This document shows, piece by piece, positions 1-64,000 of a DNA stretch of 64,000 bases. Within the stretch, counting starts at the first letter, position 1, and each line of letters starts with the position of its first letter. Source of the stretch: Aggregatilinea lenta (GTDB taxonomy: Bacteria; Chloroflexota; Anaerolineae; Aggregatilineales; Aggregatilineaceae). The notes beneath the pieces were generated by a model. That model did not search any database and had not been told where the DNA came from. It worked only from the letters and a program-made list of their open reading frames with translations. Location: assembly GCF_003569045.1 (NCBI RefSeq), contig NZ_BFCB01000002.1, positions 1,593,506-1,657,505 of the forward strand, read 5' to 3'. The position numbers were made by a program, and so were the translations under genes.

Positions 1-1032
1 GAACGACCAACTGTGGTGCGGGTTGTCGAACGGGCCACGGAAGATCGCGGTCGGATCGTTCGGGACGTTGTTCCAGGGGATGGTCGGGCCGATGTTGTAG
101 CCGTTGTGGTGCGCGCCCACGCAGTCCGCGTAGTCGAGCATCCCGGCGTTGATCAGCATTTCCATGTACACGAAGTCATCATACGCGCCTACGCCGTCGT
201 TGACGCCCGTCGGGGACAGCGCGCCGCTAATGACGATGATGTTCGGGTCCACGGCTTTGATCGCGTCGTGGGCGGCCTGAAGCAGCGTGACGTAGCGGCT
301 GGGCTGGAGGCCGTACACCGACGCCCATTCGCGGTCGATGTTCATCTCGTTCCACACCTCGATGGCGTGGACGTGGCCGGGATAGCGTTCGAGCAGCGCG
401 GTCAGGAAGGCCGCGTAGGTCTGGGGATCTTCGGGCGGGCCAACTTCGTCCAGACGCTGGTTGCCCTGCTCGCGCGCCCAGTCCGGCGCGGTGACCACGC
501 TGAGCATCACGCGGACCTGGGCTTGCGCCGTCAGCTCCATCGTCGTGTCCAGCGCGGCCCAGTCATACTGGCCCTGCACCGGCTCGACGTCTTCCCAACG
601 GACCTGCTGCTTGATCCACGACAGCTTGAGCTTGTCGGTCACTTCGCCCATCCAGATCTGGTAGACGGTCGGATCGGGGTTTTCCTGCACCTGGACGCCC
701 AACTGGAACACGTCCGGCACCGGACCCGACAGGTCCGCACCCGACGATCCCGTCACGGGTTCTTCGGCAGGGGTTTCAGCCTCGGTGCCGGGGAAAGCGG
801 TAGGGGTGGGCACGCCGGTGGCCTGCTGTGCAGCGGCATCCCGATCACCACCCGGCAGTGCGGCCACGCTGATATCGCCGCCGCTGTCGCTGCCGCCGTT
901 GTTGATCAGGCCGGTCGCGTAGTAAATTCCGGCGAAGGTTACCGCGCCCATGAACAGGGTGACCCCTAACCAGGCGACGACAAACCCGCGCATCTGGCGC
1001 TGCCGCTGCCGCGCAACCATTGACGTTTGCAT
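1..1032 (-). CDS. Membrane-anchored glycosidase-like protein, C-terminus cut by window edge
   Basis: About 344 residues are visible and the frame stays open to base 1. ATG at 1032 follows GGAGG with a 9-nt spacer. A basic N-terminus is followed by one hydrophobic segment (about residues 15-35), then a Ser/Gly/Thr/Pro-rich linker to about residue 90, so the protein is probably tethered outside the cell. The rest looks like a TIM-barrel glycosidase of clan GH-A type: W(D)AALD, then IEVWNEMNIDREW near residue 228, whose Glu is in the usual acid/base position, then VISGALSPTG and CVGAHHNGYN. The same motif order occurs in the protein at 2431-4026, so the two are paralogues. The nucleophile Glu should lie beyond the window. 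Substrate unknown; a catalytically inactive binding role is possible. Confidence 0.75.
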   Translation of the reverse strand, partial: MQTSMVARQRQRQMRGFVVAWLGVTLFMGAVTFAGIYYATGLINNGGSDSGGDISVAALPGGDRDAAAQQATGVPTPTAFPGTEAETPAEEPVTGSSGADLSGPVPDVFQLGVQVQENPDPTVYQIWMGEVTDKLKLSWIKQQVRWEDVEPVQGQYDWAALDTTMELTAQAQVRVMLSVVTAPDWAREQGNQRLDEVGPPEDPQTYAAFLTALLERYPGHVHAIEVWNEMNIDREWASVYGLQPSRYVTLLQAAHDAIKAVDPNIIVISGALSPTGVNDGVGAYDDFVYMEMLINAGMLDYADCVGAHHNGYNIGPTIPWNNVPNDPTAIFRGPFDNPHHSWSF

Positions 1033-1313
1033 AACGCTCTTCCTCCATGCCCAAGTTAACGACAATCGCTTTATTCGTGCCGGGGCGGCTTTAGGCTTCC
1101 AAACGCCCGGCCCGGCGTACCACCGGAGCACGCTATCCGGCGGCGGGCTGGCGCACCTGCCGCGACCGGCTCCGGGAGCTTTTTCCATTATAGCGCCGCT
1201 TGTTCGCTTGACCAGCCCCAGGCTTACAGGACGACCAGTGGCAGATCGGGACGCAAGCGCGCGATTGTAGCGCAGTTTTCACGGCGGCAAGCGACGCTCA
1301 CCCTACGCCACGA

Positions 1314-2291
1314 TCACGACGCCGCGATCACGCGCACCGGCCAGCGACCCGCCTTGGCGCTCAGGTACGCGTCGCGCCGCGCAGCGAACGCGGGGTCTAA
1401 TGCCGAGAGCGGCTGCGCGACCCCGCCCTGCACCACGTCCGGGTCGAGCGTACGCTGCTTGAGGCTCACCCAGAAATCGGGCGCGGCGGCGTCCTGCTCG
1501 AAGCGCGTGCGCGTGGACACAAGCCCCAACAGCGCCTGAAGCTCCGAATCGGACGCGGCGGCCAACCGGTCCCACACCGCGCGATCGGTGTCCCACAGGT
1601 CGGCGGGAGCCAGCACACCGCGCGCCAGCGCCAACTGGATCGCGCGTGCAATCAGCTCGTACAGCGCCGCCTCGCGGTAATTCGAACGGCTGGCGTCTTC
1701 GGCGGCCAGATACGCGTCTGCCATCCACCGCGCCGTATCCAAATCATCGCACATGATGCGCCCATCCTGCACCACGAGCCGTTTCACCGCCCCGCGCACC
1801 TGCTCCGGTGTGCCCAGGCCCAGGTCCAGGCTGTCGCGCAGGAAGTAATCGACGCGGTCGGCGCACAGCGCAGGCGCGGGCTGTTCCAGCAGTGGATAAG
1901 CGTCCTCGTGCAGAAACGCGTGCCAATCGTGGCCGTGCCGCGCGAGGATGTCCGGCAGATCCGTGCCCGCGACGTATTCCGCCTTGACCGCCTCGTGATA
2001 GCTCTCCGGCCCGGCGAAAACGTGATCGGCCACGTGGCTAAACGCGGTGTGACTGACGTCGTGCAGCAGCGCGGCGATCTGCTCCGCTTCGGAGGCGCCC
2101 AAGTGCCGCACCAGCAGCATCGCGCCGACAGAGTGCTCGAAGCGGCTGAGCGGATTGGTGATGCCCAGCAGCCCGGTGATGCCGTGCTGGTAGACACCGC
2201 GCAACCGCTGTAGGGCGGCGCTGTGCATCAGGTCGAGCAGCACCGTCGCGTCGATCTCGACCGGGCCGTAAACACGGTCCTCATACAGCAT
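1314..2291 (-). CDS. HD-domain metal-dependent phosphohydrolase
   Basis: 325 residues, ATG at 2291 with AGGAGG ten bases upstream. The N-terminal third carries the HD signature: RFEHSVG (His about 53), then LLHDVSHTAFSH (His-Asp about 77-78), and a further Asp expected in the region around DRVDYFLRDSLD. This matches the COG1078-type HD family related to dGTP triphosphohydrolases, in which the His and Asp residues bind divalent metal and cleave phosphoester bonds of nucleotides. The substrate cannot be read from sequence. No signal peptide or membrane segment is seen, so it should be cytosolic. It lies between two secreted glycosidase-like genes in the same orientation, but nothing suggests a shared function. 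Confidence 0.85.
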   Translation of the reverse strand: MLYEDRVYGPVEIDATVLLDLMHSAALQRLRGVYQHGITGLLGITNPLSRFEHSVGAMLLVRHLGASEAEQIAALLHDVSHTAFSHVADHVFAGPESYHEAVKAEYVAGTDLPDILARHGHDWHAFLHEDAYPLLEQPAPALCADRVDYFLRDSLDLGLGTPEQVRGAVKRLVVQDGRIMCDDLDTARWMADAYLAAEDASRSNYREAALYELIARAIQLALARGVLAPADLWDTDRAVWDRLAAASDSELQALLGLVSTRTRFEQDAAAPDFWVSLKQRTLDPDVVQGGVAQPLSALDPAFAARRDAYLSAKAGRWPVRVIAAS

Positions 2292-2378
2292 GCGGTTGAG
2301 TCCTCCTGCGGCGCGTCATTCGCTGCGTCCCACACAAATAGCACAGGATGCGCGGCGGAGCAACTCATGCGGATCGAA

Positions 2379-2404
2379 ACGGGGCACCCCTGTGGATGCC
2401 CCGT
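2379..2404 (-). terminator. Hairpin downstream of the SH3b-glycosidase gene
   Basis: An 8-bp perfect stem (ACGGGGCA / TGCCCCGT) with a 10-nt loop lies 27 bases past the stop of the gene ending at 2431. Read on the minus strand it is followed by only three T residues, so it is a weak intrinsic-terminator candidate. Confidence 0.5.
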
Positions 2405-2430
2405 CGATAATCTGGTTGCTTACGCCGTTT

Positions 2431-4026
2431 TTAGCGGATGCTCGCCAGCGCGTCACACGCCGGACACCCGCCGCCGGGCCGCACCAGCGCGTAACCCGCC
2501 ATCGGGTCGCCTTCGTACTGCGTGAAGTCCATATTCCACACGATCACCAGGCTGACCTTGCCGCTGCTGCGCGCCTGCTGGATCGCTTCGGCGATCCACT
2601 GCGCCTGCTGCGCGACGCTGGTGCTGCCCGCCCACGAGAACGATCCGGGCAGCGGGCCGTAGCCCTCCGGCGTCAGGTAGCCCAGCTCGGTAAAGCAGAT
2701 CGGTTTCGCACCGCCAAAGGCCGCTGAGTAGGTGTTGACCATGCCCCAGAAGTAGCGGGTGTAGTAGCCGTCGCGCGGGTCGCCGCTGGTCAGCGTCGGG
2801 CTGACGATACCCTCGTTGTAGTGCGCGCCGATGCAGTCCATATACTGCGCCGCGCCCGCTGCCGCCATGCCCTGCACGTAGCGGTCGTCGTTCCAAACCG
2901 CCGCCGAACCAAACGCGCCTTCCGCGCCCGTGGGCGACGGCGCGCCGCTGATCACGGCCACGTTGCTGTTGGCGGACTTGATCGCGTTGTAGGCTAGGGC
3001 CAGCAGCTGTGTATAACGCGACGGGTCGATCTGGCCATTGGGCCACTCGCGGTCGATGTTCTGCTCGTTCCAGACTTCGATCGCGTCGGGGCTGAGAGCC
3101 GCGACTTCACCCACGAAGCGCGCGTAGTCCTCGAAGTAGCCCGCGTTGCCCATCTCGTTGGAGTAGCCGACGACGCCGAGCAGGATCTTAAAGCCGTTGC
3201 TATGCGCCTGGTCGATCATCCACGAGACTTCGCCGCCCGACATGCCCATGCGGAAACGGACCTGACGCTTGGCCCAGGTCATGCCCGCGTTCGCCATCAG
3301 GTTCGGATAGGAGAAGCTGTCCACGTGCGCGCCGTAGCCGAAACCGGTCAGGCCGGGGCCGCCCGAAACGGGCGTGAGATTCGTCGCCGTCGTGCCGCCG
3401 CCCTGGCCGTCGGTTACGGGCAGGCTGCCCGCGTCGCCGCTGAGGGTCACCAACTGCGCCCAGATCCAGCCCGCCTGACCGTTCACGGTCACGGCCAGCC
3501 AGTCGCTCGCGCCGTTGCGGCCCGTCGCCACCAGCCCGGTCCCGCTCGACAGCAGCGTGATGATGCTGTTGGTGGTGCCCGGCCCCGTGCGGAAGTTCGC
3601 CGCGCTGTTAGTCTCGCCCGCAATACCCTCACCGGATGCCACCGGAGCCGCTGCCCCGCCGCCGCTATCGCTGCTGCCGCCCGCCGTGCCGGTCACCGGC
3701 AGAGACGCGAAGTCCGTGCCGCCCAGGTCGAGCAGCTCCGCCGCGACCCAGCCCTGCGTGCCGCCGGGAATCTTCACCTGCGCCCAGGTCCAGCCCGCCG
3801 GGTCGGTGCCGTCCGCGCGGCCAACCAGGGTCACCACGTCGCCTTCGGCCAGGCTGGCAATCGCCGCATTACTCGTGCCGGGGCCGGAGCGCACATTCGC
3901 CGATTGGGCGGTCACGGTGGCGGTCCCACCCTGGGCATAGGCTGGCGCGGCCCACAGCGCACCGGCGGTCAGCGCCACCAGCACGACCAGGCGCACCCCC
4001 CATACCGTAAGAGATCGTCCTCGCAT
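2431..4026 (-). CDS. Secreted protein with two bacterial SH3 domains and a glycosidase-like barrel
   Basis: 531 residues from ATG at 4026, chosen because GGGAG sits 8 bases upstream; an in-frame ATG at 4041 has a poorer site. A signal peptide (hydrophobic core VLVALTAGALWAAPAYA) is followed by two SH3b repeats, recognisable by ANVRSGPGTSN and ANFRTGPGTTN and their WTWAQV / WIWAQL strands. The C-terminal part resembles clan GH-A enzymes: IEVWNEQNIDREW (Glu about 320, acid/base position) and ICFTELGY (Glu about 445, nucleophile position). SH3b repeats commonly bind cell wall or other polymers, so an extracellular polysaccharide-acting protein is likely. Paralogue of the truncated gene at the left edge, which has a membrane anchor instead of SH3b domains. 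Confidence 0.8.
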   Translation of the reverse strand: MRGRSLTVWGVRLVVLVALTAGALWAAPAYAQGGTATVTAQSANVRSGPGTSNAAIASLAEGDVVTLVGRADGTDPAGWTWAQVKIPGGTQGWVAAELLDLGGTDFASLPVTGTAGGSSDSGGGAAAPVASGEGIAGETNSAANFRTGPGTTNSIITLLSSGTGLVATGRNGASDWLAVTVNGQAGWIWAQLVTLSGDAGSLPVTDGQGGGTTATNLTPVSGGPGLTGFGYGAHVDSFSYPNLMANAGMTWAKRQVRFRMGMSGGEVSWMIDQAHSNGFKILLGVVGYSNEMGNAGYFEDYARFVGEVAALSPDAIEVWNEQNIDREWPNGQIDPSRYTQLLALAYNAIKSANSNVAVISGAPSPTGAEGAFGSAAVWNDDRYVQGMAAAGAAQYMDCIGAHYNEGIVSPTLTSGDPRDGYYTRYFWGMVNTYSAAFGGAKPICFTELGYLTPEGYGPLPGSFSWAGSTSVAQQAQWIAEAIQQARSSGKVSLVIVWNMDFTQYEGDPMAGYALVRPGGGCPACDALASIR

Positions 4027-4313
4027 GATTTGTTCTCCCATTCTCTTTTCAATAAGGCGTTCAACAAATCCTGTAACGCGCCGCCTCAACCACGCGGCAT
4101 TGTCCCTGGGAAGCGATGCGGCGGAGTCTAGCACGAGCGATCAACCCGGTGCAAGACCTGTCAGGCTGGCGTGGGGAAGACGCGCAGTTGTGTCAGCGTG
4201 TAATTTGCCCATATCCCCAGAGCCACCAACACAATCCAGATCATAACGACGAGCGCCGCTCCCGTCCAACGACCCCTCCGCCACACCTCCACCTATCCGA
4301 AGCGCGCCCGGTC

Positions 4314-4322
4314 TGATAAAAT
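4314..4322 (+). promoter_or_regulatory. Possible extended -10 promoter for rimO
   Basis: TGATAAAAT matches an extended -10 (TG-N-TAAAAT), about 77 bases upstream of the rimO start. No convincing -35 is seen. The remainder of the 4027-4398 gap between the divergent genes shows no other feature. Confidence 0.35.
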
Positions 4323-4398
4323 CAACCGGGATGAAACAAATTCGGCGGCACGACACAACCCACCACACACAACGACCAGACAGACGAAAGTAAGTCGC

Positions 4399-5820
4399 AT
4401 GTCCAAACGGAAAGATTCCTACTACCTGCTCAGCCTCGGCTGCTCGAAAAACACGGTCGACTCGGAATCGATGGCGGCCCTGCTCGATGGAGCCGGAATG
4501 CGCGGCACGGACCGCGCCAGCCGCGCCGAGGTGCTGATCGTGAATACGTGCGGCTTCATCGAGTCCGCGCGCGAGGAAAGCATCGCCGCGCTGCGTGAGC
4601 TGGCCGCGACCAAAAAACCGGACCAGTACCTGATCGCGGCGGGCTGCCTGTCGCAGCGCTACGGCCACGACCTGCCCGCACAGATCCCGGAGCTGGACGG
4701 CGTGATCGGCACGCGGCGCTGGATGGACATTGTGGATCTCATTCTCCGCCTGCGCGCACGCAAGCACCCGGAACCGCTGTACCACATCCCCGACGAGGCG
4801 GTGACGGTCGGCACGGACGAACACGGCGTGCATCGCGTCGCAGTCCAGGGACCGAGCGCGTACCTGAAGATCGCGGATGGCTGCCGCCGCCCGTGCGCCT
4901 TCTGCGCGATCCCGGCGATCAAGGGCACGGCGGTCAGCCGCCCGGCGGATCGCATCCTCGACGAAGCGCGCATGCTGCGCGACGGCGGCGTGCAGGAGTT
5001 GATCCTGATCGCGCAGGACACGACCGATTACGGGCACGACCTGGGCGTAAAAGATGGGCTGGCGCAGCTTTTGGAACAGCTCGTCGCCGCCGTGCCGGAC
5101 GTGCCGTGGATTCGCATCATGTACGCGTACCCCGGCTACGTGACCGACCGCATGATCGAGACGATGGCGACGCACAGCCAGATCGTGCCGTACCTCGACA
5201 TCCCGCTCCAGCATGCGCACCGGCAGACATTGCTGCGCATGCGCCGCCCGGCCAACATCGACTGGGTGCACAAGACCATCGGCAAGATGCGGTCCGCCAT
5301 GCCCGATCTGGCGATCCGTACCACGTTCATCGTGGGCTATCCGGGCGAGACGGACGAGGAATTCGACACGCTGGTGGACTTCGTGCAGGAAATGCAGTTC
5401 GACCGCGTGGGCTGCTTCACGTACAGCTTCGAGCCGGGCACGCCCTCGGCGGACCTGCCGGACCTCGTGCCGCAGGAGGTCATGGAGCACCGCCGCGACG
5501 TGCTGATGAGCGTGCAGCAGCCGATCAGCCTCGCGCGCAACCAGGCGCTGGTCGGGCGCACGCTCGACGTGCTGGTGGAGGGCCAGGCCGAAGCCGCCGA
5601 CGAAGACGGTAATCCCACCGGGCAGATGATCAGCCTCGCGCGCTCGTACCGCGACGCGCCGGAGATCGACGGCTACGTGCTGATCGAGGGCGAGCTGCCG
5701 ACGGGTGCATTCGTGCCGGTGCGCGTCACGGGCGCGATGGCGTACGACCTCGTCGCCACGCCAGACCTGATGCCGCACATGGTCATCACGCCGGGCACGA
5801 TCCTGGGGCCGAGCGCATAA
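4399..5820 (+). CDS. rimO: Ribosomal protein S12 methylthiotransferase RimO
   Basis: 473 residues, the usual size. RimO is a radical-SAM enzyme with two 4Fe-4S clusters that adds a methylthio group to the conserved aspartate of ribosomal protein S12. Visible parts: N-terminal MTTase domain starting YYLLSLGCSKNTVDSE, which is RimO-like rather than MiaB-like; further cluster cysteines in VNTCGF and AAGCL; radical-SAM CxxxCxxC motif in DGCRRPCAFCAIP (about residues 160-170); and a C-terminal TRAM domain from about residue 395. The Shine-Dalgarno is weak. It stands alone, converging on the RIO kinase gene, with repeat elements between them. Confidence 0.95.
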   Translation: MSKRKDSYYLLSLGCSKNTVDSESMAALLDGAGMRGTDRASRAEVLIVNTCGFIESAREESIAALRELAATKKPDQYLIAAGCLSQRYGHDLPAQIPELDGVIGTRRWMDIVDLILRLRARKHPEPLYHIPDEAVTVGTDEHGVHRVAVQGPSAYLKIADGCRRPCAFCAIPAIKGTAVSRPADRILDEARMLRDGGVQELILIAQDTTDYGHDLGVKDGLAQLLEQLVAAVPDVPWIRIMYAYPGYVTDRMIETMATHSQIVPYLDIPLQHAHRQTLLRMRRPANIDWVHKTIGKMRSAMPDLAIRTTFIVGYPGETDEEFDTLVDFVQEMQFDRVGCFTYSFEPGTPSADLPDLVPQEVMEHRRDVLMSVQQPISLARNQALVGRTLDVLVEGQAEAADEDGNPTGQMISLARSYRDAPEIDGYVLIEGELPTGAFVPVRVTGAMAYDLVATPDLMPHMVITPGTILGPSA

Positions 5821-5870
5821 GCGCAGCGATCAGCCGTAAGCGAGTACCGAGGAGCAAAAGGCAAAGCAGA

Positions 5871-5960
5871 CCTCACCCCCGGCCCCGCTCCAATCTGGGT
5901 TGGAGAGGGGAGACAAGCACGGTTCCGCAGTACGTAGGGGGGCGGGGCTTGCTCCGCCCG
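5871..5960 (+). repeat. Composite repeat: element A (5871-5912) plus hairpin element B (5934-5960)
   Basis: Element A begins CCTCACCCCCGGCCCC and contains the inverted pair CTCCAATC / GGTTGGAG. Element B has GTAGGGG followed by a GGCGGGGC-TT-GCTCCGCC hairpin. The same A-then-B arrangement recurs elsewhere in the window, always outside genes. Confidence 0.85.
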
Positions 5961-5982
5961 TTTTCGTCATAAACCAGATCCG

Positions 5983-6009
5983 GTAGGGGCGTATCGCGCG
6001 ATACGCCCC
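5983..6009. repeat. Element B hairpin, 12-bp perfect arms
   Basis: The arms GGGGCGTATCGC and GCGATACGCCCC are exact complements. It lies between the convergent ends of rimO and the RIO kinase gene and could also stop transcription in both directions. Confidence 0.85.
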
Positions 6010-6033
6010 CTTTGTCGTGCGGCCCGGCAACGT

Positions 6034-7086
6034 TCACCGCGCCGCGTCCTCGTCATCGTCCAGATCCTCCGGCAGCACGTCCAGCCAGTCGGCGGGCGAC
6101 AAATTCACGTACTCCGCCCATAGCGCGTCCGTGATCCGCGTGGGATCGCTCGGCGCGCCCTGGCGCTGGAAGTACTCGCACACGCGCGTCACGTCGCGGC
6201 GCAGGATCTGGTATGACTGCGGGTTGTTGCGGCTGTCGATCACCTGCGGGAAGTCGATCAGCACGATTTCTCCTTCCCAGTACAGGATGTTGTAGGCCGA
6301 CAGGTCGCCGTGGATCAGACCGTGGCTGAGCATCAGCTCGACGTTGCGCAGCGTCTCCGCCAGCAGCAGCGCGGCCTCGTCGCGGTCCAGCCGGACCTCG
6401 TTGAGCGTCGGCGCGGGCATCTCGGCGTCACCGTAGTAGCCCATCAGCACGCCATGTTCGCCCACCGCGACCGGCCTGGGCACGGCTGCGCCCATCGCGT
6501 GCAGCGCTTGCAGCGTCTTGAACTCGTACATCAGCCACGAGGTCTGCGCGACCTCCACGCCAAACGCGCTCTTTTTGCCGATGGCGCGCATGACGCGGTG
6601 ATCATTGTTCTTCACCGCGCGGCCCTCGGCGGTCAAAATCTGGCGACCTTCGCGATATACGGCGTCGTTGCGCAGACTGCGGAACTTGCGCGGGCGGTAG
6701 ACCTTCGCCGCCAGCAGCGGCAGTCCGACGGAGGGATGCGCCTCGCAGCAGTACACGGTGGCTTCCTTGCCGCCGCGCACCAGCGCCAGCACGTCGGCGA
6801 TCAGCGTCTGCTCGTAGAACGGGCGAAGCGTGTCTACCAGCCAGCCCGCCTCGTAGCGCGACGGCTGGTAGCTGATGTTGAACTCGTTCTCCAGGTCCAC
6901 CGCCTCGGCAAAGTCGGTTGGCGACTCCTGTGGGGCCGGTTTCGGCGCGCGGCTGGACTTGTGCTTGCCCTGGCGGCGCATCTGGCGGCTGTTGGTGATC
7001 GGGTCGAACTGTTCTTCGTACTCATCGTAACGATCGAAGTCGTACGTGTCATTCGTGTTGTGATTCAGGTTCGCGTTGTGATTCAA
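6034..7086 (-). CDS. RIO-type atypical protein kinase
   Basis: About 350 residues. TTG at 7086 is preferred because GGAGA lies 7 bases upstream; an in-frame GTG at 7116 has no ribosome-binding site. The fold is a RIO1-like kinase: GKEATVYCC (nucleotide-binding loop), AAKVYRPRKFR (catalytic Lys), LIHGDLSAYNILYW (catalytic Asp with the RIO-type Asn), and VLIDFPQVID (metal-binding Asp). RIO kinases phosphorylate themselves or act as ATPases in ribosome maturation in archaea and eukaryotes; the bacterial members are less understood. The first 35 residues are an Asn/Asp/Tyr-rich acidic tail containing a short NHNANLNHNTN repeat and are probably disordered. Adjacent, convergent rimO also acts on ribosomes, but this may be chance. 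Confidence 0.85.
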   Translation of the reverse strand: MNHNANLNHNTNDTYDFDRYDEYEEQFDPITNSRQMRRQGKHKSSRAPKPAPQESPTDFAEAVDLENEFNISYQPSRYEAGWLVDTLRPFYEQTLIADVLALVRGGKEATVYCCEAHPSVGLPLLAAKVYRPRKFRSLRNDAVYREGRQILTAEGRAVKNNDHRVMRAIGKKSAFGVEVAQTSWLMYEFKTLQALHAMGAAVPRPVAVGEHGVLMGYYGDAEMPAPTLNEVRLDRDEAALLLAETLRNVELMLSHGLIHGDLSAYNILYWEGEIVLIDFPQVIDSRNNPQSYQILRRDVTRVCEYFQRQGAPSDPTRITDALWAEYVNLSPADWLDVLPEDLDDDEDAAR

Positions 7087-7116
7087 CGTCGTGTCTCCGG
7101 CAGTGCCCGACCGCAC

Positions 7117-7556
7117 ATGCAGTCAGGCGGAAAAAGCGATCAGGGTCGCCGCCGCGCGGACACAGTCGCAGCGCAAGGCGGCAGGGCGGAACCGGGAGGG
7201 ATCGCGAGCCGGAGATCAGCGAGCAGCGCACACGGATCGGGCAAATGACGTATCCCTCAAGACCAAGAGCAGTCCCAGGGTCGCCCGACTTGCGCCGGTT
7301 ATGCTGTTGCGGAATGGGGATTCAGCAGGAGGTCAGCAGACGGAGCGAAGCGCAGGCAGCCCAAAGCCTACACGGGCCAGGTGAGTTATTCCCTTTTCCA
7401 TCTAGTCTCTGCCTCGCTTTCTCCAATGAGTTGATCGATCGTGGTCAGGACCCGGCCAGAAGCGCCGGAACCCTGTGAGCACTATAGCATAGGTTGGCGG
7501 CACACATCAAGCCCTGGGCCATCAAAAAGTGATAAACGTTTGGCGAGCCGAGTCGC
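7117..7556. other. Intergenic region without recognised gene
   Basis: About 440 bases between two minus-strand genes. Open frames here are short and overlap no recognisable domain. It should hold the promoter of the RIO kinase gene and the end of the upstream transcript, but I see no clear box, hairpin or repeat. Confidence 0.4.
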
Positions 7557-8228
7557 TCACGAGGCGAATGTATAACGTCCGAAGCCGTGCCACGGCTGGC
7601 TGCCGGGCTGCGCGAGGTCGAAGGGCTTTAGCGAGGCGTCGGGATTGGTCATTTCTACGGTCACAACCGCATCGGTAGGCAACACGCCCCATCCGTCTGC
7701 CGCGGCAGTGGGCAACACAAACACGCGCAAATAGCGATCATCGTAGCGCAGCACAAGCTTATCCGAGACGAAGTTCACGCGCGAGGGCGGCCCCAGCGCG
7801 GCAATCACGTCGCCCAGACGCATCAGCGGCCTCTGCAAATGCCAATCGACCGTGAAGTGGTAGGCGAAGTCAGACCAGTAGACCAGCACGGGCAGCGGCG
7901 ATGCGCCGCCCGGCGCGTAGGTTGCCCGGATGGTCGTATAACCGCCGGGATAGCCCGCCATCACCAGTCCAACGCTGTGCGCGGCGAGGTCGGGATCGGC
8001 GTCCAGGGCGGCTATCACAGCGCCGCTGTCTGCGAAGTCGAAGAAGCAGATACGCTGCCAGCACGTATCGGTCGTGGGGAGCGGAAAGGCGCGCGACGGG
8101 ATCTGCGTGCCGGTCACGTGGGCAGCAACCGCTGCCAGGGCGCACACGACCAGCAGCAGGGCCGCGATGCGGGCCAGGAAGCGGCGTCCGCGCGGGAGGG
8201 AGGGCGATGAGGTGAGCGAGAGAGACAC
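7557..8228 (-). CDS. Membrane-anchored or secreted protein of unknown function
   Basis: 223 residues from GTG at 8228, placed 7 bases after AGGAG; an in-frame GTG at 8234 abuts that site. Residues about 15-38 are a basic stretch followed by a strongly hydrophobic segment (IAALLLVVCALAAVAA), an uncleaved anchor or signal peptide. The remainder is extracytoplasmic, with a Cys pair in CWQRICFF and a mixed alpha/beta look; FVSDKLVLRYDDRYLRVFVL is probably a beta hairpin. I do not recognise the family. The length and lone position give no functional clue. Confidence 0.65.
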   Translation of the reverse strand: MSLSLTSSPSLPRGRRFLARIAALLLVVCALAAVAAHVTGTQIPSRAFPLPTTDTCWQRICFFDFADSGAVIAALDADPDLAAHSVGLVMAGYPGGYTTIRATYAPGGASPLPVLVYWSDFAYHFTVDWHLQRPLMRLGDVIAALGPPSRVNFVSDKLVLRYDDRYLRVFVLPTAAADGWGVLPTDAVVTVEMTNPDASLKPFDLAQPGSQPWHGFGRYTFAS

Positions 8229-8375
8229 GGGCACGCTCCTGCACTGAGACGGTCGTGGGCAGGTGTGGACAGGGCGCGGCGGGCTGCCGTCGAGGCAGCC
8301 ATTGTGTTCTACGGTATGTGTTCTATTGTACGGGAATTGCCTGGGTAACGATCAATGCTGGGCGAGGAAACGCGA

Positions 8376-8457
8376 CCTCACCCCCGGCCCCTCTCCAATC
8401 AAGTTGGAGAGGGGAGAAAAGCGCGATCCGTAGGGGCGGGGTTGCAACCCGCCCGCC
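8376..8457 (+). repeat. Composite repeat: element A (8376-8417) plus element B (8430-8457)
   Basis: A: CCTCACCCCCGGCCCCTCTC then GGTTGGAG-type return arm, here AGTTGGAGAGGGGAG. B: GTAGGGGCGGG-GTTGCAAC-CCGCCC, a hairpin with inner arms GGGTTG / CAACCC. It fills most of the gap between two minus-strand genes. Confidence 0.85.
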
Positions 8458-8492
8458 CTTCAGATAACCGAATTAATTTGTACTTCCGGTTC

Positions 8493-9089
8493 TTACCCCG
8501 CCAGCAGCGGTGTGATGTCACGTTCCAGCGTGGCGCGGCTCAATGCGCCGGGAACCCACGCCTTGACCAGCGTCCCGTCTGGCCCGATCAAAAACGAGCT
8601 GGGCAGGCTCTCGCGCTGGTACTGCGCGAACACGGCGCTGTTGATGTCCAGCGCGACCGGGAAACTGAATCCGTTGGCGTGGATGAAACCCTCAACCGTC
8701 GCGCGGTCTTCGCCCACGTTGACAGCCAGCACGGTGAAGCCATTGTCCCGGTTGGCCGCGTGATAGGCGTCGAGGTCGGGCATTTCGGCGCGGCAGGGCG
8801 GGCACCACGTCGCCCAGAAGTTGACCAGCACATAGCTGCCGCGATAGTCGGCCACCGCGACGCTGCCGTCAAGGCCCGGCAGCTTGAAATCGGTGCTCAG
8901 TGTGGCGGCGGTCGGCGCGGCCCCGGCCAACGTCGGCACGATACGCGGCACGGCGGTCGATGCGTCCTGGCGCGTGAGGGTCATCACCACCAGCCCGCCG
9001 ACGATGATCAGCGCGGCTCCAGCCAGAATCATCCAGGGGCTGATCGGGCGCCGGGCGCGGGTGGAACGTGAAACACGGTACGACGACAT
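8493..9089 (-). CDS. Membrane-anchored TlpA/ResA-type thiol-disulfide oxidoreductase
   Basis: 198 residues with AGGA nine bases upstream of the ATG. One hydrophobic anchor (about residues 20-40, WMILAGAALIIVGGLVVMTL) puts the thioredoxin domain outside the membrane. The active site is NFWATWCPPCRAEMPDL (Cys-Pro-Pro-Cys about residues 96-99), typical of TlpA, ResA and DsbE. The cis-Pro loop is SLPSSFLIGPDG. Such proteins reduce disulfides in apocytochrome c or other exported proteins. No cytochrome-maturation gene is near, so the partner is unknown. Confidence 0.9.
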   Translation of the reverse strand: MSSYRVSRSTRARRPISPWMILAGAALIIVGGLVVMTLTRQDASTAVPRIVPTLAGAAPTAATLSTDFKLPGLDGSVAVADYRGSYVLVNFWATWCPPCRAEMPDLDAYHAANRDNGFTVLAVNVGEDRATVEGFIHANGFSFPVALDINSAVFAQYQRESLPSSFLIGPDGTLVKAWVPGALSRATLERDITPLLAG

Positions 9090-9273
9090 ACGCTTTTATC
9101 CTGACACTGCGAAATCCATCGCGCGCAATACACCTTGTAATGCATCGCTGCGCGCAGTTATGTGTTTAGATGGGCAAACACCTGCATTGGTTGTAGGCCA
9201 TTGGAGGACATTTTATCATCCATCCGTCGGGCGCGCGCCTGACAAATGTCTGTATATGGTCATGCTAACAGGT

Positions 9274-9279
9274 TATAAT
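9274..9279 (+). promoter_or_regulatory. Probable -10 box of the zinc-ribbon gene
   Basis: A perfect TATAAT lies 52 bases before the chosen ATG at 9332. The -35 region is poor: CTGACA is present but 29 bases away. Confidence 0.45.
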
Positions 9280-9331
9280 CCGTGAGGACGCACGTTTGTG
9301 CGGCACGGAGAGCTACGAAGGATATAAAGGC

Positions 9332-9580
9332 ATGCCGGTTCCGTATTGTCATATTTGTGAGGAAAATGAGGCCGAAAAGCGCCAGTATGGGGATGCGTCC
9401 CTCGCCCAGGGCGATTACTGCCCGGTCTGCCATCGCCCCACCTGCCGCTTCCACATGGGCCGGGTCCGGTGGCGCTGGAAGCACAACAACCAACTCGCAG
9501 ACGCGCTGATCTGCCGCGACTGTAAAAACAGCTACCGCCACCGCGAATGGGACGCTTATAACCGCGATTGGATTAGTTGA
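9332..9580 (+). CDS. Small zinc-ribbon-like protein
   Basis: 82 residues from ATG at 9332, preceded by GAAGGATATAAAGGC; the open frame extends to a TTG at 9296 without a ribosome site. Three Cys pairs or clusters are visible: CHIC near the N-terminus, CPVCHRPTC in the middle with a following His, and CRDC near the C-terminus. This is enough for two zinc-binding knuckles, treble-clef or ribbon-like. The ends are charged and aromatic (RWRWKHNN, HREWDAYNRDW). Nucleic-acid or protein binding is plausible, but I do not recognise the family. It stands alone with its own -10 box and a strong hairpin after it. Confidence 0.75.
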   Translation: MPVPYCHICEENEAEKRQYGDASLAQGDYCPVCHRPTCRFHMGRVRWRWKHNNQLADALICRDCKNSYRHREWDAYNRDWIS

Positions 9581-9611
9581 ACGCACGCCCCTGAAAACTG
9601 CCGTTTAAACG

Positions 9612-9649
9612 TTGAAAGCGTTGGGAACGCCGATTCCCAACGCTTTCAA
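9612..9649 (+). terminator. 16-bp perfect hairpin after the zinc-ribbon gene
   Basis: Arms TTGAAAGCGTTGGGAA and TTCCCAACGCTTTCAA are exact complements around a 6-nt loop (CGCCGA). There is no T-run on either side, so it is terminator-like rather than a standard intrinsic terminator. The rest of 9650-9822 has no recognised feature. Confidence 0.6.
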
Positions 9650-9822
9650 TCATTAAGGAGGAGAAGAAGAGAATTCGCCCTTCGCTTCTCCCTTAGTGTA
9701 TGCAGCCCCGCCTATCGCGGCATAATGCGTGCTCTACGCCAACCCTACGTGCCCCCAACGGACAGCCTTCGCTCCGGCTACGGCGGGCGCGTTCTCCACA
9801 GACTCAGAGCGCAGTAAGGCGT

Positions 9823-10623
9823 CTAAAATTGAAAGATGAAGCGCAGGCTGATGACGATTAAGAAGACGCCGTAGAGTCGTTTGATCGTGGCCGAGGGCAG
9901 CCCCAGCGCGACCCGCGCGCCGCCAAACGCGCCCAGCACCAGCCCCGCCGCCACCAGCGCCGCCGTCGCCACTTCGATCTTGCCCGCTTCATAGAACGTC
10001 ACGACCGCGCCGATGCCTACCGGCGGCAGCAGCGCCGCCAGCGACGTGCCGACCGCGCGCTTCTGGTCGTAGCGCAGCACCGCGACCAGTCCCGGCACGA
10101 TCACCAGCCCGCCGCCGATGCCGAACATGCCCGACGCGACACCCGCGATCAGCCCGACCGCCAGGATCACGTACCATGACACACGGGCCGCGTCCGCCTT
10201 CCCGGCGGCCTCTGGCGCTGCGAGACTGGGCGCTCCCCCGCGCCGGGCGGCCAGCAGCTTGCGCGGCTCGACGAAGCGCCAGCCGGTGTAGATCAGGAAC
10301 ACGCCGTACACGCGCTTGAGCGTCTCGCCCGGCAGGCTCAGCGCGATCTCGGCCCCCACCACACCGCCCAGCACCAGTCCCACGGCGATCAGCGCCGCCG
10401 GACCGATCTGAATATACCCGGAACGGTAGTAGGCCAGCACGGCGAAGATGCTCACGGGCCAGATCAGCACGGCCAGCGACGTACCGATGGCCTGCTGAAG
10501 CTCGAAGCCCATCAAGACCGTCAGCACCGGGACGATCACCGCACCCCCACCAATCCCAAACATGCCTGACAGCAGCCCGGCAAGCAGTCCAAGCAGCAGC
10601 AAGGCCCATGCGTGATCTGGCAT
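9823..10623 (-). CDS. TauE/SafE family membrane exporter
   Basis: 266 residues from ATG at 10623, which has AAGGAG six bases upstream. The open frame continues upstream to 10878 but that part crosses a repeat hairpin and is not coding. About eight hydrophobic segments form two homologous halves, each with the family signature: SGMFGIGGGAVIVP in the first and SGMFGIGGGLVIVP in the second. Each half ends with a similar KRVYGVFLI / KRLYGVFLI stretch. The family (COG0730) exports sulfite, sulfoacetate or related organosulfur anions; the substrate here is not known. Confidence 0.92.
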   Translation of the reverse strand: MPDHAWALLLLGLLAGLLSGMFGIGGGAVIVPVLTVLMGFELQQAIGTSLAVLIWPVSIFAVLAYYRSGYIQIGPAALIAVGLVLGGVVGAEIALSLPGETLKRVYGVFLIYTGWRFVEPRKLLAARRGGAPSLAAPEAAGKADAARVSWYVILAVGLIAGVASGMFGIGGGLVIVPGLVAVLRYDQKRAVGTSLAALLPPVGIGAVVTFYEAGKIEVATAALVAAGLVLGAFGGARVALGLPSATIKRLYGVFLIVISLRFIFQF

Positions 10624-10823
10624 TCCAATCTCCTTGGGGGGTGCATTTCGTCTCGGTTGGCGACAACAGCGGAGCTGCGACGCAGCAGGGAGCATTGTAC
10701 CCAACCGGGCGCAGGAGAGAAAGTGCGGCAGGAACGCGGGGTGAATGAGACGATCAGGATTAAGGCCCGCCCCGTGCAGTGTCCGTTGAGTTTGGATCTT
10801 CCCGATCGCCAGCGACCGCTGTT

Positions 10824-10849
10824 GTAGGGGCAGGTTTGTAACCTGCCCC
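10824..10849 (+). repeat. Element B hairpin
   Basis: GTAGGGGCAGGTTTGTAACC and its return arm CCTGCCCC form a hairpin whose inner arms are AGGTT / AACCT. It lies upstream of the TauE/SafE gene. Confidence 0.8.
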
Positions 10850-10906
10850 GCTTTTTCAAATGCTGAGGAGAGCAGCAAGCTTCGACTGTTAATCAGGCAA
10901 AAAAAC

Positions 10907-10931
10907 GGGCGGGTTCCAAACCCACCCCTAC
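10907..10931 (-). repeat. Element B hairpin, reverse orientation
   Basis: GGGCGGGTT-CCA-AACCCACCC followed by CTAC is the reverse-oriented version, with one unpaired position. It lies just past the end of the TIR-like gene and is preceded by AAAAAA, so it could serve as that gene's terminator on the minus strand (hairpin then T-run). Confidence 0.75.
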
Positions 10932-10972
10932 GGATCGCGTCAGATTTTGCCCGTGATGTTGCTCTTGCCCTG

Positions 10973-11914
10973 CTAAAACACCGACACGCCGAAGACCGCG
11001 TTGAGGAACAGCAGCAGCACGCTCAGGATCAGCAGCAGGATCGTCGCCAGCACCACCCACGACAGCGCCTGCGCGCGCTCCGCCTGGGCGTTAGCAATGT
11101 CGAGCACATCCGGTCCCACATCGTCGGTCGCCAGGACGCGATACAACGCCGCTGCCTCGCGGTCCAGCACGTGATAGTGGCCGGGGAACCAATAGTAGAC
11201 CTGCGTGCGCGTCATGTGATAGCGCACCATCACCAGCCCTTCGAGCTGTTCGACGATCAGCGTCTGGTCCGACCGGCGCGGATCGAACACGTTGAACGCG
11301 CGGACGCGGTGCGCCTGGATCATGCGCGGGCCGACCTCGGTCAGTTCGAACTTCGCCAGCTCGAAGAAGTACGCCGTGCGCGCTTCCAGCTCACCGGGCG
11401 GCAGGATCATCGGCAGGGTGTAGTTGATGCGCAGGCGATCCTCGCGCCAGCAGCGCTCGGAGGGCAGCGTGTTCGGCAGCAGGCCCGATTTGCCGACGGG
11501 CGGCGGATACTCGACGGTCAGTGGGCGAGTGGGCGCGCCGGTCATTTGCAGGTTCTGCACCAGATCCTCGACGGCCAGCAGGAACCGGTCCCGAAAGTCC
11601 ACACGCGGCAGCGGCTGGAGCAGATCGGGAATATCGCACGTCTCGTGAATGACGACGAACACGTGCTTATGCATGCCCAGCGCCCGGCCCCAATCGCGCA
11701 ACAGCGCGGATTCGGCGGTGGAGTGCGGCGACAGGATCGCCAGCACGTGGCTGGCGGCTTCCAGCGCAGCGCCTTCGTCGCGGGGTGCAGCGACCAGTTG
11801 AGCCGTGTCCAGCACGCGCCAAACGACCAGCCCGCGCTGCTGAAGCTGGATCCCCAACTGCCGCGCGAAGGTTTTATCCTGCGCGGAATAGGACAGATAA
11901 ACGTGAGGAGGCAT
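10973..11914 (-). CDS. TIR-like domain protein with C-terminal membrane anchor
   Basis: 313 residues from ATG at 11914; a GTG at 11935 is possible. Residues 1-130 look like a TIR domain: HVYLSYSAQDKTFARQL (strand A/helix A), GLVVWRVLDT, AASHVLAILSPHSTAESALL, and HKHVFVVIH. In NAD-cleaving TIR domains a Glu follows the helix-C Ser/Cys-containing stretch; the aligned segment here is ESALLRDWGRAL, with Trp where that Glu would be expected. The middle region is unassigned and beta-rich. The C-terminus is one long hydrophobic segment (about residues 285-308), so the TIR domain would face the cytosol. A signalling scaffold is more likely than an enzyme. Alignment by eye only. Confidence 0.7.
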   Translation of the reverse strand: MPPHVYLSYSAQDKTFARQLGIQLQQRGLVVWRVLDTAQLVAAPRDEGAALEAASHVLAILSPHSTAESALLRDWGRALGMHKHVFVVIHETCDIPDLLQPLPRVDFRDRFLLAVEDLVQNLQMTGAPTRPLTVEYPPPVGKSGLLPNTLPSERCWREDRLRINYTLPMILPPGELEARTAYFFELAKFELTEVGPRMIQAHRVRAFNVFDPRRSDQTLIVEQLEGLVMVRYHMTRTQVYYWFPGHYHVLDREAAALYRVLATDDVGPDVLDIANAQAERAQALSWVVLATILLLILSVLLLFLNAVFGVSVF

Positions 11915-12018
11915 CGATCCGGCAGTCCTTGCCACAATGAAGCCTGGAGGCCGTTACGGGCTTTTGAGTGAACTGGAGTGCCAAGGGAGAAAGCTCACCC
12001 CTACTCGCTAACGCTCGT

Positions 12019-12061
12019 TTCCCGCTCTCCAATCAGATTAGAAAGGGGGCCGGGGGTGAGG
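12019..12061 (-). repeat. Element A, the only reverse-oriented copy
   Basis: GCTCTCCAATCAGATTAGAA and then GGGGGCCGGGGGTGAGG is the reverse complement of element A, slightly degenerate in the return arm. No clear element B follows on the minus strand. It lies in the divergent gap between the TIR-like gene and the CAP gene. Confidence 0.75.
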
Positions 12062-12241
12062 TGCCCTTGACACGGCACCGTCTTGGCTGGTAATGGCACG
12101 AAAAACACATAACACGCCCTGACCCTGAATTGTAGCGTGAAACGACCGCTTCATAACAAATCTCGCGCCGCTCAGGGGACCAAAGCGCCTGTCGAGCGGA
12201 GGATGACGCGCCCTGAGGATGCTGCTAAACTAGGGCCGAGG

Positions 12242-13249
12242 ATGGAAGTAAAAGTTGGTTCAGCAGTGATAATGGTCTCAAAACGGCTCGCCATATTCAT
12301 CATCGCGCTGGGATTGATCCTGGCCGTGCAGCCCGCTCCAACCGCGCACGCCCAGGACGAAAGCTGGCTGATCGGGCAGGTGAACGGCCTGCGGGCGGGC
12401 CTGGGGCTGAGCGGCCTGTCACCCAACAGCCAGCTCAGCGCCGCCGCCGCCCAGCACAGTGCGTACATGGCGACCTCGTGCGACGTGTCGCACACGGAGT
12501 CGAACGGCTCCACGCCGTCCAGCCGCGCCGCCGCCAACGGCTATCCCGGCAGCCGCGTGAACGAAAATATCTATGGCGGCATGCTGGCCCAGGCCGGCAA
12601 CGCCTGGTCGTTCTGGCTGAACTCCGGCTCGCACTACCAGGCGATGGTTGACGCGCGCATCAACGAGATCGGCGTGGGTGTCGCCAGCGGCGACTGCGGG
12701 CACTACTTCACCATGCTGGTCGGCTACAACGACGGCGTTTCCGCGCCGCCGCCGCCCGAACAACCCGCCGACACAAATGCGGATGCGGTCCCGGCAGGCG
12801 ATGCAGTTCCAGCAGGCGACGTGGCTCCGGCGAACGCCGAAGCGCCCGCCACGGCGATCGTCATCCCGCCCACGCAGCAGCCCTATGTGCCCCCACCGCC
12901 CAGCCGCACGCCGACCGCCACTGTGCTCACACTGACGCCGTCGCCCACATGGACGATCACGCCGACGCGCACACCGTCACCCACCGGCACGGTGCAGCCG
13001 CCGACCTCGACCGCTATCCTGCTGCCGACCGTGCCCCTACCCGGCGAGGCGACTGCCGTGGCGCTAGCGGCCCTGCCCACGACCGGGCCGCCCAGTCTCC
13101 CCCCCACCGCGACGCCGCCGCCCGTACAGCAGCAGTCGGTTTCCGGCGATGGATTCGACCCACGCGACCTGCTGCCGGTGGCACTGGTCGGGCAGGTGGT
13201 ACTGATCGGAGTGGTGGGATTTGTATATTTCCGCCGTCAACAACGATAG
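12242..13249 (+). CDS. CAP-domain (SCP/PR1-like) surface protein
   Basis: 335 residues. ATG at 12242 has AGGG six bases upstream; an ATG at 12272 would shorten the signal peptide's n-region but has no ribosome site. After the signal peptide (hydrophobic core then AHAQD) comes a CAP domain of about 130 residues with the usual pattern: SAAAAQHSAYMA, SCDVSHTESNG, RVNENIYGG, HYQAMVDARINEIGVGVA and HYFTMLVGY, including the conserved His and Glu. A long Thr/Pro/Ala-rich stalk follows, then a C-terminal hydrophobic helix (LLPVALVGQVVLIGVVGFVYF) with a basic tail, so the domain stands off the cell surface. CAP proteins bind lipids or act in adhesion; function here unknown. Confidence 0.88.
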   Translation: MEVKVGSAVIMVSKRLAIFIIALGLILAVQPAPTAHAQDESWLIGQVNGLRAGLGLSGLSPNSQLSAAAAQHSAYMATSCDVSHTESNGSTPSSRAAANGYPGSRVNENIYGGMLAQAGNAWSFWLNSGSHYQAMVDARINEIGVGVASGDCGHYFTMLVGYNDGVSAPPPPEQPADTNADAVPAGDAVPAGDVAPANAEAPATAIVIPPTQQPYVPPPPSRTPTATVLTLTPSPTWTITPTRTPSPTGTVQPPTSTAILLPTVPLPGEATAVALAALPTTGPPSLPPTATPPPVQQQSVSGDGFDPRDLLPVALVGQVVLIGVVGFVYFRRQQR

Positions 13250-13324
13250 ACGGGCGGCCCGGACATGGGTTATAGTGTTGTGTGATACCGCTTCCAGCGA
13301 ATCCAGGCAGTAGGATGGAGTGCA

Positions 13325-14359
13325 ATGGCGAGTTCGCCTGAACTGATCCCCGTGCTGATCACGGTCGAGTTTTCCCCGGAGATGATCGCCGCGTTTGGCG
13401 AGGTGTCCAGCCGGTTGGACCTCATGGTTCACCCCGTCGAGCAGGTCGAGGACGTGCCCGAAGACGTGTGGGCCAGAGCGGAAGTGCTGTACACCACGCA
13501 TCTCGTGCCAGAACCGGCAATGGCCCCCGCGCTGCGCTGGATCCAGGTGCATTCGGCGGGCGTCGATCGCATCATCGACCAGCCCATCGTGCAGCAAGAA
13601 GATATCCGCGTGACCTCGGCCAGCGGCATCCACGTCACCAGCATGGCCGAATACGCCTTCGCGATGATGCTCTACTTCAGCCGCAAGATCCCCGCCCTGT
13701 TGGCTTATCAGGCCACGTCGCACTGGCCCACCGGGGACGAATACGACGCGCTGGGCGGCACGGAGCTGCGCGGCAGCACGATCGGCATCGTGGGCTACGG
13801 CAGCGTCGGGCGCGAAATCGCGCGGCTGGCGCAGGCGTTTGGTATGAAGGTGCTGGCGAGCAAGCGCGACGTACTGCATCCCGCCGACACCAACAGCTAT
13901 ACGCTGCCTGGCACCGGCGACCCGGAGGGTGCGTTCTTCGAGCGACTGTACCCGCCGGAAGCGCTGGCGACGATGGTGCGCGAATGTGATTTCGTGGTGA
14001 TGACCGTGCCGTTGACCGATGCGACGCGCGGCGTCGTCGATGCCGACGTGATCGGCGCCATGAAGAAGACCGCCTGCCTGATCAACGTGGGGCGCGGCGG
14101 TGTGGTGGACGAAAACGCGCTGTTGGAGGCGCTGCGCACCAAGCAGATCGCCGGGGCCGCGCTGGACGTGTTCGAGACGGAGCCGCTGCCCGCCGACGAT
14201 CCGCTGTGGAAGCTGCCAAATTTGCTGATCAGCCCGCACCTGTCCGGCGTGTCGGACAATTATGCCGAGCGCGCGGGGGAATTGTTCATCGAGAACCTGC
14301 GCCGCTACGTCGCGCACAAGGATCTGCTCAACGAGGTGAGCCTGGATCACGGCTACTAA
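13325..14359 (+). CDS. D-isomer specific 2-hydroxyacid dehydrogenase
   Basis: 344 residues, with GGAG four bases before the ATG. NAD(P)-dependent reduction of a 2-oxoacid to a D-2-hydroxyacid, or the reverse. Rossmann motif GIVGYGSVGREIA (about residues 155-167). Catalytic triad of the family: Arg in NVGRGGVVDE, Glu in DVFETEPLP, and His in ISPHLSG. The substrate domain begins at the N-terminus and includes LVPEPAMAPALRWIQVHSAGVD. A loop of about 30 residues after ASKRD, containing TNSYTLPGTGDPEG, is longer than in most members. The exact substrate (glyoxylate, phosphoglycerate or other) cannot be read. Stands alone. Confidence 0.92.
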   Translation: MASSPELIPVLITVEFSPEMIAAFGEVSSRLDLMVHPVEQVEDVPEDVWARAEVLYTTHLVPEPAMAPALRWIQVHSAGVDRIIDQPIVQQEDIRVTSASGIHVTSMAEYAFAMMLYFSRKIPALLAYQATSHWPTGDEYDALGGTELRGSTIGIVGYGSVGREIARLAQAFGMKVLASKRDVLHPADTNSYTLPGTGDPEGAFFERLYPPEALATMVRECDFVVMTVPLTDATRGVVDADVIGAMKKTACLINVGRGGVVDENALLEALRTKQIAGAALDVFETEPLPADDPLWKLPNLLISPHLSGVSDNYAERAGELFIENLRRYVAHKDLLNEVSLDHGY

Positions 14360-14459
14360 ACGGCCCGGCCCGGGTTCACGCTGCGCAACCTGACTGCCCA
14401 TCACATCGTATAGAGTCTAAGGATAGATCTCTGTTGAGAACTAAGAGAGGACAAGGGTC

Positions 14460-14756
14460 ATGTCAGAAGAATTGAACAGCAGCACCCAGCAGCCCACCGA
14501 AAAAGCGCCGCTCAAGCGCTTCGTCAAGCACCAGCAGTCAGCACTGGAAGAGACCGGTAAAGCGGTCGCCTCGCTGCTGCCGCGTGAGTTCCGCGATCAT
14601 ACCAATCGCGCCATTGAAGAAGGCGTCGCCGGATGGAAAGCGCTGTTCCAGGGCGTGCGCGTCGAAGTCGAGCGCAGCGCCGAGCGCGTGAAGGATTTTG
14701 GCCGTCCCGAGGGACCTATCGAAGGCCAGAGTAAAGTCAAGGTCGACGTCGAATAA
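14460..14756 (+). CDS. Small charged protein of unknown function
   Basis: 98 residues; ATG preceded by GAGAGGACAAGGGTC, a good ribosome site. The protein is hydrophilic and rich in Glu and Lys; residues about 25-75 (QQSALEETGKAVASLL, TNRAIEEGVAGWKALF, GVRVEVERSAERVKDF) should form amphipathic helices. No signal peptide, membrane segment or cysteine. I do not recognise it. The gene has its own leader and a strong terminator, so expression as a single small protein is likely. Confidence 0.7.
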   Translation: MSEELNSSTQQPTEKAPLKRFVKHQQSALEETGKAVASLLPREFRDHTNRAIEEGVAGWKALFQGVRVEVERSAERVKDFGRPEGPIEGQSKVKVDVE

Positions 14757-14814
14757 TCCTACCGGCTGCCGCAGCCCTCATTTGGTCCGGCGAGCCCGTT
14801 TCATCGTGAATCAA

Positions 14815-14839
14815 AACGCCCTGGGTAACCCAGGGCGTT
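14815..14839. terminator. Bidirectional terminator between convergent genes
   Basis: An 11-bp stem (AACGCCCTGGG / CCCAGGGCGTT) with a TAA loop lies between the small charged protein and the cold-shock gene. On the minus strand it ends CGTTTTG, giving a short T-run; the plus side is weaker. Confidence 0.75.
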
Positions 14840-14867
14840 AATGTTCTGCTGCGCTGTACCAAAGCCG

Positions 14868-15083
14868 CTACGAACCGAGGCGCACAACCTCACTCGCTTG
14901 CGGCCCCTTAGGACCTTCCGTGATCGAAAACTCGACCCGCTCCCCCTCTTCGAGGTTCCGATACCCCGCGCCAACAATGGCACTGTAGTGAACGAAGACG
15001 TCCGGGCCGTTTTCTGGTTGGATGAAGCCGTAGCCCTTCTGCGAGTTGAACCACTTTACCACGCCGGTAAGACGTTCTGCCAT
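14868..15083 (-). CDS. Cold-shock domain protein (Csp family)
   Basis: 71 residues, the usual Csp size. ATG at 15083 is fixed by homology ([20 protein letters not shown]) with AAGGAG about 11 bases upstream. It contains RNP1-like KGYGFIQP and RNP2-like DVFVHYSAI, the surface aromatic motifs that bind single-stranded RNA and DNA in an OB-fold. Csp proteins act as RNA chaperones and can prevent termination at hairpins. The gene has a long leader with its own promoter and an intrinsic-terminator hairpin (see separate entries), so it may be regulated by readthrough. Confidence 0.95.
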
Positions 15084-15151
15084 TTTGGAGGATACTCCTT
15101 CTTCATACAGACAGTTGCAATACAGTGGCTCGTGTCTTTGCAGGCGCGGAC

Positions 15152-15190
15152 AAAAAAACACCCAGTGTGTTGTTCTTGCTACACCGGGTG
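15152..15190 (-). terminator. Intrinsic terminator inside the csp leader
   Basis: On the minus strand CACCCGGTGT pairs with ACACTGGGTG (10 bp, one G-T wobble) around a 12-nt loop and is followed by seven T. It stands 69 bases upstream of the csp start and downstream of a good promoter, so it can act as a leader attenuator. It may also, or only, end the transcript of the UbiB-type gene that stops at 15282. Confidence 0.8.
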
Positions 15191-15232
15191 ATTCCCTGCC
15201 GGTACTGCAAACAACTTGCTCCACTATTAAAG

Positions 15233-15262
15233 ATTTTAGTCGCTCCTGGTAGCAGTTGTCAA
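15233..15262 (-). promoter_or_regulatory. Sigma-70-type promoter for the csp gene
   Basis: A perfect -35 TTGACA (15262-15257) is separated by 18 bases from a -10 TAAAAT (15238-15233). Transcription would begin near 15226, giving a leader of about 140 nt to the csp ATG. Confidence 0.75.
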
Positions 15263-15281
15263 CCACTTTGGAGGGAAAAGT

Positions 15282-17156
15282 TCAAACCTGGCTGGTCGGC
15301 GGTTCGCCTCCGGCAAAAATGAGTCGGAGCAGCGCTAAGCCTGTAAACGCCGCTGCAACCAGGCTCAACAGCGTGTCGCCGGACGTGTACAGCAGCGTCG
15401 TGCAGATCAGCAGTGCCGCAAAAACGACACCGTATAACACGCGCCGCAGCAGGGTCGCGATGCGGTCCAGATCGTGCTGGAACTGCGGCCCCGGCATGGT
15501 TTGCAGCGTCAGATCGCCCTGGTCGATGCGGCGCAAAACGCCGTCGGCGCGGGCGGGCATCTGGATCGCGCGAGTCAGGCCGCCACTGCCGAGCACCATG
15601 TCCAGCCCTTGTCCCGACAGCACTGCCTTCAGCAGGCTGCGCGGTCCGGTCGGCAGGCCCAGCGCCGACAGTTCGCCGTTTTCGTGCAGCATGCGCTTAA
15701 CGAACGGCTGGATCTCCTGCCAGGGGTTGAACTCCGGGTCGAGCGCGGTGCAGATGCCCATCAGCAGGCCGATGGCGCGCGAGAGGTACAGGAAATCCTG
15801 CGGGACCTGGAACGGCAGCGCGAACAACAGATCGTTGAACTCACGTGTGATGTGCTGCATCTCCGACATCGGCATTTCGCCGAGCTGCGACAGGTTCAGG
15901 CCCCAGATGCGCTCGAAGACGCTGCGTGTGGCCGCCTCGATGCGGCTCACGTCCGCATCCGGCAGCAGGATACCAAGCTGCTGGTAGGAGCGCACCACGC
16001 GCGCCGCGTCGCGCTGGATGAGCGCGATCAGCGTTTCGCGCAGCCCGGCGACGATTTCCGGTGTGACGCGCCCCACCAGCCCGAAGTCCACGAAGATGAG
16101 GTAAAACGGCTCGCCGTCGAGCGGCTGGCCGTCCGCGTGCCGCCCGGTCGGCGGCGCGACCTCGTTCGGAAACGGGTAGATGAACAGGTTGCCGGGGTGC
16201 GGATCGCCGTGGAAGATCTTCTCGGTGAAGATCGTCTCCAGATAGGTGCTTACCAGCCGCCGCGCGACGTCCTGGCGGCTGATGCCCGCCGACTCGATGC
16301 GCGCGTAGTCGGTGATCTTGAGCGAGGTCACGTCTTCCAGCGTCAGCACGCGGCGCGTGGACAGCGCGCGGTGCACGGCAGGCACGTAGACGCCCATGTT
16401 GTCCTTGAACAGAGCGCCGAACGCCTCGGCGTTATCCGCCTCGTGCGTGTAATCCAGCTCCTGCCATAAGCCCTCGCTGAACTCACCCAGCAAAACGGGC
16501 AAATTCGCGCGGCGCGAGACGAAGCGGAAGCGCATCAGGCCGCGCGCCACCGCGCCCAGCGCGCGCAGATCCGTGTTGACCAGCGTGTGAATGCCGGGCC
16601 GCTGCACCTTGACCACCACGCGCTGGTCGTCCAGCAGGCGGGCGCGGTGCGCCTGCCCCAGCGATGCCGCCGCAACCGGGATCTCCTCAAACGCGGCGAA
16701 ACGCTCGACGAGCAGGCCGAGGTCGGCCTCGATCACCTTGCGGATGGCCAGGAACGGCACGGTGGGCACTTCATCCTGCAAGCTCGCCAGTTCTTCGGTG
16801 ATTTCCGGCGGCAGAATGTCCGCCCGCACGGAAATGAACTGGCCGAGCTTGATCATCACGCCGCCCATATCCACGGCCAGCGCGCGGAACTCCCGTGCCC
16901 AGCGCCGCCAGCGTGCGGGGCGGTTCCCGGCGGCGGCATTACCCACCAGCCGCCGCACGAGAATTTCCCAGAACACGACGCGCACGAACAGCCAGCCCGC
17001 GTACCACAGTGTGTGCTGGTAGCGACGCCAGTTGATCGGAACCTGCGACGGGTCGAACGCGGCCTGTGCCGCGCCATCCGGCGTATCAGTGCGCGGCGGC
17101 GTCTCCGGCAGGCCGGATAAAGTGGATGCGAAGCCGGGATTGTTCGAATCGGGCAT
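15282..17156 (-). CDS. ABC1/UbiB-family atypical kinase
   Basis: 624 residues. Hallmarks of the UbiB/AarF/ADCK family: the KxGQ motif in VMIKLGQFISVRADILPPEI (about residues 98-115), SLGQAHRARL (Ala-rich nucleotide loop equivalent), VVVKVQRPGI, FHGDPHPGNLFIYP (about residue 315) and FVDFGLVGRV (about residue 357). Two hydrophobic segments at the C-terminus (about residues 565-620) anchor it in the membrane, as in ubiquinone-biosynthesis homologues; an atypical ATPase role in lipid or quinone metabolism is likely. Its ATG at 17156 lies 71 bases inside the upstream ArsA-type gene, so the two are probably translationally coupled; later starts are possible. Confidence 0.9.
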   Translation of the reverse strand: MPDSNNPGFASTLSGLPETPPRTDTPDGAAQAAFDPSQVPINWRRYQHTLWYAGWLFVRVVFWEILVRRLVGNAAAGNRPARWRRWAREFRALAVDMGGVMIKLGQFISVRADILPPEITEELASLQDEVPTVPFLAIRKVIEADLGLLVERFAAFEEIPVAAASLGQAHRARLLDDQRVVVKVQRPGIHTLVNTDLRALGAVARGLMRFRFVSRRANLPVLLGEFSEGLWQELDYTHEADNAEAFGALFKDNMGVYVPAVHRALSTRRVLTLEDVTSLKITDYARIESAGISRQDVARRLVSTYLETIFTEKIFHGDPHPGNLFIYPFPNEVAPPTGRHADGQPLDGEPFYLIFVDFGLVGRVTPEIVAGLRETLIALIQRDAARVVRSYQQLGILLPDADVSRIEAATRSVFERIWGLNLSQLGEMPMSEMQHITREFNDLLFALPFQVPQDFLYLSRAIGLLMGICTALDPEFNPWQEIQPFVKRMLHENGELSALGLPTGPRSLLKAVLSGQGLDMVLGSGGLTRAIQMPARADGVLRRIDQGDLTLQTMPGPQFQHDLDRIATLLRRVLYGVVFAALLICTTLLYTSGDTLLSLVAAAFTGLALLRLIFAGGEPPTSQV

Positions 17157-18330
17157 TTTCGATCTCTAGGTTCCACAGCGCATAGGGCAGCACAATATTG
17201 CGCCGGTACGGGCCGACGCGCAGTGTCAGCTCATCCGAGGCGCGGTACAGGTCGAGATCGCTCTTTTCGACGAAAGGCAGCGCGACGATCAGATAGTACC
17301 CGCTTTTGCCGTCAGATTCGATCCAGTGCGTTTGCTCGGTGGAAAGCACCTCCGCCGGGTTGCGGTCGCCGTAAAGCGCATCCGCCAGCCGCCGCAGGCT
17401 GTCCAGCCCGCCGACCTCTTCGCCGAACATGGGCGCTTGCAACATGGGAAGCTGGCCAAACGCCTCGCCAATGAACTCGATGTTCTCGCGCTGCTGCGCC
17501 TTGCGCCGCGCGAAGTACGGATCGCTCACTTCGTCGGGGATCACGCGGTTGAGCAGCACGGCGTCCACGGAGTAGCCGTACAGGTTCAGATACGTGTACG
17601 TGCGCTGCGTCTCTTTGATCACCATGCGTTCGGGGTTGATCACCAGCCGCAGACTGCTGTGGGCCGGGTCGGCCAGCAGCTTGCGCACCTTGTCGAGCGT
17701 GTTGAACAGCCCGTCGATGCTGTCGAGCGTGTCCGTGTCGGGCAGGTTCGCGCCAATCAGCGGTTTCGAGAAGGGCCGCAGCACGCGCCCGGCCCCGCGC
17801 ATCAGACCCATGATGCGCTGGAACCACCAGCGCGACGTATCGGGCAGACTGAGCAGGCGCAGCGTTTCGGCGGTCGGCGCAGCGTCCACGATCAGCACGT
17901 CGAACTCGCCTTCCTCGGCGTACTTGTTGATCCAGAGCAGGTGCGCGCCTTCTTCCAGGCCGGGCAGGATCGTCACTTCCTCCGCAACGATATCCTGCAC
18001 GCCGCGCGTATTCAGAACGTCGAGGGCGTAATTCTGGATGCGCCCCCAATACTTGTCCATCGAGTAGCGGGCGTCCACTTCCTGCGCCCACAGGTTGTCC
18101 GTCACGGGGACCGGTTCCGGCCCGATCTTCATGTCGAGCGAGTCGGCGAGGGAGTGCGCGGTGTCGGTCGAGATCACAATCGTGCGCAGGCCCAGCTCGG
18201 CGCAGCGCAGTGCAGTTGCGGCGGAAATACTCGTCTTACCCACGCCGCCTTTGCCGGTATGCACGATGATGCGCATCGAGTGTTGTGCGTCGGTGCTGCT
18301 GCGATGGTTGTCGTGGTTTGATCCGCTCAT
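17086..18330 (-). CDS. ArsA/GET3-family ATPase
   Basis: 414 residues. Deviant Walker A HTGKGGVGKTSISAATA (about residues 24-40) with the signature Lys, then STDTAHSLADSLD (switch I), and LIVDAAPTAETLRLLSLP (A/switch II-type motif). These are the marks of the ArsA/GET3 group of dimeric ATPases. A C-terminal domain of about 90 residues (from SDGKSGYYLIVALPFVEKSDLDLY) resembles the alpha-crystallin-like ArsA_HSP20 domain seen in many bacterial homologues. No arsenic genes are near, so arsenite efflux is not supported; a targeting or chaperone role is more likely. A shorter start at Met 19 is possible. Overlaps the UbiB-type gene. Confidence 0.88.
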   Translation of the reverse strand: MSGSNHDNHRSSTDAQHSMRIIVHTGKGGVGKTSISAATALRCAELGLRTIVISTDTAHSLADSLDMKIGPEPVPVTDNLWAQEVDARYSMDKYWGRIQNYALDVLNTRGVQDIVAEEVTILPGLEEGAHLLWINKYAEEGEFDVLIVDAAPTAETLRLLSLPDTSRWWFQRIMGLMRGAGRVLRPFSKPLIGANLPDTDTLDSIDGLFNTLDKVRKLLADPAHSSLRLVINPERMVIKETQRTYTYLNLYGYSVDAVLLNRVIPDEVSDPYFARRKAQQRENIEFIGEAFGQLPMLQAPMFGEEVGGLDSLRRLADALYGDRNPAEVLSTEQTHWIESDGKSGYYLIVALPFVEKSDLDLYRASDELTLRVGPYRRNIVLPYALWNLEIENARFEQSRLRIHFIRPAGDAAAH

Positions 18331-18484
18331 AGCTCACTTTACATCTCAATGACGGCAGCCAACTCTGCCAGGAATCTGTATAAGACTCTACGCATCCGGC
18401 GCGCAAACGGTGCGCGGCCCGCGCGGTTCCAATGGAACTATTACACTCGAACGGGGCGAAAAGCGCCAAGCCGCGTGTGCGCAG

Positions 18485-18504
18485 GGGTAGAGCTTGCTCT
18501 ACCC
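18485..18504. repeat. Element B-like hairpin
   Basis: GGGTAGAGC and GCTCTACCC pair around TT, with an additional G at the 5' side. It is the first of three hairpins within 135 bases in the 18331-18642 gap, which has no gene. Confidence 0.75.
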
Positions 18505-18519
18505 GGCTTTGCTGACGGC

Positions 18520-18543
18520 GGGCGATGCTTGCATCGCCCCTAC
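18520..18543 (-). repeat. Element B hairpin
   Basis: GGGCGATGC-TT-GCATCGCCC followed by CTAC; inner arms GATGC / GCATC. Confidence 0.8.
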
Positions 18544-18593
18544 GAAAAGCAGAGTCGCCTATCGTGTCGCTGAATGCTTACCTTGCCGTATAT

Positions 18594-18618
18594 GGGGCGT
18601 ATCGCAATACGCCCCTAC
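18594..18618 (-). repeat. Element B hairpin
   Basis: GGGGCGTAT-CGCA-ATACGCCCC followed by TAC; inner arms CGTAT / ATACG. It lies 25 bases past the end of the exchanger gene. Confidence 0.8.
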
Positions 18619-18642
18619 GGAGGAGGAAACCATCCGGCACGC

Positions 18643-19647
18643 TCAGCCGATGAGGCCCCGGCTGTAGAGCAGCCACATGCCCAGCAGGTAGACCACCACG
18701 ATCAGCGCGGCGTCCAGTTCGACGATCTGGCGGCGCGTTTCGCCCCAGGCCAGATGACGCACCAGATTCCCAAGCAGGGCCAGATTGGTGACGATCAGCG
18801 CCAACATGCCCGCGATGCTCATGATGTCGCTGACTTCGGCCAGGAACCGCCCATCCACGTAAAAAAGATCGGTCAGGCCCAGCGTGAAGATGTTGAAGAT
18901 GTTGCTACCAAACAGGTTACCCGCCGCCAGATCATACGCACCAATGCGCGACGCCTGTACGGTCGTGACGACTTCGGGCAGCGAGGTAATAATACCGACC
19001 AGCGCGATCCCCACGAAGCCGGTCGAGAGGCCGGTGGCCTCGGCGATCCCCGTCGAGCTGCTGACCAGCAGCGGCGTGATCGCCACCAGCGCCAGCGCCG
19101 CCAGCACGAAGCCGATCCCGGCCCGGCGCAGCGTCGGCACACCCTCAAAATCCTCCGGTGCGGGCGGATCGCCTGCCCCGCTCTCGCGGTTGCCGCCAAA
19201 CAGGATGCGCGTGCCGAACAGGTACAACGCGATCAGGACGATGCTGTCCAGACCCACCCAGCCGACGGTGATATCGACCTGGGCCAGGATGAAGAAGACA
19301 GACAGTCCGATCAACAGCAACGCCAACCCGCCACTGAGCGCGTGCGTGATCGCCAGCCGCCGCAGGATGTGCAGGCGGCGGTACAGCAGATCGATCATCG
19401 CCAGCAGGAACATATTGAACATGCAGCTGCCGAAGATGTTGCCCACTGTCAGGTTCGGCACGCCCTGGTTGATGGCGTTGATCGAGGTCAGCAGTTCCGG
19501 CAGCGAGGTCGCGCCCGCCATCAACAGTGTGCCGACGAACAGGCCGCCCATCCGCGTACGGATCGAGATCGCGTCGCCATACCCGGCGAGCCTGGTTGCG
19601 GCGAAGACGATCAGCAGCGAGCTTCCGATAAATTCCAGCCAGATCAT
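18643..19647 (-). CDS. Cation/calcium exchanger (CaCA family, YrbG-like)
   Basis: 334 residues with about ten hydrophobic segments in two inverted halves. Each half has an alpha-repeat: LLMAGATSLPELLTSI followed by VGNIFGSCMFNMFLL in the first, and GIALVGIITSLPEVVTTV followed by AGNLFGSNIFNIFTL in the second. The Glu in each SLPE and the Asn of GN(I/L)FGS bind the transported ions in known CaCA structures. It should exchange Ca2+ for Na+ or H+ at the cytoplasmic membrane. Its start overlaps the last bases of the PII-like gene upstream by 4 nt, so the two are co-translated. Confidence 0.92.
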   Translation of the reverse strand: MIWLEFIGSSLLIVFAATRLAGYGDAISIRTRMGGLFVGTLLMAGATSLPELLTSINAINQGVPNLTVGNIFGSCMFNMFLLAMIDLLYRRLHILRRLAITHALSGGLALLLIGLSVFFILAQVDITVGWVGLDSIVLIALYLFGTRILFGGNRESGAGDPPAPEDFEGVPTLRRAGIGFVLAALALVAITPLLVSSSTGIAEATGLSTGFVGIALVGIITSLPEVVTTVQASRIGAYDLAAGNLFGSNIFNIFTLGLTDLFYVDGRFLAEVSDIMSIAGMLALIVTNLALLGNLVRHLAWGETRRQIVELDAALIVVVYLLGMWLLYSRGLIG

Positions 19648-20018
19648 CGCTTATCGCCGGTCCCTTCGTCGCGCAGGCTGCCGGGCACACCCTTGACCAC
19701 CGAGAGATCCCACGACGCCATCACGCCCGTATTCGGGCCGTCCAGATCCCCCACGATGCGTTCGGCAGCAGACAGACACGCGCGAACGGCGTCTTCGTCA
19801 GGCACAATCGCCATCAGGGTGTAGTGTCCCACTTCGATGTGCGCACCAGACTGGCCCAATCCAAAGGCATAGCGTGCACCAATGGGCCGAGAGCGTTTGC
19901 GACGGTGCAGACCTGACGTCTCCATAATGGTCACGCCGCTCACTCCGGCAGCGTACCAGGCATCCAGAACAGCGTCGAGCTGGTCGGGGTTGTCGAGGAC
20001 GAACATCATCATTTGCAT
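19644..20018 (-). CDS. PII-like ferredoxin-fold protein
   Basis: 124 residues; AAAGGA seven bases before the ATG. The N-terminus MQMMMFVLDNPDQLDAVLDAWYAAGVSGVTIMETSG follows the PII pattern in which a first beta strand leads to a helix and then to a G(V/A)xG(V/L)T strand, and the middle has HYTLMAIVPDEDAVRACLSAAERIVGDLD as the second beta-alpha-beta half. Homologous small trimers sense nucleotides or metals. Its stop overlaps the exchanger start (4 nt), suggesting it may regulate or be regulated with the exchanger. The assignment is by fold pattern, not by a diagnostic motif; the T-loop-like segment is HRRKRSRPIGARYAFGLGQ. Confidence 0.75.
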   Translation of the reverse strand: MQMMMFVLDNPDQLDAVLDAWYAAGVSGVTIMETSGLHRRKRSRPIGARYAFGLGQSGAHIEVGHYTLMAIVPDEDAVRACLSAAERIVGDLDGPNTGVMASWDLSVVKGVPGSLRDEGTGDKR

Positions 20019-20140
20019 CTCGGCATCCTTTCACATGCAGCGCAGTAGGGGGATATCACGCAGGGGTGCAGCGATCCGTACGACGCGGAGTATACCGGTT
20101 TGGGCGGGAGTTGGCAGGCCGATCGGGGTAACCCCGGCCT

Positions 20141-20171
20141 AAAAACACGCGCGCCCTCGGTTGAGCGCGCG
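20141..20171 (-). terminator. Intrinsic terminator of the O-methyltransferase gene
   Basis: Arms GCGCGCG and CGCGCGC (7 bp), loop of 10, followed on the minus strand by TG and five T. It lies 29 bases past the stop codon. Confidence 0.75.
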
Positions 20172-20199
20172 CGGAATTTGTGGCGATAAGGGAGGCGAT

Positions 20200-20859
20200 T
20201 TACTTGACGATTGCGGCGGCGATGCCATCTCCCACGGGGATGATCGTGCTGGTCAGGCGCGCGTCGGACGCCAGCGACTGCAAAAACTCGCGCAGGCGCG
20301 CCGTGCCCTCTTCGGGATTGGGCGCGACGAGCTGCCCTTCGCGGAAGGCGTTGTGCGCCGTGATCAGCCCACCGGAGCGCACGTGATCCACCGCCCAGGT
20401 GAGAAAGGTGGGGTACTCCGACTTTTCCGCGTCGATGAACACCATGTCAAACGTCTCGTCGTCCAGCGCGTCGAGTGTCTCCATTGCGTCGCCCTCGCGG
20501 ATCTCGACACGATCGCTTACGCCCGCCATGTTGAAGTGCTCGCGGGCCAGCGCCGCGTGGCGCTTTTCGCGCTCCAGCGTGATCAGCTTACCGTCCGGCG
20601 GCAGCGCGCGCGCCAGCCAGATCCCGCTGTACCCGGCCAGCGTTCCGATTTCCAGAATGCGCCGTGCGCCGAGCATCTGCGCCAGAAAGCCCAGGATCTG
20701 CCCTTCTTCGGGGCGGATCTGGATCTCCGGCAGGCCCTTGCCGCGCGTGTTCTGCCGCACGGCGCTCAGCACATCATCCTCTGGCGCAAACCACTGGCGG
20801 ATGAAAGCAGTGAGATCGTGTTGGATCGCCGGGTCAAAGGTCAGGATGCGCTCAAACAT
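20200..20859 (-). CDS. SAM-dependent O-methyltransferase (COG4122, COMT-like)
   Basis: 219 residues with AAGGGG seven bases upstream. Class I methyltransferase motifs: ILEIGTLAGYSGIWLA (SAM-binding motif I), KLITLEREKRHAALA (motif II acidic end), REGDAMETLD and MVFIDAEKSEYPTFL, where Asp and Lys are the metal/catalytic positions of caffeoyl-CoA-type enzymes, followed by GGLITAHNAFREG. These Mg-dependent enzymes methylate catechol-like hydroxyls of small molecules. The acceptor is unknown. It lies immediately downstream of a small membrane protein (25 bases), possibly in one transcript. Confidence 0.92.
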   Translation of the reverse strand: MFERILTFDPAIQHDLTAFIRQWFAPEDDVLSAVRQNTRGKGLPEIQIRPEEGQILGFLAQMLGARRILEIGTLAGYSGIWLARALPPDGKLITLEREKRHAALAREHFNMAGVSDRVEIREGDAMETLDALDDETFDMVFIDAEKSEYPTFLTWAVDHVRSGGLITAHNAFREGQLVAPNPEEGTARLREFLQSLASDARLTSTIIPVGDGIAAAIVK

Positions 20860-20883
20860 TGGGGTTCCCCTTAAATACTCGTC

Positions 20884-21291
20884 TTAAAATTCCCAGCGTG
20901 CCGTGCCACCGGGCAGCAGCACCACACCGACGAAGACCACGGCCAGCACCACCACCACGACGAGCATGTCGTTGCGGTAGCGCAGCGGATCGGGCGATTT
21001 GCGCCAGCGTGCCGGAAGATGCGCGATGAAGGCGGCAATTAACATCACGACCATGTGCTCGAAACGGGCACGCGGCCAGTAGTCGTTATCGATCCCGCTC
21101 CAGATGAAGTAAATCACCCCCAGGAGGATCTGGATGTCGATGAAGGTGCTGAACAGCGCCACCAGCCCGCGCGCCGACCGGTCGTAGGGCTGCCGCCCGA
21201 AGTAGCCAATCGCCAAGCGCACGAACGTCACCACGGCAACGATCACGATCAACCAGCGTACCCCGGAATGAATGTGAAACAGCGTCTCCAC
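20884..21291 (-). CDS. Four-helix integral membrane protein of unknown function
   Basis: 135 residues from GTG at 21291, chosen because GGAGG stands 7 bases upstream; the frame reaches an ATG at 21318 that would place this site inside the gene. Four hydrophobic helices: WLIVIVAVVTFVRLAIGYF, LVALFSTFIDIQILLGVIYFIW, MVVMLIAAFIAHL and MLVVVVVLAVVFVGVVLLP. Three His residues near the membrane (FHIHSG in the N-terminus, FEHM before helix 3, AHL after it) could bind haem or metal, but this is speculative. Not recognised. It precedes the O-methyltransferase gene on the same strand. Confidence 0.75.
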   Translation of the reverse strand: METLFHIHSGVRWLIVIVAVVTFVRLAIGYFGRQPYDRSARGLVALFSTFIDIQILLGVIYFIWSGIDNDYWPRARFEHMVVMLIAAFIAHLPARWRKSPDPLRYRNDMLVVVVVLAVVFVGVVLLPGGTARWEF

Positions 21292-21600
21292 CGGCAGTCC
21301 TCCCTCCACTCTGAGCATGGGTCACGGTCGCGGAAGCGTCCGCCGACCCCCTACCGTGTGCTGTGAGTGCAGCCACTGGGCCAAACCGTACGCTTCCGTG
21401 ACACGAAGATTGTACAGGTTCCCGCGCGGCGCGCCCATCAAAACCGGCACGGCTGCGGGGAACCGTGATCGGGGAAAGCAAAAGCCGGGCGGGGCAAGCA
21501 TCGCCCGGCGGATCACGGGAAAAACGAACGTGTGAGAAATCCGTTCTCTCGCCTGAAACGTGCGAAATACGCGCTAGGCGCTGGTGCCGTGTTACGAGCA

Positions 21601-21680
21601 CCTCACCCCCGGCCCCTCTCCAATCTGGGTTGGAGAGGGGAGAAAACCACGATCCGTAGGGGCGGGGCTTGCTCCGCCCG
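21601..21680 (+). repeat. Composite repeat: element A (21601-21645) plus element B (21656-21680)
   Basis: A: CCTCACCCCCGGCCCCTCTC with return GGTTGGAGAGGGGAG; B: GTAGGGGCGGGGC-TT-GCTCCGCCC. Nearly identical to the copy at 5871-5960. It lies in the gap 21292-21739, which has no gene. Confidence 0.9.
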
Positions 21681-21739
21681 GTTTTGCTTTTTCGCCGACC
21701 CTCCACTTGGTGACGTCATGAGATGGAGGTATACAGCCG

Positions 21740-22618
21740 CTACGCACTGCCGCCCGACGCCGTGTTCGGTCCACCGCGTCCGGGACCGCCAGAGCCGCCG
21801 CCCGGCCTGCCGCCGCCCGAACCACCCGCCGCGCCCGATTCCGATTGGGTGGATGCACTGAGGTCCAGGCCGATGCCGAAGACCGCCGAGTAGCCGTCAT
21901 CTTCCTTCACCAAATCGAGCACAGTCAGCCCTTCGCTCTGCTGGTAGATGCTGTCCTGCGCGTTCAGCACATTTTGCGTGCCCATATAAGGGGCCTGTGT
22001 ATACACCTCGGCGGACACGTCGTCGTCGAAGAACAACTGCGACGTGAACTCATAGCCCTGATCTGAGTCGGGATCGGTGCGGATCTTGAAGTGGATGTGC
22101 ACCGCCCGGCCCGGATACCAGCCGGGGTAGATCGTCTGGAAGGTGGCGTTGCCGGTCTCGTCGGTGATCTGGTAGCCGCGCAGCCAGTTCTGGCCGACGG
22201 TGTTCTGTACGTCCGAGTACACGCCCTGCGCATCGCAGTGCCAGATGTCCACCTGCGCCCCGGCCAGAGGCTTACACATGTCGTCCGTTACGTCGGAGAC
22301 GCTGAACGTCAACCGCAGCGGCAGGCCCTCTTTCACCGTCCCGGTGATGGAATCCACGCGGATGTCGGAGCGGTTGAGCATCTCGTCCACGAAGTACGGG
22401 CCTTCGGTCAGCTCCGGCTTGGCAACGCACGCCAGCACCGGATCGAGGGTCGGGCTGGATGCCGGCGTGGCGGTCACGCCGCCCTGCGCCTGGGCGATCC
22501 CGAAGCGCAGGATGCCTGCGCCGGTCACCACTAAGGCCCCGGCGCCACCCAGCAGTTTCAGTGTTTCACGGCGCGTGAGAACGCGGCCAATGGGCTTATC
22601 GTCGTCGTGCAGTTCCAT
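21740..22618 (-). CDS. Exported intradiol ring-cleavage dioxygenase-like protein
   Basis: 292 residues from ATG at 22618; AAGGAG six bases upstream (an adjacent ATG at 22621 is possible). The N-terminus has a Tat-type signal: LTRRETLKLLGG then a hydrophobic stretch. The domain is a protocatechuate/catechol 1,2-dioxygenase fold: EGPYFVDEMLNRSDIR (first Tyr ligand), LPLRLTFSVSD, PLAGAQVDIWHCDAQGVYS, and YPGWYPGRAVHIHFKI, containing the Tyr and two His ligands of non-haem Fe(III). Tat export would suit a folded iron protein. The last 35 residues are a Gly/Ser/Pro-rich low-complexity tail. Substrate unknown; no aromatic-degradation operon is near. Confidence 0.88.
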   Translation of the reverse strand: MELHDDDKPIGRVLTRRETLKLLGGAGALVVTGAGILRFGIAQAQGGVTATPASSPTLDPVLACVAKPELTEGPYFVDEMLNRSDIRVDSITGTVKEGLPLRLTFSVSDVTDDMCKPLAGAQVDIWHCDAQGVYSDVQNTVGQNWLRGYQITDETGNATFQTIYPGWYPGRAVHIHFKIRTDPDSDQGYEFTSQLFFDDDVSAEVYTQAPYMGTQNVLNAQDSIYQQSEGLTVLDLVKEDDGYSAVFGIGLDLSASTQSESGAAGGSGGGRPGGGSGGPGRGGPNTASGGSA

Positions 22619-22948
22619 CATCGTCTCCTTGTGCTTCATATCGTGTTTCACGTCGCGCTTCAGTATTCCACTCGCGGTTGCAGTACACTGCGGTCCCGGT
22701 GAGCGGCGGATGGGTCTGGCGCGCAAACCAGACGCCGTGCGTCCACTGCTCATGGACAACTTTACATGAAAGAGGGCCATTTTTGGGTGTGAATCACCTT
22801 AAAAATCAATTACAAATCAGAAATATCATCAAAATTCGACTCCGCCAGAGGCGTAGTAGTACAGGTGGCCCGTGGCCAAAGTGCGCTGCCGCTCCTACAA
22901 TGGCATAATAGGGGCTGACGACTTTCCCAGGCGAACGGAGGCGTGCTC
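22619..22948. other. Divergent promoter region, locally AT-rich
   Basis: 330 bases between the dioxygenase gene and the propeller lipoprotein gene. Bases about 22800-22850 are unusually AT-rich for this window, as expected for promoters. A small inverted repeat GGTG-TGAAT-CACC lies at 22786-22798. TACAAT at 22896 and CATAAT at 22904 could be -10 boxes for the plus-strand gene. Confidence 0.4.
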
Positions 22949-25057
22949 GTGATCGTCCATGCAAACGTCCGATCCCGTACTATGTTCAAAGCGCTGGCTC
23001 TGGCCGCGCTCGTCACGGCCAGCCTGACGGCTTGCGGCAGTGATAAGGACGATCCCCCACCCCCCACCGTCGCAGACATCGCCGTGCTGGCGGCCAGCGC
23101 GCCGCCGATGACATTCGCGCCTACGTATGACCCGGCGATCACCTTCGAGCCGACGACCGTCGCCTCGCTGCCCTCGCCCACGCTGGACCTGCCGACCCAA
23201 ACCCCACTGCCCACCGATCCGCCGCCGACCGCGTCGCCCGTCCCCACAGACGCCCCCACTCTCGCGCCAACGGATGTGCCGACTGAAGCGCCCACCGACC
23301 CGCCCACAGATGTACCCACAGTGGCCCCGGTCGAAACGGACGCGGTCGAGGTGGCGATGCTGAGCACCGACGCTGCGACTGAAATGCCAACCGACGCCGC
23401 AACGAGCGAAGCGACCGAGTCCGCAGCGGATACGCCCGTGACGATCCCGACCGAGATCGCGACCGAAGAAGCCGGGACCGGCGCGCCGCTGACCTTCGTC
23501 TACTACACCAACCGCGACGGCACGGACGACGTGATCCTGCACGCAGTGGACGGCACGGAGTATCCGCTGGCCGCGACGGGCGCGAGCGAGCGCGAACCCA
23601 CCTGCTCGCCGGACGGCAGCACGGTCGTGTATGCCTCCGACGCGACGGGCAATTACCAGCTTTACGCATTGCGCGCCGGAAGCGACACGCCGATGCAGCT
23701 CACCGCCTCCGAGGGGATCAACTTCGCGCCGTCATTCAGCCCGGACGGCAGCACGATCGCGTTCGTCTCGACGCGCAACGAGGGCACGCCCACCATCTGG
23801 CTGGTCAACGCCGACGGCACCAATCCGCGCCAGCTCACCACCGGCCTGGGACGCGACACGTCGCCCGCGTGGGGGCCGGACGGGCAGCAACTGCTATTCG
23901 CCACCGACCAGGAAGGCACCTGGGACGTGTTCCTGACCATCGTCGGCGGTGAGACCGAAGGCGAGTTCCCGGTGCTGCCCGCCGACTTCAGCGACGGCAA
24001 CGAGATTTGGCCGGTATTCGACCCGCTGGGCGTGCGCATCGCCTACAGCACCTGGGGCGACCTGAACGACCCGGCCACCTCCAACCTGTACCTGCTCGAC
24101 TTCGAACTGCCGGAGCCGCAGCCGCTGCGCGTCGAGGACGGCGCGGACATCGCGTGGTCCTGGGCGGACAGCACGCACCTGCTGGCCTCCGCCAGCGTAA
24201 ACGGCGGCACGCCGATCGTGATGCTCGACATCACCACGGGCGAGATCGTCCCGCTGACCGGCATCGAGGGCTTCAACGCCGGGGCGCGTCCCTGCGCGAT
24301 CGATCCCGCCGTGCTAACGGGCGAAGCCACCCCGCCGCCTGATGCCACCAGCGAGCCGGAGCCGGTCAGCACGGACGAGATCACGACCGAAGACGGGGCG
24401 GTTGGGCGCAACATCGAGGGCAGCAACCGTGACAAGTCGCCCGCCTTCACGAACGACGGCTACGTGCTTGCGCCGGACCTGCTGGACGCGGGTGGCGCGC
24501 GGCACATCGTGCAGCCCGGCGAGAACCTGATCAAAATCGGCGGACGCTATGGCACGACCTGGACCGAGCTGGCAGCGCTCAACGCGCTGCCGGACCCGGA
24601 CCGGCTCACCGTCGGCCAGAGCCTGGTCGTGCCCGTGCACCGCATCGTGTACCCGGTGGGCGGGCCGCAGCCCTACGACGAGGATCTCCAGGAGCCGATG
24701 ACCGCCGGGAAGGAGATCGTCGTCAAGCTGGACGAGCAGCACGTGTATGCGTATGAGGATGGCAAGCTCGTGCGGGACGTGGTCGTCTCGACCGGGCTGC
24801 CGGACACGCCGACCGTCACCGGAACGTTCGCCATCTACCAAAAGCTGCCCTCACAGACGATGCGCGGTCCCGGCTACTATCTACCCGGCGTGCCGTACGT
24901 GATGTACTTCCACGAGAGCTACGGGCTGCACGGCACGTACTGGCACGACAACTTCGGCCAGCCGATGAGTCACGGCTGTGTCAACCTGCCCACGCCCGAC
25001 GCGCAGTGGTTCTACGCCTGGGCCGAGATCGGCACGCCCGTGATCGTGATGTCCTGA
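22949..25057 (+). CDS. Lipoprotein with TolB-like propeller, LysM and L,D-transpeptidase domain
   Basis: 702 residues from GTG at 22949, which has GGAGG seven bases upstream; a GTG at 22943 and an ATG at 22982 are alternatives. The signal peptide ends in a lipobox SLTACG (lipidated Cys). A long Thr/Pro/Ala-rich linker (to about residue 160) leads to PD40 propeller blades with SPDGSTVVY, SPDGSTIAFVS and GPDGQQLLFAT. A LysM repeat follows (HIVQPGENLIKIGGRYGTTW, about residue 510) and then a YkuD L,D-transpeptidase with the catalytic motif MSHGCVNL near the C-terminus. LysM binds peptidoglycan and YkuD forms 3-3 cross-links or attaches proteins to it. Combining these with a propeller in one lipoprotein is uncommon. 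Monocistronic. Confidence 0.9.
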   Translation: MIVHANVRSRTMFKALALAALVTASLTACGSDKDDPPPPTVADIAVLAASAPPMTFAPTYDPAITFEPTTVASLPSPTLDLPTQTPLPTDPPPTASPVPTDAPTLAPTDVPTEAPTDPPTDVPTVAPVETDAVEVAMLSTDAATEMPTDAATSEATESAADTPVTIPTEIATEEAGTGAPLTFVYYTNRDGTDDVILHAVDGTEYPLAATGASEREPTCSPDGSTVVYASDATGNYQLYALRAGSDTPMQLTASEGINFAPSFSPDGSTIAFVSTRNEGTPTIWLVNADGTNPRQLTTGLGRDTSPAWGPDGQQLLFATDQEGTWDVFLTIVGGETEGEFPVLPADFSDGNEIWPVFDPLGVRIAYSTWGDLNDPATSNLYLLDFELPEPQPLRVEDGADIAWSWADSTHLLASASVNGGTPIVMLDITTGEIVPLTGIEGFNAGARPCAIDPAVLTGEATPPPDATSEPEPVSTDEITTEDGAVGRNIEGSNRDKSPAFTNDGYVLAPDLLDAGGARHIVQPGENLIKIGGRYGTTWTELAALNALPDPDRLTVGQSLVVPVHRIVYPVGGPQPYDEDLQEPMTAGKEIVVKLDEQHVYAYEDGKLVRDVVVSTGLPDTPTVTGTFAIYQKLPSQTMRGPGYYLPGVPYVMYFHESYGLHGTYWHDNFGQPMSHGCVNLPTPDAQWFYAWAEIGTPVIVMS

Positions 25058-25203
25058 CCCGTCCTCCCGAATTCCATTTCCTCTTCCCCCTGTTTGACGA
25101 CAATTGAGATGCTTCAACCGCTTTGCGAGCGGCAGTGACGTGTGTGTGCGGCAAAAGCCCCTTTTCCCCACGCAAGCAGAGGGAAGGGAAAAAGGCAAGA
25201 GCC

Positions 25204-25227
25204 GGGCGGAGCAAGCTCCGCCCCTAC
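25204..25227 (-). repeat. Element B hairpin
   Basis: GGGCGGAGC-AA-GCTCCGCCC followed by CTAC. Same sequence class as the copy at 54844. Confidence 0.85.
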
Positions 25228-25324
25228 GAGGGATCAGGTGGCGCGCAGGTTGGTGCAGGCGCGGTATACTGGGCGGTTGTAATCCGTGGGCGGCTGCCCG
25301 CAGGAGAGGACGCGTTTCCACACC

Positions 25325-27244
25325 ATGCACCGCACGATCTCACGTCTCGCGCTGATCATCACGGCAGGAGCGCTCCTGCTGGGACTGATCCTGGCGCTCG
25401 ACCTGATTCCATTTCTGCGCGGCGGCTACGGCTGGCAGTGGCCCTACGAGCCGGAAGATCTGGCGCACGTGCTGCCGCTGATCGCAGGCGTGGCGGTGTA
25501 CGCGGTGGGCGCGGTGCTGCTCGCCGGACGCTCGCGGCGTGCGGGACCGATGCTGGCGTGGGCGATCCTCGGCGCGGCGATCCTGCCGCTGCTGGTGATC
25601 CACGTGCGGCACGACGACGTGCTGTACGAGCTGTTCGCGCGCACGGCGGCGCCCTTCACCACCGGGCAGCATCAGGCGGGCGCGGTGGTCGAGTGGGACG
25701 CGGGCGCGCTGCGCGACTGGCCGGACGTGATGCAGGAACTCGACGAGGTGGGCAACCATCACGTTGCGCTCAGCCCGCCGGGCCTGCCGCTGGTATATGC
25801 GGGCCTCGACGCCGCGCTGGATGATATGCCCGCCCTGGCCGATCCGCTGCGCGACGAGCTGATGCCCTACCAGTGCCACAATTACGCGCTGCTGGACTAC
25901 AGCTCCGGCGAATGGGCTTCGGCGTGGTTCGGCATACTGATGCCGTTGTGGGCGGCGCTCGCCGTGCTGCCGCTGTACGGCGTCGCGCGGCGGCTGGCCG
26001 AGCCGGTCCCGGCGCGCTGGGCGGCGCTGTGGTGGCCGCTGGTCCCGGCGCTGCTGCTGTTCGCGCCGACGTGGAACACGCTTTACCCGCTGCTGAGCCT
26101 GGGCGCGTTCTGGCTGCTGCTGATCGGGCTGGACCGCAGCATCACGCCGCCCGTGCCCGCCGTGGCGCTGGTGACGTCCGGCGCGCTGGTGGGCCTGCTG
26201 ACCTTCGCCAACCTCTCGACTATCCCGCTCTTGGGGCTGCTCGGCTTCTACACGCTGCTGCATTACGCCCTCAACGAGCGCCGCGAGCCGGACGCCCCAC
26301 CCTGGACGCGCCCGGTAATTGCCGGGCTGTGGGTGGGTCTGGGCCTCGCGCTGCCGTGGCTGCTGTATGGCGCGGCCAGCGAGGCCAATCCGCTGACCAT
26401 TGTGCGCGCCGCCATGGACAACCACCTTGATCTGGAGCGCGCCTACTGGCCGTGGCTGTGGCTGCACAGTTGGGAGTGGGCGCTGTTCTGTGGCCTGCCG
26501 CTGATCGCGCTGTGGCTGATAGCGGCAGTGCGGCGCGCGACGGGATGGCGCTGGCGCGGACCGGTACTGGCCCTGGCGCTGCTGGGTACGCTGATCGTGC
26601 TGGTGCTCAGCGGCACGGCGCGCGGCGAGACGGGGCGTGTGTGGTTGTTCTTCGCGCCGTTCGTGCTGATCGCCGCCGCCGCCGAGTTACACGCGCAGCT
26701 CGCGGGGCGGCCCCGTCTGGACTGGTCCGCGATCACGCTGGCACAGGCGGGGCTGGTGGTCGTGCTGGCCGCCACGCTGAACGTCATTCAAACCGACTAC
26801 GACCCGCCGCCCGATCCGCCCGGCGACGTCCCGGCAGGTCGTCCGGCAGGGGTCACCTTCGGCGACGCGCTGACGCTGGCCGCGTGGGACGCCGTCGCGG
26901 AAGACGGGGCCATCACGCTGCGGCTGGACTGGGAACCATCGCACCAACTGGCCGAGCCGTACTGGTTCTCCGCGCTGCTGATCGACCCCAGCGGCGCGCC
27001 GATGGACGAGGCGATAGTCTGGCAGCCGTTCGACACGCACTATCCCACCACCTGCTGGCAGGCGGGCACGCGCGTCGGGGAGACGGTCTCCATCCCCCTG
27101 CCGGAGGGCGCCGCCCCCGGCGAATGGTGGATCAGTCTGGCCGTGCTGGATGGCGAATCGGGCAGCTACACGCGGCTGGCGAGTGCCGCCCCGGACGGTG
27201 TGACGGATACGCAGGTGGGGCTGGGTCCGGTACTCGTGCCGTGA
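25325..27244 (+). CDS. Polytopic membrane protein, possibly GT-C glycosyltransferase-like
   Basis: 639 residues from ATG at 25325; a GTG at 25286 is the longest option but neither has a good ribosome site. About ten hydrophobic helices (residues about 5-510) include one near the N-terminus, then a large non-membrane loop of about 130 residues containing [19 protein letters not shown] and [12 protein letters not shown], and a soluble C-terminal domain (about residues 515-639) with beta-rich [12 protein letters not shown]. The layout (first helix, long outer loop, helix bundle, soluble tail) is like GT-C enzymes and dolichyl-phosphate-mannose transferases, but I see no diagnostic Asp motif. A transport role is equally open. 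Confidence 0.7.
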
Positions 27245-27299
27245 CGAACGCGTGCGCTGCGTGTTACGATCAGTACACTGCATACAGGAGGCAACAACT

Positions 27300-28088
27300 A
27301 TGGGACTTTTGGACGGCAAAACAGCCCTGGTGTTTGGGGTCGCAAATAACCGCTCGATTGCGTGGGGCATCACCCAGGCGCTGCTGCGCGAAAAGGCAGC
27401 GGTCGGGCTGAGCTACGCAACCGAAACGCTGGAAAAGCGTGTGTTCCCGCTGGCACAGGAAGCGGGCATCGATTTTGTGGAGAAGTGCGACGTCACGTCC
27501 GACGAGCAGATCGCAGCCACCTTCGACAAGGTGCGCGAGCAGTTCGGCAAGATCGACATCCTGGTGCACGCGGTCGCGTTCGCGCCGGGCGAGGAGTTGG
27601 GCGGGCGCTTCCGCGACGTCTCGCGCGAGGGGTTCAAGCTGGCGCTGGATATCTCGTCGTACAGCCTGATCCCGATGGCGAAGCACGCCGCCGACCTGAT
27701 GCCGGACGGGGGCAGCATCATGGCGCTGAGCTACTACGCCGCCGAAAAGGTCATGCCGCGCTACAACGTCATGGCGATCGCGAAGGCCGCGCTGGAAAAC
27801 ATCGTGCGCTACCTGGCCGCCGACCTCGGCCCGCAGGGCATCCGCGTCAACACGCTCAGCCCCGGCCCGATCAAGACACTGGCGGCGGCAGGCATACCCG
27901 GCTTCCGCAGCATGCTCAGCCACAGCGAAAAGGTCGCCCCGATGCGCACGTTGGTCTCGCAGGAAGATGTCGGCAACGCGGCAGCGTTCCTGGCCAGCGA
28001 TTGGGCCAAGCATATCACGGGCGAAACGCTGTTCATCGACGGGGGCTATAACGTCCTGGGCCTGACCGCGACCGAAGAGGATTTGTAG
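27300..28088 (+). CDS. fabI: Enoyl-[acyl-carrier-protein] reductase (NADH) FabI
   Basis: 262 residues. ATG at 27300 has AGGAGG eight bases upstream. FabI catalyses the last reduction in each round of type II fatty-acid synthesis in the cytosol. Signatures: [23 protein letters not shown] (FabI-type nucleotide motif, not the plain SDR motif), [24 protein letters not shown] with the catalytic Tyr-x6-Lys (about residues 154-161), and [20 protein letters not shown] (substrate loop). This fits the triclosan-binding FabI class by motif order. Upstream is an unrelated membrane protein gene; a composite repeat lies downstream. Confidence 0.96.
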
Positions 28089-28123
28089 CAAGCAGCGATC
28101 AGCTAAAAAGCAGAGGCAGAGCA

Positions 28124-28213
28124 CCTCACCCCCAGCCCGCTCCAATCGGATTGGACAGGGGAGAAAACCCACACCGGAGATGTCTTTGTAGAGGCGGATT
28201 TGCAACCCGCCTC
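28124..28213 (+). repeat. Composite repeat: element A (28124-28166) plus element B (28188-28213)
   Basis: A is slightly degenerate (CCTCACCCCCAGCCCGCTCC, return GATTGGACAGGGGAG). B: GTAGAGGCGGATTTGCAACC with CGCCTC closing; the outer base change G to A in GTAGAGGC is matched by CGCCTC on the other side. Confidence 0.8.
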
Positions 28214-28288
28214 TTGCTTTTTGTCTTAACCGCATCCAGCCGCAGCAAGAAACCTACGGTGCTCCCTCCGGGCGTCGCGGCGTGTGCG

Positions 28289-28627
28289 CTACAGCGTCTC
28301 GCCGCTCGGCTCGGCCACGTACTTCGACACGGGCCGCTCCAGCGGGGCCACGCGCGCGCCGACGTAGTCGTAGCTCACGCTCAGCTTGTTTTCGCCCGGC
28401 GCAGACAGCACCGCCTTATCCGTCACATCCGCATCCTGCTTTTCCACCAGCGTCACGCTGACCCGCTGGCTCGGCAGCAGGTAGAGCGTGCGGTACTCGT
28501 CGTGGTACGAGTTGCGGAAGAACTTCATCACGGCGGCAGGGTCGAGACGCCGCATCTCTTTGCGGGCGTCCTTCCAGGACATGGCGCTCAGGCGCTGGGC
28601 AAGCTGATCTCGCTCGGTTTCGTTCAT
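28289..28627 (-). CDS. Small protein of unknown function
   Basis: 112 residues; GGAG six bases before the ATG. The N-terminal half is charged and helical (ERDQLAQRLSAMSWKDARKEM), the C-terminal half looks beta-rich (YRTLYLLPSQRVSVTLVEKQ, KLSVSYDYVGARV). No signal peptide, cysteines or membrane segment. Not recognised. It is divergent from xseA and separated from fabI by a composite repeat. Confidence 0.65.
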   Translation of the reverse strand: MNETERDQLAQRLSAMSWKDARKEMRRLDPAAVMKFFRNSYHDEYRTLYLLPSQRVSVTLVEKQDADVTDKAVLSAPGENKLSVSYDYVGARVAPLERPVSKYVAEPSGETL

Positions 28628-28841
28628 GGCAAACTCCGGTCAAAGCGATGGGTAGATGCAGCGCCCCGGCGCACGGGGCGGCATGATTTTTCAGGGCGGG
28701 ATCATTTTAACACGCTTTCGGTCCCCGGTCACCGGATTGCCTGGCCGCCCCCATCCGGCAATGTCCGGTAATTGGTACAAAACTGTCAGCGAACTGGCGG
28801 CCTGGGCCGAATCGCGCGTAGCCTCCCCCGGCGGTGTAGGG

Positions 28842-28847
28842 TACAAT
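28842..28847 (+). promoter_or_regulatory. Probable -10 box for xseA
   Basis: TACAAT lies 34 bases before the xseA ATG at 28881, with no clear -35. Confidence 0.35.
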
Positions 28848-28880
28848 TCTGTAACTTATTGCACAGCTTAGTTGGGCACG

Positions 28881-30089
28881 ATGGCCGAACCATTTACCGT
28901 TCACCAGATTACCCTTTACATCCGGGACCTGTTCGACCTGGATCTCACGCTTCAAGACGTGTGGATCGAGGGGGAAGTCAGCAACTTCAAACAGGCCGCC
29001 TCCGGTCACCTCTATTTCACGCTGAAAGACGCCAACAGCGAGCTGGCCTGCGTGATGTGGCGGTCGCAGGCGGCCCAGTTGAGCGCCCTGCCGCGCCACG
29101 GCGATGCCGTGCTGGTGCACGGGCGCATTGCCGTCTACGAGGCACGCGGCCAATACCAGCTTTACTGCGACATGCTCCAGCCCGCCGGAGTCGGGGAGCT
29201 GAACCGGCAGTTCGAGCTGCTGAAGGCCAAGCTCGACGCGGAAGGGCTGTTCGACGCCGAACGGAAGCGTGCGCTCCCCCGCACGCCGCACCGCATTGGG
29301 GTGGTGACGTCGCCCACGACGGCGGCCTTCCAGGACATCCAAAATGTGATCCGCCGTCGCTACCCGCTGGTGGAGATTTTGCTCAGCCCGGCGCAGGTTC
29401 AGGGCCGCGACGCCGCGCCGCAGATCATCGCCGCGCTGGACCGGTTGAATCGCCGCGACGACATCGACGTCATTTTGCTGGCACGCGGTGGCGGCAGCCT
29501 GGAAGACTTGTGGTGCTTCAACGACGAAGCGCTGGTGCGCGCCGTCGCGGCGTCGCGCCTGCCGGTAGTGACTGGCGTCGGCCACGAGATAGACTTCACG
29601 CTGGTCGACTTCGCCGCCGATCACCGCGCGCCCACGCCCTCGGCGGCGGCGGAGCTGCTCACGCCGGACGGGGCCGCGCTGCGCCAGGAACTACGCCTGC
29701 GCCGCGACCGGCTGGAAGGCGCGCTGCTGAACGCCCTCGACGGGTGGCGGGACCGGCTGGAAGCCAACCAGCGCTGGCTGGAACGCCTGTCGCCTGCCGT
29801 GACGGTGCAAAACGCCCGCCAGCGTGTCGACGACATGACCGGGCGGATGGACGCAGCTCTACGCCGGACGTTGGAACGCCGCCGTGACCGGCTCGACGCG
29901 CGCGCTCGCGCCCTGCACGCGGCCAGTCCCGATGCGCTGCTGGCGCGCGGCTATGCGATGGTCAGCCGGACAGCGGACGGGCGCCGCGTTACCAGCATTC
30001 AGGACGCGGCGGAAGGCACATCGCTTACTATTACCCTGCACGATGGGCAGTTAACCGCGACGGTTCGTGAACGCCGCGCCGATTCATAA
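28881..30089 (+). CDS. xseA: Exodeoxyribonuclease VII large subunit
   Basis: 402 residues from ATG at 28881; an in-frame TTG at 28872 is less likely. XseA with XseB degrades single-stranded DNA from both ends into small oligonucleotides and acts in repair and recombination in the cytosol. Seen here: N-terminal OB fold with DVWIEGEVSNFKQAASGHLYFTLKD, then RIGVVTSPTTAAFQDI, RGGGSLEDLWCFNDE, VTGVGHEIDFTLVDFAADHRAPTPSAAAE, and a C-terminal stretch of heptad-like Arg-rich helices, all as in the family. It is slightly shorter than the usual 440-450. Its normal partner xseB is not next to it but lies beyond a kinase gene. Confidence 0.95.
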   Translation: MAEPFTVHQITLYIRDLFDLDLTLQDVWIEGEVSNFKQAASGHLYFTLKDANSELACVMWRSQAAQLSALPRHGDAVLVHGRIAVYEARGQYQLYCDMLQPAGVGELNRQFELLKAKLDAEGLFDAERKRALPRTPHRIGVVTSPTTAAFQDIQNVIRRRYPLVEILLSPAQVQGRDAAPQIIAALDRLNRRDDIDVILLARGGGSLEDLWCFNDEALVRAVAASRLPVVTGVGHEIDFTLVDFAADHRAPTPSAAAELLTPDGAALRQELRLRRDRLEGALLNALDGWRDRLEANQRWLERLSPAVTVQNARQRVDDMTGRMDAALRRTLERRRDRLDARARALHAASPDALLARGYAMVSRTADGRRVTSIQDAAEGTSLTITLHDGQLTATVRERRADS

Positions 30090-30114
30090 AAGATAGTGGG
30101 TGTTTAAGAGCAAC

Positions 30115-32937
30115 ATGACCCAAAGTAGAATGGTGGCTTCGCGCTACGAACTCGGCGTGATGATTGGGCGAGGTGGCATGGGTGATGTGTATCGAGGACT
30201 CGATACGCACACCGGCCAACTGGTCGCGATCAAGCTCCTACACGACGATATCGTCACCGAAAACCCCTATTTGGTGGACCGCTTCAAGCGCGAAGGCGAA
30301 GCCCTGCGCCAGCTTAACCACCCCAGCATCGTGCAGATCCTCGACACTGTCGAAGACGGCAACCGCCACTACCTGATCATGGAATACGTGGGCGGCGGGT
30401 CGCTGCGCACCCTGCTCGACAAGCAGGGGCGGCTGCCGGTCGATCAACTGCTCAACATCGCGCTGGACCTGGCCGATGCGCTGGCCCGCGCCCACCGCAT
30501 GAACATCATTCACCGCGACATCAAGCCCGACAACGTGCTGCTGACCGAAACCGGCGAGCCGCGCCTGACCGACTTCGGCGTGGCGCACCTGGGCGACCGT
30601 ACCCGGCTGACGCAAACCGGCTCGGTGATCGGCACCTACGCCTACCTCAGCCCGGAAGCGTGCAACGGTCTGCCGCTCGACGAGCGCGCGGATATCTGGT
30701 CGTTCGGCGTGATGCTCTACGAGGCACTGGCGGGCCAGCCGCCGTTCAAGGCCGAAAGCACCGGCGCGATCCTGACCTCGATCCTTACCCGTCCCGCGCC
30801 CGACCTGTCACGCGTGCGGCCCGAAGTGCCCTACCCGATGGTCAGCCTGATCAGCCGCATGCTCGAAAAAGACCGCGACCGGCGCATCAGCAGCGTGCGG
30901 CTTGTCGGCGCGGAGCTGGAAGCGATGATTCGCGGCTTCGACACGCCCATCCGTGAGCGGATGCTCGGTCCCGTGCCCACGCCGGGCCAGTCATCGCGGT
31001 TCGCCACTCCGCCCAGCGATCAGCCGACCACCGCCGGACAGGAACCCGCCGTCCCAGCGATGGAAGGCGGCACACGCGCCTTCAACACACCGCCCGGCTA
31101 TCCGGGCTATGGCACGCCGCCCTATACGCCACCGGGCACGCCGCCCTACATTCCGCCCGGTACGCCGCCGCCGGGAACGCCACCCGGCACGCCCTACCCG
31201 CCTTACCAGACACCCGGCGGCCAGTGGGTCTACACCCCACCGGACGGCATGGTGCTGCCCACCGGGGAGCGTGTGCCCAGCGGCCCGGCCTGGCGCTGGA
31301 TCACGGCGATCATCGCCATCGTCGCCACGACGATCATCGCCGTCGCCGCGATCGCCATCATCGGTGGGGACAGCGGATCGTCCGGCAACAACGCCGAACC
31401 GCACCCGTCCGCCGTAGCGACCGAGTTTCTACCGGAAGTCGTCGTGCCGGTCGAAGCGGGTGAAACGATGGTGCTGGTCACCAAGCTCGAACAGCTCAGC
31501 GGCATCGAGCAGTTGTCGGGCATGCGCCCGCGCGACGTCAGCCGCTTCATCGTGGACGACCTGGAACAGCGGCTCCAGACCGTCGCGCCGTTTTCGAGTA
31601 TCCGCGTGCGCGCCTATCCGCAGGTGATCACGACCGAGGAGCAGGCTCGCGCCGTGGCCGAGGCCAACGACGCAGCGGTGATCGTCTGGGGTAATTACAG
31701 CACCTCGCTGATCGAGCTGGAAATCCAGGTCGGCGCGCTGGACGGCTATCCGCACAACGGATTCCCGCGCGAGACGCTGGAGCAGACGGCCAACGTGCGG
31801 GTGCACATGCAGGACGAGCGCCAGGAATCCGCCGCGCCCTACGTGCTGGGCGTGCTCGACGTGCTCAACGTGGCGGACGGCGGCGGGTTCGAGACGATGC
31901 GCACCCGCGCCGTGATGGACATCCTCGACACGACGCAGGTCGGCGAAATTCCCGACAACTCGGTGGCGGCCTATACGCACCGCGCGTTCCAGGCCGTGCA
32001 GGACGACCCGGCTCAGGCGGTGCAGATCATCGATACGGCGCTGGCGCTGGACCCCGGCAACCCGATCCTGTACGTCGAGCGCGGCGCGGCCAACCAGCGT
32101 CAGGCGCAGCTGGACGACGCCCGGCGCGACCTGGAAACGGCCCGGCGGCTCGGTCCGGCGCACTGGACGATGCCGCAGTTGCTCCTTTCGACCATGAGTG
32201 ACAACCTGAACGAGGTGTTCGACCTGTTCGACGAGATCATCGCGGAACGCCCGGACGACTGGTTCCCGCTGTTTTTCCGGGGCGCGATCTACTACCAGAG
32301 CGGCGCGTACGACATCGCCCAGGACAACATCGATCAGGCCATCGCGCTGGCGCCCACCGCCAACTTCCCGTACATCTACGGCGCGCTGCTGGCGATGCAC
32401 GAGGGCCGTATCGACGACGCCGGGGCGATGATCCGCACCATTTTGGAGCAGTATCCCGATCCCGACTTCATGAACCGCCTGATCGCGGCGTTCTTCGGCG
32501 GCAGCGCGCTGGACAGTTATGGCTATAAGCTGTCGGCGTTCGGCAACATGGTGCTGGGGCGTTATGATGACGCACTCGATGCAGCGGAGAGCGGCCTGGA
32601 GCACGCCTCGCGTGACGTGGATCTGTACGTCATCCGGGGCTTTTCGCAATGCGCCCTGGGCGATTACGCGCAAGCGGAGCAGTCCTATACCAACGCGATC
32701 GGGCTGGAACCCAATTTCACGATGATCTACCTGCTGCGTGCGGAAGTACGGCGCAAGCAGCGCAGTTTCACCACCGCCGCCGCCGACTTGCAAGCCGTCA
32801 ACCAGAGCATTCACGGCCAGGACTTCATGCCGATCGCAGAAGCCGTGCGCCAGGGCACGATCGGCTGCGGCAACTTCTTCAGCCTGAGCAATCCCCTGCT
32901 GACCCAGGCAGCCACCGCCGAGCCGGACGGAAACTGA
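30115..32937 (+). CDS. Membrane Ser/Thr protein kinase with extracellular TPR region
   Basis: 940 residues from ATG at 30115 (a GTG at 30100 is possible). Hanks-type kinase domain at about residues 10-265: GRGGMGDVYRG (glycine loop), VAIKLLH (Lys), HRDIKPDNVLL (catalytic Asp), DFGVAHL and GTYAYLSPE. A Pro/Thr/Gly-rich juxtamembrane region with repeats of TPPGTPP follows (about 330-390), then one membrane helix (about 392-418), a mixed alpha/beta domain, and TPR-like helical repeats from about residue 628 (AVQIIDTALALDPGNPILYV, QAEQSYTNAIGLEPNFTMIY). The kinase faces the cytosol and the TPR part lies outside, as in PknB-like sensors. It sits between xseA and xseB in the same orientation. Confidence 0.9.
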   Translation: MTQSRMVASRYELGVMIGRGGMGDVYRGLDTHTGQLVAIKLLHDDIVTENPYLVDRFKREGEALRQLNHPSIVQILDTVEDGNRHYLIMEYVGGGSLRTLLDKQGRLPVDQLLNIALDLADALARAHRMNIIHRDIKPDNVLLTETGEPRLTDFGVAHLGDRTRLTQTGSVIGTYAYLSPEACNGLPLDERADIWSFGVMLYEALAGQPPFKAESTGAILTSILTRPAPDLSRVRPEVPYPMVSLISRMLEKDRDRRISSVRLVGAELEAMIRGFDTPIRERMLGPVPTPGQSSRFATPPSDQPTTAGQEPAVPAMEGGTRAFNTPPGYPGYGTPPYTPPGTPPYIPPGTPPPGTPPGTPYPPYQTPGGQWVYTPPDGMVLPTGERVPSGPAWRWITAIIAIVATTIIAVAAIAIIGGDSGSSGNNAEPHPSAVATEFLPEVVVPVEAGETMVLVTKLEQLSGIEQLSGMRPRDVSRFIVDDLEQRLQTVAPFSSIRVRAYPQVITTEEQARAVAEANDAAVIVWGNYSTSLIELEIQVGALDGYPHNGFPRETLEQTANVRVHMQDERQESAAPYVLGVLDVLNVADGGGFETMRTRAVMDILDTTQVGEIPDNSVAAYTHRAFQAVQDDPAQAVQIIDTALALDPGNPILYVERGAANQRQAQLDDARRDLETARRLGPAHWTMPQLLLSTMSDNLNEVFDLFDEIIAERPDDWFPLFFRGAIYYQSGAYDIAQDNIDQAIALAPTANFPYIYGALLAMHEGRIDDAGAMIRTILEQYPDPDFMNRLIAAFFGGSALDSYGYKLSAFGNMVLGRYDDALDAAESGLEHASRDVDLYVIRGFSQCALGDYAQAEQSYTNAIGLEPNFTMIYLLRAEVRRKQRSFTTAAADLQAVNQSIHGQDFMPIAEAVRQGTIGCGNFFSLSNPLLTQAATAEPDGN

Positions 32938-32957
32938 TCATTGGAGGGACACGATCC

Positions 32958-33185
32958 ATGAGCGACGACAACACGACTTTGACCTTCGAGCAGGCGTTCG
33001 AGGAACTGGAAACTATCGTCGGGCAGCTCGAAGCGGGTGACCTCTCGCTCGAAGAGTCGGTGACCCTGTACGAGCGCGGGCAGAAGTTGGCGCTGCTGTG
33101 CGGCGACCTGCTCGACAACGCCGAGCTGCGCATCCAGCAGCTGAACGAGGACGGCACGCAGACCCCCTTCGACCCGCCGGTGTAG
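32958..33185 (+). CDS. xseB: Exodeoxyribonuclease VII small subunit
   Basis: 75 residues, the usual size; ATG after GGAGG (spacing about 10). The XseB pattern is TFEQAFEELETIVGQLEAGDLSLEESVTLYERG followed by a second helix. The protein is a coiled-coil hairpin that binds XseA to form ExoVII. Only 20 bases separate it from the kinase gene, so it depends on readthrough of the kinase transcript or on an unseen promoter. Confidence 0.95.
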   Translation: MSDDNTTLTFEQAFEELETIVGQLEAGDLSLEESVTLYERGQKLALLCGDLLDNAELRIQQLNEDGTQTPFDPPV

Positions 33186-33213
33186 TGGCGTGTACGGTAA
33201 GTATGGCTTTCCC

Positions 33214-33238
33214 GTAGGGGCGATGCTTTTATCGCCCG
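33214..33238 (+). repeat. Element B hairpin
   Basis: GTAGGGGCGATGCTTTTATCG with CCC closing: inner arms GCGAT / ATCGC. It is 28 bases past xseB and is followed by GTTTTT, so it may terminate that transcript. A degenerate relative (GGCAGAGCAAGCCCTGC) occurs at about 33274-33290. Confidence 0.8.
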
Positions 33239-33316
33239 TTTTTGTACGAGTCGCGCCGGGTATCATAAAAACCGGCAGAGCAAGCCCTGCGGCTACGCAG
33301 CGCAGCAATACCACCC

Positions 33317-34228
33317 CTATAGCACCGCCCTCGCGAGCGCTTCCAGCCCGTCCATGTCGTCCAGTTGACGCCAGCGCAGCATGACCCGCTCCAGCCCGGC
33401 CTCTTCCCAGGCGTGCAACTGCTCGCGGATCTGGTCCGGCGTGCCGAAGAAGTGCCGCCTGGGATCCAGCTTATCGGGCGACAGGCCCTCCGGCTCCAGG
33501 TGACGGCGCAGCTCCGCGTTCGTGCGTCCGAAGTAGACGCTGGTCATCATCGAGCGCTTCACGCTGCCCGGCTCGCGCCCCTGCTCGCGCAGCAGGCCGT
33601 CCAGGTACGGATTCAATTCGTAGAAGGTGTCCAGCGTGGTGCTGACCGCGTTCCATTCGTCGGCAAAGCGCGCAACAAGCGGCAGCGTGCGCTTGCGTCC
33701 TGTGCCGCCGATGAGGATCGGGGGACCGCCGGGCCGCTGCGGGCGCGGCAGCAGCACCGCGTCGCGGAAGTGGTAGTAGTCGCCGTCGAAGGTTACCGGC
33801 TCGTCGGAATCGAGCAGGCCGGTGATCACTTGCAGCGCTTCCTCGAAGCGGTCGAAGCGCGGGCCGACGTCGAGCAGGTCATAGCCAAACATCTCGTGCT
33901 CGCGCACCATCCAGCCCGCGCCGAGACCCAGCACCAGCCGCCCGCCGGAGAGATCATCGACCGCTGCTGCCTGCCGGACCGTCTGCGCGGGGTGGCGGAA
34001 CGAGACAGGCGACACCAGCGGCCCGAACTCGATGCGCGAGGTGTTATCGGCCAGCCACGCCAGCGAGATCCACAGTTCAAGCGCGTCCTGGTCGATGGGC
34101 GCGGAGTTGGTGAAGTGGTCAGAGCGGAACAGTCCCTGGAAGCCGAAGTCCTCGACGGCGCGCCCGATGCGCTTCCAGCGCTCCCAGTTGATGCCCTCCT
34201 GCCCCTCGATCATGATGGCGATTTGCAT
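33317..34228 (-). CDS. Luciferase-like (LLM) F420-type oxidoreductase
   Basis: 303 residues from ATG at 34228, which has AGGAGG eight bases upstream; the frame runs further upstream only through a composite repeat. LLM fold: N-terminal MQIAIMIEGQEGINWERW, GLFRSDHF, LELWISLAWLADNTSRIEFG, VSFRHPAQTVRQAAAVDDLSGGRLVLGLGAGW, and GGPPILIGGTGRKRTLPLVARFADEWN. This pattern is seen in F420-dependent members. Substrate unknown. It lies downstream of murJ on the same strand, separated by repeats. Confidence 0.88.
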   Translation of the reverse strand: MQIAIMIEGQEGINWERWKRIGRAVEDFGFQGLFRSDHFTNSAPIDQDALELWISLAWLADNTSRIEFGPLVSPVSFRHPAQTVRQAAAVDDLSGGRLVLGLGAGWMVREHEMFGYDLLDVGPRFDRFEEALQVITGLLDSDEPVTFDGDYYHFRDAVLLPRPQRPGGPPILIGGTGRKRTLPLVARFADEWNAVSTTLDTFYELNPYLDGLLREQGREPGSVKRSMMTSVYFGRTNAELRRHLEPEGLSPDKLDPRRHFFGTPDQIREQLHAWEEAGLERVMLRWRQLDDMDGLEALARAVL

Positions 34229-34278
34229 GGTGTGATCCTCCTGTAGTTCATTGTGATCGATTGGGTTTACGGGGCAGA

Positions 34279-34369
34279 CCTCACCCCCGGCCCCGCTCCA
34301 GTCAAGTTGGAGAGGGGAGCAAAGCAACTGCGCGACGGGTTTTTGTAGGGGCGTGTCTGTGACCCGCCC
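34279..34369 (+). repeat. Composite repeat: element A (34279-34319) plus element B (34345-34369)
   Basis: A: CCTCACCCCCGGCCCCGCTC, return AGTTGGAGAGGGGAG. B: GTAGGGGCGTGTCTGTGACC with CGCCC closing; the inner pairing is imperfect (GGGGCGTGTC / GACCCGCCC). It lies between the LLM gene and murJ. Confidence 0.85.
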
Positions 34370-34420
34370 TGCCGCTCGCAGCCAGCCGAATCCCAAAAGC
34401 AAGGAAGGATAGACGCGCCG

Positions 34421-36019
34421 CTACCGCTCCACACGCCGCAGCACGAGCCGGGGCAGCGCCTGGGCCTCGTCCACGCGCAGCGCCAGCGCCGCGCCGAAGA
34501 ACACCACGCCGCCGAGCGCCATCCCGCCGAGCGTCTGGATCAGCACGGGCAGGTCGGGCAGCGCGGCCAGGAACAGCGCCACCGCGCCCGCCATGAGGCC
34601 CGACGCGACCAGCGTGCGCGCCGCCCCGCCGAGTACCCGCCGCTCGTCCAGGCCACCCGTGCGCCGCCGCAGCAGCACCCACAACGTGCCGCTTTCGACC
34701 GCTGTCGCCAGCGACATCGACAGCGCCAGCCCGCCGAACGGCCCGTGCGCGAAATCCGTGCTGCCGGGATAACCAAAGAGGCGGATCAGCACGAGGCTGA
34801 GCACCACGTTGATCGCCATCGCCAGCGTGCCGATCTTGACGGGCGTCCAGGTGTCGTGCAGGGCGAAAAACGCGCGCACCAGGATCTCCAGCACGGCGTG
34901 GCCCGCCAGCCCGACGCTGAACAGCGCCAGCGCCCAGGCCGTGCCCGCCGTATCGGTCGAGGTCCACTCGCCGCGCTCGAACAGCAGCGCCACCACCGGG
35001 CGGCTGACCACTGCCAGCCCGATCCCCGCCGGTATCGAGAGGAATAACACACTACGCAGCGCGTCCGCCAGCGTGCGCCGGAAAGCGACCCAATCCTCCT
35101 GCGCGCTGAGTGTCGAGAGCGTGGGGAACAGCGCCGTGCCGACGCTCTGGCCCAGCACACCCAGCACGGTGAACATCAGCGTAAAGGCGAAGTTGAGCGC
35201 CGTGACGCTGCCCGCTACCATACCGGACGCCAGCGCCGTGTTCACCCAGAAATTGACCTGCACGATGCCCAGCCCCAGCACGCGCGGCCCCATCAGCAGC
35301 AGGACTTCGCGCACGGCAGGCATACGCGGATCGAACAGCGGGCGATAGCGGAAGCGCAGCCGCACCAACACCGGGATCTGCACGCCGAAGTGCAGCAGCG
35401 ACCCGATCACCGCGCCCCACGCCAATCCATGCACGCCCCACGGTCCCGCCAGGGCCAGCGCGCCGACGATCAGCCCGACGTTATACAGGCTCGGCGCAAG
35501 CGCGGGCGCGAGGAAGTGCTGGTGCGCGTTGAGCACGCCCATCGCCAGCCCACTGATGCCGAAGATCACCACCGTGATGAGCATGATCCGCATCAGCTCG
35601 GCGGCGAGCGCCTGCGTCGCCGGGTCCGCGCCGCGCATCAGGGCATATTCCATGATCGGCCCGGCCAGCACACCCGCGATGACTGCCATCGCCGTGGCGG
35701 CGGCCACCAGCAGCGTGATCACCGCGTTCGCCAGCCGCGCCGCACCCTCACCATCGTCCGCCGCCAGGAAGCGCGTGAACACGGGTATAAACGCCGATCC
35801 GAGTGCTCCCCCCGCGACGAGCGTAAAGAGCGTCTCAGGCACGCGCTGCGCCGCCAGGAACGCATCCAGACGCGGCCCGGCTCCGAACGCCGCCGAGATC
35901 GCGGCGGTGCGCACTAATCCGAGCACGCCGCTGGCAACATACGCCAGCATCAGCACCCCCGCCGCGCGGGCGATCTGGCGGCCCGACAGCGCGCGGGCCT
36001 GGGAATGAGAAGCTGTCAT
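34421..36019 (-). CDS. murJ: Lipid II flippase MurJ
   Basis: 532 residues with about 14 hydrophobic helices. MurJ moves lipid-linked peptidoglycan precursor across the cytoplasmic membrane. Family marks: GLVRTAAISAAFGAGPRLDAFLAAQRVPETLFTLVAGGALGSAFIPVF near the N-terminus (MviN signature), LNAHQHFLAPALAPSLYN, and a late FALHDTWTPVKIGTLAMAINVVLSL. The conserved Arg in the first signature and later Arg residues line the substrate cavity in known MurJ structures. Supports a peptidoglycan-making cell. Divergent from a secreted protein gene. Confidence 0.93.
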   Translation of the reverse strand: MTASHSQARALSGRQIARAAGVLMLAYVASGVLGLVRTAAISAAFGAGPRLDAFLAAQRVPETLFTLVAGGALGSAFIPVFTRFLAADDGEGAARLANAVITLLVAAATAMAVIAGVLAGPIMEYALMRGADPATQALAAELMRIMLITVVIFGISGLAMGVLNAHQHFLAPALAPSLYNVGLIVGALALAGPWGVHGLAWGAVIGSLLHFGVQIPVLVRLRFRYRPLFDPRMPAVREVLLLMGPRVLGLGIVQVNFWVNTALASGMVAGSVTALNFAFTLMFTVLGVLGQSVGTALFPTLSTLSAQEDWVAFRRTLADALRSVLFLSIPAGIGLAVVSRPVVALLFERGEWTSTDTAGTAWALALFSVGLAGHAVLEILVRAFFALHDTWTPVKIGTLAMAINVVLSLVLIRLFGYPGSTDFAHGPFGGLALSMSLATAVESGTLWVLLRRRTGGLDERRVLGGAARTLVASGLMAGAVALFLAALPDLPVLIQTLGGMALGGVVFFGAALALRVDEAQALPRLVLRRVER

Positions 36020-36140
36020 CGGACCTTCACTTGGCGCGGAAACCGGTCACAGCACAACGGGGGCAAGTATAGCAGGCGCGGGCGGCATGGGGCGAGACGT
36101 GGCCGGATGGAGGGTAAAAAGCGGCGGGTAAGGATCTGTT

Positions 36141-36174
36141 AAGGAATTTCCTTTACGGTAAAGATGCTCGAGCA
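36141..36174. promoter_or_regulatory. Cluster of three short palindromes upstream of a secreted-protein gene
   Basis: AAGGAATTTCCTT (36141-36153), overlapping CTTTACGGTAAAG (36151-36163), then TGCTCGAGCA (36165-36174). All are perfect or near-perfect and sit 46-79 bases before the ATG at 36220, where an operator or promoter would be expected. Confidence 0.4.
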
Positions 36175-36219
36175 CTCATCGTAATCGGACGTTATGTGAA
36201 GTTGTGGAGGTAAGTCACC

Positions 36220-37440
36220 ATGTCTCACCGTCATTCTTACCAGTGGACGATGTCACTCATCCTGCTGCTCAGCCTTGTGGCCGGATTGATGTTCTTCAGC
36301 AGCGCGGCGCCCATCGCGGCGCAGGGCGACGACACCCCGACCCCCGCGCCCGGCATCGGCGACGACGCGGCCCCGCCCCCGCCCTCGATCGGCGCGGACA
36401 TCCCGCTGACGTACTTCGGCCCGGCTCCATCGACCGTAGAGAAGGAACTGATCGGGCCGTACCAACTGCTGCAGTCGGGCACGGTGGATCAGGCTGCGCG
36501 GACCGTCACACTGCCGCTCTACCGGGGCCAGCTCGCCAGCGGGGAGCCGGTGTGGTACATCCTGACCGATACCGACGACGAGCAGAACGCCGCCGCCCTG
36601 GGACTGAACTATTCGGCCAAGCTGAGCTATTCCGACGTGGGGAACGCCGTGCGGCCCGCACACATCGAGACGGACGGTTCCGTCACGTTCGAGCGGGGCA
36701 GCGTGGACTTTTCGCCGGAATGGTCGCTGACGCCCGGCGACACGCCGAACCCCTTCCCGCCGTCCGACTTCCAGCCCGGCTCGGTTGGGGATGCCGGCTA
36801 CAGCCCGCTGGCGAAGATCGGCAGCGCGATCTATAACGCGCCGGTGATCGCCTTCGGCGTGGACGCGGACGCGATCAGCTTCTGCGACGGCAATCCCGAC
36901 TACAGCCTCGTGCACGACAAAGTGACCGCGATCTGCCCTGAAGACGGCACCGTCACCCTGGCGCTGACCACGGGCTTCAGCTTCGCGCGCCCGGTTCTGT
37001 ATCTGAGCACCGAGGCCAACGATCCGCTGCCCGCGACGATGGAACGCGCCACCTACGCGCCCGCCCTGCTGGATCTCGGCGTGGGGCGTGACGACAGCGC
37101 CTTCAGCGCGGTGGAGCGACTGTTCGCGTTCGTGAACGGCCCGACCGGGGCGGACAATCCGCAGCGGCAGGGGTTCAACAGCGCGCTCTCGGGCGAAGGC
37201 AGCCCGCTGAACGTCTTCGGCGGCATCCCGACCGTCGCCACGGACTACAGCCCGCTGTGGGACGTCAACGCGGGCGAGTGGACGCAGGCCGCGATCGACA
37301 ATGGCTACCGCTCGCGGCTGACGGAAGAGTTCGCGATCCTAGGCTTCGTGCAGCAGGGCTGGGTCACGGGGCCGGGCGGCGCGCCCTTCGGCTCGACGGG
37401 CCTGCTGGTCAACTGCCCGGTCGTGATGCGCCTGCTGTAA
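36220..37440 (+). CDS. Secreted protein of unknown function
   Basis: 406 residues; GGAGG nine bases before the ATG. A signal peptide (hydrophobic core SLILLLSLVAGLMFF, cleavage around AAPIAAQ) is followed by a Pro/Asp-rich stretch and a mature domain of about 350 residues with many beta-strand-like stretches. Motifs such as RTVTLPLYRGQLASGEPVWYILTDTDD and VDFSPEWSLTPG recur in structure but match no family I can name. Two Cys are visible (SFCDGN, AICPED). No membrane anchor, so probably released or loosely cell-bound. It has its own terminator. Confidence 0.78.
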   Translation: MSHRHSYQWTMSLILLLSLVAGLMFFSSAAPIAAQGDDTPTPAPGIGDDAAPPPPSIGADIPLTYFGPAPSTVEKELIGPYQLLQSGTVDQAARTVTLPLYRGQLASGEPVWYILTDTDDEQNAAALGLNYSAKLSYSDVGNAVRPAHIETDGSVTFERGSVDFSPEWSLTPGDTPNPFPPSDFQPGSVGDAGYSPLAKIGSAIYNAPVIAFGVDADAISFCDGNPDYSLVHDKVTAICPEDGTVTLALTTGFSFARPVLYLSTEANDPLPATMERATYAPALLDLGVGRDDSAFSAVERLFAFVNGPTGADNPQRQGFNSALSGEGSPLNVFGGIPTVATDYSPLWDVNAGEWTQAAIDNGYRSRLTEEFAILGFVQQGWVTGPGGAPFGSTGLLVNCPVVMRLL

Positions 37441-37462
37441 CCTGTTACCCATGTCTCCGAAC

Positions 37463-37498
37463 GCCCACGCCCGGCGGATCCCTCCACCGGGCGTGGGC
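37463..37498 (+). terminator. Hairpin after the secreted-protein gene
   Basis: 12-bp stem (GCCCACGCCCGG / CCGGGCGTGGGC) with a 12-nt loop, followed by TGTATTAGATT. Terminator-like without a strong T-run. Confidence 0.65.
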
Positions 37499-37516
37499 TG
37501 TATTAGATTCGCAGTA

Positions 37517-37555
37517 CAAAAAAATCGGGCGTCCCGATACTCAGAGACGCCCGAT
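37517..37555 (-). terminator. Intrinsic terminator of the PPC-like gene
   Basis: 10-bp perfect stem (ATCGGGCGTC / GACGCCCGAT), loop of 12, and on the minus strand a run of seven T. It lies 32 bases past the stop at 37588. Confidence 0.85.
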
Positions 37556-37587
37556 GTCATGTGCTCAGTGCGCAAGTGCGCGGCAGC

Positions 37588-38328
37588 TTATTCCGCAGCC
37601 AGCGTCAACGAATAATCGCCTGATACCGGCTCGTAGTTCCAGTCCCACAGCCCTTCGGCTACGGTCACCACGTACAGCGGGGAGGTCGCCTCCGCGCCCA
37701 TTTGCAGGCTCACGGACGCGCTCGTGATCAGCTTACCTTCGATCGACGCGACTTCGGTCAGCTCCAGGTAGTTGTCATAGTAGTTGACGATCTCGTTAAT
37801 CGTGATCGCCGGGTAGAAGTCGCCGCCAACGTGCTCGTAGACGAGCGTCGCCGGGCTGGAGAGATCGATGGTGTAGTAGTGCGTCTCTTCGTTGCCGATC
37901 GTGCCGGTGATCACTTCGTCGGCGGTGATCGCGGGCGGCTTCAACAGTGAGAGTGTATATTCGCCTTCGCCGTCTCCGGCGCGGCCATCGGTGCGAGTCG
38001 CCAGCAGGTTGTATTCGCCATCGGCGGGCAGTTGCACAGCCAACGTCGCCACGTCGTAACCATCGACCGAGCCGATCGGGTTGAAGTCCGCGTCCAGCAG
38101 GATGACGGACGGCGAATAGAACACGGACGTATCAGCAGGTATCATCTCGATCAAGACCACATCGCCCTCAGCGCCGGTGAAGACGTAGGGGACCTCAAAA
38201 GACTGATTCGAAATTTCGCCCGTGACAACATCGCCGTAGCTCAGTTGAGTGGCGTCGCCCTGCGCGAACACCCCAGCAGGGAAGGCAAACAGCGCCAGCA
38301 GAACCAGAACGGACAAAGCTCGGGACAT
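37588..38328 (-). CDS. Secreted PPC-like beta-domain protein
   Basis: 246 residues; AGGAGA six bases before the ATG. Signal peptide with cleavage near VFAQG. The mature part contains two beta-sandwich-like segments: DVVTGEISNQSFEVPYVFTGAEGDVVLIEM and a VITGTIGNEETHYYTIDLSSPATLVYEH segment, which have the pattern of bacterial pre-peptidase C-terminal (PPC) domains: G-x-I-x-x-x-x-E/Q-x-x-x-Y/F then D-x-x-L/V. Such domains occur at the ends of secreted peptidases and sometimes alone. It lies downstream of two M28 peptidases on the same strand; a helper or substrate-binding role is a guess. Confidence 0.75.
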   Translation of the reverse strand: MSRALSVLVLLALFAFPAGVFAQGDATQLSYGDVVTGEISNQSFEVPYVFTGAEGDVVLIEMIPADTSVFYSPSVILLDADFNPIGSVDGYDVATLAVQLPADGEYNLLATRTDGRAGDGEGEYTLSLLKPPAITADEVITGTIGNEETHYYTIDLSSPATLVYEHVGGDFYPAITINEIVNYYDNYLELTEVASIEGKLITSASVSLQMGAEATSPLYVVTVAEGLWDWNYEPVSGDYSLTLAAE

Positions 38329-38442
38329 GGTATTCTCCTGTCGGAATAGTAAAAAGGATCAGCATGTAAGTTCATTGTAGCAGGGAAAAGTGAAGATAGA
38401 ATGACTTAAACAAAATTCTACAGCTTTTAACGACTTATTTGT

Positions 38443-38482
38443 ACGGTGGGCGCTTCGATACACAGCCAGCAGCGCCCACCGT
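38443..38482 (-). terminator. Hairpin after the second M28 gene
   Basis: 11-bp perfect stem (ACGGTGGGCGC / GCGCCCACCGT), loop of 18, 25 bases past the stop of the M28 gene. No T-run on the minus strand. Confidence 0.5.
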
Positions 38483-38506
38483 CGATTCAGTCGCGCTATG
38501 CAGCCC

Positions 38507-39502
38507 TTATGCGGCGGGACCAGCCTGCCCCGTCGCAATGATGGCAATCATCGCGGCCAGCAGCTCGGCGGTCATCTCGACCTTCTCCGGCACAACGCTG
38601 TCGTAGCTGTCCAACTCGGTGTGCATCACGTCGCCGTCGGCGGTTTCCTGCCCCCACCACGGATCCTCCGCGCCGTCCCACTGCCACGCCTCGAAGTACG
38701 CGATGGGCACGTCCGCCAGCACAAACGCGTAATGGTCGCTCCAGTCGCCCGTGTAGCCGCCCCAGGTGTCGTCGGGTGACGTACCGAATGGCAGATCCAG
38801 CTCGGCGGCCAGATCGAGCGCCGTGTCGCGGACCCAGGTTTCGCCGCCCTCAATCGCCGGCGCGCCATCTTCGTCCTCCGGCCACGTGATCACCGCGCCC
38901 GCGTAGACGTTCAGCGTCGTGCCGACGCCGACCGAGTCGAGATTGATCATGGCGACCACGTCGTCGATCTGGTCGCCCAACCCCTCGACGAACACGTCCG
39001 CGCCGGACGGGCTGCCGCCCTCTTCGGCGGCAAACGCCACGAACATCACCGTATAGTCGAGCGGCACGTCCTTGAGCGCTTCCGCCGCGGCCAGCATCGC
39101 CGCGACGCCGGACGCGTTATCGCCCGCACCCGTCGCTGAGGTCACGGAGTCCATGTGCGCGCCGACCACCAGGATCTGCTCGCCGCCCGGCTTGGTGGCA
39201 ATCACGTTAGCCGTATCCACCATCGTGCCGGACTCGTCCGGGGGCGTGGTCTCGAACGTCTGCGCGTCGATCGGGTAGCCCCAATCCGCGAACGCCGCCG
39301 CGACGTACTGGGCGGCCTGCGCCTCGGCCTCGCCGCCCATTGGACGCGCGCCGATTGCCACGGACAGCGCGCGCACGTGCGACATCACGTCCTCGGTATC
39401 GATCACCGCGACGAAGTCGGGCAATCCCTGGGCCTGAACGGCTGAGGGCAGCAGCAGGGCAACCACCATCAGCGCGGTAACAATGAAGCGTTGCCGGAAC
39501 AT
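38507..39502 (-). CDS. Secreted M28-family metallopeptidase (copy 2)
   Basis: 331 residues from ATG at 39502, preceded by AGGAGG with an 8-nt spacer. Signal peptide with cleavage near VQAQG. M28 zinc peptidase residues: His and Asp in VGAHMDSV, Asp in GDNASGVAAM, Glu-Glu in AFAAEEGGS, Asp in INLDSVG, and the last His in WSDHYAF. Enzymes of this family are aminopeptidases with two zinc ions. It is clearly paralogous to the next gene upstream (39690-40694), with which it shares order and most motifs, and is probably the result of a tandem duplication. Confidence 0.92.
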   Translation of the reverse strand: MFRQRFIVTALMVVALLLPSAVQAQGLPDFVAVIDTEDVMSHVRALSVAIGARPMGGEAEAQAAQYVAAAFADWGYPIDAQTFETTPPDESGTMVDTANVIATKPGGEQILVVGAHMDSVTSATGAGDNASGVAAMLAAAEALKDVPLDYTVMFVAFAAEEGGSPSGADVFVEGLGDQIDDVVAMINLDSVGVGTTLNVYAGAVITWPEDEDGAPAIEGGETWVRDTALDLAAELDLPFGTSPDDTWGGYTGDWSDHYAFVLADVPIAYFEAWQWDGAEDPWWGQETADGDVMHTELDSYDSVVPEKVEMTAELLAAMIAIIATGQAGPAA

Positions 39503-39634
39503 AAGTCTCTCCTCCTCGAACTGGATCAGAGCCATTGTGATTCAGTATACGTGCTCGCCGGCACTCTTGATCATGCATTTGTTCATTTTGCCATAGGGAA
39601 ACCGGCATCGTGCCACCGGGGATGGTGAGACTAC

Positions 39635-39665
39635 AAAAAACAGGCGCTTCGTGGGAAGCGCCTGT
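39635..39665 (-). terminator. Intrinsic terminator after the first M28 gene
   Basis: 11-bp perfect stem (ACAGGCGCTTC / GAAGCGCCTGT) with a GTGG loop, followed on the minus strand by six T. It ends the upstream M28 transcript, so the two copies are transcribed separately or by readthrough. Confidence 0.85.
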
Positions 39666-39689
39666 CGAATGTCCTGAAGTTGGTCCGGG

Positions 39690-40694
39690 CTACGCGGGCA
39701 GCGCCGGGTCGTTGGCGATGGAGGCGGCGATCGCGGCGATAATCTCGGCGGCGCTCTCCACCTGCGCAGGCTTGATGGCTTCGTAGACGTCGTTGGTCGT
39801 CTTCATCACGTCGCCCGTCGCGGTTTCCTGGCCCCACCATGCGTCGCCCACGTTCCACTGCCACGCTTCGAAGTAGGCCACCGGGACGTTCGCCGTCACG
39901 AAGGCGTAGTGGTCGCTCCAGTCACCGGTGAAGCCCTTCCAGGTCTCTGCCGGAGAGGTCCGCAGCGCCTGGCCCATCGTACCGGCCACGTTCAGCGCCA
40001 GCTCACGCACCCAGGTCGGGCCGGGGTGAATGATGGGGGTCGGGTCGACCGGGGTCGGCCAAGTCACTTCCGCACCAGCGTAGACGTTCAGCTCGTCGCC
40101 GATGCCCACCGCGTCGATGTTCAGCATCGCCACGACATTGTTAATCTGCTCACCCAGGCTCTGGATGTAGAACTCAGCGCCGGAGGGGCTGCCGCCCTCT
40201 TCCGCACCGAAGGCCACGAAGACCACGGTGTGCTGAAGCTGGACATCCGTCAGGGCCTGCGCCACACCCAGCATCGCCGCCACGCCCGAAGCGTTGTCGC
40301 CAGCACCCACACCCACAGCGGGCGAGTCCATGTGCGCGCCAATCACCAGGATCTGGGCGTCACCGGGCTTGGTTGCAATCACGTTGCGGGAATTCACAGG
40401 GCCGGAGGCGGGCATACCATCGCGCTGCGGCGGGGTGGTCACAAATTCCTGAACTGCGACCGGGTAACCCATGCTGCTAAACCGGTTCGCAATGTACTCA
40501 CCGGCCAGCCGCTCGCCCTCACTGCCCATCGGACGCGCACCAATGTTTTGCGCCAGGCTCTGTACATCCACCATCAGGTCGGCTGCGTTGATCGCAACAC
40601 TGAAATCTTCCGGGCCCGTCGCGAAACTGGCAGCGGTAGGAACCAGGAGGCTGAGTACGATGATGGTGATGATTAGGCTGCGACGTCGTAACAT
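39690..40694 (-). CDS. Secreted M28-family metallopeptidase (copy 1)
   Basis: 334 residues from ATG at 40694 with GAGGAG seven bases upstream. Signal peptide (LIITIIVLSLLVPTAASFA). Zinc-site residues: VIGAHMDSP, GDNASGVAAM, FGAEEGGSP, LNIDAVG, WSDHYAF. It differs from copy 2 in its loops, for example RDGMPASGPVNSRN, so substrate preference may differ. A good promoter lies upstream (see entry). Confidence 0.92.
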   Translation of the reverse strand: MLRRRSLIITIIVLSLLVPTAASFATGPEDFSVAINAADLMVDVQSLAQNIGARPMGSEGERLAGEYIANRFSSMGYPVAVQEFVTTPPQRDGMPASGPVNSRNVIATKPGDAQILVIGAHMDSPAVGVGAGDNASGVAAMLGVAQALTDVQLQHTVVFVAFGAEEGGSPSGAEFYIQSLGEQINNVVAMLNIDAVGIGDELNVYAGAEVTWPTPVDPTPIIHPGPTWVRELALNVAGTMGQALRTSPAETWKGFTGDWSDHYAFVTANVPVAYFEAWQWNVGDAWWGQETATGDVMKTTNDVYEAIKPAQVESAAEIIAAIAASIANDPALPA

Positions 40695-40741
40695 TGATGT
40701 GCTCCTCAACTCAATCCATTCGTGTGCGGAGAGTTGATTTA

Positions 40742-40770
40742 ACATTAACATGGTCTTCTAAATTAATCAA
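40742..40770 (-). promoter_or_regulatory. Promoter of the first M28 gene
   Basis: -35 TTGATT (40770-40765), 17-base spacer, -10 TAATGT (40747-40742). Start of transcription near 40735, 41 bases before the ATG. Confidence 0.65.
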
Positions 40771-40779
40771 CAGGACCCC

Positions 40780-40800
40780 GGTACCATTCTTAATGGTACC
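40780..40800. promoter_or_regulatory. Perfect 9-bp inverted repeat upstream of the M28 promoter
   Basis: GGTACCATT-CTT-AATGGTACC lies 10 bases beyond the -35 box, in a stretch (about 40740-40940) that is visibly more AT-rich than the rest of the window. It could be a regulator site or a terminator hairpin for another transcript. No gene is supported between 40695 and 41004. Confidence 0.5.
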
Positions 40801-41004
40801 GCACGTATCATTTTCTCGTAGACAAGGGTGAACCATTGTCTCTGAGTGAAGAAATAGGCCCAATCCAGGGGGAAACGCGATGTATAAGAATTAAGTAAAA
40901 ACAATTTCTCGTGGGTAAAATTAATGAATAACATGGTATCCCCCGTCAATAATTGAGCGCTGCGCTCCACTGCACACGCTCAAGAATGGTGTATTGTTTA
41001 AGGG

Positions 41005-41943
41005 TTACGGACTGCTCGGAACCGCAAACCGCACATCCTCAAGTACAGTCCGGTGCAGTCCTTCCTGCAAAAAGACGTGCGGCTCGTAGCCCAGCAGCGC
41101 CTTCGCCAGCGACAGGTCGGCGCACATGCGCGAGACGCCGACGCCCTGTGTATTCACGGTCAGTACGTCCGGTTCGCGATCCATCACCTGTCCAATGGCC
41201 CGCGCCAACGCCATGATGCTGGTTTCCGTACCACTACCCACGTTGATCACCCGGCGATCTACGTCCGGTGCGGTTGCCGCCCGGACCAATGCGTCCACAA
41301 CGTCGTCTACATAAACAAAGTCGCGCGTCTGGTCACCGCTACCGTGAATGATCACCGACCCCTTGCCGAGCGTCTGCCGGATGAACTGCGGCACGACCGG
41401 CGGGTGCGCCACGGGCAGTTGCTGGCCCGGCCCATACGCGTTGAAGATGCGCAGGCTAACCGTCTCGACATTCCACAAGCGTCCAATCGTGTGGATGTAG
41501 TGCTCGGAAGACAGTTTGCTGACGGCATAGGGTGACAGCGGGTTGGGAGGCAGATCTTCGTGAAGGGGTTGGTCCGACTGGTTCCCATAAACTGCGCCGG
41601 ACGAGGTGAACACCAGCCGCTTGACGCCGACATCGCGCATGGCTTCCAGCACGCTGACCGTACCGCCGACGTTCACGGCGTTGTACTCGCGTGGGTAGCG
41701 CACGCTTTCGGGCACACTGACGCGTGCGGCCAGGTGGTACACGCAGTCGATGCCCTGCAGCAGGGTCCACAGGCGCGGCAGGTCGTTGACGTCGCCGCGC
41801 GCAAAAGTCACGTCTGGAGGCAGACGTGCCGGGTCACCGGCGCTGAGGTCGTCAAACACCCGAACGTCGTGCCCCAAACTGGTCAAGCGCCGCACTAAGG
41901 CACTCCCCAGGTAGCCTGCGCCCCCGGTGACCAGAAATTGCAT
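41005..41943 (-). CDS. NAD-dependent nucleotide-sugar epimerase/dehydratase
   Basis: 312 residues. Extended SDR: TGGAGYLGSALVRRL (NAD-binding GxxGxxG), FDDLSAGDPARLPPDVTFARGDVND (Asp for NAD), LAARVSVPESVRYP, FTSSGAVYGNQS, then YAVSKLSSEHYI (catalytic Tyr-x3-Lys), and RIFNAYGPGQQ. Closest in motif to UDP-glucose 4-epimerases and related 4,6-dehydratases. The product would feed cell-surface polysaccharide synthesis; no neighbouring glycosyltransferases are seen. Confidence 0.92.
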   Translation of the reverse strand: MQFLVTGGAGYLGSALVRRLTSLGHDVRVFDDLSAGDPARLPPDVTFARGDVNDLPRLWTLLQGIDCVYHLAARVSVPESVRYPREYNAVNVGGTVSVLEAMRDVGVKRLVFTSSGAVYGNQSDQPLHEDLPPNPLSPYAVSKLSSEHYIHTIGRLWNVETVSLRIFNAYGPGQQLPVAHPPVVPQFIRQTLGKGSVIIHGSGDQTRDFVYVDDVVDALVRAATAPDVDRRVINVGSGTETSIMALARAIGQVMDREPDVLTVNTQGVGVSRMCADLSLAKALLGYEPHVFLQEGLHRTVLEDVRFAVPSSP

Positions 41944-42232
41944 GTTGTGTCTCGTCCCTTCACCGATACCAGACTCAACGCTGCACAGAATGTGGCTCTT
42001 ACGCTACCACAGCCCCGGACGAGGTCCTACAGTACTAGGGTCATGTCCGATACTGATCGCGTGAGCGGAGCCTATTGTTGCATTATTGTCACCAATTGCG
42101 CAAGAATCCATTGATGGGCCGATCCACGCGGCAAAACGCCCCCACCTCCCGACCATCTCATCTCTGCGGAACAAATCCACCCTCTCTTTCGTCCTCATAT
42201 AGTACGTGTTTTAGAGTCACAAGGAGGACGCC

Positions 42233-43366
42233 ATGAAGTCTATCGATTTAGGACTAACCATCAAGTTGAGCACACACTGGATGGCCGTGCTCGCGCTCGG
42301 CCTCCTGATCGCCAGCACCCTGGTCCCCGTTCGGATAGCGGCAGCGCAAGACGCAGATGAGCTGGCTGGCACACAGTGGCAGCTTGTATCGTTCGACGAG
42401 GATCTCGTTGCCAACACGACGATCTCGCTCAACTTCAATGAAGATGGACAGGCCGCCGGATCAGCCGGGTGCAACATGTACAACGCCGCCTACAGCGCGG
42501 ATGGTACGGCGCTGAACTTCGAACAGGCCATTAGCACGCTGATGGCCTGCACCGACGAAGGTGTCATGGAGCAGGAACAGGCGTATCTCAGCGCGCTGGA
42601 AACGGCCAGCAGTTATGAACTGGCCGAGGGACAGCTCACGATCACGTATGACGAGGATCAAGAGATGGTGTTTGAGCCTGCCGACACACTGGCCGGTACA
42701 AGCTGGACGCTGACGTCGCTGGACGGCGACGCGCCCGCCGGGACCATCACGCTCACGTTCGATGACGAGCGCCGCGTCGTGGGATCGGGCGGGTGTAACA
42801 ACTACAGCACCACCTATGAACTGGCGTCGAATTCGGTGAGCTTCAGCCCACCCGTCAGCACACGCATGGCCTGCGCGGACGACGCCGTCAACGAGCAGGA
42901 ACTGGCGTATTTTGGCGCGCTGGAAGCTGCCACCGGCTATGAGGTGAGCGACGATCAACTGGTCATACCTTATGGCGACGGCGCGGAACTGGTATTTACC
43001 CGGCGCGCGACGCTCGCGGATACGTCCTGGCAGCTTGAAACGCTCGACGGAGAGACTCTCGCAGACGGCAGCGAGATCACGCTGATGTTTGAGGAAGAGG
43101 ATCGCGTCAGCGGCTCCGGCGGCTGCAACGTCTACGGCGGGAGCTACAGCCTCGACCGCGATGCGCTGACCTTCAGCCAGGTGATCAGTACCGAGCGAGC
43201 TTGCCTGGACGACGCCATCATGGCGCAAGAACAAGCCTACTTTGCAGCGTTGGCCTCCGCGACAAGCTACACACTTACGGATGAGCAACTGACCATCGCC
43301 TACGGGGACGACCAGCAGATGGTGTTCGTGCGGGCCAGCGACATGCCGGTCAGCTCGAGCAATTAA
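42233..43366 (+). CDS. Secreted protein with three META domains
   Basis: 377 residues; AAGGAGG followed by a short spacer. Signal peptide (hydrophobic segment VLALGLLIASTLVPV, cleavage near AAAQD). Three META repeats of about 107 residues each: beginning LAGTQWQLVSFDED, LAGTSWTLTSLDGD and LADTSWQLETLDGE, each with a SGGCNxY-type motif (AGCNMYN, GGCNNYS, GGCNVYG) and a closing CxDxxxxxQE motif (ACTDEGVMEQE, ACADDAVNEQE, ACLDDAIMAQE). The paired Cys may form a disulfide in each repeat. Single META domains occur in HslJ and lipoproteins; function is mostly unknown. Triplication within one protein is less usual. Confidence 0.88.
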   Translation: MKSIDLGLTIKLSTHWMAVLALGLLIASTLVPVRIAAAQDADELAGTQWQLVSFDEDLVANTTISLNFNEDGQAAGSAGCNMYNAAYSADGTALNFEQAISTLMACTDEGVMEQEQAYLSALETASSYELAEGQLTITYDEDQEMVFEPADTLAGTSWTLTSLDGDAPAGTITLTFDDERRVVGSGGCNNYSTTYELASNSVSFSPPVSTRMACADDAVNEQELAYFGALEAATGYEVSDDQLVIPYGDGAELVFTRRATLADTSWQLETLDGETLADGSEITLMFEEEDRVSGSGGCNVYGGSYSLDRDALTFSQVISTERACLDDAIMAQEQAYFAALASATSYTLTDEQLTIAYGDDQQMVFVRASDMPVSSSN

Positions 43367-43387
43367 GTCGCACGTTCTCGGTGCGAT

Positions 43388-43474
43388 CTCATCCCGATCC
43401 TTCTCCGGCGATGATTGGAAAGCGGAGACAAGCATAACAGCGCGATCTCGTAGGGGCGTATGACTATACGCCCC
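43388..43474 (+). repeat. Composite repeat: degenerate element A (43388-43432) plus element B (43450-43474)
   Basis: A is recognisable but degraded (TCATCCCGATCCTTCTCC ... GATTGGAAAGCGGAGACA). B is good: GTAGGGGCGTAT-GACT-ATACGCCCC. It lies between two plus-strand genes. Confidence 0.7.
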
Positions 43475-43528
43475 GCTCGTTTTTCCCCCTTTCCGCCCCT
43501 GAAACCGCCTCGACACCCCGCCGTACTG

Positions 43529-43534
43529 TATAAT
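43529..43534 (+). promoter_or_regulatory. Probable -10 box of the DUF2085 gene
   Basis: A perfect TATAAT lies 46 bases before the ATG at 43580. No clear -35. Confidence 0.45.
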
Positions 43535-43579
43535 CGGAGGCCGCGCCTGTCTTATCACACTATGGGGAGGCAAGCCCTC

Positions 43580-44431
43580 ATGACGACCGCCCAGGAACCC
43601 GCTCCGGCTGCGCCCGCGCCTGCCGCGCCCCCGGCCTATTCGCCACGGGTCCGGTGGTTCATACTGGCGCTGGCGCTGGCGATCTTCGGGGCGTGGCTGC
43701 TGGGCACGCCGGGCGGCCTGTGGGGCAAAGCGGACGCGGTCGGCTACGCGATCTGCCACCGCATCCCGGCACGCAGCCTCCACGTGCATGGGCGAGCGCT
43801 GCCGCTATGCGCGCGCTGCACGGGCATCTACATGGGCGTGATGGCGGGCATGATCGTCTATGGCCTCAGTGGACGTCTGCGCAGCGGGCGGCTGCCGCCG
43901 GCGCGTGTGCTGGCTGTGCTGCTTGCCTTCGGGCTGGCGATCGCGGCGGACGGCCTCAACAGCTACCTGAGCCTGTTCGCGTTTTACAGCCCCGTCTACA
44001 CGCCGAACAACACACTGCGGCTGATTACCGGCCTCTTTGCCGGGCTGACGATGATCACGATTGTGCTGCCCGTGTTCAACCTGTCGGCGTGGCGCAGCCC
44101 TGCGCCCTCCGCCCCACTGAACAGCCTGAAGGAGCTGGTTGCACTGTGCGCCATCGGCGCGGCGGCGATCGCGGGTGTGCTGCTGGAAATTCCCGCGCTG
44201 GTGTTGGCCTTCGCCCTGCTGAGCGTGGTGGGCGTGGTGCTCATGTTCGTGCTGATCGGCTGCATCCTGTTTCTGGCGGCGGCCCGGCGTGACGGCGCGG
44301 CAGTGCGCTGGCGCGAGCTGCTCGTGCCGGGGGTGGCGGGTGTCACGTTCGCATTCGCGGTGATCGGAATCATTAACGTTGTGCGGTATGCGCTGACCGG
44401 TACCTGGGATGGCTTCACTTTTCTCCAATAA
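43580..44431 (+). CDS. DUF2085 membrane protein
   Basis: 283 residues from ATG at 43580 with GGGGAGG nine bases upstream. The N-terminus is Pro/Ala-rich. The family mark is CHRIPARSLHVHGRALPLCARCTGIYMG (about residues 60-87), with its CHR-P, Cys pair and GIY. About seven hydrophobic helices follow. Function of DUF2085 proteins is not established; the Cys pair suggests metal or disulfide. A Pro-rich tail inside the membrane region (SPAPSAPLNSLK) is a cytosolic loop. Co-directional with the next gene, which begins 57 bases downstream. Confidence 0.85.
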   Translation: MTTAQEPAPAAPAPAAPPAYSPRVRWFILALALAIFGAWLLGTPGGLWGKADAVGYAICHRIPARSLHVHGRALPLCARCTGIYMGVMAGMIVYGLSGRLRSGRLPPARVLAVLLAFGLAIAADGLNSYLSLFAFYSPVYTPNNTLRLITGLFAGLTMITIVLPVFNLSAWRSPAPSAPLNSLKELVALCAIGAAAIAGVLLEIPALVLAFALLSVVGVVLMFVLIGCILFLAAARRDGAAVRWRELLVPGVAGVTFAFAVIGIINVVRYALTGTWDGFTFLQ

Positions 44432-44487
44432 TCTACTACAATGAAGCATCAATTGATGTATCGTAAAGGAAGGTTGGGGAAACAGGT

Positions 44488-45324
44488 ATGTTCAACGAAA
44501 CGCTCTACGCCGTCCAGGCACTCCAACTTTTACGCAAACAGTCCGAAATGCGCGCGCGGGATCTGACCGATCAGCTTCGAACCGCGATCGCGGCGCAGGG
44601 CGTCCGGCTGGACCGCCCCAACCAGGAGATCGAGCCGCTGCTCTTGCTGCTGGACGCGGGCCTGATCCGGGTCTACATGAAGTCGGAGGTCCGGCCCGAT
44701 CGGGAGATCCCGTACATGAGCGCCGAGCGTTTCAAGCAGACCTGGACGCAGTTCGGCCTGGAGCACTACCTGTTCGCGGTGTCGGACACGCTGCCGCGCG
44801 TGCAGCGGGCATTGGGGATCTTCAGCCTGACGGAGCTGGAACAACGCGCGCACGGCGACTCGATGACGGTCTCGCCGGTCTTCGGGCTGCCGCATCACAG
44901 CCACCTTCGGCGCAACCTCTACGCGCTGCTGCCGCCCAGCGCCGTGATGCGCCCGGTCTACGAATCGGGGATCCGTCCTGCAGCGGACGGGTTGAACCTG
45001 ACGATGGGCATCGCCGACGACTGCTTCGCCGGACGCGTGAGCGTGGTCGAGATCTGGGAAGCGCTGTACGCGGCGGACATCATTCTGGCCGACCTCACCC
45101 ACCGGCATCCGGCGGTGCTCTATGAGCTGGGCATCACGCACACGCTCGGCAAGCACACGATCCTGATCGCGCAGTCGCTCGACGACATCCCGGTCGAGTT
45201 CCGCCAGTTGGACCACATCGTGTATGAGAACAGCAAAGAGGGACTGAACACCCTGTGCAGCGATCTACAGGCGCAGCTGCTGGCGTTTGCCAAAGCGAAC
45301 GACAGCGTGGACCTGCCCGCCTGA
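44488..45324 (+). CDS. Protein with C-terminal nucleoside-2-deoxyribosyltransferase-like domain
   Basis: 278 residues. The N-terminal half (residues 1-140) is alpha-helical and unassigned. The C-terminal half has the pattern of the nucleotide-binding, Rossmann-like domain often found in uncharacterised bacterial proteins: MRPVYESGIRPAADGLNLTMGIADD, then VVEIWEALYAADIILADLTHRHPAVLYELGITHTLGKHTILIAQ. The Asp in ADLT and the Glu in YELG are the usual conserved acidic residues of nucleoside 2-deoxyribosyltransferase folds. Such domains also occur in TIR-related anti-phage effectors, but no defence gene is adjacent, so I keep it as predicted nucleotide-processing. Confidence 0.75.
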   Translation: MFNETLYAVQALQLLRKQSEMRARDLTDQLRTAIAAQGVRLDRPNQEIEPLLLLLDAGLIRVYMKSEVRPDREIPYMSAERFKQTWTQFGLEHYLFAVSDTLPRVQRALGIFSLTELEQRAHGDSMTVSPVFGLPHHSHLRRNLYALLPPSAVMRPVYESGIRPAADGLNLTMGIADDCFAGRVSVVEIWEALYAADIILADLTHRHPAVLYELGITHTLGKHTILIAQSLDDIPVEFRQLDHIVYENSKEGLNTLCSDLQAQLLAFAKANDSVDLPA

Positions 45325-45330
45325 CGCCGC

Positions 45331-45804
45331 TCAGGGGATGGCGTCGAAGGGCGGCTGGCGCTGCGCCGCCTGCTGAAGCAGCTCGCCGAGCGCGCGCCCC
45401 ACTTGGGCGCGCGTCGCTTCGTCCAGGGCCAGCGCGTCGAACTCGTCCTGGTCGAGGATCGTCGACGCGCCAGACGGCGCAATGTAGAGGTCGAGCGCCA
45501 GATCGTCGGCCACGACGGTGCCGTCCTCGATCCGGGCCGGACGGCTGAAGTTACAGTACCACCCGGTCAGGTGATCGTCGTCGACGTCGTGCATCTCGAA
45601 GATGCTGTACCAGCGGTCGCCGTAAAACCGTTCCACGAAGCGATCGCCGCGCCGGAAGGTGTGATAGTCCGTGTCGCGGTCATCCCGGTCGAAGAATGCT
45701 TCGAGCACTAGCCACGTCTTGCCGCGCTCTAGGATGCGCCCCTCGTAGCGCCAGACTTCGCGCCCCGCGTGATCGTTCTTGATCACCGTCACCGCGTCAT
45801 TCAT
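45331..45804 (-). CDS. DUF402 family protein
   Basis: 157 residues. DUF402 pattern: FFDRDDRDTDYHTFRRGDRFVERFYGDRWYSIFEMHD then GWYCNFSRPARIEDGTVVADDLALDLYIAPSG and LDQDEFDAL. Related proteins include FomD and the nucleoside-phosphatase-like members, where the Tyr and acidic residues bind metal and a nucleotide diester. The start overlaps the stop of the histidine kinase gene by 4 nt, so it is co-translated with the kinase. It converges on the plus-strand gene ending at 45324. Confidence 0.82.
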   Translation of the reverse strand: MNDAVTVIKNDHAGREVWRYEGRILERGKTWLVLEAFFDRDDRDTDYHTFRRGDRFVERFYGDRWYSIFEMHDVDDDHLTGWYCNFSRPARIEDGTVVADDLALDLYIAPSGASTILDQDEFDALALDEATRAQVGRALGELLQQAAQRQPPFDAIP

Positions 45805-48080
45805 TGCCGCACCGCGTAACTGATGCCCGCCATACCGTCCACCTCGGCGCAGTCCTGCGCGCCGTTCAACGTCACTTTGAAAAGTGTCCCCTGCCCTTCG
45901 GTGGTTTCCAGCGCGATCTCGCCGTTGTGCAGCTCGATGATGTCGCGCGCGATGGTCAGGCCCAGGCTGACCCCATCCACGCGGCCCTGCGTCGCCCAGA
46001 AAAATGGCTCAAAGACCTGGCCCATCTCCGACCCGCTGAGCAGATCCATACCCGCGTCGAGGATGGTCAGGACCGGACGCTTTCGCCCGTCGTCGGTGTG
46101 CAGGCGGATGGTGATCGTGCCGCCGGGCAGGCTGTTTTGGATGGCCATCGTGATCAGGTTGGTGATTGCCTGCGTGATGCGCCGCCGGTCCACGCAGACG
46201 GGGATTTCCGCCTGCGGCAGCGTCGCGGCGATGTCGATCCCGCTTTGCTCGGCCACCTGTCGCAGCGAGTCAATCGCGTCCTGCAGCACCGCTTGCAAGG
46301 GGACAACCTCGCTGCGGAGCTGCATGGCGTCGTGTTCCAATCGCACCACGTCCAGCAGGTCTTCGACCAGACGCGCCATGCCGTTCGAGACTTCGTCCAG
46401 CACGTCCAGGTGCTGGACGGTCTTTTCCGGCTGGCGGCGCATCAGGTAGAGGCGCGTCTTCAGGTTCGACATCGGCGTGCGCAGCTCGTGCGCGGCGTGC
46501 GTCAGGAAGCGGTTTTTCTGGGCCAGCACGGCCTTGTCGCGGCTGATATCGCGGATGATGGTCACCCGTCCCAGGATCTTGTCGTAAGGGCCGGTGACCT
46601 GCGTCGTCGTCACCGAGGTTTCGAGGACAGTGCCGTCCTTGCGCCGCAGCCGCAGCTCGCCGCGCCACGGACGCTGCGTATTGAATGCCTGCCCGATCCG
46701 GTCGCGCAGATCCTGCGAATCGTCAGCATCCGTCGGGGCCGCCAGCTTGAACAACGTCAACTGCTGCTCGATGATCTCGTCCTCGCTGTAGCCGAGCATG
46801 ATGACCAGGGCGTGATTCACGTACTGCACGTACTCGTTCTCGGTGTAGGCCACGCCCTCGCCCATCGAGTCGAAAATCGCGCGCAGCTTGGCCCGCTCGC
46901 GGTCCAGCTCCGCCGAGCGCTCGATAAGCTGCTGCTCTCGCTCGATGGCGTAGTCGCGCATCGCGTCGTAGACGTGCGCGTTCTGCACGGCGGTCGCCGT
47001 CTGCTCGGCGACGGCTTGCAGCCGCCACGCGTCCCGCTCGCCGAAGGCAGCCTCGGCCTGGGCCTCCAGCGCCAGCAGCCCGATCAGCCGCCCGCGTAAG
47101 CGAACCGGCGCGAGCAGGTGCGACGCGGCCTGGGACAGAACGACCGCCTGCCCCCAGTAACTGTTCGAATACGCGGCGGCGGTTAACGCCAGCGGCGTTT
47201 GATCCTTAAACATCTGCGCCAGGACCGTGCCCGACACCGTCTGTTTGCGCAGCGCAAAAATGAGATCCTGCCCCGGCTTGTCGTAGCCGTAGCAGCGCAC
47301 CACGTGGGCGTTGGCGTCGTCGAAGATGATCACGTAGGCCGCGTCGTAGGGCACGATGTGCGCCAGGTGGGTCAGGATGAAGTCCAGCACGTCGGAGATG
47401 TCGATCAGCTCGTTGATGGCATTCGCCATGTCGCGCAGCGTTTCGATCACCAGGCGCTGCGCGCGCTCGGCAACCTCGGCCTCTTTGCGCGCGGTGATGT
47501 CTTCTTTGACGGCCAGGTAGTGCGTGATGCGCCCGTGCGCATCTTTGATGGGCGAGATCGAGGCGTATTCCCAGTACAGCTCGCCGTTCTTCTTTCTGTT
47601 GTGGAACTCGCCGCGCCACTCGTCACCGGCCTTGATCGCCGTCCACATGCGCGCGTACTCGTCCGAGGAGGTCTCGCCCGACTTCAGAATATTGGGGTTG
47701 CGTCCCGCCACTTCTTCGAGGGTATAGCCGGTCAGGGCGGTGAATTTAGGATTCACGTACTCGATCTGACCGGCAAGATTGGTGATCATCACCGTACTGG
47801 GGCTTTGCTCGACCGCGCGCGAAAGCTGGCGCAGGCGGTCGTCAATGCTACGCTGGCGGTACGACGCAATCTCGAAGTACAGGCCCAACGCGAGGAAGCT
47901 GACCAGCCCCGCCAGCAGATCGGCACGGCCTGTCGTCACGGGGTGATCCGCCTCGATGGCAAGATCCAGCAGCAGATGCACGAGTGCATTTGACAGCCAG
48001 AACAGCGCTCCCAGGCCAATCCCCACCGACACCACCCGGCGCCAGTCTTTTGCCGGCCCCTTCTGGAATAACGCCGTCAT
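45801..48080 (-). CDS. Membrane sensor histidine kinase with PAS-GAF-PAS
   Basis: 759 residues from ATG at 48080, with GAGGA five bases upstream. Two hydrophobic helices near the N-terminus (about residues 15-75) anchor it. Then PAS (about 85-205; NPKFTALTGYTLEEVAGRNP), GAF (about 225-385), a second PAS (about 400-520), HisKA with the phospho-accepting His in LTHAAHELRTPMSNL (about 533), and a HATPase_c domain (about 630-755). The ATP lid is degenerate: the G1 box reads ILDAGMDLLSGSE in place of D-x-G-x-G, and G2 is VSLGLTI. Ligand unknown. No response regulator is adjacent. Confidence 0.9.
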   Translation of the reverse strand: MTALFQKGPAKDWRRVVSVGIGLGALFWLSNALVHLLLDLAIEADHPVTTGRADLLAGLVSFLALGLYFEIASYRQRSIDDRLRQLSRAVEQSPSTVMITNLAGQIEYVNPKFTALTGYTLEEVAGRNPNILKSGETSSDEYARMWTAIKAGDEWRGEFHNRKKNGELYWEYASISPIKDAHGRITHYLAVKEDITARKEAEVAERAQRLVIETLRDMANAINELIDISDVLDFILTHLAHIVPYDAAYVIIFDDANAHVVRCYGYDKPGQDLIFALRKQTVSGTVLAQMFKDQTPLALTAAAYSNSYWGQAVVLSQAASHLLAPVRLRGRLIGLLALEAQAEAAFGERDAWRLQAVAEQTATAVQNAHVYDAMRDYAIEREQQLIERSAELDRERAKLRAIFDSMGEGVAYTENEYVQYVNHALVIMLGYSEDEIIEQQLTLFKLAAPTDADDSQDLRDRIGQAFNTQRPWRGELRLRRKDGTVLETSVTTTQVTGPYDKILGRVTIIRDISRDKAVLAQKNRFLTHAAHELRTPMSNLKTRLYLMRRQPEKTVQHLDVLDEVSNGMARLVEDLLDVVRLEHDAMQLRSEVVPLQAVLQDAIDSLRQVAEQSGIDIAATLPQAEIPVCVDRRRITQAITNLITMAIQNSLPGGTITIRLHTDDGRKRPVLTILDAGMDLLSGSEMGQVFEPFFWATQGRVDGVSLGLTIARDIIELHNGEIALETTEGQGTLFKVTLNGAQDCAEVDGMAGISYAVRQ

Positions 48081-48205
48081 GCCAGTCCTCGACGTGTGCG
48101 AAAAAGGGATGCATATCCAGGATGCATTGCAGCGGCAGAGTGATGAGCCGGATGCGCGCGATTTCGACACCGCTCCCCGATATTGTCCCTCAGATAATTG
48201 TCATG

Positions 48206-48211
48206 ATTATA
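48206..48211 (-). promoter_or_regulatory. Probable -10 box of the PAS/GAF kinase gene
   Basis: TATAAT on the minus strand within an AT-rich block (48171-48260), about 125 bases before the ATG. A matching -35 is not clear. Confidence 0.4.
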
Positions 48212-48308
48212 GAGGAAATAAATAAAAAACCGATCAAAATAATCAATGAACTTTGAAATAAAATGACGGGACGCCAACACCGGAGCGGGCGGCAAGACAA
48301 AATCGGGT

Positions 48309-49127
48309 CTAGGGAAGGCGCACGAACGCGCCGAGCGTGCGAAATTCCGCAGTGCGTGAGGTAGGAAACGGCTGGACGCGAACATCGAAATAGATACCAT
48401 CCACGACACGCGCTGGTTCGCCGGGGGCAGAAACAAGTTCCAGGCTGATGCGCAGCTTACCCGGCTGGAAGGCGGTTATCTTGAAGCGCACCGGTCCCGC
48501 GGCGGCGTCGGCAGGCAGGTCGAGCGCCTGCTCGACCGGATCGACCTCGCAGTTCGGCGCGGTTACGCGCAGCAGTACGGTTTGTGGCTGCGTCATGGTT
48601 GGCTCACGCGGCGCGTTGAGGCCCGCCATGAGAATGGTGCCCAGCCCGACCGCCATTTCCTCCGCTACCAGGACGGACAACTGGCGCTGTGCGGATGCCA
48701 GGGACGGTTCCACGGGCGCGGATGTGTCTGCGGGTGTCTCTGCCGGTACGGAAGGCTGCGAAGCAGCTTCTTCCGGAGCGCTATCCGGCACGGCGACCGG
48801 CTCGCCTACCACCGGAGCAACGGGCACGGCAGGTGCAGCAGGGATATCGGGCGCAGGTGCGGACATAGTCGCTTCAGCAGGCGAGTCATCCTGCATCCGG
48901 GTACTCATCGCCGCGCGGCCCCGCTCCGTCAGAGCGTACATGCCGTCGGCAGGCATATTCACCAGCCGCAGCGTCACCAACCGCCGGATCGACTTGCGGA
49001 AGCCGCGCTCGCTGAGGTCTGCCGCCGCCATAAGCTGGGTGGCGTCCATCCCATCCGGGGACGCTACCAGCGCGTCGAGAAGGCTTTTGGCTTGCTCTGG
49101 AAGGGCGGGAAGCTCGGCGGGATACAC
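48309..49127 (-). CDS. Winged-helix-like protein with a low-complexity linker
   Basis: 272 residues from GTG at 49127; GAGGG five bases upstream. Residues about 10-75 fit a winged helix-turn-helix (QAKSLLDALVASPDGMDATQLMAAADLSERGFRKSIRRLVTLRLVNMPADGMYALTERG is the region). An Ala/Pro/Val/Ser-rich linker follows (about 80-150), then a C-terminal beta-rich domain with VLLRVTAPNCEVDPVEQ and VRFKITAFQPGKLRISLELV. No membrane segment. A DNA-binding sensor or adaptor is possible; I do not recognise the C-terminal domain. Confidence 0.7.
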   Translation of the reverse strand: MYPAELPALPEQAKSLLDALVASPDGMDATQLMAAADLSERGFRKSIRRLVTLRLVNMPADGMYALTERGRAAMSTRMQDDSPAEATMSAPAPDIPAAPAVPVAPVVGEPVAVPDSAPEEAASQPSVPAETPADTSAPVEPSLASAQRQLSVLVAEEMAVGLGTILMAGLNAPREPTMTQPQTVLLRVTAPNCEVDPVEQALDLPADAAAGPVRFKITAFQPGKLRISLELVSAPGEPARVVDGIYFDVRVQPFPTSRTAEFRTLGAFVRLP

Positions 49128-49220
49128 GGTTACCCTCGGCGGTCAGGCGATCATATCACAACAATAGAAGTATGCTTGTGCTTCATCAAGGGTACACCAG
49201 TACCACAATGAATCGCAAAA

Positions 49221-49260
49221 TGAAAACGGATCGTCCGCCCCTGTGGGACGCCGATCCGTT
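49221..49260 (-). terminator. Hairpin downstream of the small coiled-coil gene
   Basis: 9-bp perfect arms AACGGATCG / CGATCCGTT, extended inward by a partial GTCC / GGAC pairing. On the minus strand it ends CGTTTTCATTTT. It is about 100 bases past the stop at 49364. At 49282-49325 a CCTTCTCC / GGGAGAGA run resembles a decayed element A. Confidence 0.6.
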
Positions 49261-49363
49261 AGAGTGTGTACGGAAACCCGCATCCCCGATCCCTTCTCCC
49301 TGGGAGAGAAGAGGAGTAAAGCCGCTTTCCATCCACGCTCTCAGAAAGGCCGGATTCCGGCGG

Positions 49364-49708
49364 TTATTTGACGCGCACGCCGCCGTTGACGCGGCTCTCG
49401 CGGCGGTAATCCTTCAACCACCCATAACGCAGCGGATCGTTGATGATCAGCTCGTCCAGGGCGCGGGTGTCGTACGAACGGCGCACACCCTCGCTGGTAA
49501 GCTGGGCATAGCCACTGTCGTCGCTCCAGTTCGATCCACGCTCGCTAAGCAGGTCACGCAGCTCGTCTTTCGCGAGCGTGATGCGTGCATCCAGCGTGGC
49601 CGCCTGCATCTGGCTGGTGCGAATCAACTCGACCAACTCGGTAATGCGGCGATCCAGCGTTTCTCCAACCAGCGTGGTCTGTTTTGTGTCGGTCGTGACC
49701 GAACTCAT
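49364..49708 (-). CDS. Small coiled-coil protein of unknown function
   Basis: 114 residues from ATG at 49708, with AGAGGA six bases upstream. The N-terminal two thirds are helical with heptad character (RRITELVELIRTSQMQAATLDARITLAKDEL), and the C-terminal third carries charged and aromatic residues (SYDTRALDELIINDPLRYGWLKDYRRE). It has the look of small phage-type accessory proteins, but no phage genes are near. Not recognised. Confidence 0.65.
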   Translation of the reverse strand: MSSVTTDTKQTTLVGETLDRRITELVELIRTSQMQAATLDARITLAKDELRDLLSERGSNWSDDSGYAQLTSEGVRRSYDTRALDELIINDPLRYGWLKDYRRESRVNGGVRVK

Positions 49709-49849
49709 CACAATTCCTCTCAACCGCTACCTTTACGGAACGCACGCTTTTCCTTCATTGCGTACGTCATCATTATCGATCACCAACGTAAAAATGAGGT
49801 TAGCGCAAGCATTAGATCGCCGTTAAAACGCGGAGTGTGTTGAGAGAAC

Positions 49850-50644
49850 TCAGGCGCGGGTTTCCGCTTGTTCGAGCGCGTCGAGCAGTTCCGCTTCCAG
49901 GCGGCGCAAGTCTTCCGACACGACCGACAACGATCCGCGCGGGCGCGGCAGATCGACATGCAGCTCGCGCACGATGCGGCCCGGTCGCGCGCTGAAGACG
50001 AGCACGCGGTCGCCCAGGAAGACGGCCTCTTCCACGTCGTGCGTGATGAACAGGATCGTTTTGCGGAAGCGCTGCCACACGTCGAGCAGCCAGCGCTGAA
50101 GGTCGCGGCGCGTCAGCGCGTCGAGCGCGCCGAACGGCTCATCGAGCAGCAGCACGTCGCGGTCGGTGAGGAAGGTGCGCAGCAGCGCGGCCCGCTGGCG
50201 CATCCCGCCGGAGAGGGTATCGGGGAACGCGTCCTCAAAGCCGTCCAGGCCGAACAGCGGCATGAGGTCGCGCGCGCGCTGGCGGGCCTCCTTGCGCGGA
50301 CGCCCGTCCAGTTCCGGCCCCAGGATGACGTTGTTGAGTACGGTGCGCCACGGCAGCAGCAGATCGCGCTGGGGCATGTAGCCCACCCGCCCGGTTCGGT
50401 GACCAATGGGCGCGCCGTTGATGATGATCTCGCCGCTGTCGGGCTGGGCCAGCCCGGTGATCAGGTTGAACAGCGTGCTCTTTCCGCTGCCGCTCGGCCC
50501 GATAATGGTGATCAACTCGCCGGGCTGCGCGCTCAGGCTGACGTCGGCGAGGGCCTGCACGTCGTGCCCGCCGTCGCGGAACGTCTTGCTGACGCCGCGC
50601 ACGTCCAGGCACGGGGCGGAATCGGGCTGCGGTGGGTTGTGCAT
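49850..50644 (-). CDS. thiZ: ABC transporter ATP-binding subunit, thiamine-precursor type
   Basis: 264 residues. Walker A GPSGSGKSTLFN, signature LSGGMRQRAALLR, Walker B DVLLLDEPFGALD, H-loop FITHDVEEAV. The overall pattern is of the nitrate/sulfonate/taurine importer group, to which the thiamine-precursor ThiXYZ importer also belongs. Context decides: the upstream genes in the same operon are the permease and NMT1/THI5-like binding protein under a TPP riboswitch. It powers uptake; a composite repeat lies between it and the binding-protein gene. Confidence 0.85.
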   Translation of the reverse strand: MHNPPQPDSAPCLDVRGVSKTFRDGGHDVQALADVSLSAQPGELITIIGPSGSGKSTLFNLITGLAQPDSGEIIINGAPIGHRTGRVGYMPQRDLLLPWRTVLNNVILGPELDGRPRKEARQRARDLMPLFGLDGFEDAFPDTLSGGMRQRAALLRTFLTDRDVLLLDEPFGALDALTRRDLQRWLLDVWQRFRKTILFITHDVEEAVFLGDRVLVFSARPGRIVRELHVDLPRPRGSLSVVSEDLRRLEAELLDALEQAETRA

Positions 50645-50654
50645 AGGATCCAGA

Positions 50655-50749
50655 CCTCACCCCCGGCCCCTCTCCAATCCGATTGGAGAGGGGAGACAGG
50701 CAAATGATCGGTAGGTTCTGTGTAGGGGCAATTCATGAATTGCCCCTAC
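50655..50749 (+). repeat. Composite repeat: element A (50655-50696) plus element B (50722-50749)
   Basis: A: CCTCACCCCCGGCCCCTCTC, return GATTGGAGAGGGGAG. B is perfect: GTAGGGGCAATTCA / TGAATTGCCCCTAC, 14-bp arms with no loop. It interrupts the thiamine operon between the SBP and ATPase genes. Confidence 0.9.
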
Positions 50750-50766
50750 GGGTATAACCGCATTAT

Positions 50767-50794
50767 GTAGGGGCGTATAGCCATACGCCCCTAC
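50767..50794. repeat. Element B hairpin, 12-bp arms
   Basis: GTAGGGGCGTAT-AGCC-ATACGCCCCTAC. Second B element, 17 bases from the previous one, in the same intercistronic gap. Confidence 0.9.
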
Positions 50795-50814
50795 GGGAGC
50801 CAAAAGGCGGGCGG

Positions 50815-51897
50815 TCAGTCACTCTCGGCGGGAACTGTGCCGGGCAGGAAGGCGTTGGTGAATGCAGCCCCGGCGTCGATGCCCGATTCGAGGATGCCGT
50901 TATCCACCAGGAAATCGGTGTAGCCCTGCCACACGCTCGCCTGCTGCTCGCCCCAGCGCGGCGCATCGGACTGGAACTCCGGCGCGAGCCATTCCGCCCC
51001 GGCGTGGATCAGGTCGCTGTCCAGCTCCGGCACGGCCTCCAGCAGCATATTCGCGGCTTCGTCCGGGTGATCGATGGCGTAGGCATAACCGCGCGCGGTC
51101 GCCTGCACGAAGGCCGCGACCACATCCGGCTGCTGCTCGACCATGTCCGGGCCGGTGATCAGGATCGGCGTGTAGTAATCGGGCACGCAGTCGAAGTAGT
51201 CCATCATCATCACCGCGTCCAGGTCCACGCCGCTCAATTCAGCCTGAACGCCCTGCACGCCGTAGAAGATCCAGGCCAGATCGATGCGGTCCTGCTGCAT
51301 GAGCTGGATCAGGTCCACGTAGCCCACGTTCACGTACTCGACCGAATCCGGCTCCGCGCCGTCGCAGGCCAGCAGCGTATTGAGGATCGCGTTTTCCAGG
51401 TCCGGCTGGCCGAAGCCGCCGTAGCGCAGGCCCGCCATATCCGCCGGGGTGCTGATCGGGTGCATATCCGCAATACTTACGAAGCCGGACGTGTTGTGCT
51501 GGATGATCGCGGCCAGCGAGACGACCGGCGTCCCCCCCGCGATGGCGTAGGTGGCGAACTCCTGGAAGCTCACACCGAAATCGGCCACGCCGTTGGCGAC
51601 CAGCGCCTCGACCTGAATGTCGCTCGGCTCTTGGAACTCGACGCTCAGGTTAGCGTCGTCGTAGTAGCCGAGCGCCTGCGCCGCGTAAAAGCCGAGGTGG
51701 TTCGCGTTGGGCGTCCAGTCGAGCATCAGGATCACGTCCGTTGGCTCGTCCGCGCGGGCGAATTCCGTCGCGCCACCCAGGTGATCGTCCGCCTGATCGC
51801 TTGGTTCTTCCGTGCCGTCGCCCTGCGCCCAGACCGGGACGCCCATTGCCAGCATCAGCGCGAGGCTGAGCAGCATCAAACTTCGCTTAAGGTGCAT
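50815..51897 (-). CDS. thiY: Thiamine-precursor-binding protein (NMT1/THI5-like, ThiY type)
   Basis: 360 residues from ATG at 51897 with AAGGAG nine bases upstream. Signal peptide with cleavage near VWAQG. The mature protein shows the family signature DWTPNANHLGFYAAQALGYY and FQEPSDIQVEALVANGVADFGVSFQEF, then AWIFYGVQGVQAELSG, as in the HMP-phosphate synthase-like ABC binding proteins. It delivers a pyrimidine precursor of thiamine to the permease. TPP riboswitch context supports thiamine over nitrate or sulfonate. Confidence 0.88.
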   Translation of the reverse strand: MHLKRSLMLLSLALMLAMGVPVWAQGDGTEEPSDQADDHLGGATEFARADEPTDVILMLDWTPNANHLGFYAAQALGYYDDANLSVEFQEPSDIQVEALVANGVADFGVSFQEFATYAIAGGTPVVSLAAIIQHNTSGFVSIADMHPISTPADMAGLRYGGFGQPDLENAILNTLLACDGAEPDSVEYVNVGYVDLIQLMQQDRIDLAWIFYGVQGVQAELSGVDLDAVMMMDYFDCVPDYYTPILITGPDMVEQQPDVVAAFVQATARGYAYAIDHPDEAANMLLEAVPELDSDLIHAGAEWLAPEFQSDAPRWGEQQASVWQGYTDFLVDNGILESGIDAGAAFTNAFLPGTVPAESD

Positions 51898-51990
51898 CGT
51901 GCCAAACTCCTTCACAATTGGATCGAACAAAACGGTTGGGGAGCGGGCTGGCCCGGCCCTTCCCCGGTCACGTCTCCGATCGGATGCGTC

Positions 51991-52842
51991 TCAGTAGATG
52001 CCGGGGCCGCGCCAGCCGCCGCGCCGCGAGGTGTAATACCAGCGCAGCGCCAGCCGCTCGACCCCGTTCACGATCAGCACCAGCAGCAGGCTCAGCACCG
52101 CCGTGGCGATGATCGCCACGTACGCCTGATCGATACGGAAGCTGCTGTAGGACCGCTTCAGGAACACGCCCAATCCGTACTGGGCGGTGATGTATTCGCC
52201 AAAAATCGCACCCACGACGCTGTACGTCGCCGCGATGCGCAGCCCACCGAAAAACGAGGGCATGGCAGCCGGGAGCCGCACTTTGGTCCACGCCTGCACG
52301 GAGCTGGCGCCCATCGCGCGCAGCAGCGAGAGCAGTTCCGGGTCGGCGGATTGAAGCCCGGCGAAGGTATTCAGCGCCACGGGGAAAAAGCAGAACAGCA
52401 CCACGACCGTGATCTTCGGGCCGCTGCCAAAGCCGAACACCAGGATCAGCAGAATGGCGATGGCGAAGATCGGGATCGTCTGCGAAACGACCAGGATCGG
52501 GTACAGAATCCAGCGCAGCAGGCGCGAAAAGTCCATCAGTGCGGCGATCACCACGCCCAGCACGATCGCGATCGACAGCCCGGCCAACGTCTCCCACATC
52601 GTCGTGGGGATGTGTTTTTCGAGCAGCAGCGACTCGTACTGCTGCCACGCGTGGTAGACCTCAACCGGCGTGGGCACGATGTCGTCGAACGACAGGTTTT
52701 CGACTGCCGCCGCCTCGACGTAAAGCTGGCGCGTGCCGAGCACGAAAAACACCCCGATTACACCCACCGCCAGGGACAGGATCACCGCACGGGCCGCATC
52801 ACGCAGCAGCGGCGGGATCGCCAGAGGCCGATTTCCGTCCAT
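51991..52842 (-). CDS. thiX: ABC transporter permease, thiamine-precursor type
   Basis: 283 residues from ATG at 52842, whose A is shared with the thiN TGA stop. Six or so hydrophobic helices and a BPD_transp_1 domain with the EAA-like loop LLRAMGASSVQAWTKVRLPAAMPSFFGGLRIA. N-terminus VILSLAVGVIGVFFVLG is the first helix. Similar to SsuC/ThiX permeases. One-base overlap with thiN indicates coupled translation. Confidence 0.88.
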   Translation of the reverse strand: MDGNRPLAIPPLLRDAARAVILSLAVGVIGVFFVLGTRQLYVEAAAVENLSFDDIVPTPVEVYHAWQQYESLLLEKHIPTTMWETLAGLSIAIVLGVVIAALMDFSRLLRWILYPILVVSQTIPIFAIAILLILVFGFGSGPKITVVVLFCFFPVALNTFAGLQSADPELLSLLRAMGASSVQAWTKVRLPAAMPSFFGGLRIAATYSVVGAIFGEYITAQYGLGVFLKRSYSSFRIDQAYVAIIATAVLSLLLVLIVNGVERLALRWYYTSRRGGWRGPGIY

Positions 52843-53522
52843 CAGGCTCTCCCCGGCGTGTGCACGGCGATCACCAGCCCGGCATCGAAACGCACCGACG
52901 CTTCGCGCCCCAGCATGACGTTGCTGACGCCGCGCGCCGGGCCAAAAGCCAGCGCCTCGTCGCGCAGGGGATATTTCAGGCCGTCGGTGGTGATGCCCGT
53001 TACGCCCGGCACGAACGCGATCAGCGAGATCGTGTCGCCTGGCTCGCCGTGCAGCGGGTGCAGGCCAGGATGCAGCAGCCACAGCGTCTGCCGCCCGCTG
53101 ACCAGCCGCGCATCGCGCCCGTCCAGGTCCGGCAGGGTCAGCAGCGCGATGTTGGCCAGCGTCTGGTCCATGCGATCCCCGACCGCGCCGAGGATGCGCA
53201 GCCATGTCGCGCCACGCGCACAGGCCGCAATCAGCGCGAGTTCGAGATCCGTTTCGTCCTTGTGGGCCGGATGCTGGTCGATGGTCACGCCGCGCGCCCG
53301 CAGATCCGCGACCTCGTCCGCCGCCAGCGAATCGAGATCGCCGACGACGAGATCGGGCATCAGGCCGCACGCCAGCGCCAACCGCGCGCCGGAATCCGCC
53401 GCGACGATCAGTGCGTCGCCTGCCGCATCCAGCGCCGCCTGCACGGCGGGGCCGTCGTTGAGGTCGCCGCCCGCGAAGACCAGCGCGCGCGTGGGTGGGG
53501 TGTCAGGTGTCGGTGGAATCAA
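52842..53522 (-). CDS. thiN: Thiamine diphosphokinase
   Basis: 226 residues from TTG at 53522, because GGGAG lies 8 bases upstream; a GTG at 53531 is the alternative but is adjacent to its site. The enzyme transfers pyrophosphate from ATP to thiamine. Seen: ALVFAGGDLND near the N-terminus, AADSGARLALACGLMPDLVVGDLDSL (Asp-rich catalytic site), HPAHKDETDLELAL, LGAVGDRMDQTLANIALL, and ITTDGLKYPLRDEALAFGPARGVSN (C-terminal beta domain). It is the first gene after the riboswitch. Its ribosome site is inside the terminator hairpin (see entry). Confidence 0.93.
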   Translation of the reverse strand: MIPPTPDTPPTRALVFAGGDLNDGPAVQAALDAAGDALIVAADSGARLALACGLMPDLVVGDLDSLAADEVADLRARGVTIDQHPAHKDETDLELALIAACARGATWLRILGAVGDRMDQTLANIALLTLPDLDGRDARLVSGRQTLWLLHPGLHPLHGEPGDTISLIAFVPGVTGITTDGLKYPLRDEALAFGPARGVSNVMLGREASVRFDAGLVIAVHTPGRA

Positions 53523-53552
53523 AAAAGCCACTCCCGCCGGGCAGGGTGGCTT
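53521..53552 (-). terminator. Riboswitch expression platform: terminator overlapping the thiN ribosome site
   Basis: AAGCCAC (53552-53546) pairs with GTGGCTT (53531-53525), with a partly paired 14-nt inner region, and is followed by a T-run ending at 53521. The GGGAG at 53535-53531 is in its 3' arm, so the hairpin would block both transcription past it and ribosome binding. Confidence 0.75.
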
Positions 53553-53574
53553 GTGGGTTCAGATCAATGAACGC

Positions 53575-53671
53575 CGCTCCCTACGCCGGCATTACCCGGT
53601 TCAGGTTCTCTAGGGTCGGCATCGCGTGATGGATGCGCCTCTCAGCCTGGCTGTCCCAAGCTCCCCTGCAT
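53575..53671 (-). promoter_or_regulatory. TPP riboswitch (THI element)
   Basis: Minus-strand order of conserved parts: GGGGAGC near 53669, CTGAGA at 53645-53640, then the long ACCTGAACCGGGTAATGCC at 53606-53588, and GCGTAGGGA near 53583. These are the standard landmarks of the thiamine-pyrophosphate riboswitch. Binding of TPP should favour the terminator at 53521-53552 and shut off thiN and the importer genes. Confidence 0.95.
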
Positions 53672-53696
53672 ACAATCAATTGTTAAAGATGTTTAG

Positions 53697-53725
53697 AGTA
53701 TAACAAGGCGGATGGAAGACGGCAA
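53697..53725 (-). promoter_or_regulatory. Promoter of the thiamine operon
   Basis: -35 TTGCCG (53725-53720), 17-base spacer, -10 TATACT (53702-53697). Transcription would start near 53690, just before the riboswitch. Confidence 0.7.
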
Positions 53726-53753
53726 AGAACGTTTAGCGGCTGAAGTCTACGAG

Positions 53754-54719
53754 TTATCGCCAATCCGAATTCCAACTTCCGTCAAGCGCGACAGTGTGCT
53801 CCAGACAATTCCACTCACCGTTGCCTATATTCATGATACAAATATCACCTTTGGAACTAAAAGCGATTTGTTCACCATCGGGTGACCATGTGGGTGCGCT
53901 AGCCCTAAGAGCCTTACTGCCGCATGTAATGCAACGAATACCATGCCCATCGAAATCCATGATGTATATGTCCGTGGCCACCTTGCGAATAGAAAGAAAA
54001 GCGATTTGTTTTCCGTCAGGCGACCAGGATGGAGCGTAATTTTGGATGTGGGTAACTGGAAAGACGCTGTGTGTCAAGCGGACAATCTCGCCATCGTTCA
54101 TACTCATACGGTAAATGTCAGGGTGGCCATCAGGATTGGCCATAAAAACGATGTATTCTCCATCAGGGGACCAGGACGGATCGTAGCTTCCACCAGGACC
54201 ATAGGTCAACTGCTCAGTTTCCAAAGTTTCGAGGTTCGTAATATACAGTTGAGGCAGTGTGAGTCGCGATCCTTCCTCGGGCCATATTTGGTAGATCAGC
54301 TTTTTCCCGTCAGGTGACCAGGATGGAGACTGTTCGTTTAATCTATTGCGTGTTATTTGATGTACATTCGAACCATCCGCAAGCATTGTGTAAATTTCAG
54401 GACGTCCATCTCGATCCGACACAAAGCCAATATGCACCCCATCAGGTAACCAAGACGGGCTATAACTGTTGTACTGCGCACTGGTAAGCTGCGTGGTGGT
54501 GCCACTTCGAAGATTCAGAGCCTTAATAACAAATTTCCCGTACCTTACTGCTTCAAAAAGTATAGTCCCACTCCAATCCTCACCAACCGCAGGCGTGCCG
54601 GTAGGCTGCGCCACTCGTTCTTGGGTGGTCGATGCTGCCAGGGCTGAAGCAACTAGCGCGGACATAAGCAGTATGCAAATGACGCCAACCAGCACATGTC
54701 TCTTCGCAGCTTTTCTCAT
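53754..54719 (-). CDS. Secreted TolB-like beta-propeller protein of lower GC
   Basis: 321 residues; AGGTGA six bases before the ATG. Signal peptide (VGVICILLMSALVASALA). PD40-type blades each with a SPDG or similar motif: SWLPDGVHIGFVS, SWSPDGKKLIYQ, SWSPDGEYIVFMA, SWSPDGKQIAFLS and TWSPDGEQIAFSS. Such propellers bind proteins or peptides. The coding sequence is visibly more AT-rich than its neighbours and lies beside the IS, so it may have been acquired recently. It differs from the propeller in the lipoprotein at 22949. Confidence 0.85.
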   Translation of the reverse strand: MRKAAKRHVLVGVICILLMSALVASALAASTTQERVAQPTGTPAVGEDWSGTILFEAVRYGKFVIKALNLRSGTTTQLTSAQYNSYSPSWLPDGVHIGFVSDRDGRPEIYTMLADGSNVHQITRNRLNEQSPSWSPDGKKLIYQIWPEEGSRLTLPQLYITNLETLETEQLTYGPGGSYDPSWSPDGEYIVFMANPDGHPDIYRMSMNDGEIVRLTHSVFPVTHIQNYAPSWSPDGKQIAFLSIRKVATDIYIMDFDGHGIRCITCGSKALRASAPTWSPDGEQIAFSSKGDICIMNIGNGEWNCLEHTVALDGSWNSDWR

Positions 54720-54843
54720 GGGAAATCACCTGACGACATTACCTATTATCGTAAGTTGAAGTGACGAACAGATTGAGGTTCGGAAAGCAGTTTACAACCG
54801 GAGTTAACGCTTGAGCCAATCGTGAACGGCCAACCACAAAAAT

Positions 54844-54867
54844 GGGCGGAGCAAGCTCCGCCCCTAC
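54844..54867 (-). repeat. Element B hairpin
   Basis: GGGCGGAGC-AA-GCTCCGCCC followed by CTAC, next to the left end of the IS. Confidence 0.85.
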
Positions 54868-54924
54868 AGGACTATGGAATATTCCCAATCGCGGCTTTTG
54901 AACTAACGACTAAGAGCGTGTTTG

Positions 54925-55284
54925 TTAAATAGGACGAGCAAGACGACGGAGCATCAAATGAATCATCGAGAGATAGACGAAGCCCTCAGAGATGGCCGAG
55001 ACGTGCTCGTAATCCTTGCTCAGACGACGGAAACGATTGAGCCAGCCGAAAGTACGTTCGACAACCCAGCGCTTGGGCAATACCTTAAAACCGCCCTGAG
55101 TGTTACGATGCGTGACTTCCGTGCGAACACCAAAAACATCCTCACACCAGTGCATCAAAGCAGGGCTGTCATAGCCGCTGTCAAAGAGAAACAAGGCCAG
55201 ACAACGCGTGAAGGGCAAGCGCATCAAGAGCCATTTCGCCCCGATGATATCCTGCTGATTGGCAGCATGCACCAGCACGCGCAT
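54925..55284 (-). CDS. IS transposase, C-terminal part (orfB)
   Basis: 119 residues from an internal ATG at 55284, but normally read as the -1 frame continuation of orfA. It has the second Asp of the DDE site (FLFDSGYDSPAL) and the Glu (VVERTFGWLNRFRR), the typical IS5 C-terminus. The bridging segment DGHKRRKGIKRQIAVDTQG is in this frame, upstream of 55284, showing the fusion. Confidence 0.9.
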   Translation of the reverse strand: MRVLVHAANQQDIIGAKWLLMRLPFTRCLALFLFDSGYDSPALMHWCEDVFGVRTEVTHRNTQGGFKVLPKRWVVERTFGWLNRFRRLSKDYEHVSAISEGFVYLSMIHLMLRRLARPI

Positions 55285-55709
55285 CAGCCCTCCCTGGGTA
55301 TCGACGGCGATTTGGCGCTTGATGCCTTTGCGTCGTTTGTGGCCGTCCAGGCCGCAGACCCCCTTTTTTCCGCCGTCTGCACCGACTGGCTGTCGACAAT
55401 CACCACGCTGGGCTCGGCTTCTCGGTCCTCCTGCAGCCGGATCTGGATGCGCAGCGCATCATTGATGCGTTCGAGTGCTCGCTGCGCCACCAGTCGTCGC
55501 CAGAAGGCATACACTGCCTCCCACGGCGGCAAGTCGTGCGGCAGCATGCGCCACTGGCAGCCGGTGCGCACCAAGTACAGCAACGCATTGAGCATCTCGC
55601 GCCGGGGGTGGACCGGCTTGCGGCCACGCGTTTCCTTGGGCAGCAGCGGTTCCACCAGTGCCCACTGTTTGTCCGTTAGGTCTGTTGGGTAGGGTCGTCT
55701 CTTGGCCAT
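55284..55709 (-). CDS. IS transposase, N-terminal part (orfA)
   Basis: 141 residues. N-terminal DNA-binding DUF4096-type region (YPTDLTDKQWALVEPLLPKE, GRKPVHPRREMLNALLYLVRTGCQWRMLPHDLPPW) and the first catalytic Asp in IVDSQSVQTAEK. The last 25 residues are out of frame. A slippery GGAAAAAAGGGGG at about 55359-55371 (A-AAA-AGG) would shift a ribosome by -1 into orfB. Confidence 0.9.
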   Translation of the reverse strand: MAKRRPYPTDLTDKQWALVEPLLPKETRGRKPVHPRREMLNALLYLVRTGCQWRMLPHDLPPWEAVYAFWRRLVAQRALERINDALRIQIRLQEDREAEPSVVIVDSQSVQTAEKRGSAAWTATNDAKASSAKSPSIPREG

Positions 55710-55766
55710 ACCTCAACTCTATCGTTCCTTTGCGCTATTTAACAAACACGCTCTAAAAACTAACAA

Positions 55767-56921
55767 CTAGCGGACCCGCCGCTCCCACTTCTTCTTGATC
55801 TCGACGTCCATGACGTTGGGCAGATCGAGGAAGTCTTGCAGCAGGCGCGTGAACGTCTCGATGTTTTCGAGCATGGGGAAGTGCTGACCGCCCTCAATGC
55901 CGAGCAGATGGAAGTTATCGCGGCCTTCCTTCAGGCGCGCAATCATCTCCGAATCGGGCGGGGGCAGGAAGGTGTCGTTCATGCCGTACACGGCCAGCGC
56001 CGGGACCGTCAGGCGCGCGAGGTCGCGCAGCGTGTCCACCCCGGCGAACGACGTCACGCTGCGGGCCAGCGCCATCTTGTCCGCCTTGCCGACCTCGACC
56101 TTCAGCTTGTCCAGGTCCGGCCCGGCGTCCACGTGCTTTTCCAACAGCGCAAGCGGCTCCAGCACGTCCAGATAATCGCGCAGGGGGTTCGGCAGGCTGC
56201 TGTCGGGCGGTGTGACCGGCATGGACGGCGCAGCGCGCGGCGGCGCGACGGGCGGCACGGGCACGGGCGGCGTCCCGCGCGACACTTGCGTAGGCATGGG
56301 CGGCGGCGGAGTTGGCGGCTTGGCGGCGGCCTTCGTGGACGGTTCCGATTCGGCGGTTTTCTGCGCCTCGACCGCGGCTTGCAGGCGCGCCTTCATCTCG
56401 TCGGTGCGAGTGGTAATCGTCTCGGCGTTGGGCGGCGGCTGGGGTGTGGCGCGCAGCGGCGACTTGACCAGCGTCTCCGCCGCAGGCGGTGACACGAGCA
56501 CCGGCGGAGCCGGAAGCGGCGGCGCAGGCGCGATCAGCGGCGTACCCGGCGCGAGGCGAAACAACGGGGGAGACACGGCCATCAGGCGCGGCACGCGGTC
56601 GGGCCAGGTCATCGCAAAGCGCGAGATCACCGCCGCGCCCAGGTCATGCCCGATCAGCGCGGCTTTGGCGATGCCCATCCGCGTCATGAACTGGTCGATC
56701 AGCAGCACCTGCGAGGCGAAATCGTAGTGACGCGGGTCCTTGCCCGAATCGCCGAAACCCCACAGGTCAATGGCATAGGTCCGGTATTTCGTGCTGAGCT
56801 GCGACATAGCCGGGATCCAGTAACGCCAGGACCCCAACCAGCCATGCACCAGGATCACAGGCCGTCCCCGGCCCAGCACCTCGTAGTGAATCAGATCACC
56901 CTCGACCGTAATCGCGCTCAT
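55767..56921 (-). CDS. Alpha/beta hydrolase with Pro/Ala-rich insertion
   Basis: 384 residues. Hydrolase core: LVHGWLGSWRYW (oxyanion loop), DLWGFGDSGK, ALIGHDLGAAVISRFA (nucleophile elbow, with Asp in place of Ser), AVYGMNDTFLP (acid) and EGGQHFPMLE (His). Asp at the elbow is found in haloalkane dehalogenases and epoxide hydrolases. Between about residues 125 and 250, where the cap domain would lie, is a low-complexity Pro/Ala/Thr-rich stretch with one charged helix (DEMKARLQAAVEAQKTAES). It lies 24 bases downstream of the response regulator, so the three genes here likely form one operon with the giant kinase. Confidence 0.82.
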   Translation of the reverse strand: MSAITVEGDLIHYEVLGRGRPVILVHGWLGSWRYWIPAMSQLSTKYRTYAIDLWGFGDSGKDPRHYDFASQVLLIDQFMTRMGIAKAALIGHDLGAAVISRFAMTWPDRVPRLMAVSPPLFRLAPGTPLIAPAPPLPAPPVLVSPPAAETLVKSPLRATPQPPPNAETITTRTDEMKARLQAAVEAQKTAESEPSTKAAAKPPTPPPPMPTQVSRGTPPVPVPPVAPPRAAPSMPVTPPDSSLPNPLRDYLDVLEPLALLEKHVDAGPDLDKLKVEVGKADKMALARSVTSFAGVDTLRDLARLTVPALAVYGMNDTFLPPPDSEMIARLKEGRDNFHLLGIEGGQHFPMLENIETFTRLLQDFLDLPNVMDVEIKKKWERRVR

Positions 56922-56945
56922 AACAGCATCACCGCAGCGCGGCGG

Positions 56946-57353
<408 letters not shown>

Positions 57354-57381
57354 ACGGTTCTGATAACCTCGATGATGACCG

Positions 57382-60300
57382 CTAGGCGGTCGTTGAAGCG
57401 GTTTCCGATTGCTTGATGGGCAGCTCGACGAAGAACGTCGTGCCCTTCTCCGGCTGGCTTTCATACCAGATCCGGCCATGATGCATCGTCACAAACTCGC
57501 GCACGATCGCCAATCCCAGGCCCGTGCCGGGCGTGTTCATCACGCGGTCCTGCCCTTCGTCGCCCCGGTTGAAGCGCTCGAAGATGCGCTCGCCCAGGTC
57601 CGGCGCGATGCCGATCCCGGTGTCCGTTATGGCCACGGTGACGTTCCCGGCTTGCAGGTCGTAGGTCGTGGCGAGTGTGATCTGGCCACCGTCCGGCGTG
57701 TAGTTGAACGCGTTGTCGGCCAGGTTGGTGAATACCTGTGCCATCTTATCATAATCGCCCCAGATCGGCAGACTCTCGCCTTCGGGCAGGCGCACGGAGA
57801 CGTTCATCGGGCGCTTCTCGTCCTCGATGCGCCCCCGGAGGTGGTCGGACACGGAGCACAGCAGCTCGTTCAGGTCCACCGCGCCGAAGCGCAGCTCGAC
57901 ACGCCCCTGGTCGATCCGCGAGATGTCGAGCAGGTCATTCACCAGGATGCTCAGGCGGTCGGCGTTGTGCTTGATCGTCTCCAGGAAGTGCTGCTGCTGG
58001 TCGGAGATTGCACCCGCCGCCCCAAGCAGCAGCAGGTCCGCGTAGCCCTTGATCGAAGTCATCGGTGTGCGCAGCTCGTGCGAAACCGTCGCCACGAACT
58101 CGCTCTTGAGCCGGTCCACCTCGACGTCGCGCGTGATATCGCGGAACACGCCCACCGTGCCCAGGAACTGGTCTTCCATCGTCACTGGCGAGAAGCGCAC
58201 GCTGAGCACGCGGCCATCGTCCAACTCGATGCGCTCGTCGAGGAAGTCGCCGGGCCGGTACGACGCGGGCGCGTTCATCCAACCGGCAATCGCCTCGACC
58301 CAGAGCTGTGTGTTCACGCCCAGTGTCTCGGCAAACGTCACGAGGTCGCTGCGCATCGCCTGCCCGGCGTTCCGCCCCAGAATCCGCTCGGCAGTGGAGT
58401 TGAACACGATCACGTGTCCCTCCGGGTCGGCCACGATCACGCCGTCCGCCACGGAGTCGAGGATCGCACCGCTCTTGGTCGCCTCGACCTGCTCCTGGCG
58501 CAGCAATGTCGCCAGCCGCTCGGCCTGATCGCGGATCAGCGAGTACAACTCGGCGTTGTTCATGGCGTTGGCGACCTGATTTGCCGCCGCCGACGCCAGA
58601 CGCAGGTGATCTTCGCTGAACGCGCCGGGCCGCTCGCGGTAGAGCATCATCACGCCCAGCACGTCGTCGTTGGCCTCGATCAGCGTGGCAATAGCCGCCT
58701 GCGGCACGTCGTCCCCAACGCCAAGGCGCAGCCAGCGCGGGTCCTGCTGGACGTTATGCACCACCAGACTCTGGTGATTCTGGATCGCCCACCCGGCCAG
58801 CCCTTCGCCGATCTCCAGCGAGTCGCCGCCGTCGCCCAGTGCCACATCGTCGCCGTAGCGCGCACGGACCGTCAGGCGGTTGTTGTTGGCATCCACCGCC
58901 AGGATCGCGGCCTGCGTCGCGTTCACCGACTCGGCTACCATCGCCAGCGCGCGGTCCAGCAGGCGCTCCACGTCGAGGCTGGTCGACAGCTCGGTCGTAA
59001 TCTGGTACAGCGTGCTCAACTGCTGGCGCTCTTGCTCCAGCTCGGAGGTACGCTCACGCACGCGCTGTTCGAGCACGCTGGCCAATTCGACCGTCTGCTG
59101 GAACAGGCGCGCGCTCTGGATCGCCACGCCGAGCTGCGAGCCGACCGTGGTCAGGATGCGCTGGTCATTGTGCGTGAAGGCCAGATCGTCGCTGTCGTCG
59201 CGGATCGCCAGCACGCCGATCAGCTCGTCGGCGGCAAAGAGCGGCACCCCCAGGAAGCAGCGCATCTCCGGCGGCAGCAGCGTGTGGATGCCCAGGCTGC
59301 GCCGGACGTCGTCCTGGTGCTCGCCCGCCAACAGCAGCGGGGCCTGTCGCTTGAGCACCAACGAGAACTCGTCGCTGCCCAGCGGCTGCGGCGCCATGTC
59401 GAACGGCTCGTCGTCGGCCACGGTCAGCGGGAAAGTCCATTCCTTGCGCTCGGCGTCGAACAGCGCGACGTAAATCGCCTCGGCTTCGGTCAGGTTCGGC
59501 AACTGATCGGCCACCACCTGCAGCAGCTCGCTCAGGTTCGTCGCGGACGACAGCCCGGCGGACATGTCGTTGATGATGTACAGCTCTTCCACCGTACGGC
59601 GCGTCTCGGTTTGGAGACGGGCGTTCTCGATCGAGATCGCGGCCTGGCTGGCGAGTGTGCGCGCCAGTCGCATGTCGTCGGTGGCAAAGAAGCGGTTCGG
59701 GTCGAGCGTTTCCAGCTCGACCAGCCCGATGGCGATCTCGTTGACCACCAGCGGCACCAGGACGCGCGTCGCCGCGCCATGCCGCTGCAAAATGCTCAGC
59801 TCGTTGTCGGGCACGTCGTCGTCGGTGGCGCGCACCACGACCAGCTCGCGCTCGCGCAAAGCGCGCTCGCGCAGCGGGTAATCGGCCACATTGTACTGGT
59901 CGCCGGGCTGGTCGGGCATCACGCCGTCCATGCGCGCGCTGATGTCGTCGCGTACTTCGAGGCGGTTGTTCACGTCGTCCCACAGGAAGACCGTGCACGC
60001 ATCGGCGCGCAGCGCGCTGAGCACCTGGACCGTCACGCGGCGGATCACCTCGTTCAGGTCGAGCGTGACGGCTGTCGCCTGGGCGGATTCGAACAGCGTT
60101 TCCAGCTCGCGGTTGCGGGCCGCCGCCTGCTCGAACAGCGCCGCGTTTTGCACCGCGATTGCGGCCTGAGTCGCGATTGTCTGCGCCAGCTCGATCTGCG
60201 CGTCGTTGAACCAGCGCCGCCGGTCGGTGGCCTCCAGCCGCAGCGTGCCGATCACGTTGCCGCCCACCACCAGCGGGACCATCAGCAGGCTCTTGATGCC

Positions 60301-63300
60301 CGTGCGGCGGCTCATCGCCAACAGCGTATCGCGCAGCGGGTCGTTTTCCAGATCCTCAACCGCCAGCGGGATCAGCGTGCGCTGCATGTCTTCCATCGCC
60401 GGGTTGGACTGCAGGTCGTACACCTCCGAGGGCGGCTCGTCGCCGCGCGGGAAGTGTACGATCACCCGCCCGATCATGGTGTGCGGATCGACCTGCATGG
60501 CCGAGCCTTCGCTGACGTCGAGCGCAATCGCCGCCTCGCGCAGCGCAATCTCGAAGATGTTTTCGATGTCGAGCGTCTGGGCCAGCGCCAGCGAAACGCG
60601 GTTCAGCAGCGCCAGCCGCTGCGCCTGCTCGTTGAGCGCCAGAGCGCGGGCGCGCGTCTCCTGGAACAACTGCGCGTTGTCCAGCGCGACCGCCGCCTGA
60701 TTGGCGAACGTCAGGGCGAGCTGCTCGTCAAGCGCGGTGTAGAATTCCGGCTCCTGCTTTTCGAGCGTGAGCACGCCCACCACGTTGCCCTTGCTGATCA
60801 GCGGGGAGCCGAGCCAGCTCTTATACGGACTCGACGCCATGTAGGGCAGCTGCATGCCCGCCGCCGTCATGTCCGCCACGTTGACGACGCGCGCGCCCTC
60901 GGCGATTTGCGCCAGCAGCGGGCTGGACGCGATCTCGGCGGACAGGCCGACCAGGTCATCCGCATTGGGCGACTCGACGCCCGCATACCCGCGCGCCGCG
61001 ACGACGTGCAGCTCCGGGCGATCCGTCGCGCGCAGCCACAGCGTCACACCGTCGAACGGAATCACGCTGCCCAGCGCGTCGAGCACCAGGGTAATGACCT
61101 GATCCGGCTCCAGCGTGGCCGTGATCTGGCTGGACACTTCGGTGAGGGTCGCCATCTGGATCGCGCGCTGGTTGAGGTCGGCTTCCAGCTTGGCACGCTC
61201 GGTCACGTCTTCGACCAGCAGCACGATGCCGGTTACCGTGCGGCCTTCGAGCATCGGGTAAACGTAGTAGTTGCGAATTGAACGCTCGCCGGACGGATCC
61301 GTGCGCTCGACTTCGTATTCCACCTGCGGCTCGCTGGTGCCCAGCACGATCGCGATCGCCGGGCGTAAGAAGTCGGCGTAGTCGGGCCGGAAGTCGAACA
61401 GCTTTTTGCCCACCCCGCCATGCGACCAGCCGTAGCGCTCGATCATGTACTGGTTGATGCGCCGCAGCCGCAGGTCGAGGTCCATCACGACGATGCCCTG
61501 GCGGATCGACTCGACCACGGACTGGTTGAAGATCGTCAGGCTGAGCGTCTCGTTGTAGAGGCGCGCTTTTTCGATGGCAAGCGACGCCTGGCTGGCAATC
61601 GTTTCGGCCAGCTCGATTTCGGCGTCGGTGAAGCTGCGCAGCACGGTCGAGTCCAGGCCGATGGTGCCGATCAGCGTTTCGCCCACCACCAGCGGCACGA
61701 TCATCAGCGAAAGCGTGCTGCGCTCGCGCAGCGCGTCCCATGCCTGCTCGAACAGCGGGTCGTGCAGCACGTCGGCGGAGACGAGCGGGTGGCGCGTCTC
61801 GCGCACGCGCTCGATCGACAGGTTGCCTTCCAGGCCGATGGTCAGGTCGGGCAGCGGAACGACGAAGGGATAGTCCATCGCCAGACGGCCCGCGGTCTCG
61901 CCTTCGATCAGCACCAGACCGGCATGCTGCACGTGCAGCGCCTCGGCCAGTTCGCTGACCACGATGCGGTAAATTTCCTGGGGATCGAGCGTCTCGGCCA
62001 GACGCGTGGACACGCGGTTGATCACGGCCAGCCGCTGCGCCTGGGCGTCCAGCTCGGTCGCGCGCTGCCGGGCGGCGTTGAACAGCCGCGCATTTTCCAG
62101 CGCGACGCCGGACAGATTTGCCAGCCGCTGGATCAGCTCCAGGTTCTCGCGGAAGCCGAATGCGTTTTCGATCTCGCTGCCCAAATGCAGCGCGCCGACC
62201 GCCTGCCCCGCGACGATCGTCGGCACGACCAGCGTCGTGCGCTCGCCATCGGCGTACCACGCATCCAGGTCACGGTAAATCGCGCGCGACGCCGATTCAT
62301 ACTGGAGCCGGTAGAGGCGCGGTTGAAGCTCGCGATAGGCCGCGCCGATTGCGGTTTCGTCCACAGGCAGCGGCTCGCCGCGCGTGACCATCATCGCACC
62401 GCCGGGCGTCGGGCTGGCGCGGGAAATGTTGAACAGGCCGGTGCTCTCGTCGTAGAGCGCGACGCTCATGCGTGTGAAGGGCACCATTTGCTGCAAGCCG
62501 TGCCCGATCGCCTCGATCACCGAGTCCGCATTCAGCGAGCTGGACACCGCCTCCATCATCTCGTTCAGGCGCTGTTCCTGTTCGGCGGCGCGCACCGTTT
62601 CCAGGTAGAGGCGCGTCGTCTCGATGGCCGCGGCGGCCTGCGACGCGAACAGCTCGAACGGCTGAAGCGACGATACGGTCGGCACGCTGCCGTCGACCGG
62701 CTCGGACATTTCGATGATGCCGATGATGCGCTTCTGGTCCTGCCCGACCAGCGGCAGGTAGAACACGTCCTGCGGATGCCAGATGTCCAGCGGGGCAGTG
62801 CTGGGGACAGCCGGTTCGCCGCCGTACACGTTGCGGCGCACCCACGGGTGGCTGTAGCGCAGGTAGAAGCCCGCGCCGATCTTCATCTCGTGGAAATCGA
62901 GGTCCTTGATCCACTGCCGCCAGCGCTCGCCGTTCAGCACCCGCGTGGCCAGCAGCTCCGATTCGTCGGCGCTGTACCCGGCAGAAATAACCGAGGTCGG
63001 TTCCAGGCGCTCGTCACGCAGCGTGATCACGACGCGCTTCCAGCCCGCCTGCTTGATCCCCTCCGCGACGACTTGCAGACGCGAGGGCACATCCGGCGCG
63101 TTCTGGATCTCGCTGGCGACGAGATGCAACTGCGCCAGCCGGTCGCGTTCGCGGCGGGTCGCTTCCGCTTCCTGCTGGATGCGCTCGATCAAGCGGAAGT
63201 TTTCGATGCTGAAGGCCGCCTGCGACGCGAACAGTTCCAGCGCCTCGATCGTGTCCACCGTGGGGCGGCGGCCCGACCGGGGCTGGTCCACGCTCATCAG

Positions 63301-64000
63301 GCCAATCAGACGCCGTTCCGCGCCGTAAATGGGAACCAGCAGCAGGTCGTCGGGGTGCCAGGCGCGCTGCCCGGCCCGCTGCGGTTCGGTCGGCAAGGAA
63401 TAGGTCGGTAGATTCTGCGGTAGGTCGGCGGAGCCTTCGGCAGGGATGAAGAAGCTGCCACTGATGCGGAAGCGTGACTGCATCAGGTCGTGGGCCTGTG
63501 CCAGCGGCGGGTTCACCTGCCGCACGGCATCGAAGTCCGACTGGGACATGCCCGCCTGCGCCGTGCGGTGCAGCACCTGCCCGCGCTCGTCCACGATGCT
63601 GATCAGCACCGCGTCGAAGCCGACCGTCTCGCGCACACTGTTGGCGACCGCCGCCAGTAGATCGGGCAGTGTCGCGCCCTGGCGGAAGCGCTCGCCCAGC
63701 TCGGAGATGCGGCCCATACGCTCGGCGCGCACACGCAGCTGCTGGTTGGCGGCGATCTGCTCCTGGTAGCGGCGCGCGTTGCCGATGGCGATCGCGGCCT
63801 GATTGGACACGGCCAGCCCGAACTCGATCACCCGCGTGTCGATCACGCCCGGCGCGTCGGCAAACAGGTGAATGACGGCCATCGCCTGATCTTCGAACAC
63901 CACCGGCGCGGCGAGGGCGGACTGCGCGCTGTCCGGCGCGGCGCTGATCTGCGTCTCCTGCGCGTAATCGGTCACCAGCACTGCGTCGCGGCGCACAATC
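57382..64000 (-). CDS. Giant multi-GAF sensor histidine kinase (N-terminus beyond window)
   Basis: About 2,206 codons are visible and the frame is open at the right edge, so the start lies outside. Counting from the visible end (approximate residues): GAF1 partial 1-75, GAF2 95-269, GAF3 289-465, GAF4 469-639, GAF5 649-812, PAS 812-932, GAF6 942-1112, GAF7 1129-1289, GAF8 1295-1465, GAF9 1479-1635, GAF10 1662-1822, PAS 1840-1960, HisKA with FVATVSHELRTPMTSIKGY (His about 1972), and HATPase_c 2070-2190 (NLADNAFNYTPDGG, ITDTGIGIAP, GTGLGLAIV). No membrane helix in the visible part; each GAF is followed by a short coiled-coil-like linker (for example AFSIENFRLIERI, NQAAVALDNAQLF). GAFs often bind cyclic nucleotides or tetrapyrroles; no ligand is evident. 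Confidence 0.9.
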   Translation of the reverse strand, partial: IVRRDAVLVTDYAQETQISAAPDSAQSALAAPVVFEDQAMAVIHLFADAPGVIDTRVIEFGLAVSNQAAIAIGNARRYQEQIAANQQLRVRAERMGRISELGERFRQGATLPDLLAAVANSVRETVGFDAVLISIVDERGQVLHRTAQAGMSQSDFDAVRQVNPPLAQAHDLMQSRFRISGSFFIPAEGSADLPQNLPTYSLPTEPQRAGQRAWHPDDLLLVPIYGAERRLIGLMSVDQPRSGRRPTVDTIEALELFASQAAFSIENFRLIERIQQEAEATRRERDRLAQLHLVASEIQNAPDVPSRLQVVAEGIKQAGWKRVVITLRDERLEPTSVISAGYSADESELLATRVLNGERWRQWIKDLDFHEMKIGAGFYLRYSHPWVRRNVYGGEPAVPSTAPLDIWHPQDVFYLPLVGQDQKRIIGIIEMSEPVDGSVPTVSSLQPFELFASQAAAAIETTRLYLETVRAAEQEQRLNEMMEAVSSSLNADSVIEAIGHGLQQMVPFTRMSVALYDESTGLFNISRASPTPGGAMMVTRGEPLPVDETAIGAAYRELQPRLYRLQYESASRAIYRDLDAWYADGERTTLVVPTIVAGQAVGALHLGSEIENAFGFRENLELIQRLANLSGVALENARLFNAARQRATELDAQAQRLAVINRVSTRLAETLDPQEIYRIVVSELAEALHVQHAGLVLIEGETAGRLAMDYPFVVPLPDLTIGLEGNLSIERVRETRHPLVSADVLHDPLFEQAWDALRERSTLSLMIVPLVVGETLIGTIGLDSTVLRSFTDAEIELAETIASQASLAIEKARLYNETLSLTIFNQSVVESIRQGIVVMDLDLRLRRINQYMIERYGWSHGGVGKKLFDFRPDYADFLRPAIAIVLGTSEPQVEYEVERTDPSGERSIRNYYVYPMLEGRTVTGIVLLVEDVTERAKLEADLNQRAIQMATLTEVSSQITATLEPDQVITLVLDALGSVIPFDGVTLWLRATDRPELHVVAARGYAGVESPNADDLVGLSAEIASSPLLAQIAEGARVVNVADMTAAGMQLPYMASSPYKSWLGSPLISKGNVVGVLTLEKQEPEFYTALDEQLALTFANQAAVALDNAQLFQETRARALALNEQAQRLALLNRVSLALAQTLDIENIFEIALREAAIALDVSEGSAMQVDPHTMIGRVIVHFPRGDEPPSEVYDLQSNPAMEDMQRTLIPLAVEDLENDPLRDTLLAMSRRTGIKSLLMVPLVVGGNVIGTLRLEATDRRRWFNDAQIELAQTIATQAAIAVQNAALFEQAAARNRELETLFESAQATAVTLDLNEVIRRVTVQVLSALRADACTVFLWDDVNNRLEVRDDISARMDGVMPDQPGDQYNVADYPLRERALRERELVVVRATDDDVPDNELSILQRHGAATRVLVPLVVNEIAIGLVELETLDPNRFFATDDMRLARTLASQAAISIENARLQTETRRTVEELYIINDMSAGLSSATNLSELLQVVADQLPNLTEAEAIYVALFDAERKEWTFPLTVADDEPFDMAPQPLGSDEFSLVLKRQAPLLLAGEHQDDVRRSLGIHTLLPPEMRCFLGVPLFAADELIGVLAIRDDSDDLAFTHNDQRILTTVGSQLGVAIQSARLFQQTVELASVLEQRVRERTSELEQERQQLSTLYQITTELSTSLDVERLLDRALAMVAESVNATQAAILAVDANNNRLTVRARYGDDVALGDGGDSLEIGEGLAGWAIQNHQSLVVHNVQQDPRWLRLGVGDDVPQAAIATLIEANDDVLGVMMLYRERPGAFSEDHLRLASAAANQVANAMNNAELYSLIRDQAERLATLLRQEQVEATKSGAILDSVADGVIVADPEGHVIVFNSTAERILGRNAGQAMRSDLVTFAETLGVNTQLWVEAIAGWMNAPASYRPGDFLDERIELDDGRVLSVRFSPVTMEDQFLGTVGVFRDITRDVEVDRLKSEFVATVSHELRTPMTSIKGYADLLLLGAAGAISDQQQHFLETIKHNADRLSILVNDLLDISRIDQGRVELRFGAVDLNELLCSVSDHLRGRIEDEKRPMNVSVRLPEGESLPIWGDYDKMAQVFTNLADNAFNYTPDGGQITLATTYDLQAGNVTVAITDTGIGIAPDLGERIFERFNRGDEGQDRVMNTPGTGLGLAIVREFVTMHHGRIWYESQPEKGTTFFVELPIKQSETASTTA

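What the first reader, a model, noticed from the sequence alone, without database searches (positions are those of the whole stretch)
28881..33185. Ser/Thr kinase-TPR gene between xseA and xseB
The two ExoVII subunit genes are usually adjacent, but here a 940-residue membrane kinase with TPR repeats separates them by 26 and 20 bases. Co-transcription is likely. This may be operon convenience, or it may link envelope sensing to single-strand DNA processing.
Basis: partly seen in the sequence, partly recalled or inferred. Interest (0 to 1): 0.55.

Follow-up and report, generated by a model that had tools for sequence, protein, structure and literature searches.

The report
Kinase gene inside a DNA-repair operon
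In one family of Chloroflexota bacteria a gene for a membrane-spanning signalling kinase sits between the genes for the two halves of the DNA-repair enzyme exonuclease VII; the arrangement is old and inherited, but it is not yet known whether the kinase acts on the enzyme.

Summary
Observation confirmed: xseA (28881-30089), a 940-aa Ser/Thr kinase (30115-32937) and xseB (32958-33185) lie in line, 25 and 20 nt apart, with a terminator-like hairpin after xseB. It is no strain oddity. In the window's family the kinase separates the xse genes in 12 of 12 genomes with both on one contig and touches at least one in 4 fragmentary genomes; 2 of 18 are uninformative. In the order outside this and its sister family the pair is adjacent in 109 of 112 same-contig genomes. 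Fifteen of 18 kinases found between the genes form one clade; a second clade accompanies or replaces it in four genomes. In the sister family kinases sit beside xseA, not inside (7 of 8 loci), against 0 of 40 loci in the other families. The kinase keeps its catalytic motifs and has a membrane helix and an outer alpha/beta-plus-TPR part. The surrounding gene order is older than the kinase's arrival, so persistence alone proves no functional link, and other genes have entered the same joint elsewhere. Best reading: an old, vertically kept insertion of a receptor kinase, probably co-transcribed with ExoVII; direct control of ExoVII by phosphorylation is possible (about 1 in 5) but unproven.

The parts
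28881..30089 (+). xseA, exonuclease VII large subunit, 402 aa
   Evidence: TIGR00237 484 bits; Exonuc_VII_L and OB-fold domains
30090..30114 (+). 25-nt gap from xseA to the kinase ATG
   Evidence: sequence; no terminator-like site, but a weak promoter-like match overlaps it at 30104-30131
30115..32937 (+). Ser/Thr kinase gene, 940 aa, between xseA and xseB
   Evidence: Pfam and NCBIfam; family-wide position
30145..30903 (+). protein kinase domain, aa 11-263, with VAIK, HRDIKPDN and DFG motifs
30967..31284 (+). Pro/Thr-rich juxtamembrane linker, about aa 285-390
   Evidence: translation
31306..31362 (+). predicted transmembrane helix, aa 398-416
   Evidence: mean hydropathy 2.93 over 19 residues
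31441..31962 (+). outer alpha/beta domain, aa 443-616, fold class of the TolB N-domain and FlgT
   Evidence: model pLDDT 82.9; FlgT Z 8.6, TolB Z 8.3; no Pfam match at E up to 1
31993..32814 (+). TPR repeats, about aa 627-900
   Evidence: Pfam TPR families; model of the outer part pLDDT 88.0; Foldseek TPR matches
32938..32957 (+). 20-nt gap from kinase to xseB, contains GGAGGG
   Evidence: sequence
32958..33185 (+). xseB, exonuclease VII small subunit, 75 aa
   Evidence: TIGR01280 75 bits
33218..33237 (+). terminator-like hairpin followed by a T run, likely end of the operon
   Evidence: 7 terminator-like sites found in the region, 3.4 expected in shuffles
28289..28627 (-). small ORF (112 aa), divergent neighbour of xseA here and in other genomes of the order
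   Evidence: no Pfam family above cut-off

Best explanation
In the ancestor of this Anaerolineae family a gene for a receptor-type Ser/Thr kinase (cytoplasmic PknB-like kinase, Pro-rich linker, one membrane helix, outer alpha/beta domain of the TolB-N fold class, TPR superhelix) came to lie between xseA and xseB and has been inherited there since, with extra kinase copies and copies of the outer module in some lines (position and clades shown by comparison; the ancestor is inferred). xseA, kinase and xseB are probably one mRNA (inferred from spacing and overlaps). The most likely working is that the outer TPR/alpha-beta module binds an envelope or extracellular partner, clusters the kinase and lets it trans-autophosphorylate, as known receptor kinases do (inferred), so that a signalling kinase is made together with ExoVII. 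This statement leaves the substrates open: the rivals below differ on them and are compatible with it.
For: Kinase between xseA and xseB in 12 of 12 family genomes with both genes on one contig; next to at least one xse gene in 4 more fragmentary ones; 2 of 18 uninformative. Fifteen of the 18 kinase rows found between the genes form one clade (support 99); the other three and one kinase downstream of xseB form a second clade (98). In the order outside this and the sister family 109 of 112 same-contig pairs are adjacent. In the XseA tree the family is one clade (99). Gap of 25 nt or less, or overlap, at 10 of 15 xseA-kinase joints and 13 of 15 kinase-xseB joints, with starts chosen mechanically. 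VAIK, HRD and DFG motifs intact in 22 of 22 kinases examined (19 of the family, 3 of G179), each with a strong hydrophobic stretch. Model and fold matches for the outer part.
Against: No expression data; 3 promoter-like sites against 1.0 expected, two of them on the + strand inside the trio. The two kinase clades are not sisters in the tree: the second groups with kinases of other families (support 85), so more than one arrival, or an old tandem pair, is possible. A block of FabI-like gene, small ORF, xse and MurJ is older than the kinase, so persistence may be plain inheritance in a quiet region. In G155 about 950 nt with another ORF lie between the second kinase and xseB; in G156 the ORF upstream of the kinase is not xseA-like; in G155 and G158 the xseA-kinase gap is about 310 nt. 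The alpha/beta domain's Z values are shared by unrelated tRNA-synthetase domains.
Confidence: 0.6

Rival explanations
1. The kinase directly regulates ExoVII: on an envelope or stress signal it phosphorylates XseA or XseB and so tunes assembly or ssDNA degradation.
For: Family-wide position and tight coupling. In the sister family kinases of two deep clades sit within about 2.1 kb of xseA (7 of 8 loci) against 0 of 40 loci in the other families. Some Ser/Thr columns are enriched in the family: XseA T147 (93% S/T; sister family 57%, others 9%) and XseB T67 (13 of 14 in the family; 12 S/T among the listed letters of 47 others). Membrane or damage-responsive kinases acting on repair proteins are known: YabT on RecA (PMC3708118, abstract), RqkA on RecA and PprA (PMC6052341, abstract). 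ExoVII subunits appear as phosphoproteins in a review table (PMC4754617, passages) and B. subtilis YqiB at Tyr6 (PMC4835898, passage).
Against: Enriched columns may be plain shared descent. Most conserved Ser/Thr of XseA are conserved in all families, kinase neighbour or not. No activity, binding or phosphorylation data exist.
Confidence: 0.2
2. Operon convenience: a duplicating kinase family landed in a permissive joint; its clients are elsewhere, for example in the envelope.
For: The own genome has 27 Pkinase matches, and relatives of this kinase lie on other contigs or far from xse in other families, for example G188, G193, G209, G237. The xseA-xseB joint has taken other genes: a receiver-domain protein in G223, a toxin-antitoxin-like pair in G129, a 317-aa ORF in G116. 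The surrounding block is old and includes envelope-related genes: MurJ, a FabI-like gene, an L,D-transpeptidase.
Against: Those other insertions were each seen in a single sampled genome, whereas the kinase is family-wide with catalytic motifs kept, and kinases near xseA recur in the sister family only.
Confidence: 0.5
3. The inserted gene matters mainly as a spacer that changes the XseA:XseB ratio by distance or translational coupling.
For: Subunit balance matters in E. coli: an excess of XseA over XseB is said to lower activity and XseA overexpression was reported toxic (PMC11077951, passage). The stretch between xseA and xseB runs from about 2.7 to 9.9 kb.
Against: A spacer would not need an active kinase with intact motifs; its length varies more than threefold between relatives.
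Confidence: 0.06
4. Assembly or ORF-calling artefact.
For: The named relatives are MAGs by title.
Against: Same order in many independent assemblies and in the 5-contig window genome.
Confidence: 0.01

Closest known systems
PknB/Stk1-type receptor Ser/Thr kinases (Hanks type)
   Same: kinase domain closest to these by sequence (NF033483 300.8 bits; PknB and Stk chains head the PDB list), membrane helix, outer part
   Different: below the NF033483 cut-off of 450 and no PASTA match; outer part is an alpha/beta domain plus TPR; gene sits between xseA and xseB
YabT of Bacillus subtilis
   Same: membrane Hanks kinase connected with DNA repair (phosphorylates RecA; PMC3708118 abstract)
   Different: YabT lacks an extracellular receptor domain and is activated by DNA; the abstract names no link to ExoVII
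RqkA of Deinococcus radiodurans
   Same: DNA-damage-responsive Ser/Thr kinase acting on repair proteins (PMC6052341 abstract)
   Different: different outer domain (recalled); the abstract names RecA, PprA, FtsZ and FtsA, not ExoVII
Ordinary xseA-xseB operon
   Same: both subunits, same order, similar wider neighbourhood in the order
   Different: in the other families sampled there is usually no gene between the subunits

Membership tests
Exonuclease VII | XseA matches TIGR00237 above cut-off | tested here: met
   484.3 bits against 180
Exonuclease VII | XseB matches TIGR01280 above cut-off | tested here: met
   75 bits against 35
Hanks-type Ser/Thr kinase | Pkinase domain with VAIK Lys, HRD and DFG | tested here: met
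Hanks-type Ser/Thr kinase | kinase activity | not testable with these tools
   needs purified protein
PknB/Stk1 PASTA kinases | NF033483 score over the curated cut-off, PASTA repeats | tested here: not met
   300.8 bits against 450, match ends at aa 275; no PASTA family in the Pfam table
TPR repeat protein | several TPR units, alpha superhelix | tested here: met
TolB N-domain / FlgT-like alpha/beta domain | same fold and sequence profile | tested here: inconclusive
   Z 8.2-8.7 but close to tRNA-synthetase domains at 8.0-8.3; no Pfam hit at E up to 1
Single operon | one transcript | not testable with these tools
   spacing and consensus scans only

The most novel reading that the evidence does not exclude
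A transmembrane receptor kinase has been built into the ExoVII operon and couples a signal sensed outside the membrane to the assembly or activity of the ssDNA exonuclease: a phosphorylation-controlled ExoVII peculiar to one Chloroflexota clade, with the association starting in the ancestor shared with the sister family.
Probability: 0.17. Interest if true: 0.8.

Novelty: new variant of a known kind. Interest (0 to 1): 0.47.

Why it matters
Little seems to be known of how ExoVII activity is controlled (my judgement, not a search result), and excess XseA is reported toxic in E. coli (PMC11077951, passage). A family-wide kinase gene between the two subunit genes gives a concrete, testable candidate regulator and a case of stepwise operon remodelling (adjacent pair, kinase beside xseA, kinase inside). 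If the kinase acts on ExoVII it would add ssDNA degradation to the repair steps governed by bacterial membrane kinases.

Tried and rejected
Strain-specific oddity: rejected by the family-wide comparison.

Conservation as proof of function: weakened by the control on flanking genes. In the 40 loci of other families without a kinase, a FabI-like gene is found in 18 (one a weak 25% match), the small divergent ORF in 12 and MurJ in 21 (counted; many of these loci are short). In the 15 other family genomes shown the small ORF is found in 11, the FabI-like gene in 8, MurJ in 7, again with short contigs.

Family-specific phosphosites: Ser/Thr columns of XseA and XseB were screened; XseA T147 and XseB T67 are the most enriched, XseA T146 and T380 less so; taken as leads only.

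Pfam identity of the outer alpha/beta domain: none at E up to 1. Fold search gave TolB, FlgT and HpaA beside unrelated synthetase domains, so only a fold class.

Literature: no paper of the library holds 'exonuclease VII', xseA, xseB and 'protein kinase' together (0 papers), nor 'exonuclease VII', Chloroflexi, operon and kinase (0 papers). Subscription journals are mostly not held. Of the listings I opened only the five papers cited here. The search for Aggregatilinea was a guess at the organism and was not followed; the window's species is not identified.

Rows dropped: the XseA tree used rows of 330 aa or more (65 rows). The kinase tree left out domains under 200 aa, identical rows and one duplicate locus (51 rows kept). 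Alignment A2 used 16 of the 21 loci: L099 was left out for an internal stop and L100 with it; L101-L103 (a distant relative, a fragment, a weak match) were not used. The gap counts rest on listed places: 142 of 145 xseA genomes were listed. 'Adjacent' means HMM places on one strand under 1.3 kb apart.

Full report
Observation. XseA (28881-30089) and XseB (32958-33185) pass the curated cut-offs of TIGR00237 and TIGR01280. Between them, 25 and 20 nt away, lies a 940-aa protein with a Pkinase domain (aa 11-263) and TPR repeats. A strong hydrophobic segment (aa 398-416) separates the kinase and a Pro-rich linker from the outer part. A terminator-like hairpin follows xseB; none lies in the gaps. 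Three promoter-like matches were found where 1.0 is expected (sd 0.8); one overlaps the xseA-kinase gap and one lies inside the kinase gene, so internal promoters are not excluded.

Comparison within the family. The window genome (G000) and 17 others make up its family in the order search. Both xse genes lie on one contig in 12 of 18, and in all 12 they are 3 to 11 kb apart, counted between HMM places, with kinase gene(s) of the same architecture between. Four more are fragmentary but agree: G154 and G161 (broken over two contigs), G158 (xseA-kinase, contig end, xseB not found), G156 (kinase-xseB, xseA not found; the ORF upstream of the kinase, cut by the contig end, is not xseA-like). G159 and G163 are uninformative.

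Spacing and variation. The gap is 25 nt or less, or the genes overlap, at 10 of 15 xseA-kinase joints and 13 of 15 kinase-xseB joints (starts chosen mechanically); the exceptions run to about 310 nt and, in G155, about 950 nt. Kinases of the family are 878-940 aa in some genomes; 1394-1966 aa forms carry two or three copies of the outer module. A kinase-domain tree shows one clade of 15 rows (support 99) that includes the window, and a second clade of four (98): the only kinase of G157, the second kinases of G154 and G155, and one downstream of xseB in G161. The two clades are not sisters. VAIK, HRD and DFG are intact in 22 of 22 kinases checked, three of them from G179.

Outside the family. 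In the order, leaving out this and the sister family, the pair is adjacent in 109 of 112 same-contig genomes; the exceptions are G191 (opposite strands), G286 (273 kb apart) and G223 (one gene between). In the sister family f3, 2 of 10 have the pair adjacent and 8 of 10 have the genes on different contigs. In a class sample of 150 genomes, 142 had at least one listed place, 91 had both on one contig and 85 of these passed the distance rule, G129 among them despite a small gene pair between; of the four same-strand gaps only that of G000 is known to hold a kinase (no kinase in the G018 and G116 loci; G010, 1.5 Mb, not looked at). Loci around xseA were scanned with a kinase profile: family 9 of 9 loci given with a kinase; f3 7 of 8 (the eighth contig ends at xseA); other families of the order 0 of 40; class outgroups 0 of 4. 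The loci are 5.6 to 18 kb long, so short ones could miss a neighbour. In f3 the kinase is beside xseA, within about 2.1 kb, not inside: same-type kinases divergent upstream in G177 and G179, and a kinase of another deep clade without a match to the outer domain in G107, G172, G174, G175 and G176. The XseA tree joins f1 and f3 (support 91, not starred). The simplest history is that kinases came to lie near xseA in the f1+f3 ancestor and one entered the operon in f1; this is inference.

Controls that cut the other way. A FabI-like gene upstream, a small divergent ORF next to xseA and MurJ downstream flank xse in the family and in other genomes of the order without a kinase there (18, 12 and 21 of 40 loci). 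So the block is old, and persistence of the kinase needs no special selection. The joint between xseA and xseB has also taken up a receiver-domain protein (G223), a toxin-antitoxin-like pair (G129; weak Pfam matches) and a 317-aa ORF (G116), each seen in a single sampled genome. The own genome carries 27 Pkinase matches.

Outer part. AlphaFold2 on 17 sequences gave pLDDT 88.0 for the outer part with a TPR superhelix and 82.9 for the alpha/beta domain alone. The latter resembles HpaA (Z 8.7), FlgT (8.6) and the TolB N-domain (8.3), but synthetase domains reach 8.0-8.3, so only a fold class is claimed. Pfam has no match for it at E up to 1.

Mechanism. Shown: position, clade structure, intact motifs, architecture. 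Inferred: one transcript, receptor-like activation, which side of the membrane the TPR part faces. Open: substrates. Precedents for kinases acting on repair proteins are YabT on RecA (PMC3708118, abstract) and RqkA on RecA and PprA (PMC6052341, abstract). ExoVII subunits are listed as phosphoproteins in a review table (PMC4754617, passages; the column, Tyr or Ser/Thr, could not be read), and YqiB carries phospho-Tyr6 (PMC4835898, passage). These show that ExoVII can be phosphorylated somewhere, not that this kinase does it. A screen of Ser/Thr columns gives two leads, XseA T147 and XseB T67, which shared descent could also explain. ExoVII is sensitive to subunit balance (PMC11077951, passages), so any gene placed between the two can matter for expression alone.

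Verdict. The arrangement is real, old and confined to one clade as far as sampled; the functional claim is unproven. It is a new operon context and outer-domain variant for a Hanks kinase, not a new kind of system.

Noticed in passing
window 28289-28627 (-): A 112-aa ORF of no known family is the divergent neighbour of xseA in 11 of 15 other family genomes, 7 of 8 sister-family loci and 12 of 40 loci of other families.
   Followed up: partly
window 22943-25057 (+): A 704-aa protein with TolB-type propeller repeats, LysM and an L,D-transpeptidase domain lies upstream of the FabI-like gene.
   Followed up: no
L066, L069, L070, L071, L074, L077, L078: Long kinases (1394-1966 aa) carry two or three copies of the outer alpha/beta-TPR module.
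   Followed up: partly
L136:6218-7686: In G181 xseA is split over two reading frames and the second ORF runs on into an xseB-like stretch, a possible fusion or frameshift.
   Followed up: no
L127:3135-3781: A toxin-antitoxin-like pair (weak ParE and Phd/YefM matches) lies between xseA and xseB in G129.
   Followed up: partly
L126:3984-4688: A protein with a hydrophobic N-terminus and a receiver domain lies between xseA and xseB in G223, another signalling gene at the same joint.
   Followed up: partly
L130, L132, L135, L140, L141: In five sister-family genomes xseA and xseB lie on different contigs and xseA has another kind of kinase upstream on its strand.
   Followed up: partly
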